A program made the position numbers and the translations under genes. A DNA stretch of 34,924 nt, taken from Cyanobacteria bacterium K_Offshore_surface_m2_239. GTDB lineage: Bacteria > Cyanobacteriota > Cyanobacteriia > PCC-6307 > Cyanobiaceae. The notes beneath the pieces are model-generated. The model saw nothing but the letters and a program-made list of their open reading frames with translations, was not told the DNA's origin and did not search any database. Positions 1 through 34,924 of the stretch are shown piece by piece; position 1 is the stretch's first letter, and the number at the start of each line of letters is the position of its first letter. The stretch covers positions 1-34,924 of the forward strand of contig VGQX01000016.1 in the NCBI GenBank assembly GCA_016882305.1, read 5' to 3'.

Positions 1-589
1 TCGACTGAGGATCACGCGGCGCTTGGGAGACCTTCCCGGTCTCACCCGTAAGTCCGCCAAGCGGGCTTATCCCCCCGGTCAGCACGGCCAAGCCCGTCGC
101 AAGCGCTCCGAATACGCCATCCGTCTGGAAGAAAAGCAAAAGCTCCGCTTCAACTACGGCATCTCCGAGCGCCAGTTGGTGCGCTATGTGAAGAAAGCGC
201 GCGCCCAGGAGGGGTCCACCGGAACCAACCTGCTCAAGCTGCTGGAGAACCGTCTCGACAACGTCTGCTTCCGCCTGGGGTTCGGACCCACCGTTCCCGG
301 AGCGCGGCAGCTGGTCAACCACGGCCACGTCACCGTGAACGGCCGGGTGGTGGACATCCCCAGCTATCAGTGCAAATCGGGCGATGTGGTGGCCATTCGC
401 GAGCGCAAGGCGAGCAAGCAATTGGCCGAGGCCAACCTGCAGTTCCCCGGCCTGGCCAACATCCCCCCGCACCTGGAGTTCGAAAAAACCAAACTCACCG
501 CCAAGGTGAATGGCTCCATCGAACGGGAGTGGGTGGCCCTGGAAATCAACGAATTGCTGGTGGTTGAGTTTTACAGCCGCAAGGTGTAG
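1..589 (+). CDS. rpsD: 30S ribosomal protein S4 (5' end cut by window)
   Basis: Ribosomal protein S4 is a primary 16S rRNA-binding protein of the small subunit and nucleates 30S assembly. The open frame reaches the left edge: codons from base 2 read [15 protein letters not shown], the usual S4 N-terminus. The TTG at 23 is therefore not the start, and only about seven residues are missing. The S4 N-terminal domain is followed by the S4 RNA-binding domain around [20 protein letters not shown] (301-360). The gene ends with TAG at 587-589, and an intrinsic terminator follows about 36 bases downstream. The 195 visible residues fit the roughly 202 of cyanobacterial S4. Identification is firm. Confidence 0.97.
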
Positions 590-624
590 ATCTTTACAGC
601 CAAAACCGCGATTGCTCCTCAGAC

Positions 625-650
625 AGCCCTCGCTTTGACGAGGGCTTTTC
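625..650 (+). terminator. Rho-independent terminator of rpsD
   Basis: Perfect 7-bp stem GCCCTCG (626-632) / CGAGGGC (639-645) with a 6-base loop, followed by TTTTC. The T run lies only on the plus-strand side, so it ends rpsD transcription rather than the convergent trpC operon, which stops at 695. Confidence 0.85.
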
Positions 651-694
651 TGTTGGTTCGGACCGCGCGCGAGGGCCTGAAATCTTCCGACGGC

Positions 695-1615
695 TCACCC
701 CCCGATCAGCTCCTCCAACGCCGTCTGCACATCCGGCTGGCGCATCAGCGCTTCTCCCACCAGCACCGCGTCAGCGCCAGCGCCCTGCACCCGGTCGAGA
801 TCGTCGCGGGTGAAGAGGCCCGATTCGCTCACCAGCAAGGCGTGGGACGCGCGGATCCGTTCGCTGAATGCGGCCATCAGCTGGTCCGTGGTGGCGAGAT
901 CCACTGTGAAGGTGCTCAGATCGCGGTTGTTGATCCCGATCAGGGGGGGGGCACCGGGGTTGCCGGACCCACCGGGGGCCAGGAGAGCCTCCAGGCTCAG
1001 CACCCGCTCCAGTTCCTCGGCGTCATGCACCTCCACCAACACCGCCAACCCCAGGGAGCGGGCCACCTTGCTCAGGTAGCTGAGATCCTGATCGGTGAGG
1101 ATCGCCGCGATCAAGAGGGCCGCATCGGCGCCAGCGGCGCGCGCCTGATGGAGTTGATAGGGAGAAAGAATGAAGTCTTTGCAGAGCAGCGGCAGATCCA
1201 CGGCTTCCCGCACCGCCACCAACACGTCAAACCCTCCCTGGAAGAAGGTTTTGTCCGTGAGCACCGACAGGCAGCTGGCGCCGCCAGCCGCGTAGCCCCG
1301 GGCCACAGCCACCGGATCGAAGTCCTCCCGAATCACCCCTTTGCTCGGGCTCGCTTTTTTCACCTCAGCGATCACCGCCGGCTTGCGGCAGGACGCTCGC
1401 AGGGCTGCCGCGAAATCGCGGGTGGGGGGAAGATCGACGATCTGGCGCTGGAGCTGTTGCAGGCTGACCCGCTCCCGGGCGACGGCGATCTCCCGATCCT
1501 TATCCCAAACAATTTCCTCCAGGATGTGGCGAGGCTTTTCCTCCGGATGAGGGATGCCGTATTCCAGGTGAGCCACTTTCACCGAGGGGTTGGGGGGGCG
1601 GCGACGAATCTCCAT
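695..1615 (-). CDS. trpC: Indole-3-glycerol-phosphate synthase
   Basis: Catalyses ring closure of carboxyphenylaminodeoxyribulose phosphate to indole-3-glycerol phosphate in tryptophan synthesis, in the cytoplasm. The 306-residue protein has a (beta/alpha)8 barrel with the hallmark lysine segment [12 protein letters not shown], then [14 protein letters not shown] and a C-terminal phosphate-binding VLVGEALMR. The roughly 40-residue N-terminal lead ([20 protein letters not shown]) is, as far as I recall, usual in cyanobacterial TrpC. The ATG at 1615 lies one base after the TGA of lpd (TGAGATG on the minus strand), so translation is probably coupled. It is the last gene of the minus-strand run and converges on rpsD. 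Confidence 0.95.
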
Positions 1616-1616
1616 C

Positions 1617-3083
1617 TCAAATACCCACCGGGGTGGCCACGGCCGTGGCCGCCTGCTTGTACGCCACTTCCACCACCTCGCTCAAGGTGGGATGGGTGTG
1701 CACCTCGGTGGCCAATTCCACCACCCCCTGGCGGCGGGCCACGGCGTTGGCGATCTCCTGGATCAGATCGGCGGCGTGCAAGCCATAGATGTGGGCGCCC
1801 AACACTTCGCCAGTGCTCTTGTTGAACAGCAACTTGAGCGCCCCATCGCTCTCCAGCTCCGCGAGGGCCTTGGAATTGGCTTTGAAATAGCTGCGCACCG
1901 TGCCCAGCTCAAATCCCTCACGGCTGGCCAACGCCTTGGCGTCGGCCTCGCTCAGTCCCACCGAGCTGATCTCCGGATGGGTGAAGGTGGCTGCGGGGAT
2001 CGAGCGATAGTCGATCGCCCGCGCATGGCCGAGGATGTTGTCGATGGCCACGGTGCCCTGGGCCGCGGCGGTGTGGGCGAGCATCATTTTCCCGGTCACA
2101 TCGCCCACGGCCCAGAGATGGGGCACGGGCTGCGCTCCCTCCGCATGGCTGGCCAGCACCCGCATGGTGTCATCCACAGCGATGAAGCCCCGCTGGGTGT
2201 CCACCCCCACCGAGGCCAGGTTGAGGGGTTGACTCACCGGCACCCGCCCCGTGGCGACCAGCACCGCGTCCACCTCCAGCGTCTCGACAAGCTCCTTGGT
2301 GGCCATGTCCACCAGCTCGATCCTCACGGGGCAGCCGGGTGTGATCGTCTTGGCCAGCACGCCGGCTCGGGCGTCGATGTCCCGTCCGTCGATCAGCTGG
2401 CGGGCCGCCAGCTTGGCGATGTCGGGGTCAAAGGTGGGCATCACCCGATCGAGCGCCTCGATCATCGTCACCTCACAGCCCAGGGCGGTGTAGACATCGG
2501 CGAATTCCAGACCGATGTAGCCGCTGCCGATGATCGTGATCCAGCGGGGCAACCACTCCAGGTTGATGGCCTCGTCGCTGGTGAACACCGTGCGCCCATC
2601 GGTGGTGATGCCCGGGGGGACGAAGGGATCGGACCCGGTGGCGATGATCACCTCCCGGGCGCTCCACACCCGTTCCACCCCGCTGCTCTCGCGCACGGCC
2701 ACCCGCTGGGAGCCCTCCAAGCGGCCCAGGCCGCGAAGGATGGTGACGCCCGCCCGATCCAGGGTTTTGGTGAGGTTGGCGCGGATGGTGTCCACCAGCT
2801 GACGGGCGTGGTCGGCGATCTTTTGTCGTTCGAAGCGCACCGGGGCCGCGTGGATGCCGAAGCCCTTCAGGTGTTCGGCATCGGCCAGCTCGCGCACCCG
2901 TCCGCTGGCCGCGAGCAGGGCCTTGGAGGGCACGCAGCCGCGGTTGACGCAGGTTCCGCCCATGTCCCGGCTCTCGACGATCGCCACCTTCAACCCGTGG
3001 TCCGCGCCGTGTTTGGCCGCGTCGAACCCCCCGTAGCCCGCGCCGATGACGATGACATCGAAATCAAAGGAGGAGTCGCTCAC
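1617..3083 (-). CDS. lpdA: Dihydrolipoyl dehydrogenase (E3)
   Basis: FAD flavoprotein that reoxidises dihydrolipoyl groups with NAD+, serving pyruvate dehydrogenase and the glycine cleavage system. With the GTG start at 3083 the protein has 488 residues. It carries the FAD-binding GAGYGG (14-19), the redox-active disulfide C45-V-N-R-G-C50, the NAD-binding [10 protein letters not shown], a [14 protein letters not shown] site and the C-terminal active-site histidine region HTHPTLSEV. The frame is open 19 codons upstream to 3140, but that lead (GGAGQTREW...) is not family-like, so I chose the GTG just before [13 protein letters not shown]. No strong ribosome binding site supports either start. 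trpC follows after one base. Confidence 0.95.
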
Positions 3084-3172
3084 CGACGCTCGGGCGAATG
3101 GATGGCTCCATTCTCTCGTTTGCCCTGCCCCCCCCGACAACAGCAGACCAAGGGACAGTGCCGGGCCATGGG

Positions 3173-4018
3173 CTATCCGGCGCTGGCCCCCGCCCTCCTG
3201 ATCGCGGCGGCGGGGGCACCGGCTCCGAGTCGCTGCCGTTCCCGCTCCAGGAGAAGGGGAGCGGCGGCGACCGCCACGTTCAGCGACTCCACGGCGGTGC
3301 TGTGCGGCAGCGTGACCTGGATGTCCGCCTGGCCCAGCAGTTCAGGGTGGAGGCCGGCTCCTTCATTGCCAAGCAGGAGGAGGGTGGGGCCGAGCCAGTC
3401 GTGGCTCCAGTAGGGGGCTCCGCCGCGCACCACTGTCGCGACGACGCGGGTGCCCGCAGCACGGGCCTGACGCACCCGCTCCAGCAGGTCCGCCTCCGGG
3501 AAGCGAAGGAGTCGCAGGGCCAGCGCCGCCCCGCTGGAGGCCCGCAGGACCTTCGGTTGCCAGGGGTCCGCGCCGCCACCCAGCCAGATCTGCTCCACAC
3601 CCGCCGCCAGGGCGGTGCGCAGCAGAGTGCCCAGGTTTCCAGGGTCCTGGATGTTGTCCAGAACCATGGCGAAGGCGGGAGCCCCGACTGGCGTCAGGGG
3701 GGGCGGCAAGGTCCAGGGGAGAGCGGCGACCACCCCGTCGGGATGGCGGGTGGTGGCGATCGCCTCCAGTGCTTCCATGCTCACCGACCGCCAGGTGCTG
3801 GCCGCGGGGAGGGTGCGCAGAAGTTCGGGGTGGCGTTCCAGCCAGGGGTCTGTGGCCAGAAGCAGCTCAGGCTCCAGGCCGAGCCGCAAAGCTTCTTCCA
3901 GCAAGTGGGTGCCTTCGAGCAGCAACCGCTGCTGCTCCTGGCGTCCCGCGGCGTGATGCAGGGCCCTGAGCCGCTGCACCAACGGGTTGCGGCGACTGGT
4001 GATGGGCTCCGCAGACAC
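3173..4018 (-). CDS. TrmH/SpoU-family RNA 2'-O-methyltransferase
   Basis: Predicted AdoMet-dependent ribose 2'-O-methyltransferase acting on rRNA or tRNA. The 281-residue protein has an N-terminal substrate-binding domain (SRRNPLVQRLRAL, then LLLEGTHLLEEAL) and a C-terminal SPOUT domain. The three SpoU motifs are visible: LDNIQDPGNLGTLLRTA, LLLGNEGAGL, and LPHSTAVESLNVAVAAAPLL, which contains the knot Asn. The GTG start at 4016-4018 abuts the TAG stop of the upstream small gene with no spacer, which implies coupling. The exact RNA target (RlmB-like or other) cannot be told from sequence. The gene lies 89 bases ahead of lpd. Confidence 0.9.
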   Translation of the reverse strand: MSAEPITSRRNPLVQRLRALHHAAGRQEQQRLLLEGTHLLEEALRLGLEPELLLATDPWLERHPELLRTLPAASTWRSVSMEALEAIATTRHPDGVVAALPWTLPPPLTPVGAPAFAMVLDNIQDPGNLGTLLRTALAAGVEQIWLGGGADPWQPKVLRASSGAALALRLLRFPEADLLERVRQARAAGTRVVATVVRGGAPYWSHDWLGPTLLLLGNEGAGLHPELLGQADIQVTLPHSTAVESLNVAVAAAPLLLERERQRLGAGAPAAAIRRAGASAG

Positions 4019-4267
4019 CTAAAACTTTTCCTGATGGCGCACGTGGAGCTCCTCATTGATGTGGAGGGTCTTGTTGCCAAGATGGACGCCCCGCACCGAG
4101 GCGATCTCGCCACAGAGTCCCTCAGCGGCGAGATGCTCGACCAATTTACGGATCACCACGTCTTCGACTTTGGCCTCATCAAAACTGTGTGGCGTTATAC
4201 TTTCAATGAATTTGCCAAGTTTTTGCGCAATAATTTCAGACGCGTTGTCGATGGAGAGGAAGATCAT
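4019..4267 (-). CDS. Small conserved-looking protein of unknown function
   Basis: An 82-residue soluble protein. I do not recognise the family. It has an amphipathic helical first half (IIAQKLGKFIESITPHSFDEAKVEDVVI) and a beta-rich second half (GEIASVRGVHL, KTLHINEELHV), with no membrane segment and no cysteine motif. It superficially recalls BolA-size proteins but lacks their motif. The ATG at 4267 is only 8 bases past the 3' end of tRNA-Leu(CAG), leaving no normal leader. A TTG at 4273 is the only alternative upstream start. Base composition is near 50% GC by eye, clearly below its neighbours. The stop abuts the TrmH-family start. Confidence 0.7.
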   Translation of the reverse strand: MIFLSIDNASEIIAQKLGKFIESITPHSFDEAKVEDVVIRKLVEHLAAEGLCGEIASVRGVHLGNKTLHINEELHVRHQEKF

Positions 4268-4275
4268 AATCAAAG

Positions 4276-4359
4276 TGCGGATGGGGAGACTTGAACTCCC
4301 ACGACATTGCTGCCACTAGTACCTGAAACTAGCGCGTCTACCAATTCCGCCACATCCGC
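4276..4359 (-). tRNA. tRNA-Leu (anticodon CAG)
   Basis: Class II tRNA of 84 bases with acceptor GCGGATG / CATCCGC and discriminator A. The D-arm contains GGTAGACGC, the anticodon stem CTAGT/ACTAG holds loop TTCAGGT (anticodon CAG, reads CUG), and there is a long variable arm and T-loop TTCAAGT. CCA is not encoded. The small gene at 4267 starts 8 bases beyond its 3' end on the same strand. Confidence 0.95.
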
Positions 4360-4524
4360 AGGCGTGCCTGGAAGTCCAGGGATGACCGTGAGCTTAGACC
4401 ATGGAGGGCCTGACGGTCCGCCTCGCACGGTGAGGTTGGCGAGACAGTTCATGGTGCGGCACCTAGACGAGGGGTTGAATCGTTGTCAAGATGCGCCGTG
4501 AAAGGTTTTGTAGGATCCCTGCCC

Positions 4525-5832
4525 ATGGTCGTGACCACCACGCCCCTTCGCTCAACGCTTGTGCAGCCGAGATTGGAGGTGACCGGTGGGACGACCTTGG
4601 AAGGCGAGATCCGTGTCAGTGGGGCCAAGAACTCCGCCCTGGTCCTGATGGCCGCGTGTCTGCTCAGCAAAGATTCGCTTCTTCTTCACAATGTACCCCG
4701 CTTGACGGACATCGCCTCCATGGGCGAGATCCTCGCCGCCCTCGGGGTCCGTGTCACCCGTTCCGGGGAAACGGTTGAGCTTTTGGCTGATCACGTGTCT
4801 CGGGCGGCTCCCCCCTATGAATTGGTCAACAGCCTGCGGGCCAGCTTTTTCTGCATCGGCCCTCTCCTGGCGCGCATGGGCATGGCTCAGGTTCCCCTCC
4901 CCGGCGGCTGCCAGATCGGCACCCGCCCTGTGGTGGAGCACGTCAAAGGCCTGAAAGCTCTTGGCGCCCGGGTGACCATCGAGCACGGGGTCGTGACCGC
5001 CGTGGTGCCGGGCGCCGGGCAACGGCTCAAGGGGGGGCACATTCTTTTGGATTGCCCCAGCGTCGGCGCCACCGAGACCCTGATGATGGCCGCCGCCCTG
5101 GCGGATGGCGAAACCATCATTGAAAACGCCGCTCTGGAACCCGAGGTGGTCGACCTGGCTCGCCTCCTGCGGGCCATGGGCGCCCGCATTCGCGGCGCTG
5201 GCACGCCGACCATCGTCATCGATGGCGTGCCGTCACTCCATGGGGCTGACTACCACGTCATCCCCGACCGCATCGAGGCGGGCACGTTCTTGATCGCCGG
5301 GGCCATCACCCGCTCCTCTCTGCTGGTCACCCCCGTGATCACCGACCACCTGGGCGCCGTGTTGGCCAAGTTGGAGGACTGTGGCTGCCGTCTCACCCCG
5401 GAGGGCGAGGGAATCCGCATCTCCGCCAAGGAGATCAACGCCATCGACCTGCGCACCCAGCCGTTCCCGGGCTTTCCCACGGACCTCCAGGCCCCGTTCA
5501 TGAGCCTGTTGGCCACCGCCACCGGCACCAGCATGGTGGTGGAGAACATTTTTGAAAACCGCCTGCAGCACGTCGCGGAACTTCAGCGAATGGGCGCGTC
5601 GATCCGCATGCAGGGCAACACGGCCTGTGTGGAGGGCGTGACGCGCCTCAGCGGTGCCCCTGTTCAGGGAACCGATCTGCGAGCTTCCGCGGCCATGGTG
5701 CTCGCGGGCCTGGCCGCAGAGGGCATCACGACGGTGCGGGGGCTGGAATATCTCGATCGCGGCTACTCTCAGCTTGAGCACAAGCTGAATGCCGTGGGCG
5801 CCCGCATCCAACGTGTCAGCGGCGACGCATGA
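4525..5832 (+). CDS. murA: UDP-N-acetylglucosamine 1-carboxyvinyltransferase
   Basis: First committed step of peptidoglycan synthesis: transfers enolpyruvate from PEP to UDP-GlcNAc in the cytoplasm. This is the fosfomycin target. The 435-residue protein shows the SGAKN segment with the conserved K35-N36, the catalytic C129 in LPGGCQIGTRP, and later GFPTDLQAPFM and the two-domain inside-out barrel pattern. The frame is open back to a TTG at 4483, but the ATG at 4525 has an AGGAT eight bases upstream and gives the usual family length. C129 is a cysteine, so the enzyme should be fosfomycin-sensitive by family knowledge. It sits between two tRNA-Leu genes. Confidence 0.96.
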   Translation: MVVTTTPLRSTLVQPRLEVTGGTTLEGEIRVSGAKNSALVLMAACLLSKDSLLLHNVPRLTDIASMGEILAALGVRVTRSGETVELLADHVSRAAPPYELVNSLRASFFCIGPLLARMGMAQVPLPGGCQIGTRPVVEHVKGLKALGARVTIEHGVVTAVVPGAGQRLKGGHILLDCPSVGATETLMMAAALADGETIIENAALEPEVVDLARLLRAMGARIRGAGTPTIVIDGVPSLHGADYHVIPDRIEAGTFLIAGAITRSSLLVTPVITDHLGAVLAKLEDCGCRLTPEGEGIRISAKEINAIDLRTQPFPGFPTDLQAPFMSLLATATGTSMVVENIFENRLQHVAELQRMGASIRMQGNTACVEGVTRLSGAPVQGTDLRASAAMVLAGLAAEGITTVRGLEYLDRGYSQLEHKLNAVGARIQRVSGDA

Positions 5833-5872
5833 TCGGGAGGGGGGTGCCGACCACGCGATAGATTCGGGTCAT

Positions 5873-5954
5873 GGGAGCGTGCCGGAATTGGTAGACGGAC
5901 TCGACTCAAAATCGAGCGCCTTCGGGCATGTGGGTTCGAGTCCCACCGCTCCCA
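5873..5954 (+). tRNA. tRNA-Leu (anticodon CAA)
   Basis: Class II tRNA of 82 bases with acceptor GGGAGCG / CGCTCCC and discriminator A. The anticodon stem CTCGA/TCGAG has loop CTCAAAA (anticodon CAA, reads UUG). The variable arm is GCCTTCGGGC-like, and the T-arm GTGGG-TTCGAGT-CCCAC is perfect. CCA is not encoded. It lies 40 bases after murA and 41 bases before argD. Confidence 0.95.
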
Positions 5955-5995
5955 TCCCCGCCCCTCGGCCGGGGGAGGTCACTCCCTCCGCCGTG

Positions 5996-7174
5996 ATGGA
6001 CACCTACGCCCGCTTCCCTCTCACTTTGGTGCGCGGGAAGGACGTCTGGGTTTGGGACGACCGAGGGAATCGCTATTTGGATGCCGTGGCCGGCATTGCG
6101 GTCTGCACCCTCGGTCACAGTTCGCCGGCCCTGCGCAGGGCCCTGTGCCGGCAGTTGGCCACGCTGCAACATGTCTCCAATCTCTACCGCATCCCCGAGC
6201 AGGAAGAGCTGGCCGCGGCCATCGCCCAGCGCAGCTGCGCGGATCGCGTCTTCTTCTGCAATTCCGGCGCTGAGGCCAATGAAGCCGCCATCAAGCTGGC
6301 CCGCAAACACGGCCACGAGCGGCGCGGCATTGCCCGACCGCTGATTCTCACCGCCGAAGCCAGCTTCCACGGGCGCACCCTGGCGGCGGTGACCGCCACC
6401 GGACAGCCGCGCTATCACCAGGGTTTTGAGCCGATGGTGGAGGGGTTTCGCTACTTCCCCTACAACGACGGACCCGCCTTCGACGCCCTCCTCGACAGCT
6501 GCGAAGCCGAAGGGCCGGCCGTGGCGGCCGTGCTTCTTGAGCCCCTTCAGGGAGAGGGGGGCGTGCACCCTGGCGACCCCGCCTTCTTCCGTCTGGTGCG
6601 CGAACGCTGCGACGAGCGCGGCATTCTCCTCATCTTGGATGAAGTCCAGATCGGTGTTGGACGCAGCGGCCGGTGGTGGGGATATGAACACCTGGGCGTG
6701 GAGCCGGATGCCTTCACCCTGGCCAAGGGCTTGGGGGGAGGCATTCCCATCGGCGCGCTGGCGGTGAAGGCCAGCTGCGACATTCTCCGCCCCGGGGAGC
6801 ATGCCAGCACTTTTGGTGGCAATCCCCTCGCCTGCCGCGCCGGTCTCACCGTCTTGCGGGAGATCGAACGCCGTCAGCTCCTCTCCCGGGTCACCCACGT
6901 CGGGCAGCGGCTGAGGGAGCGGCTGGAGGAGCTGGTGCGCCGTCATCCCGACCGGCTCGCGGGGGTGAGGGGCTGGGGCCTGCTGCTGGGTCTGGCGCTC
7001 CAGCCGGATGCCTTGACCGCTCCCGAGGTGGTGAAGGCGGCGATGGCGGAAGGATTGCTGCTGGTGCCGGCTGGAGCGAGTGTTGTGCGCTTTGTTCCCC
7101 CCCTGGTGATCCAGCCGCGCCATGGGCGGGAATTGGTGAAGCGCCTGGAACGCGCCCTCGCCCGCCTGCGTTGA
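5996..7174 (+). CDS. argD: Acetylornithine aminotransferase (class III, PLP)
   Basis: Transaminates N-acetylglutamate semialdehyde to N-acetylornithine in arginine synthesis. The 392-residue protein has the class III features: NSGAEANEAAIKLAR, SFHGRTLAAVTATGQ, LDEVQIGVGRSG (PLP-binding Asp) and the Schiff-base lysine in LAKGLGGGIPIGAL near residue 243, then STFGGNPLACRA. The longer open frame from 5789 runs through murA and the tRNA, so the start must be the GTG at 5993 or the ATG at 5996. A GGAGG at 5974-5978 lies rather far upstream. Broader specificity (succinyl-DAP or 4-aminobutyrate) cannot be excluded. Confidence 0.93.
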   Translation: MDTYARFPLTLVRGKDVWVWDDRGNRYLDAVAGIAVCTLGHSSPALRRALCRQLATLQHVSNLYRIPEQEELAAAIAQRSCADRVFFCNSGAEANEAAIKLARKHGHERRGIARPLILTAEASFHGRTLAAVTATGQPRYHQGFEPMVEGFRYFPYNDGPAFDALLDSCEAEGPAVAAVLLEPLQGEGGVHPGDPAFFRLVRERCDERGILLILDEVQIGVGRSGRWWGYEHLGVEPDAFTLAKGLGGGIPIGALAVKASCDILRPGEHASTFGGNPLACRAGLTVLREIERRQLLSRVTHVGQRLRERLEELVRRHPDRLAGVRGWGLLLGLALQPDALTAPEVVKAAMAEGLLLVPAGASVVRFVPPLVIQPRHGRELVKRLERALARLR

Positions 7175-7203
7175 CCCGGTTTGACCCCGAGGGGGCGGCC
7201 GGG

Positions 7204-8484
7204 ATGCCCCATGGCCCGCCCTGGAGCGACCTGCCCGCTCCCATCGATCTGGACGCCCTGCTGGTGGCTCGCACCCGCCCCGGCATCGACCTCGGGTTGG
7301 AGCGGATGCGAGCCGCCCTCGCCGCTGGCGGTCATCCCGAACGCCGGTTCCCCGCCGTTCAGGTGGCCGGTACCAATGGCAAGGGGTCCATCGCCACCTT
7401 CCTGCACGCCATTCTCCAGGCGGCGGGACTGCGGGCGGGCGTCTATCGCTCGCCACACCTGCGCAGCTGGTGCGAACGCATCCAGCTGGGGGAGCGTTGG
7501 ATCGATGGGGAGACGCTGAGGGGGGATCTCGAGCGCTGGCAAGCCAGTGCCGAACGCCATTCCCTCACTGCGTTTGAGCTGTTCACAGCCGCCGCCATGG
7601 ACCGCTTCGCTCGGGAGAATCTGGATCTGGTGGTGTTGGAGGTGGGTCTGGGGGGACGGCTTGATGCCACCACGGTCCACCCCCGACGGACGGTGGTGGG
7701 CTTTGGCCCCATCGGCCTGGATCATCAGGACTTTCTCGGCGACACGCTGGCGGCGATCGCGACGGAGAAAGCCGCGGTGCTGGACGCCGTCGGCCAGGTG
7801 GCCATCAGCGCTCCGCAGCCACCGGAAGCTGCGGAGGCGCTGGAACGTCAAGCCCGGCTGAGCGGATGCGCGCTGCACTGGGTGGACCCCCTGCCGACCC
7901 CCGAGCGGGGTGGGCCCGCTCTGGGTTTGCCGGGCGCGTTTCAACGCGGCAACGCGGCGGTGGCGGTGGCGATGGCCAGGACCCTGCGAGCTCAGGGGTG
8001 GTCCATCCCGGACGTGGCCCTCGGGATCGGCCTTCGCCAGGCTCGCTGGCCAGGACGTCTGGAGCGCCGCTCCTGGAAGGGGCGAGCGCTGCTTCTCGAC
8101 GGTGCCCACAATCCGGCGGGGGCCATGGCCCTCCGCCAGGCACTGAAGGAGATTGACGCGCTCTCTCCTGAGGCGCCCCGTCAGGGCCGCCGCTGGCTCC
8201 TGGCCATTCAGCGCACCAAGGACGCTCCGGCCCTGCTCGATGCCCTGCTGGCCCCCGACGATGCGGCCGCCCTGGGGGGGCTGCCGGATCTTCCCTGCTG
8301 GACCGTGGAGGAGTTGGCGCGGGCTCGGCCAGGGCTGCGCGGGCGCTTGCGCGGGGTGGAGACCCCGACCGAAGGACTGGAATGGTTGCGGCCGCCCGGT
8401 CCCTTGCCCGTGATTGCCGGCTCCCTCCACTGGCTGGGGGAGATCTGGCCCCTGCTCGATCCGATAACAGGTTCGCGCCCATGA
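7204..8484 (+). CDS. folC: Folylpolyglutamate / dihydrofolate synthase
   Basis: ATP-dependent Mur-ligase-family enzyme that adds glutamate to dihydropteroate and/or folates. The 426-residue protein has the P-loop VAGTNGKGS, the SPHL motif (YRSPHLRSWCERI), FELFTAAAMDRF, LEVGLGGRLDATT and LLLDGAHNPAGA. The ATG at 7204 is preceded by GAGGGGG at good spacing. A TTG at 7171, overlapping the argD stop, is the other possible start. It lies 29 bases after argD and is probably cotranscribed. Confidence 0.92.
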   Translation: MPHGPPWSDLPAPIDLDALLVARTRPGIDLGLERMRAALAAGGHPERRFPAVQVAGTNGKGSIATFLHAILQAAGLRAGVYRSPHLRSWCERIQLGERWIDGETLRGDLERWQASAERHSLTAFELFTAAAMDRFARENLDLVVLEVGLGGRLDATTVHPRRTVVGFGPIGLDHQDFLGDTLAAIATEKAAVLDAVGQVAISAPQPPEAAEALERQARLSGCALHWVDPLPTPERGGPALGLPGAFQRGNAAVAVAMARTLRAQGWSIPDVALGIGLRQARWPGRLERRSWKGRALLLDGAHNPAGAMALRQALKEIDALSPEAPRQGRRWLLAIQRTKDAPALLDALLAPDDAAALGGLPDLPCWTVEELARARPGLRGRLRGVETPTEGLEWLRPPGPLPVIAGSLHWLGEIWPLLDPITGSRP

Positions 8485-8578
8485 CCGAGGGAAACAGCAC
8501 GTTGTCTGCAAGTTTTGTCAGGGCTGACCTTTTCACCAACCGTTGCCAGTCTGCCGATGGAACGTTTGTCCCTTGTCC

Positions 8579-9058
8579 ATGACGCTCACCCTCACGAACG
8601 ATGAACGCAGCCAGCTCCTGGGGGGGCCCCTGGCTGCCGCCATGGCCGTGATGGCCGTGGATCTGGGCCTGTTCTCCAGTGCCCGGGAAGCCCTTGCCCT
8701 CGGCAAGGAGCTCGCCACCGCCTCCACCCGTTATGCCGACAATCCCTTGATCGCCAGCCTCTTTGATCCCGAAGCCCTCAAACAGGGCCTGTCCCAGCGG
8801 CAATTCTTCACCGCTGAGGATGTCAAGGACGGCACGGTGCTGGACCGCGCCTTGGAGAACGTGGATCAGGCGTTGAGCCTGGCGCGCGCGAAAGCTGACG
8901 CGCCCAGCGTGGAGCAATTCGTCCAGCTGATTGTTGATGGTTGTGTGGCGGTGGCGGAGGCCGCCGGGAAGGGGCTGTTCGGCTCCGGGGACAAGGTCTC
9001 TTCCGAGGAGAAAGCGGCCCTGGATCGCATCCGCCAGCATCTGGGTCTCCAAGCCTGA
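8579..9058 (+). CDS. Hypothetical protein, alpha-helical
   Basis: A 159-residue protein that I do not recognise, though it looks like a conserved cyanobacterial family. It appears all-helical: a mildly hydrophobic N-terminal stretch (GGPLAAAMAVMAVDLG) is followed by amphipathic helices (SAREALALGKEL, VLDRALENVDQALSLARAKA, EEKAALDRIRQHLGL). There is no signal peptide or clear transmembrane span. The start is the ATG at 8579; the open frame begins 12 codons earlier in non-conserved-looking sequence. The next gene, a lumenal pentapeptide protein, begins 14 bases after the stop, so they probably share a transcript and perhaps a thylakoid-related role (inference). Confidence 0.7.
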   Translation: MTLTLTNDERSQLLGGPLAAAMAVMAVDLGLFSSAREALALGKELATASTRYADNPLIASLFDPEALKQGLSQRQFFTAEDVKDGTVLDRALENVDQALSLARAKADAPSVEQFVQLIVDGCVAVAEAAGKGLFGSGDKVSSEEKAALDRIRQHLGLQA

Positions 9059-9072
9059 CCCCCGCGCCAGCC

Positions 9073-9621
9073 ATGCCCTCGCTCTTCCCCACCCCCGCCT
9101 CCACCCCGCGTGAGTGGAGGGCGGGTGCGCGCCGATCCTGGTGGGCGGCGGCGCTGTTCTGCGGCTGGCTTCTCCTCAGCCTGTGGCTGCCCGCTTCGGC
9201 TCGGGCGTCCTTCGGCGAACGGGTGGACTACACCCTCACCAACCAGGCGGGGAAGGATTTCCATGGCCAGGATCTCAGCGAAACGTCGTTCGCGGGGGCC
9301 GTGGCACGCCAGGCCAATTTCGACGCGGCCGATCTGCACGGGGCCATCTTCACGCAGGGAGCCTTCGCTGGCGCCAGCTTTCGCGGAGCCATCCTCAGTG
9401 ATGTGTTGATGGATCGTGTTGACTTCACGGGAGCCGATTTCAGCGGCGCCCTGTTGCGGGGGGTGATCGCCTCTGGCAGCGGTTTCGCTGGCGCCACCGT
9501 CACCGACGCGGACTTCAGCGGAGCCATCCTGGATCGCGCCGACCAGGTGGCGCTCTGTCGCAAGGCCAGCGGCCGCCATCCCGTCACCGGGGTGGAGACT
9601 CGGCTCAGCCTCGGCTGCTGA
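9073..9621 (+). CDS. Lumenal/secreted pentapeptide-repeat protein
   Basis: A 182-residue exported protein. Residues about 20-48 form a signal peptide: basic RAGARR, hydrophobic WWAAALFCGWLLLSLWLP, and the cleavage motif ASARA-S. The mature part carries about a dozen A(D/N)LxX-type pentapeptides (DLSETSFAGA, ANFDAADLHGAIF, DFTGADFSGALL, DADFSGAIL), which fold as a right-handed quadrilateral beta helix. The end has two cysteines (ALCRKASG..., SLGC). This layout resembles the plant and cyanobacterial thylakoid-lumen pentapeptide proteins (TL15/TL17 type), whose molecular role is not settled. It follows the 159-residue unknown gene closely. Confidence 0.87.
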   Translation: MPSLFPTPASTPREWRAGARRSWWAAALFCGWLLLSLWLPASARASFGERVDYTLTNQAGKDFHGQDLSETSFAGAVARQANFDAADLHGAIFTQGAFAGASFRGAILSDVLMDRVDFTGADFSGALLRGVIASGSGFAGATVTDADFSGAILDRADQVALCRKASGRHPVTGVETRLSLGC

Positions 9622-9669
9622 ACCCTCCCGGGAGTTCCACCTCTCCGGGGCCGCGTCCCGCTGGCCCCC

Positions 9670-11064
9670 TCATCCCTCCTGCCACCACCCCCGGAGCTTG
9701 CCCGGGTTGAGCAGGCCAGCGGGGTCCAGCTGGCGCTTGCAGGCCACCTGCGCCGCGTCAATCACCCCCAGACCTCCGTCCTCCACCGTGATCACGTGGG
9801 GATCAAAGAGCACGGCGCCAGCGTCCTCGCACTGGGCCATCAGCTCCTGAAGGGCATCGATCCCCTGATCCCGCAACACGGGGAGGCCTGCCAGACGACA
9901 GGCCCCCCCCTGGCGCACGCCTTCAAGATGCCAGTGCAGGTTGTCGCCCCAACGGGCCCGCAGGCGATCCAAAAAGGGACCCTCCGGTTGGGGGAGCAGC
10001 ATCTGGAGATACGTCCAGTCCGGATGCCGGGCCCGCCAATGAAGGGTGGTGTGATTCCAGGTCAGCTCCCGCAGGGGCACCCCTTTGGAGGTCGCTTCCG
10101 GCTCCCGCCAGACCACGCGCCCCTCCCGGGAGGCCAGCCAGGGAGCGGCCACCGGCACGGCATCGGGCGCCAGCAGCACCAGCAGTCGCGATTCTCCCGG
10201 CTCGGGAGCGGGGCAGCCTGTCGGCCAGGGCATGGCCGCCGCCAGAGGGGCCTCCAGCAGGCACACCTCCTGCAGCAAAAGGGCGGTGCTGGGCAGCTCC
10301 CTGGCGGCCTCCAAGGCCCGCTCCGCCTCGCTGAAGCTCGCCACCAGCTGCCACCAGGCCACCGCCTCGGCCGTGGCCAGGCGCAGGGCGGTGAGGATGC
10401 CGTTGGTGCCATAGGCATGGTTGAGAGGGTCGCAGGCCTCGCCGTCCAGGCGCAGCACCCGCGGCTCCGGCTCCATGGTCACCACCTCCAGTCCCAGCAG
10501 GTGGCCCGGATCCCGCAGGAACCCCCAGCGCAAGGACCCCACGCCTCCCGATCCCCCCGCGATGAAGCCCCCCACCGTGGCTGTGCGCCAGGTGCTCGGC
10601 GCCAGCCGCAGGGACCGTCCACTGGGCGCCAGCTTCCGATCGAGATCCGCCAGCAGGCAACCGGCTTCCACGTCCACCACCCCTGTGGCCGCCTCCACGC
10701 TCCGCAAGGCTGACAGTCCTCCCATCTCCACCACCACGCCGCCCGCCAGGGGAACGCATTGGCCGTAGTTGCCCGTGCCCGCCCCCCGCACGGTCAGCGG
10801 CACCCCGTGACGCGCGCAAGCCCCCGCCACGATGGCCACCTCCTCGCGATCGCGAGGGGCGACGGCCAGCTGGGCTCGGCAATGCGCCAGAAGCTGGCGG
10901 AGCACAGGGGAAAAGCCATGGAAATCCGTGGATCGTTTCTCCAGCTCCCCGGGGGCGCTCATCCGCGGGAGCGTCGGGGCCAGCCGGGTGAGCTCCGCCT
11001 CAAGGGCGCGGATCCGCCCGTCCGCGGGCCGGGGCGGCAGGGGGGGGAGGGCCAGGGAGGGCAT
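9670..11064 (-). CDS. FAD-binding oxidase (GlcD/PCMH-type flavoprotein)
   Basis: A 464-residue flavoenzyme of the FAD-linked oxidase C-terminal / PCMH family (glycolate or lactate dehydrogenase relatives). The N-terminal FAD domain is clear: PRDREEVAIVAGACARHGVP, VRGAGTGNYGQCVPLAGGVV, APSTWRTATVGGFIAGGSGG and YGTNGILTALRLA. The C-terminus ends with the usual LDPAGLLNPGKL. The substrate is unknown. The start is taken at the ATG 11064, which keeps the helix before LEKRSTDFHG but overlaps the upstream amidohydrolase by 65 bases. The ATG at 10962 would avoid the overlap. It is the last gene of a three-gene minus-strand operon. Confidence 0.85.
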   Translation of the reverse strand: MPSLALPPLPPRPADGRIRALEAELTRLAPTLPRMSAPGELEKRSTDFHGFSPVLRQLLAHCRAQLAVAPRDREEVAIVAGACARHGVPLTVRGAGTGNYGQCVPLAGGVVVEMGGLSALRSVEAATGVVDVEAGCLLADLDRKLAPSGRSLRLAPSTWRTATVGGFIAGGSGGVGSLRWGFLRDPGHLLGLEVVTMEPEPRVLRLDGEACDPLNHAYGTNGILTALRLATAEAVAWWQLVASFSEAERALEAARELPSTALLLQEVCLLEAPLAAAMPWPTGCPAPEPGESRLLVLLAPDAVPVAAPWLASREGRVVWREPEATSKGVPLRELTWNHTTLHWRARHPDWTYLQMLLPQPEGPFLDRLRARWGDNLHWHLEGVRQGGACRLAGLPVLRDQGIDALQELMAQCEDAGAVLFDPHVITVEDGGLGVIDAAQVACKRQLDPAGLLNPGKLRGWWQEG

Positions 11065-12394
11065 CAGGGCGCGGGGGGGGCGGGGCGAGCTCCAATCCTG
11101 GATCCACAGCGGGATCGCTGGCCGACAACCGCCGCAGCAAGGAGGAGGGTGCCTCGCTGTCGGGCGGCGGCAGCCAGGAGCCATCGCGCATCACGCGCCG
11201 TTGCGGGTTGCGCGCCAGGACCTCAGTCCAGGAGCGGGCCGCCAACACCACCAGATCCGCGGGCCCGCCGATCCGCAGCACCCCATCCCAGGACAGCCCG
11301 AGGAGCCGGGCGGGGGCCGTCGTCAGGGGGGCCAGGCCCGCCCGCCGCCAGGGCAGCGCGTGGCTGGCCAGCGTGGCCAGGCGGATCAGCTCGATGGGAT
11401 CGAAGTCCCCGCCGGGAAACCAGGCGTCTTGCACGTTGTCGCCGCCGATCGCCACCGTCACCCCCGCCGTCTGCAGCTGCTGGATCGGCGCCAGCGGACG
11501 CTTGCTCGGCGTCCGCTCGGGATGCCGATCGAGCAACCACAGATTCGTTGCGGGCAGGGCCACCACGCCCACATCCGCCTCGGCCAGCCCCTCTGCCAGG
11601 CGGCGCAGGGCCCGGTTGCCCAGGAGGCCCATGCTGCTGGCATGGCTCGCTGTCACCGGCACGCTGGGGCGCCGGTCGCGCAGCAGGGCGTTCAGCAGCA
11701 GCAGGCCGCGCGGCGGGGGCTGGGCGCTTTCATCCACATGGAGGTCGATGCCGCAGCCCTGCCGCTCCGCCAGGTCCAGCAAGGCGCGGAGGGCGTCGCC
11801 GTCGCGGCCGTCCGGTCGATAGGGAGGACCCAGAACTCCACCCAGGAGTCCGCCCGCGTCCGCGACCTGGCGCGCCTGCCGCTCCCCCTCCGCCGTCAAC
11901 CAGTGCTGAAGGGGGACGAGCGCCACCAATTCCAGGTCCACCCGCCCCGCCCAGCGCTGGCGCAGCTGGCCCAACACCTCCCAGCAGGTGGTCGACCAGG
12001 GGCCCAGGCTGTCGACGTGACTGCGGATGGCCCGCAGGCCGTAGCGCCAGGCCTGCTCCAGAGCCCGCTCCGCCCGCTCCTGGACCCCTTCCGCAGTGCG
12101 TTGCTCCGCCTCCCGCCGATTCGCCGCCATGGCCTCCTCCATGGAGCCGGACGCATTGCGGTGGGCGGAGGCCGTGAAGGCTTTGTCGAGATGGGCATGG
12201 GCCTCCACCAGGGGGGTGAGGGCCAGGGGGATGTCCCGCGCCGGCTCCGGCCCCGCATGGGGCACCACCGCGCTCACGCGCCCCTCCCGGTGCGTGATGC
12301 GCACCCGCACCAGACCGTCCGCGTCCGGCAGCCCGAGAGGCAGGCCGGGATCGAGAAGGGAGCGGGGGATGGCCAAGGGAGGAAGGGTGCTCAC
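11000..12394 (-). CDS. Cytosine-deaminase-like amidohydrolase
   Basis: A 464-residue metal-dependent amidohydrolase close in pattern to E. coli CodA and related N-heterocycle deaminases. Metal and catalytic residues align: HAHLDK (CodA HIHLD), RSHVDS, DLHVDE (CodA DVHCDE, His plus catalytic Glu), TASHASS (CodA ASHTT) and IGGDNVQDAWFP (CodA FGHDDVFDPWYP, metal Asp). It therefore looks catalytically intact, but the substrate (cytosine, isoguanine, creatinine or a triazine-like compound) is not determinable. The GTG start overlaps the upstream DUF4359 stop (GTGA). The last 30 or so residues are Pro/Arg/Ala-rich and overlap the FAD oxidase start. Confidence 0.86.
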   Translation of the reverse strand: MSTLPPLAIPRSLLDPGLPLGLPDADGLVRVRITHREGRVSAVVPHAGPEPARDIPLALTPLVEAHAHLDKAFTASAHRNASGSMEEAMAANRREAEQRTAEGVQERAERALEQAWRYGLRAIRSHVDSLGPWSTTCWEVLGQLRQRWAGRVDLELVALVPLQHWLTAEGERQARQVADAGGLLGGVLGPPYRPDGRDGDALRALLDLAERQGCGIDLHVDESAQPPPRGLLLLNALLRDRRPSVPVTASHASSMGLLGNRALRRLAEGLAEADVGVVALPATNLWLLDRHPERTPSKRPLAPIQQLQTAGVTVAIGGDNVQDAWFPGGDFDPIELIRLATLASHALPWRRAGLAPLTTAPARLLGLSWDGVLRIGGPADLVVLAARSWTEVLARNPQRRVMRDGSWLPPPDSEAPSSLLRRLSASDPAVDPGLELAPPPPRPDALPGPPPPAAPARGRADPRP

Positions 12395-12840
12395 CGCTTT
12401 GCCGGCCGTTCCGATTCGCGGGTCTGAATCAAGAGAAACTGTCCCGCGCCCGCGAAGGTGGTGGCTTTATAGCGCGGCAGGTGGAGATCAGGAATCTGGC
12501 GCAGTCCCGGCAGCAGGGCGGCCAGGTCGAGCTTGGTGCGGTAGACGCTGAACAGGCCGAAGTTCTGGCGCTGGGAGTTGGCCCGTACCAGGGTGCCCAA
12601 CACCTGACGTTGGGACTGGATCAGCGCCGGGCACTCCCGGATCAGCAGGCGCAACAGCCCGGAGAGTCCATCCTGTTGACACAGTTCCTTGACGAGCAGG
12701 GCGGTGAGTTGCGCCCCGCCGTAGTCGGCAAACGCGGCGGGACCGGGATTGGTGATTCCCAGCCCCACGACCAAACCCCCACCCAGGAGAGCGACCGCCA
12801 GCCCTCTGGAGACCGCTGTCACAGAACGATGCAAAACCAC
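12391..12840 (-). CDS. DUF4359-like cyanobacterial protein
   Basis: About 149 residues with one N-terminal hydrophobic segment (GLAVALLGGGLVVGLGI), followed at once by TNPGPAAFADYGGAQLTALLVKELC. This matches my memory of DUF4359 (TNPxxxxYxxYAxxxL, then Cys), and two further cysteines lie near. The rest ends in a beta-like FGLFSVYRT...YKATTFAGAGQFLLI. It is probably a membrane-anchored or exported protein, function unknown. The open frame extends to 12921, but that lead is not convincing. GTG codons at 12840 and 12822 are plausible starts. The stop overlaps the amidohydrolase start by 4 bases. Confidence 0.72.
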   Translation of the reverse strand: MVLHRSVTAVSRGLAVALLGGGLVVGLGITNPGPAAFADYGGAQLTALLVKELCQQDGLSGLLRLLIRECPALIQSQRQVLGTLVRANSQRQNFGLFSVYRTKLDLAALLPGLRQIPDLHLPRYKATTFAGAGQFLLIQTRESERPAKR

Positions 12841-12929
12841 TTCACCACATTGGCAGAAGCCTCCCTCCCGGCGCGGTGGGCATGGCATCGACAGCCTCTG
12901 GGGGGTCAGTGGTAAGGTCAAAACACCAC

Positions 12930-13003
12930 GGCGGGCGTCGCCAAGTGGTTAAGGCAGCGGCTTGTGGCGCCGCTATACGGGGGTTCGAATCCCCTCGCTC
13001 GCC
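12930..13003 (+). tRNA. tRNA-His (anticodon GTG)
   Basis: 74 bases including the histidine-specific extra 5' G (12930) paired with C73 (13003). The acceptor is GCGGGCG / CGCTCGC with one G-T pair, and the anticodon stem GCGGC/GCCGC has loop TTGTGGC (anticodon GTG). The T-loop TTCGAAT is standard. CCA is not encoded; the following bases are CTTTCTTCC. The DUF1611 gene converges on it and ends ten bases away. Confidence 0.95.
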
Positions 13004-13012
13004 CTTTCTTCC

Positions 13013-14140
13013 TCAGCCGTTCCCAAGTCCAGCCAAGGGACCGGCCAGCAAGGCCTCGAGCAGAGCACCTCCCCCCTGTCGCACCGGGTCGACACACGGC
13101 AATTCCGTCTCCTCCTGGATCCGCGCCACGGCGGCGCGGGCGTCGTCGTCATCAAGATGGGCCGTGTTGAGGGCGATGGCTCCCACTTTCGGTGGGGGAA
13201 CCCCGGGGCCATGGGTCATGGGCGCTGCGGCGGCCGTCCCGGGACGCCCCAGGGCGGCCAGCGCCTCCGCCACGGCGATCAGGTCCCTCAGGGGGGGGAT
13301 CGGGATGTGGGGAGCGCTGCGAATGCTGTCCTGCCCCGCGCGATGCACCAGGAGCAGGGCGGTCGGTTGAGAGCCGCGAAGCAAGGGCAGCGTGGCCGTC
13401 GATCCGGGATGGCACAACGATCCCTGGCCTTCCACCAGCACCAGGGTTCCCGGAGTGGCCGCTGCGGCGGCCGTCACCACCGCCTGCTCGACGCCACCAG
13501 CGGCGTAATCCACTCGAATGGCATCGAGCGGCACCCCGCTTCCACTGATCAGGATCCCCGCCTGGCCGGTCGCCACGAAGCGGGCGTCCAGGCCGCGTTG
13601 GAGCGCAGCCTCCTGAAGCTCCAGACACGCGCTCATCTTCCCCACCGACATGTCAGTGCCGATGGCCAACAGTCGGTGGCCCGGCAACTGGGCGGCCTGG
13701 GCCGAGCCGACGGTCAACCCGCGCGGTTCCTGCCGCAGGTCCCAGATCCAGGCCCCCGGTTTCAGCCGGGCGGCCAGTTCCGGATCCCTCCCCAACGCTG
13801 TGTGCAGTCCGCTGGCCAGGGACAAGCCGGCGTCCAGGGCCATCAGCAGGTCATCCCGCATCTCCACCGGCAACGCCCCACCGGCGGGAGCCAACCCCAC
13901 CACAGCCACGGCCCGCTCCGGAGCCTCCAGCAGGGGCAGGGCCTCCCGCAGGCTGGCCACCACGGCCGCAGTCCGCGCCAGTCCGGTGATCGCCGCCAGA
14001 TCGGCACCCGCATGGGCCGGATCGACCACCACCGGAATCGGGCCCTTGCGGTAGCGCAGCAGAGCCAATCCCGTTTTGCCGCGCAGATTGTCGAGGCCAT
14101 GGTGTTGCAACAACACCACCGGGGCATCAGCGGGGAGCAT
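13013..14140 (-). CDS. DUF1611 protein, DgcN-like
   Basis: A 375-residue DUF1611-family protein with an N-terminal Rossmann-like part (PVVLLQHHGLDNLRGKTGLALLRY, VVVDPAHAG) and a C-terminal P-loop domain with a Walker-A-like GTDMSVGKMSA, then VATGQAGILISGSGVPLDAIRVDYAAG and LVEGQGSLCHPG. From memory of the literature, DgcN in marine bacteria acetylates D-glutamate, and its neighbour DgcA racemises N-acetyl-D-Glu to N-acetyl-L-Glu. The same kind of gene pair is found here, so that role is possible, but it is inferred from context. The start chosen is the ATG at 14140, overlapping the stop of the enolase-superfamily gene by 14 bases. Confidence 0.82.
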   Translation of the reverse strand: MLPADAPVVLLQHHGLDNLRGKTGLALLRYRKGPIPVVVDPAHAGADLAAITGLARTAAVVASLREALPLLEAPERAVAVVGLAPAGGALPVEMRDDLLMALDAGLSLASGLHTALGRDPELAARLKPGAWIWDLRQEPRGLTVGSAQAAQLPGHRLLAIGTDMSVGKMSACLELQEAALQRGLDARFVATGQAGILISGSGVPLDAIRVDYAAGGVEQAVVTAAAAATPGTLVLVEGQGSLCHPGSTATLPLLRGSQPTALLLVHRAGQDSIRSAPHIPIPPLRDLIAVAEALAALGRPGTAAAAPMTHGPGVPPPKVGAIALNTAHLDDDDARAAVARIQEETELPCVDPVRQGGGALLEALLAGPLAGLGNG

Positions 14141-15275
14141 CGGAGGCGGTCTCACCGGAGGTCTCCTGGCCGGCGCCCAGCAGGCGCGCCAGGGGGCCAT
14201 CCTGCCGCACCCTCACCCCCAGCCCCGGGGCCGCTCCCGCGCGAAGCCCATCCCCCTCCAGGCGCGGACCGACAAAGGGGTCGTCGAGCAGATTGAGGTG
14301 GCTGTCCAGGTCCGGCCAGCGCGTCAACGGCAACAGCTGGCTCGCGGCGCCATTGAGCAGGGCGCTGTCGGAGTAGCAGCCCACCATCACCTCCAGGCCC
14401 AGCCGCTGGGCCACCCGGGCCATCAGATGGGCTTCGCTCAGCCCTCCCGCTTTGAGCAGCTTGATGTTCACCCCATCCACGTGGGGGGCGAGCCGCAACA
14501 GATCGGCCAGACTCCAGCAGCTCTCATCGGCCACCAATGGGATGGGGCAGTCCAGGTCGAGGGCGGCGAAGCCGGCGGTGTCCTCGTCTGGATCGCGCCG
14601 AGGGGGCAAGGGTTGTTCCAGAAGAACGACGCCCGCCGCCGCCAACCCGTCCACCATCCGGCGCGCCTCCTCCAGCGTCCAGCCGCCATTGGCATCCACC
14701 TGCAGCTCCGCCGCTTGGCCGCAGCTCCGCCAGTGCTCCCGCAAGGCGTCGCTGACGGCCGCCACCAGGGCCTTGTCGTGCTCCAGACCCTCTGGACTGC
14801 CCAGCTTGAGCTTCACCCGGCTGGCGGGACACACCGCCCACCAGCGCTCCAGGCGTTCCAACACCCGAGGCACGGTGCCCAGGCCAAGGGTGACACTCGT
14901 GGCCACGGCACTGGAGGCGTCCAGCCCCCACAGCTCCCCCACGGGCCGCCCCAGGCGCTTCCCCCACCAATCGAGCAGGGCCAGATCGGCGGCGCAACGG
15001 GCGGGGGGGGAGAGGGGCGCCAGCATCGGTTCGAGCGCCTGACGCGGTTCCGGCTCTCGGCCCTCCAGCCGCGGGATCAGGTCGGTCAACTCCACGGCGA
15101 TGGTCTCGGTGTCGATCCGCCGGTGACCGGTGTCGAAGCCGCCGCTCTCGCCCAGCCCCACCAGCCCCTCGTGCTCCACCGTGAAGAGGAGGCGCTCCAC
15201 AACGGCGGTGGTGCCGCGGCTGATGGTGAGCGGAACGGCCTTGGTGAGGGCGAAGCGGTGCAGGCGGCAGCGCAT
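14127..15275 (-). CDS. Enolase-superfamily epimerase/racemase (dipeptide epimerase or DgcA-like)
   Basis: A 382-residue member of the muconate-lactonising subgroup of the enolase superfamily, which includes L-Ala-D/L-Glu epimerases. Catalytic pieces are present in order: the KxK dyad in SRVKLKLG, metal ligands Asp in LQVDANGGW, Glu in LLEQPLPP and Asp in PLVADES, and the opposite-face Lys in [10 protein letters not shown], with a C-terminal DPFVGP. Substrate choice between Ala-Glu dipeptides and N-acetyl-glutamate cannot be read from the sequence. The ATG at 15275 gives the family length. The divergent miaB starts about 70 bases away. The following DUF1611 gene overlaps its end. Confidence 0.86.
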
Positions 15276-15345
15276 GGGCGGCGGGCCCGGGAGACATCGC
15301 CACGCTGACACGATGGCGGCCTTCCCGGCCGCTGGCGGGGCCGCC

Positions 15346-16857
15346 ATGTCCGAAACTGGTGGGATGACGGCGATGCATCCGCAAGGGGCCGCGGCTCCGG
15401 CCCTCTCCCCCGGTTTCCCCCAGGCCCCCCCCGGGCCCCCCTCTCAACCCCCCTCCACGGCCTCCCCCGAGGCCAGGCCCCCGGCCGCCTCCGCCCCCCG
15501 CGGCAGCTACTGGATCACCACCTTCGGCTGCCAGATGAACAAGGCGGACTCCGAGCGCATGGCCGGCATCCTGGAGGCGCGGGGGTATGCCCCTGGCCTG
15601 GATGAACACAGCGCCGACCTGGTGCTCTACAACACCTGCTCCATCCGCGACAGCGCGGAACAGAAGGTGTACAGCTATCTGGGCCGCCAGGCCATTCGCA
15701 AGCGAGCCAATCCCCATCTGATCCTCGTCGTGGCCGGCTGCGTGGCCCAGCAGGAGGGAGAAGCCCTGTTGCGCCGGGTGCCGGAGCTGGATCTGGTGAT
15801 GGGTCCCCAACACGCCAACCGGCTGGCCACGTTGTTGGAGCGGGTGGACAGTGGCGCCCAGGTGGTGGCCACCGACGAGCACCAGATCCTGGAGGACATC
15901 ACCACGGCGCGCCGCGAGAGCGCCGTCTGCGCCTGGGTGAATGTGATCTACGGGTGCAACGAGCGCTGCACCTACTGCGTGGTGCCCGCCGTGCGGGGGC
16001 GGGAGCAGAGCCGCACGCCGGCCGCCATTCGCGGGGAGATGGAGGAGCTGGCCCGCCGGGGTTATCGGGAGGTGACCCTTCTCGGCCAGAACATCGATGC
16101 CTATGGCCGCGATCTGCCCGGCATCACCCCCGAGGGCCGTCGCGCCCACACGCTCACCGATCTTCTGCACCAGGTGCACGACGTTCCGGGCCTGGCCCGC
16201 CTGCGTTTCGCCACCAGCCACCCCCGCTATTTCTCCGAGCGCCTGATCGAGGCCTGCGCCCGGCTGCCCAAGGTCTGTGAACACTTTCACATCCCCTTTC
16301 AGAGCGGGGATGACGACGTGCTCAAAGCCATGGGGCGGGGCTACACCGTGGAGCGCTACCGCCGCATCATCGACCGCATCCGCGAGCCGATGCCCGACGC
16401 CGCCATCAGCGCGGATGTGATCGTGGGGTTCCCGGGAGAAAGCGATGCCGGGTTCCGGCGCACCCTCGCCCTGATCGAGACGATCGGATTCGACCAGGTG
16501 AACACGGCCGCCTACTCCCCGCGTCCCAACACCCCCGCCGCCGATTGGAGCGACCAGCTGCCGGACGATGTGAAGGTGGAGCGGCTGCGCGAGCTGAACG
16601 CCCTGGTGGAGCGCACGGCCCATCAACGCAATGGCCGCTATCGGGGCCGCGTGGAGGAGGTGCTGGTGGAAGGAGTCAACCCCAGGGACGCCACCCAGGT
16701 GATGGGTCGCACCCGCACCAACCGCCTCACCTTCTTCCCCGCCAGCGATGGCCGTGGCGGCATCCACCAGCCCGGAGATCTGGTGGATGTACACATCGAC
16801 ACCGTGCGCCCCTTCTCGTTGAGCGGGGAGGCTGTGGACGGGCGGGCATGCCGTTAA
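15346..16857 (+). CDS. miaB: tRNA-2-methylthio-N6-dimethylallyladenosine synthase
   Basis: Radical-SAM methylthiotransferase that modifies A37 of tRNAs reading UNN codons. The MTTase domain begins at [12 protein letters not shown] (C62), followed by [10 protein letters not shown] and AGCVAQQEG, giving the three cysteines of the auxiliary cluster. The radical-SAM CxxxCxxC is in [15 protein letters not shown]-terminal TRAM domain ends at [15 protein letters not shown]. The protein is 503 residues, somewhat long, because of a Pro/Ala/Ser-rich N-terminal extension of about 45-50 residues with no later in-frame start before SYW. ATGs at 15346, 15364 and 15373 are all possible starts. Confidence 0.94.
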
Positions 16858-16885
16858 GGTTCGCGAGGATTTGACCACCGCCCAG

Positions 16886-17884
16886 ATGTCTGCGCTCCTC
16901 CTCAGCCACCAGGCGCTGCTGGTGATGCCGGACGATGGACCTCAGGCCATCGTGGATCTGATCGATCAGGCGCGGAAGGAATTGCTGCTGAAGCAATTCA
17001 AGCTCCAGTCCGAAGTGGTGCTGTTGGCCCTCCGCCGCGCCCAAGAGCGCGGGGTGGACGTGCGCGTGATGCTCAATCCGCACACCTCTGGCGGCGATCG
17101 TTGGAATGATGAGACCTTCCGTCGCCTGCAGTCCTGGGGCATGGCCGCGGCCTGGACGAGCGAGGCCTTCCCGGTCACCCATGAGAAATCGATGCTCATC
17201 GATGGGGAAGCGGCACTGATTTCCACCTTCAATCTGTCGGACAAATACTTTCACGAAACCCGCGACTACGGTGTGCTGAGCCGCAACGCGGCCGTTGTTG
17301 CCCAGGTGCGCGCGGGGTTTGAGGCGGATTGGCTGCGCACCTTCTTCCAACCCGATCTCAACGTTGGCCTGGTCTGGAGCAGCGTCCACAGCCGCGGGCA
17401 GATGGCTCGCCTGATCGATGCCGCTGAGCGCACCCTCTGGATCCAGCATCCGAAGTTTGTTGATGCGGTGATCCTGGAGCGCATCGTCTGCGCCTGTGAG
17501 CGCGGCGTGAAGGTGCGGGTGCTCTGCGGTGGCAAGCACGGCGTCAGTGATTGGGATATCTACGACACCTTCTCTTCCCTGCGCGTGATGCAACGTTTTG
17601 GCGTGAAGGTTCGGCGCCAGAAACATTTGAAACTGCATGCCAAGCTGATCCTCATTGATGGCATTCATGCTCAGACGGGTTCCATGAACATCGATCGCAG
17701 CGCTTTCGATCTGCGCCGTGAGCTGGGAATTGAAAGCGATGCGCCCGCAGTGGTGGAGCGGCTGAAGGCCACCTTTGCGGCGGATTGGGCGAAGGCAGAG
17801 AAATACAACGCTCCCGATCCCCTGGATCCCTCCTTGCACGACGCCGGTGAGCTGCCTCCCGATCCCCATTTCGTGCATGACTGA
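16886..17884 (+). CDS. Phospholipase-D-like protein with two HKD motifs
   Basis: A 332-residue PLD-superfamily protein. Two HxKxxxxDG motifs are visible: HEKSMLIDGEAALISTFNLS and HAKLILIDGIHAQTGSMNID, each followed by the supporting Asn/Ser. No signal peptide or membrane span is seen, unlike most cardiolipin synthases, so the reaction (phosphatidyl transfer, nuclease or other phosphodiesterase) is undetermined. The ATG at 16886 is favoured over the TTG at 16871. It follows miaB by 28 bases, and its stop overlaps the chromate transporter start by 8 bases, so it is part of one transcript. Confidence 0.85.
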   Translation: MSALLLSHQALLVMPDDGPQAIVDLIDQARKELLLKQFKLQSEVVLLALRRAQERGVDVRVMLNPHTSGGDRWNDETFRRLQSWGMAAAWTSEAFPVTHEKSMLIDGEAALISTFNLSDKYFHETRDYGVLSRNAAVVAQVRAGFEADWLRTFFQPDLNVGLVWSSVHSRGQMARLIDAAERTLWIQHPKFVDAVILERIVCACERGVKVRVLCGGKHGVSDWDIYDTFSSLRVMQRFGVKVRRQKHLKLHAKLILIDGIHAQTGSMNIDRSAFDLRRELGIESDAPAVVERLKATFAADWAKAEKYNAPDPLDPSLHDAGELPPDPHFVHD

Positions 17885-18473
17885 CCTGGCCCCCCCCCCG
17901 AACGAGGCCCCCCCTCCGATCACGGCGCCACCGACCCCAGGACAGTTGTTCCGAGGGATGTTGCAGGTGGCCTTGTCCTCCTTCGGGGGAGGATTGTCGG
18001 TGTGGAGCCAGCGGATCCTTGTGGAACAAAACCGTTGGATGAGTAATGACGCCTTTCTCACCGGCCTCACCGTGGCTCGCCTGCTCCCCGGGCCGAATCA
18101 GATCAACCTGGCGGTCTATGTCGGCGCCAGCTTTCACGGCTTGACCGGTGCCCTGACGGCCCTGGCCGGGATGCTACTCGTGCCCTTCAGCCTGTTGATG
18201 GCCGTGGGAATGCTCTACTTCCATGTCCATGCGCTTCCCCTGGTCGATCGGGTGCTGGCGGGCATGGTGGCGGTGGCGGCGGGGTTGGCCCTGTCCATGG
18301 GCTTCAAGATCCTGCCCGCCTATCGCCGGGATCCCGTGGCTTTGCTGCTGGCGGCGTTGGTGTTCGTGGCGATGGAAGGCTTTCATGTGCGCCTGGTGCC
18401 CCTGCTGCTCGTGATCTCCCCCCTGGCGATGCTCTGGTATTGGCCGCGCTCTCTGCAGGAGCCGCGGCCGTGA
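17877..18473 (+). CDS. chrA: Chromate transporter (CHR family), N-terminal half protein
   Basis: 198 residues, one of two half-size CHR proteins. A Pro-rich cytoplasmic lead is followed by VALSSFGGGLSVWSQRI and LPGPNQINLAVYVG (the CHR PGP motif), then about four to five hydrophobic spans. The family FGGP motif is altered to FGGG here. Short-chain CHR proteins act as pairs and export chromate or move related oxyanions; which substrate applies here is unknown. The start overlaps the preceding PLD gene (ATGACTGA), and the stop overlaps the second half as TGATG. It is strictly co-translated by appearance. Confidence 0.84.
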   Translation: MTDLAPPPNEAPPPITAPPTPGQLFRGMLQVALSSFGGGLSVWSQRILVEQNRWMSNDAFLTGLTVARLLPGPNQINLAVYVGASFHGLTGALTALAGMLLVPFSLLMAVGMLYFHVHALPLVDRVLAGMVAVAAGLALSMGFKILPAYRRDPVALLLAALVFVAMEGFHVRLVPLLLVISPLAMLWYWPRSLQEPRP

Positions 18474-19078
18474 TGGCGGCTCTTGCCACCCTGGCGGGCG
18501 GCGCCTGTGATCCGGTCCGGTTGACGGATCTGGGGCAGCTGCTGAAGGTGATCGGCACCTTCCTGGGCTTGTCGCTTTTCTCCGTGGGCGGCGGCAACAC
18601 CCTGCTCACGGAGTATCACCACTTGAGCGTGGAAGAGTTCTGCTGGCTCACCCCCAATCAGTTCAACGATCTCTATGCCCTGGCCGAGGCCGCCCCCGGG
18701 CCCAGTTCGATGCTGGTGGGACTCCTCGGCATGGCCGCCGCCTGGAGGGAAGGCCCCCTTTGGGCTCTACTGTCCGCTGTGGCGGCCGAGGCGGCGATTC
18801 TGCTGCCCTCCACGCTGCTGGTGGTGGTGGTCTGCCTGAGCTGGAATCGCTTCAGCCACTCCCCCTGGCGTGTGGCGTTTGAGCGGGCCATGGGACCCAT
18901 CACGTTGGGAATCCTGTTGGCGGTGGGCGTGCGGATCCTGCGGCTTTCCGACACCAATGCCGTCGGACTTCTGATCTCGCTGTCCGTCTGCGCGCTGGTG
19001 CTGCGGACGCGCCTCTCGCCCCTCTGGCTGATGGCCGTGGCCGCGCTTCTGGGTGGGTTGGGCCTGATTCACCGCTGA
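18473..19078 (+). CDS. chrA: Chromate transporter (CHR family), C-terminal half protein
   Basis: 201 residues, second half of the split CHR carrier. It begins at the ATG of the TGATG overlap; a TTG at 18440 is less likely. It carries [19 protein letters not shown], a PGP motif in [12 protein letters not shown], and hydrophobic spans such as [15 protein letters not shown] and [12 protein letters not shown]. Together the two proteins have the usual length of a single long-chain ChrA (about 400 residues). The topology is presumably inverted relative to the first half, by family knowledge. It is followed after 73 bases by ddl. Confidence 0.84.
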
Positions 19079-19151
19079 AGCCTCCCGCGGCCCCCTGGCG
19101 CATCCGCCGCTCGCTGATACCGTTTGGCCTCTCCCGCCGCTGGCTCGCCCC

Positions 19152-20258
19152 ATGTCCGCCGCCCCCGGATCCACCCGTGTTGGCCTGGTGTTCGGGGGCG
19201 CCTCCGGAGAGCACGCGGTGTCGATTCGCTCCGCCACCACCGTGATCGCCGGCCTGCGCGAGGGGGCCAACGCGGAGTGCTATGACGTGCGGCCCTTCTA
19301 CATCGATCGTGAGGGGCGTTGGTGGCCCCCGGCGGTGGCGGAGGAGGTGCTCGCTCGCGGCTCGGCTCCGGAGGCGGCCTCCAGCTTTGCCGCCAGCGCA
19401 CGGCCCGGTTTTCAGGGGTTCCCCGAGGGGGCTCTGGAGGTTGAGGTCTGGTTTCCGGTCCTCCATGGCCCGAATGGAGAGGACGGAACCATCCAGGGGC
19501 TCTTCACCCTGATGCGGTGCCCTTATGTGGGCTCCGGGGTGTTGGGCTCCGCCATCGGCATGGACAAACAGGCCATGAAGGCGGCCTTCCACGCCGCTGG
19601 CCTGCCCCAGGTGCCCTGGCTGAGCCTCTCGCGGGCCGCGTTGATCCAGCCGGAGGGTTTCGCGCCCCCCGAAGCGCTTTTGGAGCGAATCGAGAACCGC
19701 CTGGGCTACCCCTGCTTTGTCAAACCCGCCAACCTGGGCTCCTCTGTGGGGATCAGCAAGGCCTGTGACCGGGAGGGATTGGTGGAAGGTCTGCGCCTCG
19801 CCGTGGCCCTTGATCCCCGGCTGGTGGTGGAGAGGGGTGTGGTGGCGCGGGAATTGGAGTGCGCGGTGCTGGGGCCGCCGGAGGGGCTGGAAGCCTCCGT
19901 GCTGGGGGAGATTCGCTTTGACGCGGATTGGTACGACTACGAGGCCAAGTACAGCGAGGGTCGCAGCCACACCCTGATCCCCGCGCCTGTGGCGCCGGAG
20001 GTGGCGGGACGGGCCCGAACCATGGCCATCCAGGCCTGCGAAGCGGTGGGGGCCTCGGGCTTGTCGCGGGTGGATTTCTTCTATAGCGAGGCGGAGGATG
20101 CCCTCTGGCTGAATGAAATCAACACCCTCCCCGGGTTCACCAGCCAGAGCATGTACCCGATGCTCTGGGCGGCCAGCGGATTGCCGCTGGCGGATCTTCT
20201 CCACCGTTTGCTTCAGAACGCGAGAGAATCCGACAGGTCCGAACAGCTGACGCGCTGA
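19152..20258 (+). CDS. ddl: D-alanine--D-alanine ligase
   Basis: ATP-grasp enzyme joining two D-alanines for the peptidoglycan stem peptide. The 368 residues include the N-terminal [36 protein letters not shown], the ATP-grasp [15 protein letters not shown], a [11 protein letters not shown] omega loop with Tyr (D-Ala,D-Ala type rather than D-lactate type, by family knowledge) and the metal-binding [18 protein letters not shown]. It heads the ddl - small membrane protein - ftsQ - ftsZ wall and division cluster. Confidence 0.96.
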
Positions 20259-20262
20259 CGCC

Positions 20263-20673
20263 ATGGGTCATGGACTCCTCTGGATCCCCCTGTTGCTCGT
20301 GTTTCTCCTTCTCACCTCGCTCGGGTGGCTGGAGAGACGACGGCAACGCCTCTTTCGTGATTGGGCGGCCGGAGCCGAACTGGCCAAGCTCGATGCGGCT
20401 GGCGCCGCTCGCTTGGTCGACGGGGTGCTCAGCTGGGCCACCTTTGAAGCCGGTCAGTTCCGGGAAACGGATGCCTTTGAGATCAAGCAACTGGAACTCA
20501 CCGAGCTCCTTTCCCTCCGCTCCGGGGAAGCCCCCCTTACGGAGGAGAGTCAGGGGGCGTGCCGCCTGCGCCTGGTCGGTGGCGGCCTGCAGAAGGATCT
20601 GCCCTTCAGCGATGCCGAGCGGGCCCGCCGCTGGATGAACGAGTTGATGGCCCGCTCCCGCTGCGAGTTGTGA
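20263..20673 (+). CDS. Small membrane-anchored protein of the ddl-ftsQ cluster
   Basis: 136 residues with one N-terminal transmembrane helix (LLWIPLLLVFLLLTSLGWL) followed by basic ERRRQRLFRDW and a cytoplasmic-looking domain. I do not recognise a named family; I recall a comparable small gene between ddl and ftsQ in other picocyanobacteria. It starts 4 bases after ddl, and its TGA overlaps the ftsQ ATG (TGATG), so it is translated with the wall and division genes. A role in cell envelope or division is plausible from context only. Confidence 0.75.
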   Translation: MGHGLLWIPLLLVFLLLTSLGWLERRRQRLFRDWAAGAELAKLDAAGAARLVDGVLSWATFEAGQFRETDAFEIKQLELTELLSLRSGEAPLTEESQGACRLRLVGGGLQKDLPFSDAERARRWMNELMARSRCEL

Positions 20674-21536
20674 TGCCCACCCCTCCTTCCACCGCCCCCA
20701 CCACCCTTCCCGGGGTGGAACGGCGCCGACAACTGCGCCGTCAGCGCCGAGTCGAACGGTTGCAGGATGGGTGGCGCATCCTGGTCTACGGCGCGCTGAC
20801 GGCGGGCCTGGGCTTCGTGCTCCTGCGGGAGGGCTGGATGCTCCAGGGGCCAGATCAGGTCGCGGTCAGCGGCAGCCGTCTGGTGAGTCGGGAGCAGGTC
20901 ATCACGGCGGCTCGCCTGCGTTTCCCCCAGCCCCTCCTCGCGATGCAACCGCGCGATCTCAGTCAGACGCTGGCGGAAGCCTTGCCAGTGGAACAAGTGA
21001 AAATCACCCGTCTGATGCTTCCACCCCGCCTGCGGGTCGAGCTGGTGGATCGGGAGGCGGTGGCTCGGGCCCAGCGGCGCACGCCAAAGGGACCGGAGAA
21101 TGGCTTTGTGGATCGAACCGGCAGCTGGATCAACGCCGATCCCAGCGTTCGGCAGCGCTTGGGCGGCAAGGCCACCATCGATGTGGTGGGTTGGAACGAA
21201 CGCAATCGGCCCGTGCTGGCCAAGGTTCTGGAGGCGCGCCCACAGATCGGCCCCGGGCTGAGGGAGATCCGTTTCGATCCGGATGGCTCCCTCTGGCTCA
21301 CCACCCGGGATCTGGGGCCTCTCCGCCTGGGGCCGGTGGACTCTCAGCTGCCGCGACGCCTGGAGGTGGTGGCCCATCTCAACCGCAACCTGCCCAAGCG
21401 TCTGGTGGGGCAACGCCCTCTGAGCATCGACCTGACCGATCCCGAACAGCCGGAACTTACGCTGCGGGGAGCAAGCGCCGCCACCGCCAATGGTCCCCTC
21501 CCTGGTGCCCCCACCCCTGGCAGACCCCGCCCCTAG
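20673..21536 (+). CDS. ftsQ: Cell division protein FtsQ (POTRA domain)
   Basis: Single-pass divisome protein that links early and late division proteins. The 287 residues comprise a basic cytoplasmic tail (ERRRQLRRQRRVERL), one transmembrane helix (ILVYGALTAGLGFVLL), a POTRA domain starting VAVSGSRLVSREQVITAARL, and the FtsQ beta domain (RLRVELVDREAVARAQ, FVDRTGSWIN). A Pro/Gly-rich C-terminus follows. The start overlaps the upstream stop as TGATG. Assignment rests on the architecture and the neighbours ddl and ftsZ. Confidence 0.9.
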   Translation: MPTPPSTAPTTLPGVERRRQLRRQRRVERLQDGWRILVYGALTAGLGFVLLREGWMLQGPDQVAVSGSRLVSREQVITAARLRFPQPLLAMQPRDLSQTLAEALPVEQVKITRLMLPPRLRVELVDREAVARAQRRTPKGPENGFVDRTGSWINADPSVRQRLGGKATIDVVGWNERNRPVLAKVLEARPQIGPGLREIRFDPDGSLWLTTRDLGPLRLGPVDSQLPRRLEVVAHLNRNLPKRLVGQRPLSIDLTDPEQPELTLRGASAATANGPLPGAPTPGRPRP

Positions 21537-21584
21537 GCTCTGCGAGCTATTCCACACAAGGGATTGCGTCCGCGAGTGATCCAG

Positions 21585-21598
21585 GTGAAGGTGTTCAC
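21585..21598. promoter_or_regulatory. Inverted repeat in ftsQ-ftsZ gap
   Basis: GTGAA-GGTG-TTCAC forms a 5+5 base inverted repeat, set in the 98-base gap before ftsZ. A CATAAT hexamer resembling a -10 box lies at 21631-21636. This suggests separate transcription of ftsZ with a possible operator. It is a pattern only; the arms are short. Confidence 0.35.
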
Positions 21599-21634
21599 TC
21601 CCGTGACAGACGGGGGCCTCCTCACAAAGACATA

Positions 21635-22867
21635 ATGCAGCCAACCAACAACGGCAACACGCCTCCTGACACAACCTCGCCCAGGGCGGCGATGTCCCTC
21701 TCTGGAGGTTCGTTGCCTGGCAGACTCAATCATCGCCCTCCGTCATCGATCCCGCAATCGCCTCTTGAGATGAGCCAGAGCACCCCTTCCGCCAATGGGA
21801 TCATTCCAAGTCAATCAGCACGCATTGAGGTCATCGGCGTCGGTGGTGGTGGCAGCAATGCGGTGAACCGGATGATCGCTTCCGAGCTGCAGGGGGTGGG
21901 GTTCTGGGTTCTGAACACCGACGCTCAGGCTCTGTTGCAAGCGGCCGCACCGCAACGGATTCAGCTGGGGCAAGCCCTCACCAGCGGCCTCGGTGCCGGG
22001 GGCAATCCTTTGATCGGTCAAAAGGCGGCGGAGGAATCCCGCGCGGAATTGCAGCGGTCGGTTGAGGGAGCGGACATGGTGTTCATCGCCGCTGGCATGG
22101 GGGGGGGCACAGGAACAGGCGCGGCGCCGATCTTGGCCGAGGTGGCCAAAGATTGTGGGGCGCTGACGGTAGGAATTGTCACCAAGCCTTTTGGGTTTGA
22201 AGGTAGGAAGCGCTTGCGTCAAGCCGAGCAGGGTATCGCTCAACTTGCCGAGCACGTGGATACTTTGATCATCATTCCCAACGATCGACTCCGCGACGCC
22301 ATCGCTGGCGCGCCTTTACAGGATGCTTTTCGTGCGGCGGATGATGTGTTGCGCATGGCGGTGAAGGGGATCACGGAGATCATCACCAAAGCGGGATTGG
22401 TCAATGTGGACTTTGCTGACGTTCGCTCCGTGATGGCGGACGCTGGAACCGCTCTTCTCGGCATCGGCGTTGGTTCAGGTCGGTCCCGCGCCACTGAGGC
22501 GGCACAATCGGCCATGAGCAGTCCGCTTCTGGAATCCGCCCGGATCGATGGCGCCAAGGGCTGCATCATCAACATCTCCGGTGGCAAGGACATGACCCTC
22601 GAAGACATGACCACGGCCTCAGAGGTGATCTATGACGTCGTCGATCCTGATGCCAACATCATTGTTGGTGCCGTGGTGGATGAACAGTTGGAAGGTGAAA
22701 TTCACGTCACCGTCATTGCCACCGGATTTGAAAGCGGTGGCACCTACCGGCCGGAGCGCGCGATAGCCGCCCCATTCAGTTCTCCTTTGGAACAGCCTGC
22801 GGCTCAAGATCGCGGCGCAAAGATTCCACCCTTTCTGGTGAATCGGCAATCGCGCCTGGAGTCCTGA
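21635..22867 (+). CDS. ftsZ: Cell division GTPase FtsZ
   Basis: Tubulin-like GTPase that forms the Z ring. Conserved elements: [25 protein letters not shown], the tubulin signature [13 protein letters not shown], the T7-loop [11 protein letters not shown] and [11 protein letters not shown]. The C-terminal peptide contains IPPFLVNRQ, the binding tail for division partners. Three in-frame ATGs are candidates: 21635 (410 residues), 21692 (weak AGGG ahead) and 21770 (365 residues, nearer the picocyanobacterial length I recall). The residues before SQSARIEV are disordered-looking (Pro, Ser, Thr, Asn). The stop lies 6 bases from the 3' end of the convergent SRP RNA. Confidence 0.95.
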
Positions 22868-22872
22868 GGGTG

Positions 22873-22964
22873 ACCCGGAGACCACGCCTGCCCAGAGCAT
22901 CCCGCATGGCTGCTACCTTCCGGTCCTGACCAGGTTAGGGCGTCTTGGCCGCGTGGATCCGGGC
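22873..22964 (-). ncRNA. ffs: Signal recognition particle RNA (bacterial 4.5S type)
   Basis: The minus strand contains the universal SRP apical segment CTGGTCAGGACCGGAAGG followed by TAGCAGCC, which matches E. coli 4.5S (CAGGTCAGGTCCGGAAGGAAGCAGCC). Outer arms pair: CCCGGATCCACGC at the 5' end against GCGTGGTCTCCGGG at the 3' end. The length of about 92 bases fits the small 4.5S class, without an Alu domain. It scaffolds Ffh for co-translational membrane targeting. It converges with ftsZ and diverges from panB. Ends are estimated from pairing. Confidence 0.92.
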
Positions 22965-23000
22965 CTTCGGCATCTTACGCCCTCCCTGCCAGCTCCGCCC

Positions 23001-23837
23001 TTGCCTGCCCCTGAACCTCATCCCTTGCCCCAGCGCCCCAGCGATCTTCTCCTGCGCAAGCAGTCCGGACAACCCATCGTGATCCTCACGGCCTGGGATG
23101 CCCTCTCGGCGGCCATCGTCTGTGAGGCCGGGGCTGACGCGGTGCTCGTGGGCGATTCCTTGGCCATGACGGCCTTGGGCCACGCCACCACACTCCCCGT
23201 CACCCTGGGCGAGATGCTTCACCATTGCCGCGCCGTGGGGCGTGGGTTGCGTGCGGAGGGCGGTGGAACTCCGTTTGTGATCTGTGATCTTCCGTTTCTC
23301 AGTTATCAATGCAGCTTGGATGAGGCGATCGCGGCGGCCGGCAGAGTGCTGAAGGAAAGCCCCGCGGTGGCGGTGAAACTCGAAGGGGCGGAGCCGGAAA
23401 CCCTCGCCGCCATCGATCGCATGGTGCGGATGGGCATCCCGGTGATGGGCCACCTGGGCCTGACACCCCAATCGGTGCATCGGCTCGGGTTCCGCCGCCA
23501 GGCCACCGACCCTCTGGCCCAGGAGCGCCTGAGCCAGCAAGCGCTCGCCTTGGAAGCCCGGGGATGCTTTGCCCTGGTGGTGGAGCACATCCCCGCGGCG
23601 TTGGCCAGCGACCTCTGTGACCGTCTGCGCATCCCCGTGATCGGCATCGGCGCCGGCGACCAGTGCGATGGACAGGTGAGGGTCACGGCCGATCTTCTGG
23701 GCCTCACCGACCGCCAACCCCCCTTTGCGTCCCCGTTGCTGGATGGCCGCGGCCTGGCGGTGGAGGCCCTCAAGGAGTGGAAGCGTCAGCAGCGGAGTCC
23801 CGCCGCCCGCCGGGCTGCTCCAGCCACCAGCCCATGA
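23001..23837 (+). CDS. panB: 3-methyl-2-oxobutanoate hydroxymethyltransferase
   Basis: Ketopantoate hydroxymethyltransferase, first step of pantothenate (vitamin B5 / CoA) synthesis. Motifs: [69 protein letters not shown]-like, VVEHIP and [18 protein letters not shown]. The protein is about 278 residues. There is no ATG near the conserved [12 protein letters not shown] start; a TTG at 23001 or 23025 is used, since the GTG at 22953 would lie inside the SRP RNA. The last 68 bases overlap the convergent hemW-like gene. Confidence 0.92.
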
Positions 23838-25029
23838 AGGCCCGCAGGACGGCGGAGCTGAGGTCCAGTCCGCGCGGATCGGTCAACCGCCAGCGATCCC
23901 CCTCAATCCGCAGGAGGTCGCTCGCGATCCATGGCGCCAGATGCTCGCGGAGCGAGTCCAGCGCCTCCGTCCCCCATCCTTCCCGCGCCCAGAGTTCCGC
24001 CAGGTTGATCCCCTCCCTCCGCCGCAAACCGACCATCACCCGCTCATCCAGTGGAAAAGCCGCAGCTGGCTCCCCCTCGGCATCGCGTCCCTCGCGCAGC
24101 CAGGCTTCATAACCTTCTCGGGTGCGGGGCCGCATGAAGCGGCGGCCCCGAGGCGCTGAGGTGGCCCCCATCCCGAACCCCCGCCACCCCATGCCGCTCC
24201 AGTAGACACGATTGTGCCTGCTGGCGTGGCCAGGCCAGGCGTGGTTGGACACCTCATAGCGGCCATAGCCGGCGGCCCGCAGGCGGGAGGTGGTGAGCTC
24301 CAGGAGATCGGCGCCCAGCTCCTCATCCGGCAGGTCCAGGGCGCCCCGCTCCCGACGCCGCGCGAAGACTGTGCCGGGTTCCAAGGTCAATTCATAGACG
24401 GAGAGATGGGGGGGGAGCAGGGCGATCGCCTGCTCCAGCTGCTCCCGCCAATGGGCGCGACAGGCGTCCGGGGTCTCCGCGGAGGGGGCCCCTGGCAGGG
24501 AGGGCACCCCCTGAATCAGATCCAGGCTCCAGCTGCGCAAGCCTCCTTCGCGCCGGGCCTGGCGCAGCCAGCCGGCAGCCTCCAGGAGATGGTGGCGCCG
24601 GTGGTGGCGGCCCAGCCCCCGCAAGACGGCATCATCCAAACTTTGTCCGCCGAGGCTGACGCGATTGACACCCGCCCGCAGCACGGCATCCAAGCGGGCG
24701 TGATCAAAGGTGGCCGGATCCATCTCCAGGGTGATTTCCGCCCCGGGGGCGAGGCCATAGCGTTCCCGCAACGTCTCCAGAAGCCCCTCCACCTGGTCGG
24801 CGGTGAGCAGGGAGGGGGTGCCCCCGCCGAAATACACCGTCGACAAGGGCGGGCCCGGGGCGCTGGCGCGGATTTCCGCCTGGAGCGCCTCCAGATAGCG
24901 GGGGATCGCGGCATTCCGGCTGCCATCCGCCTTGTCGCCCAGGGGCACTACGGGAAAGTCGCAGTAAAAGCACCGCCGCAGGCAGAAGGGGACGTGGAGA
25001 TAAGCGGCGCGGGGTGGGGGAAGCGTCAC
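23770..25029 (-). CDS. hemW: HemW-like radical SAM protein (heme chaperone family)
   Basis: A 419-residue radical-SAM protein of the HemN/HemW family. [18 protein letters not shown] gives the CxxxCxxC cluster site followed by Phe rather than the extra Cys of true HemN, so HemW (heme chaperone) is more likely than coproporphyrinogen dehydrogenase. Next come [11 protein letters not shown] (SAM-binding GGTP), [30 protein letters not shown], and [20 protein letters not shown]. The GTG start at 25029 directly precedes [14 protein letters not shown]. Convergent with panB, divergent from the PIN/TRAM gene. Confidence 0.9.
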
Positions 25030-25111
25030 GAGCGGTTACCCCCGCCTGGCAAACGCGCCAGGTTCAGGCATGCTGTCAAGTTGATGCGCGAGGCGGCCAC
25101 GCTCAGTCGCC

Positions 25112-26365
25112 ATGGTGGACGTCCTCATCCTGCTGCTGTTTCTCCTGTCCGGTGCGGCCACGGGCTGGCTGGGCGTTGATCTGTTGCCCGAGCGCCTGCT
25201 GGTGCAGGTCACCAACATGGAGGGACTGCGCTGGGTGCTGGGCGGGTTCGGGGCCTTCTTCGGTTTGCTGGCCGGCTTCTTCTTTCAACAGCTGCGCCGA
25301 CGGCTGATGCGCCAGGTGCGCAGCATGCCCACCGATCTGCTCATCAGCCGGGCCGTGGGGCTGATCCTGGGCCTTCTGGTGGCGAATCTGCTCTTGGCGC
25401 CGATCCTGCTGCTCCCCCTTCCCTGGGAGGTGGTGCTGGTGAAGCCGCTGGCGGCCGTGCTCAGCAACGTGTTCTTCGGCGTCTTGGGCTACAACTTGGC
25501 CGAGGTGCACGGACGCACCCTGTTGCGGTTGTTCAACCCCGCCAGCACTGATGCCCTGCTGGTGGCGGAGGGGGTGCTGCCGCCGGCGACGGCCAAGATC
25601 CTCGACACCAGCGTGATCATTGATGGTCGGATCCAGGGGCTGCTGGGATCGGGGCTGTTGGAGGGCCAGGTGATCGTTGCCCAGGCGGTGATCGATGAGC
25701 TGCAGGCCCTGGCCGACTCCAGCAACAACGAGAAACGAGGCAAGGGCCGCCGAGGGCTGAAGTTGCTCAGCGGTCTGCGGGAGGAGTATGGCCGGCGTCT
25801 GGTGATCAACAGCACGCGCTACGAGGGCAAGGGGGCGGATGAGAAGCTGCTTCAGCTCACCGCGGACACCGGCGGAACCCTCCTGACGGCGGACTACAAC
25901 CTGGCCCAGGTGGCGCGGGTGCAGGAGCTGCGGGTGGTCAATCTCAGCGAGCTGGTGATTGCCCTGCGCCCCGAAGTGCAGCCTGGCGACTCGCTGCAGT
26001 TGAAGATCGTCCGCGAGGGCAAGGAGGCGGATCAGGGCGTGGGCTATCTGGAGGACGGCACGATGGTGGTGGTCGAGGAGGCGCGCAAGCGGCTCGGCGA
26101 GCGACTCGCCGTCACGGTGACCGGGGCCCTGCAGACCCCCACGGGCCGCATGGTGTTTGCCCGTCAGGAGCGGGACCGCGCCAAGGAGCCGGGGGAACGG
26201 GGCAAAGGAGCCGGCGACGCCGTCCGGCCCAACGGGGAGCGGGGCAAGGGGGAGAACAGCCGTGGCGCCAGCGAACGGTCCAAAGGGTCCGGCGAGCGGG
26301 CCAACGGCAAGGATGGGGCAAAACCGATCCCCGCCCCTGAGCAGCCCACTGCGGGCTCCAGCTAG
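25112..26365 (+). CDS. YacL-like PIN/TRAM-domain integral membrane protein
   Basis: 417 residues. The N-terminal half has about four membrane spans (VLILLLFLLSGAATGWLG, VLGGFGAFFGLLAGFFF, ISRAVGLILGLLVANLLLAPILLLPL, and one at PLAAVLSNVFFGVLGY). The PIN nuclease domain follows with conserved acidic residues in ILDTSVIIDGRI, VIDELQALAD and LLTADYNLA, then a TRAM RNA-binding domain (VQPGDSLQLKIVREGKEADQGVGYLEDGTMVVVEEA). This matches the Bacillus YacL / cyanobacterial PilT-N-terminal-like family, a putative membrane-bound RNase. The last 70 residues are a hydrophilic repeat-like tail of GERGKG and SERSKG units. Confidence 0.9.
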   Translation: MVDVLILLLFLLSGAATGWLGVDLLPERLLVQVTNMEGLRWVLGGFGAFFGLLAGFFFQQLRRRLMRQVRSMPTDLLISRAVGLILGLLVANLLLAPILLLPLPWEVVLVKPLAAVLSNVFFGVLGYNLAEVHGRTLLRLFNPASTDALLVAEGVLPPATAKILDTSVIIDGRIQGLLGSGLLEGQVIVAQAVIDELQALADSSNNEKRGKGRRGLKLLSGLREEYGRRLVINSTRYEGKGADEKLLQLTADTGGTLLTADYNLAQVARVQELRVVNLSELVIALRPEVQPGDSLQLKIVREGKEADQGVGYLEDGTMVVVEEARKRLGERLAVTVTGALQTPTGRMVFARQERDRAKEPGERGKGAGDAVRPNGERGKGENSRGASERSKGSGERANGKDGAKPIPAPEQPTAGSS

Positions 26366-26397
26366 GGTGTTTCGATCTTGCGCCCGGGTTTTCGCGG

Positions 26398-27081
26398 ATG
26401 ACGGTGTCAGCTCCCTACTACGGCGATTCCGCGGTGCTGCGCACGCCCCCACCCGACTTGCCATCCTTGCTGTTGAAGGAACGCATCGTCTATCTGGGCC
26501 TCCCCCTGTTTTCCTCCGATGATGCCAAGCGGCAGATGGGGATCGATGTGACGGAACTGATCATTGCTCAGTTGCTGTATCTGGAATTTGATAATCCCGA
26601 TAAGCCCATTTTCTTTTATATCAATTCCACGGGAACTAGCTGGTATTCGGGTGATGCCATTGGTTTTGAAACAGAGGCCTTCGCGATCTGTGACACGTTG
26701 CGTTACGTCAAGCCGCCAGTCCACACCATCTGCATCGGCCAGGCCATGGGCACCGCGGCGATGATTCTCAGCGCCGGCACCAAGGGACAACGGGCGGCCC
26801 TTCCCCACGCCTCCATCGTGTTGCATCAACCGCGGTCTGGAGCGCGCGGCCAGGCCAGCGACATTCAGATTCGGGCCAAGGAGGTGTTGCACAACAAGCA
26901 CACCATGCTCGAAATCCTGGCGGACAACACCGGCAAGTCCGTGGAGCAGCTCGCCAAGGATTCCGACCGCATGACCTATCTCACCGCCGAGGAGGCCAAG
27001 GAGTACGGCCTGATCGATCGGGTGCTCAGCAGCCAGAAGCAACTGCCGCTGCCCGCTCCGGTGGCCGTTGGCCTCGGCTGA
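26398..27081 (+). CDS. clpR: ClpR, inactive ClpP-like protease subunit
   Basis: 227 residues with ClpP fold but a broken catalytic triad. Aligning with the neighbouring ClpP3, the active Ser position is G118 (GQAMGTA against GLAASMGA) and the Asp position is M192, while H143 is kept (VLHQP). A roughly 9-residue insertion lies after SGDAIGF, as I recall for ClpR proteins. In cyanobacteria ClpR pairs with ClpP3 in a mixed proteolytic core that works with ClpC and is essential (family knowledge). clpP3 follows after 69 bases. Confidence 0.92.
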   Translation: MTVSAPYYGDSAVLRTPPPDLPSLLLKERIVYLGLPLFSSDDAKRQMGIDVTELIIAQLLYLEFDNPDKPIFFYINSTGTSWYSGDAIGFETEAFAICDTLRYVKPPVHTICIGQAMGTAAMILSAGTKGQRAALPHASIVLHQPRSGARGQASDIQIRAKEVLHNKHTMLEILADNTGKSVEQLAKDSDRMTYLTAEEAKEYGLIDRVLSSQKQLPLPAPVAVGLG

Positions 27082-27150
27082 AACCGCGGGTCCGGATCGG
27101 GCCCGGCTTGTCCTGCTCTCCTTGTTCCCCCACCTTTCCTCCTGAAGATC

Positions 27151-28807
<1,657 letters not shown>

Positions 28808-28842
28808 AGCCCGTGGCGGCCAGCTGAGGGCGGCACCTCACC

Positions 28843-29910
28843 ATGATCTCCGGCGGGACCGTCTCCTTCGACCAGCCTGTCGCGCTGGTGCTCCTGGCCT
28901 GCGGACTCGATCAGCTGCTGGGGGACCCGCGCTGGTGCCTGCACCCGGTGCAGGTGATGGGGTGGTTCATCGAGCGGCTGCGTCAGCTGGCGGAACGGTG
29001 GGCGGGAGATGTGCCCTGGAAGCTGCGGCTTTCGGGTCTGTTGCTCTGCCTGTTGTTGGTGACCGGTTCGGCGGGGGCCGGCGTGGTGGTCGAGCGCTGG
29101 GCGGAGGGGAGCCCAGCGCCGCTGGGCGGCACGGTGCTGGTGGTGGCCCTGGCCAGCGCCTTGGCGGGAGGAAGTCTGGATCGTGCGGTCCGGGGGGTGT
29201 TGCGCGCCTTGCCCGATGAGGAGGAGGCCCGGGGGCGGCTGGCCTTGATCGTCGGGCGCGAGGTGGAGGGGCTGCCAGAGGCGGAGATCGTGCGGGCCGC
29301 AGCGGAAACCGCGGCGGAAAACGCGGTGGACGGCCTGTTTGCGCCGCTCTTCTGGATCCTGGTGGGGATGGCCGGCACCCTCTGGTCGGGGAGCACGGCC
29401 CCAGGGAGCACGGCCCCGGGGAGCATGGCCCTGTCTTGGGCTCTGGGGCCCCTCGCCCTGGCGTGGGCCTTCAAGGCCAGCAGCACCCTGGATTCGATGC
29501 TGGGGTATCGCCGCGGTCGGCTGCGCTGGCTGGGCACGGCGGGAGCGCGGTTGGATGATGGACTCACTTGGCTTCCCGCTCGGCTGGTGGCCCTCACCCT
29601 TCCGTTGGTGGGTCGACAGCCTTGGAGGTTTTGGTCGGCCTTTCGGCTCGCGCTGCGGGAGGGAGCCGCAGACCCTTCGCCCAATGCCGGTGTGTCCCAA
29701 GCGGCTTATGCCGAAGTCGCGGGCGTGCGCTTGGGGGGCCGGAACCGCTATGCCGATGGTTGGAGGTGGAAGCCAGTGGTGGGCGCGGATCACCCGGCCG
29801 TCGATCGCCATGGTGTGGAGCGGATGTTGCGATTGACGACCCGCCTGGAGATTCTCTGGTTGGTGGGGGTGATGGTGATGGTGGCGGCTGGGAACGCCCT
29901 CAGAAGATGA
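28843..29910 (+). CDS. cbiB: Adenosylcobinamide-phosphate synthase (CbiB/CobD)
   Basis: Membrane enzyme that attaches the aminopropanol arm to adenosylcobyric acid in cobalamin (or pseudocobalamin) synthesis. Typical segments are DQLLGDPRWCLHPVQVMGW, AAETAAENAVDGLFAPLFW, KASSTLDSMLGYRRGR, DPSPNAGVSQAAYAEVAGVRLGG, and multiple hydrophobic spans. At 355 residues it is slightly long, because a GSTAPGSTAPGSMAL loop encoded by a 15-base tandem repeat sits before KASSTLD. The start is the ATG at 28843, 35 bases after ilvC. Confidence 0.92.
   Translation: MISGGTVSFDQPVALVLLACGLDQLLGDPRWCLHPVQVMGWFIERLRQLAERWAGDVPWKLRLSGLLLCLLLVTGSAGAGVVVERWAEGSPAPLGGTVLVVALASALAGGSLDRAVRGVLRALPDEEEARGRLALIVGREVEGLPEAEIVRAAAETAAENAVDGLFAPLFWILVGMAGTLWSGSTAPGSTAPGSMALSWALGPLALAWAFKASSTLDSMLGYRRGRLRWLGTAGARLDDGLTWLPARLVALTLPLVGRQPWRFWSAFRLALREGAADPSPNAGVSQAAYAEVAGVRLGGRNRYADGWRWKPVVGADHPAVDRHGVERMLRLTTRLEILWLVGVMVMVAAGNALRR
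29389..29433 (+). repeat. Three 15-bp tandem units inside cbiB
   Basis: Units GGGAGCACGGCCCCA (29389), GGGAGCACGGCCCCG (29404) and GGGAGCATGGCCCTG (29419) are in frame and encode GSTAP-GSTAP-GSMAL. The third copy has diverged at three bases from the first. Confidence 0.9.
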
Positions 29911-29917
29911 GCCCGCC

Positions 29918-29956
29918 GGAGGAGAGAGGGAAGGAGGAGAGAAGGGAAGGGGAGAG
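29918..29956. other. 39-base polypurine tract
   Basis: Uninterrupted G/A run of 39 bases between the convergent cbiB stop (29910) and the end of the phosphoglycosyl transferase gene (29965). On the minus strand it is a C/T-rich tail just beyond that gene. Confidence 0.85.
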
Positions 29957-29964
29957 TGGAGGGT

Positions 29965-30684
29965 TTAGTAAGCCCCTCGATCGCGGGGGTTGAGAACGAC
30001 TTTGACGGTTTGGAAGACGATCTTCAGATCCAGGAGGAAATGACGCGAACGGGCGTAGCGCAAATCGAGGCGAACGCGTTGGTTATAAGAAAGATTATTG
30101 CGGCCTGAAACTTGCCAAAGCCCCGTCATGCCAGGCCTTACCGATAACACTTCATTCATGTGACGCCCGTAGCGATTGAGCTCGGCCTTAACGATGGGAC
30201 GTGGTCCAACCACACTCATCTCACCACGAAGAACATTGATGAACTGTGGCAATTCGTCAAGACTTGAACGGCGAAGAAATTTGCCTAACCGGGTGATTCT
30301 CGGATCGTTCTTCAGCTTGAAATCACGAGAGAACTCTTTCTGCAGCTCAGGGGAAGAGGAGAGCAGATTGGAAAGAGCGCGATCTGAATCTTTGCGCATC
30401 GTGCGGAATTTGATGCAGCCAAATGTCCGATGATCCCGGCCGATACGCTTTTGGACATAAAAGATTGGGCCCTGGGAGGAGGCCTTCACCAGAAGAGCCA
30501 GGGCAAGAAAAACAGGGGCTCCGACAGTGAGGACGGAAAGGGAAAAGACAATATCGCCAGTGCGCTTGATTGCTCTGGAGCGCTTGGATTGCAGCCCGAT
30601 GAGCTCAGTGGCGGCCAGGTCTGGCGGCCGCAAAGCGAGGACCGTGCCGGCCTGAACTTGAGACGTCGTTCCAAGACTGAGCAC
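29965..30684 (-). CDS. Phosphoglycosyl transferase (WcaJ/PglC family), minimal form
   Basis: 239 residues. Transfers a sugar-1-phosphate to undecaprenyl phosphate to start exopolysaccharide or O-antigen units at the inner face of the plasma membrane. It has one hydrophobic membrane hairpin (VFSLSVLTVGAPVFLALALLV), then GPIFYVQKRIGRDHRTFGCIKFRTM, the Asp-Glu catalytic pair in RRSSLDELPQ, and INVLRGEMSVVGPRP, PGMTGLWQVSGRN. The four-helix N-terminal bundle of full WbaP/WcaJ is absent, so it is a monotopic core enzyme. Start GTG at 30684. The GC content is close to 50% by eye, well below the neighbours, which hints at transfer or relaxed codon use. Confidence 0.92.
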   Translation of the reverse strand: MLSLGTTSQVQAGTVLALRPPDLAATELIGLQSKRSRAIKRTGDIVFSLSVLTVGAPVFLALALLVKASSQGPIFYVQKRIGRDHRTFGCIKFRTMRKDSDRALSNLLSSSPELQKEFSRDFKLKNDPRITRLGKFLRRSSLDELPQFINVLRGEMSVVGPRPIVKAELNRYGRHMNEVLSVRPGMTGLWQVSGRNNLSYNQRVRLDLRYARSRHFLLDLKIVFQTVKVVLNPRDRGAY

Positions 30685-30753
30685 GCCGAACGATCCACCT
30701 CAACAGACGAAAGTTAGGAAGCCTTCACCAAGAATCCCAGGCCAGGAGGCCAC

Positions 30754-31992
30754 TCATGGCAGAGGCACACTCAGGGAAAGGGGGGTGCGTGCCAGGGCCA
30801 GCCGCTTCTGGTGCCGTTGCCAGATCCGCTCCAGATGGTGGGTCATGCGCTGGTGGAAGCGCGCGGGGCTGAACGTGTCCGCCCAGAGGCGCTGGCCTTC
30901 CGCCGGCAGCCGCAACCACAAACGTCGCTCGGTGAAATGCTCCAGGGCCGCCACCAACCCCGCCACGCTCTGTTGGGGAAATAGCAGGCCCGTTGGCTGT
31001 TCCGTGTGGCCATCCAACGGACGAACACTGTCACAAAAGCCGCCAGCGCCATAGGCGATGACGGGCGCCCCGGCCGCCATCGCCTCCACGGGTGCAATGC
31101 CGAAATCTTCGAGGCCGGCATTGACATAAGCCCGGCATCGCTCCAGCCAATCCGCCACTTCCGGATCCGGCAGACGCCCCAGGAAGCGAATGGTGGGTCC
31201 TGCCATGGCTTCCAGGCGGCTCCGCTCCGGCCCATCGCCGATCACCACAAGAGGGAGGCGGGTCGCGTTGCAGGCCCGCACCACCAGGTCCACCCGTTTG
31301 TTGGGCACCAGGCGGCAGACGCTGAGAAAGAACTCCTCGCGCGGTCGCTGCCAACGGAACCGCTCGACGTTCACCGGTGGATGCACCACGCGAGCGCGCC
31401 GGCCCCAGTAGCGCAGGATGCGGCTGGCCGTGAAGCGTGAATTGGCCAGCAGGGCCGTGGGCCGCTGGGCACTGAGGGCATCCCACTGGCGAAGGGCGTG
31501 CAGTTGCAGCCAAACCAACGGAGCCAGCGGTCCACGAGCCAGGTGGGAGCTGGCCAGATAGGGGTGCATCTGGTCCCAGGCGTAACGCACAGGGGTGTGC
31601 ACGTAGCTGACGTGCAGCTGATCCGGACTGGTGAGCACCCCCTTGGCCACCAGATGGCTGCTGCTCACCACCAGCGGGTAGGGGCTCAGATCGAGCTGCT
31701 CGATCGCCAGGGGCAGCAGGGGCAGATATTGCTGCACGTGGCTGACCCCCCAGGGGAGGCGCTGGATGAAGGAGGTGTGCACGCGGCGGCCCGCCAGCCA
31801 GCTCCGGGGCTGGCGACTTTCCCCGTCCACCAGGGCGAAGAGCTCGGGGCGCGCCCCCGCCGCCGTGAGCAGGCCATCCAGCTCCCGGGCCACCAGTTCC
31901 GCCCCTCCCACGGACCGCGGCGTGTACCACTCATGAACCAGGGCGATGGAGGAGGGCAGTCCGGACGAGGCAAGGCTGAGGGACCGTGTCAC
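30754..31992 (-). CDS. GT4-family glycosyltransferase
   Basis: 412-residue GT-B fold retaining glycosyltransferase. The N-terminal SIALVHEWYTPRSVGGAELVARELDGLL has the glycine loop, then VSYVHTPVRYAWDQ and LLANSRFTASRI. The C-terminal domain has FFLSVCRLVPNKRVDLVVRA, VVIGDGPERSRLEAMAG, and the E-x7-E motif in EDFGIAPVEAMAAGAPVIAYGAGG. The sugar donor is unknown. The start is a GTG at 31992. It lies 69 bases ahead of the phosphoglycosyl transferase and probably serves the same glycan. Confidence 0.91.
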   Translation of the reverse strand: MTRSLSLASSGLPSSIALVHEWYTPRSVGGAELVARELDGLLTAAGARPELFALVDGESRQPRSWLAGRRVHTSFIQRLPWGVSHVQQYLPLLPLAIEQLDLSPYPLVVSSSHLVAKGVLTSPDQLHVSYVHTPVRYAWDQMHPYLASSHLARGPLAPLVWLQLHALRQWDALSAQRPTALLANSRFTASRILRYWGRRARVVHPPVNVERFRWQRPREEFFLSVCRLVPNKRVDLVVRACNATRLPLVVIGDGPERSRLEAMAGPTIRFLGRLPDPEVADWLERCRAYVNAGLEDFGIAPVEAMAAGAPVIAYGAGGFCDSVRPLDGHTEQPTGLLFPQQSVAGLVAALEHFTERRLWLRLPAEGQRLWADTFSPARFHQRMTHHLERIWQRHQKRLALARTPLSLSVPLP

Positions 31993-32069
31993 GAAAACTC
32001 TCAGGCAATTGCCCTGGGGGAAGGAGATGCCGAAGCTAGGGCGAGTGGTGGCTGGGACCTCAACACAGG

Positions 32070-32312
32070 ATGGCGATCCGCGAGCTCTTGGAAGATGCCC
32101 TCAAGGAACCCTCGATCGGGTCCACCGCTTGTTTTCGCTGGCATGCCACCCCGGTGGGGATCGCCGCGCTCTGGTCGGAGGGAAAGCCCCCCTCCTCCCC
32201 CCCCTTCGATGTGGCCCTCAAGGAAGGACTGCAGGTGGGTCTCGATCTGAGTCGGGAGGAACGGGAGTTTCATCAGGTGAAATCCGGCTTGGTGTTGTTG
32301 TTCCACTCCTGA
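32070..32312 (+). CDS. Small protein of unknown function (80 residues)
   Basis: An 80-residue soluble protein that I cannot assign. It starts with a helix (AIRELLEDALKEP), then ACFRWHATPVGIAALWSEG, a Pro/Ser turn and FDVALKEGLQVGLDLSREEREFHQVKSGLVLLFHS. The wholly structured appearance, the ATG and the position with a free 5' region (77 bases divergent from the glycosyltransferase) support a real gene. Overlapping frames on both strands look like shadows. It may be conserved in picocyanobacteria, but I cannot confirm that. Confidence 0.65.
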   Translation: MAIRELLEDALKEPSIGSTACFRWHATPVGIAALWSEGKPPSSPPFDVALKEGLQVGLDLSREEREFHQVKSGLVLLFHS

Positions 32313-32382
32313 GGGGGCCTCCCGCCACCCTGTGGGCCGCGCGTCATCAGCGGGCCAGCGGCTCGCCTTAAGGTTCGCGGCC

Positions 32383-33978
32383 ATGGAGGCCGTGCAGGTT
32401 GTTCTGTTCAAGCGAGATCTGCGGGTGCACGACCACGGGCCCCTGCGGGAGGCGTCGCGGCGCGGCCCTGTCTTGCCACTGGTGGTGGTGGAGCCGGAGC
32501 TTTGGGCTCTGCCTGACGCTTCCGGCCGACAGTGGGCGTTCTACGCGGAAGCGCTGCTGGAGCTTCAGGAGGCGTTGAGCCAACTGGGGTCTCCGCTGAT
32601 GCTGCGGGTTGGCGCGTTGGTGCCGGTGCTCGCGGCGCTGGAGGAGCGGCTGCCCCTCGCGGCCCTCTGGAGCCATGAGGAAACGGGCAACGGCTGGACC
32701 TATGCCCGTGATCGGGCCCTCGCGGTCTGGTGCCGCGATCGGGGGATCCCCTGGCACGAGCTTCCTCAGAACGGCGTGGTGCGGCGGTTGAGGAGCCGGG
32801 ATGGCTGGGCGCGCCGCTGGGAGGACCGCCTCGGCCAGAAGCCCCTCCCCGCGCCGGAGCGTCTGGAACCGCCGCGGGAGCTGCCCGTGACGCTCCTGCC
32901 CCCCGGAGGGCTGCCCGCCGCCGAGGATCTGGCTCTGGCGCCGGATCCCTGCCCTGGCCGCCAGAGGGGCGGGCGTCAGGCGGGTCTTGCTCTGCTCGAC
33001 AGTTTTCTGGCCCAGCGCTGCCGGGGCTACGTCAAGGGTTTGTCCAGTCCGCTCACGGCGACGACCAGTTGCTCGCGGCTCTCGGCCCATCTCGCCTTCG
33101 GCACCCTGTCCCTGCGGGAGGTGGTGTGGGCCTCAAGGCGCCGGGGGGGACCGAAGGCCTTTGAGGAACGGCTGCATTGGCACTGCCACTTCATCCAGAA
33201 GCTGGAGAGCGAGCCGGAGTTGGAGTTTCGCGACGCCCATCCCGCCTATGCCGGCCTGCGCCAGACGGATCCAAAGCTGCTGGCGGCCTGGGCGGAGGGC
33301 CGCACGGGGCTTCCCTTTGTCGATGCCTGCATGCGGGCCCTGCGGGCGGAGGGCTGGATCAATTTCCGCATGCGGGCTTTATTGATGGCCGTGGCCAGCC
33401 ACCACCTCTGGATCGATTGGCGCGACAGCGGTCTGGTGCTGGCCCGGCTGTTCGTCGATTACGAGCCGGGCATCCATTGGAACCAATGCCAGATGCAGGC
33501 CGGCACGACGGGGATCAACATCGTTCGCATCTACAACCCGGTGAAGCAGGGCCTCGACCATGACCCGGCGGGCGTGTATATGCGGCGCTGGCTGCCGGAG
33601 CTGGCCGGCGTGCCCTTGGTTCATCTCCACACCCCCTGGACGATGACGCCGATGGAGCAACAGGCCGCCGGCTGCGTTTTGGGGACGCACTATCCGGCGC
33701 CGGTGGTGGATCCGTTGGCGGCGGCCCGCCTGGCGCGGGAGCGGGTGTGGGGTGTGCGGCGGGGCGCGGGGTTTCGGGAGCGGGCGGCGGCGATCCAGGA
33801 GCGCCACGGATCTCGCCGCTCCGGCCTGGCGACGCCGCGCGCGGGCCGCGGCCGCCGGGCGGAGCGCCAGCGCCGGAGTCCGGGCCAGCTCGATCTGTTC
33901 GCCAGCGCGATGGACAGCCATCAGCCTGGAGCGCAGGAGCTGTCGGGCGAGCGGGAGAGCACGAGGGCCGAGGGGTAG
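32383..33978 (+). CDS. DNA photolyase / cryptochrome family flavoprotein
   Basis: 531 residues. The N-terminal alpha/beta domain (VVLFKRDLRVHDHGPLREA, LWSHEETGNGWTYARDRAL) is followed by a C-terminal FAD domain: RCRGYVKGLSSPLTATTSCSRL-like entry, HLAFGTLSLREV, EERLHWHCHFIQKLE, FVDACMRALRAEGWINFRMR, YEPGIHWNQCQMQAGTTG and IYNPVKQGLDHDPAGVYMRRWLPEL. It either repairs UV pyrimidine dimers or senses blue light; the subclass is not clear from sequence. Start at the ATG 32383. After GQLDLF a tail of about 25 polar residues extends the usual end. Confidence 0.9.
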   Translation: MEAVQVVLFKRDLRVHDHGPLREASRRGPVLPLVVVEPELWALPDASGRQWAFYAEALLELQEALSQLGSPLMLRVGALVPVLAALEERLPLAALWSHEETGNGWTYARDRALAVWCRDRGIPWHELPQNGVVRRLRSRDGWARRWEDRLGQKPLPAPERLEPPRELPVTLLPPGGLPAAEDLALAPDPCPGRQRGGRQAGLALLDSFLAQRCRGYVKGLSSPLTATTSCSRLSAHLAFGTLSLREVVWASRRRGGPKAFEERLHWHCHFIQKLESEPELEFRDAHPAYAGLRQTDPKLLAAWAEGRTGLPFVDACMRALRAEGWINFRMRALLMAVASHHLWIDWRDSGLVLARLFVDYEPGIHWNQCQMQAGTTGINIVRIYNPVKQGLDHDPAGVYMRRWLPELAGVPLVHLHTPWTMTPMEQQAAGCVLGTHYPAPVVDPLAAARLARERVWGVRRGAGFRERAAAIQERHGSRRSGLATPRAGRGRRAERQRRSPGQLDLFASAMDSHQPGAQELSGERESTRAEG

Positions 33979-34208
33979 CGCTCCCGCAGGGCCGTCAGCT
34001 GTCGCGGCTCCCGCACACCCGCGGGAAGGCTGGCCGCAGCACACGTTCGCGGATGTCGACATCAGGCCCGGATCCATGGCGAGCGGCGGGCCGAAGGGGA
34101 GCCAGCGAGCGCACTCCGCTGGGGTCGCGGGACCCCGGCGTTGATTCAGGAGCGGGAACGTCTCTTGCGACTCGGCTCCTTTAACTTTGGGGGTTTTGGC
34201 CTCTCTCC
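33979..34208. other. 230-base gap, possible gene relic on minus strand
   Basis: No intact gene is seen. On the minus strand one frame reads MDPGLMSTSANVCCGQPS (from 34077), which holds the S-T-S-A-N string of Sua5/YrdC proteins. A second frame, ending with TGA at 33921-33923 inside the photolyase tail, reads LTALRERYPSALVLS. They might be pieces of one decayed gene joined by a frameshift. The 130 bases nearest the antiporter show nothing similar. Confidence 0.25.
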
Positions 34209-34924
34209 ATGATCGTCCTCCCGCCCGATGTGTCGGCGGTCAGTCCCCATCACTTGAAGGTGGCCATGACCCTGCTGCAGGTGGGATGTTTTCTGGTGAT
34301 TTTCCTGGCGGCCCGCGCCATTGCCGAGCTCACCGTGCGCCTGCAGCTGCCGACGATTCTCGGGGAGTTGGTGGCCGGAGTGCTGATCGGCGCGTCCGGG
34401 CTTCATTTGATCGTGCCGCCGGATGGGCAGGCCCTGCTCAGCGAGGGGGCGGCGCGGCTGGTCGGCGGTCTGGCGGACATTTTCCCCCGAGGCCGTGCGG
34501 CAGGTGTACGCAGCCACCTTCCCCAGCCTTCAGGCGATCTCCGAAATCGGGTTGTTTGCCCTGCTGTTCCTCACCGGCTTGGAAAGTGAGCTCGACGAGC
34601 TGGTGGAGGTGGGGGGCCAGGCGACCACAGTGGCGATCACGGGGTTGGTGCTGCCCTTTGCCCTGGGCACGGCCGGACTCCACTACCTCTTTCACGTGCC
34701 GCTCATCCCGGCGGTGTTCGCCGGGGCGGCCATGACCGCCACCTCGATCGGCATCACGGCCAGCGTGTTTAGCGAATTGCGCTGGCTCAAGCGCCGCGAA
34801 GGCCAGATCGTGATCGGCGCTGCTGTGCTGGATGACATCCTCGGCATCGTGATCCTGGCGGTGGTGGTGGCGATCGTCGGCGGGGGAGCGTTCAGCGTGG
34901 GACCGCTGCTGAAGCTCTGCCTGG
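34209..34924 (+). CDS. Na+/H+ (cation:proton) antiporter, frameshifted and cut by window end
   Basis: CPA2-type monovalent cation:proton antiporter of the plasma or thylakoid membrane. Frame one (34209-34488) encodes LLQVGCFLVIFLAARAIAELTVRLQLPTILGELVAG with membrane helices. At the C5 run 34484-34488 the coding switches frame and continues as PEAVRQVYAATFP, EIGLFALLFLTGLESELDEL, PAVFAGAAMTATSIGITASVF and GAAVLDDILGIVILAVVVAIV to the window edge. Both parts are family-typical, including the DD pair of the ion site. With four C instead of five the frame would be continuous (DIFPEAV). The break is either a true mutation or a sequencing error. Confidence 0.85.

Follow-up and report, generated by a model that had tools for sequence, protein, structure and literature searches.

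A cyanobacterial gene pair of a DUF1611 protein and an enolase-superfamily racemase, and its possible relation to the DgcN-DgcA pathway of D-glutamate

Results

Two overlapping genes and their surroundings

The window analyzed here (the whole stretch of 34,924 nucleotides) is one whole contig of a 3.5 Mb genome. It includes two genes on the reverse strand, which code for an enolase-superfamily racemase or epimerase and for a DUF1611 protein (Table 1). An earlier note on this DNA had claimed a 14-base overlap of the two genes, and inspection of the sequence bears this out, both reading frames being where they had been placed. The overlap, together with the conservation of the pair, suggests that the two genes are probably co-transcribed. 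In Pfam, the DUF1611 protein matches both the C-terminal (E 7.7e-66) and the N-terminal domain (E 6e-21) of its family, and the racemase matches MR_MLE_C (E 3e-29) and MR_MLE_N (E 5e-7). The family to which the genome belongs includes genomes of 1.6–1.9 Mb, which is compatible with the label "picocyanobacterium" given previously.

Table 1. Features of the window and their coordinates.
Feature	Position	Strand	Remarks
Enolase-superfamily racemase/epimerase gene (P0002)	14127..15275	-	382 aa, first gene of pair; ATG at 15275, stop at 14127
DUF1611 (DgcN-like) gene (P0001)	13013..14140	-	375 aa, second gene of pair; ATG at 14140, stop at 13013
Overlap of racemase and DUF1611 genes	14127..14140	-	14 bases
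DUF1611 P-loop GTDMSVGK, residues 161-168	13637..13660	-	
DUF1611 EGQGS motif, residues 237-241	13418..13432	-	
Racemase R20, ISRGT motif of 20s loop	15216..15218	-	common to DgcA and YcjG
Racemase K155-x-K157, catalytic lysine motif	14805..14813	-	
Racemase D194, metal ligand position	14694..14696	-	
Racemase E220, metal ligand position	14616..14618	-	
Racemase D250, metal ligand position	14526..14528	-	
Racemase K272, second catalytic lysine position	14460..14462	-	
Racemase D322-L-D324, DxD motif	14304..14312	-	present in 5/5 DgcA-clade rows too
argD ORF	5789..7174	+	TIGR00707, 474 bits, above cut-off
FAD-binding oxidase next to amidohydrolase	9670..12394	-	weak GlcD-like match; cytosine-deaminase-like
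Phospholipase-D-like protein	16871..17884	+	weak DISARM DrmC match (83 bits, cut-off 133)

The protein genes adjacent to the pair are miaB and a DUF4359 gene, and no LysR regulator adjoins it. The earlier note had also invoked a nearby argD as a sign of a link to the arginine pathway. The gene is real; it ends 5.8 kb from the pair and lies on the opposite strand. The interval between them contains folC, a pentapeptide gene, the FAD oxidase, the amidohydrolase, the DUF4359 gene, tRNA-His and a small ORF with no Pfam match. All six relatives without the pair that were fetched (G135, G137, G110, G133, G161 and G103) keep the order argD-folC-FAD oxidase-amidohydrolase-miaB-ddl-ftsZ, and nothing that matches either gene lies between miaB and the amidohydrolase (or the DUF4359 gene, which two of them have). 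The block running from argD to ftsZ does not change when the pair is absent and is therefore uninformative about what the pair does; the nearness of argD was dropped as functional evidence. Likewise, the FAD oxidase and the amidohydrolase are adjacent in 12/12 other genomes of the family that were asked, whether the pair is present or absent, so that neither gene is tied to it. In the window, the phospholipase-D-like gene separates miaB from ddl, and three pair-bearing relatives (L033, L035 and L036) have no match to it at the same place.

The two genes are kept and lost together

Distribution was analyzed in a phylum sample of 194 genomes. At the raw thresholds PF07755 was found in 62 genomes and the racemase in 60. 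Upon leaving out weak matches (six DUF1611 genomes with E values of 5e-5 to 7e-4 and three racemase genomes with 6e-16 to 5e-11), DUF1611 is present in 56 genomes and the racemase in 57, 56 genomes having both and a single one, G041, having the racemase only. With the weak matches put back, the figures are 56 with both, six with DUF1611 only and four with the racemase only. The pairing is far beyond chance (Fisher p 2e-48, a value that ignores kinship between genomes). The matched parts of the two genes are at most 2.4 kb apart in 51/56 genomes; the remaining five retain both genes unlinked, 2.36 Mb apart in G011 and on different contigs in G056, G181, G044 and G033.

Within the family of the window (200 genomes), 130 genomes match both genes, two the racemase only (G356 and G332, the latter with a remnant), three DUF1611 only and 65 neither; these matches include a few partial ones, and the 130 include G274, in which both genes are remnants. 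Some members of the family carry a second DUF1611 gene, which in the one examined (G171) belongs to another subgroup, so that not every DUF1611 match represents the gene of the pair. A frame of 24,637 aa with a DUF1611 match, also in G171, proved to be an artefact of masked bases.

The remnants lie where the pair would be expected from the window, with miaB on one side and the DUF4359 gene on the other. In G274 (L196, 7787-8347), residues 5-127 of the racemase run directly into residues 288-365 of the DUF1611 protein, a scar that is best explained by one internal deletion spanning both genes. In G332 (L197, 7289-7711), only the start of the racemase is left. The pair represents a divergent lineage that is widespread, and it is not peculiar to the genome under study. 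Comparable records annotate such genes merely as DUF1611 protein and dipeptide epimerase.

Neighbourhoods were compared for 34 loci of the pair, drawn from other cyanobacterial families and from the Melainabacteria-like family f36. No real gene besides the two was shared by more than five of these loci; the larger clusters obtained there were antisense frames of the pair itself.

The DUF1611 protein resembles DgcN

The DgcN-DgcA pathway is known from marine Proteobacteria and haloarchaea, and was reportedly described in Pseudoalteromonas sp. CF6-2 (ISME J, in 2023). Its two activities, D-glutamate N-acetyltransferase and N-acetyl-D-glutamate racemase, appear as EC 2.3.1.312 and EC 5.1.1.25 in PMC11747546. 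Other articles describe DgcN-DgcA as very likely the main D-glutamate route of Shewanella psychrophila WP2, as judged from transcript levels (PMC10845958), survey the spread of dgcN (PMC12363236) and, in a plant study, mention epimerase genes in cyanobacteria (PMC3605383). Searches of the open-access literature for DgcN/DgcA, DUF1611, cyanobacterial dipeptide epimerase and Synechococcus D-glutamate, partly limited to top matches, retrieved neither a study of the cyanobacterial DUF1611-racemase pair nor biochemistry of any cyanobacterial member.

The best NCBIfam model for the DUF1611 protein is DgcN (NF041892). Its score, 218.1 bits, is far under the equivalog cut-off of 480, which DgcN of CF6-2 passes with 493.4 bits. 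Out of 70 residues that are invariant in nine rows of the DgcN clade, the window protein keeps 49, including G, T, D, G and K of the P-loop and the EGQGS motif. Cyanobacterial rows in general keep 45-54 of the 70, and 34-45 are kept by the DUF1611 subgroup that contains proteins paired with PLP-type racemases, Haladaptatus, Natrononativus and Thermotoga. The P-loop G, D, G and K are present in 79/79 cyanobacterial rows and T in 78; all of them are likewise invariant in the nine DgcN-clade rows.

An AlphaFold2 model of the protein (pLDDT 93.7) matches 2obn from Anabaena variabilis (Z 47.6), 2g0t from Thermotoga (Z 36.7) and 7xrj (Z 36.5). The last is the structure of DgcN, titled N-acetyltransferase DgcN, and superposes on the model with an rmsd of 3.1 over 329 residues. 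The protein shares with CF6-2 DgcN the 7xrj fold and the P-loop and EGQGS motifs, but differs from it in the N-terminal sequence. The C-terminal part resembles P-loop proteins (Z 12 to 14), its fold neighbours including dethiobiotin synthetase (Z 12.8) as well as MinD and cobyrinic acid a,c-diamide synthase (Z 13.7). No GNAT acetyltransferase is found among the 50 fold matches listed, an absence that rules nothing out.

The racemase keeps residues common to DgcA and dipeptide epimerases

For the racemase the best NCBIfam model is DgcA (NF042940), with 152.3 bits, far under its equivalog cut-off of 400, which DgcA of CF6-2 passes (412 bits). Scores are lower still with the models of YcjG (NF011708, 97.6 bits, cut-off 343) and of the Thermotoga epimerase (NF041118, 72.3 bits, cut-off 500); DgcA of CF6-2 is also under the YcjG cut-off (311 vs 343). 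By the curated cut-offs, the pair falls outside the DgcN and DgcA equivalog families.

In the alignment, the catalytic lysines, the metal ligands and the 20s-loop arginine of DgcA are all kept in the window racemase. We take D194, E220 and D250 to be the metal ligands and K272 the second catalytic lysine, and the role assigned to K155-x-K157 is presumed from the YkfB literature. The arginine of the ISRGT loop (R20, whose alignment with YkfB R24 is possibly off by one residue), which presumably binds the glutamate side chain, is present in 5/5 rows of the DgcA clade, in YcjG, in all three further rows from the family of the window and in 63/66 other cyanobacterial rows (two have Tyr and one a gap). 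It is found in four of seven Melainabacteria-type rows, the other three having Tyr, and hence is not universal among paired racemases. The DxD motif, taken here as the binding site for a dipeptide's free ammonium group, was ruled out as a discriminator between dipeptide epimerases and DgcA, as all five DgcA-clade rows have it. The closest solved structures are 3iji (entry name muconate cycloisomerase), 3jva and 1jpd; 3iji is, we assume, a Bacteroides dipeptide epimerase.

Phylogeny of both proteins

In the smaller tree, cyanobacterial racemases form one clade with support 100/100. The larger trees omitted near-duplicates, all but one or two rows of family f7, a short list of others and the oxygenic-cyanobacterial rows of the DUF1611 scan, and the racemase tree also omitted the long row Epi1_Haladapt; here the cyanobacterial racemase clade, including L175, L179 and L191, has support 100/98, with L192 as its sister (100/99). 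Proteins annotated as DgcA share a separate clade with YcjG (100/99 and 100/100), and E. coli YcjG is nested beside proteins of Pantoea and Vibrio pelagius that are DgcA by annotation only. Cyanobacterial DUF1611 proteins also form a clade separate from DgcN.

AU tests rejected neither the joining of cyanobacterial and Melainabacteria-type racemases to DgcA/YcjG (p 0.68) nor their joining to other dipeptide epimerases (p 0.085). The free tree search was not optimal, since a tree obtained for the test exceeded its result in likelihood. The earlier note had proposed that a racemase placed with dipeptide epimerases would speak against a DgcA-like function. As YcjG is nested among proteins annotated as DgcA and neither placement is rejected, phylogeny cannot separate the two functions.

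Pairs of the cyanobacterial type were also found in other phyla, namely in L179 and L191 (Planctomycetota) and in L192 (Rhodobacterales, a Natronohydrobacter MAG). In both trees both of their genes join the cyanobacterial clade, which fits a joint transfer of both genes, although the binning of MAGs calls for its usual caution.

DUF1611 proteins in other lineages

We examined the best 80 of at least 556 confirmed DUF1611 loci from named genomes. An enolase-type racemase is present in 49 of these 80: 23/33 with oxygenic-cyanobacterial titles and 26/47 others, the latter including L119, titled uncultured cyanobacterium; as several sequence stretches are short, these counts are lower bounds. The available stretch has no enolase-type racemase in 21 of the 47 other-lineage loci, among them all eight Gemmatimonadota loci within the best 80.

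In four loci a second DUF1611 subgroup adjoins a PLP-type racemase related to the ornithine racemase Orr (376 bits, against a cut-off of 480): L034, L041 and L043, from the cyanobacterial genomes G171, G101 and G066, and L060, on Vibrio lentus plasmid p1 (3548-5886). DUF1611 proteins hence partner racemases of two unrelated superfamilies. Such a pair, which is a second pair in some cyanobacteria, resembles the one in the window in that DUF1611 lies beside a racemase, but its racemase is of another superfamily and its DUF1611 subgroup keeps only 34-45 of the 70 DgcN-invariant residues.

Discussion

The earlier note had matched the pair to DgcN and DgcA. The domains, the 7xrj fold, the co-occurrence and the catalytic residues speak for this match; membership of the two families themselves does not follow, since both equivalog cut-offs are missed and both proteins stand in clades of their own. 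The pair shares with DgcN-DgcA of CF6-2 the adjacency of a DUF1611 gene and an MR/MLE racemase gene, and the racemase shares with DgcA the catalytic residues and the ISRGT loop. The gene order is different, racemase then DUF1611 in the window and dgcN then dgcA in CF6-2, and the CF6-2 cluster has the LysR regulator dgcR, which is missing alongside the window pair; dgcR is not general in such clusters, the Pantoea one listing none.

On balance, we lean towards reading the pair as a divergent, DgcN-DgcA-like pair for N-acylation and racemisation of D-glutamate. The DUF1611 protein would N-acylate, and most likely N-acetylate, D-glutamate or a close relative, which could come from wall turnover or from the environment. 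The racemase would then act on the N-acyl product and invert its alpha carbon through a 1,1-proton transfer involving two lysines and a metal-bound enolate, presumably in the direction of N-acetyl-L-glutamate, which could feed the arginine pathway or be deacetylated. We favour this reading because the two genes co-occur, have no regular third companion outside the window's family, are retained when unlinked, were lost jointly in G274 and join the cyanobacterial clades together in other phyla, and because of the fold, the shared invariant and catalytic residues and the identity of the best NCBIfam models, albeit below cut-off. Against it stand the missed cut-offs, the separate clades, the retained DxD motif, the arginine that is not universal, the missing LysR regulator, the frequency with which DUF1611 occurs in other lineages without such a racemase, and the presence of ArgJ. 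The genome of the window encodes the glutamate racemase MurI (190 bits, cut-off 147) and ArgJ (459 bits). The pair is thus not required to supply the wall with D-glutamate and is not obviously required to make arginine; the role that fits best is recovery of D-glutamate.

The main alternative, which we consider unlikely, would make the racemase an L-Ala-D/L-Glu epimerase that serves the recycling of murein peptides. DUF1611 would then be an auxiliary enzyme working upstream or downstream of it, with either that same peptide or released D-glutamate as its substrate. The racemase does share with these epimerases the enolase fold family, the KxK motif, the D-E-D metal ligands, the second lysine and DxD, and 3iji, 3jva and 1jpd are its closest solved relatives. 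Furthermore, the nesting of YcjG among annotated DgcA rows indicates that the two activities are close. A member of the LD-carboxypeptidase family is encoded in the genome of the window and could belong to such recycling, but with 175/194 phylum genomes having one, its distribution is too broad to follow that of the pair, and its co-occurrence was discarded as a test of murein recycling. Unlike those epimerases, the window racemase has DUF1611 as its partner, scores far under the YcjG and Thermotoga cut-offs and less than with DgcA, and belongs to a separate clade; an epimerase of this kind also leaves the joint retention and loss of the two genes unexplained.

Somewhat less probable again is that the same two-step logic applies to another D-amino acid (D-Asp, D-Gln or D-Asn) or to an acyl group other than acetyl. 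The DUF1611 subgroup found beside the PLP-type racemase suggests that substrates may differ between subgroups, but the 20s-loop arginine common to DgcA and YcjG would fit a glutamate side chain. Finally, dethiobiotin synthetase and cobyrinic acid a,c-diamide synthase use ATP, and their appearance with MinD among the C-terminal fold neighbours, together with the conserved P-loop, could point to a ligase-like N-acylation or N-carboxylation driven by ATP instead of acetyl-CoA; we regard this as very improbable, since the DgcN-clade rows have these P-loop residues without exception, 7xrj is titled an N-acetyltransferase and a common fold is no proof of function.

If the DgcN-DgcA-like reading holds, a large part of the cyanobacteria (56/194 genomes of the phylum and about 130/200 of the family) would have an unrecognised route from cell-wall D-glutamate towards arginine metabolism, and the DgcN-DgcA pathway would extend well past marine Proteobacteria and haloarchaea. 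A bolder and doubtful extension would have DUF1611 proteins as general N-acylating partners of racemases, of the enolase or the PLP type according to lineage, and the cyanobacterial pair as an old side entry from wall D-glutamate to N-acetyl-L-glutamate, a metabolite gating arginine and cyanophycin synthesis.

A further arrangement was observed on a plasmid of Haladaptatus pallidirubidus (L061, 872-5751), where genes annotated as D-aminoacylase, dipeptide epimerase, DUF1611 and dipeptide epimerase follow one another, a cluster that hints at N-acyl-D-amino acid chemistry around DUF1611.
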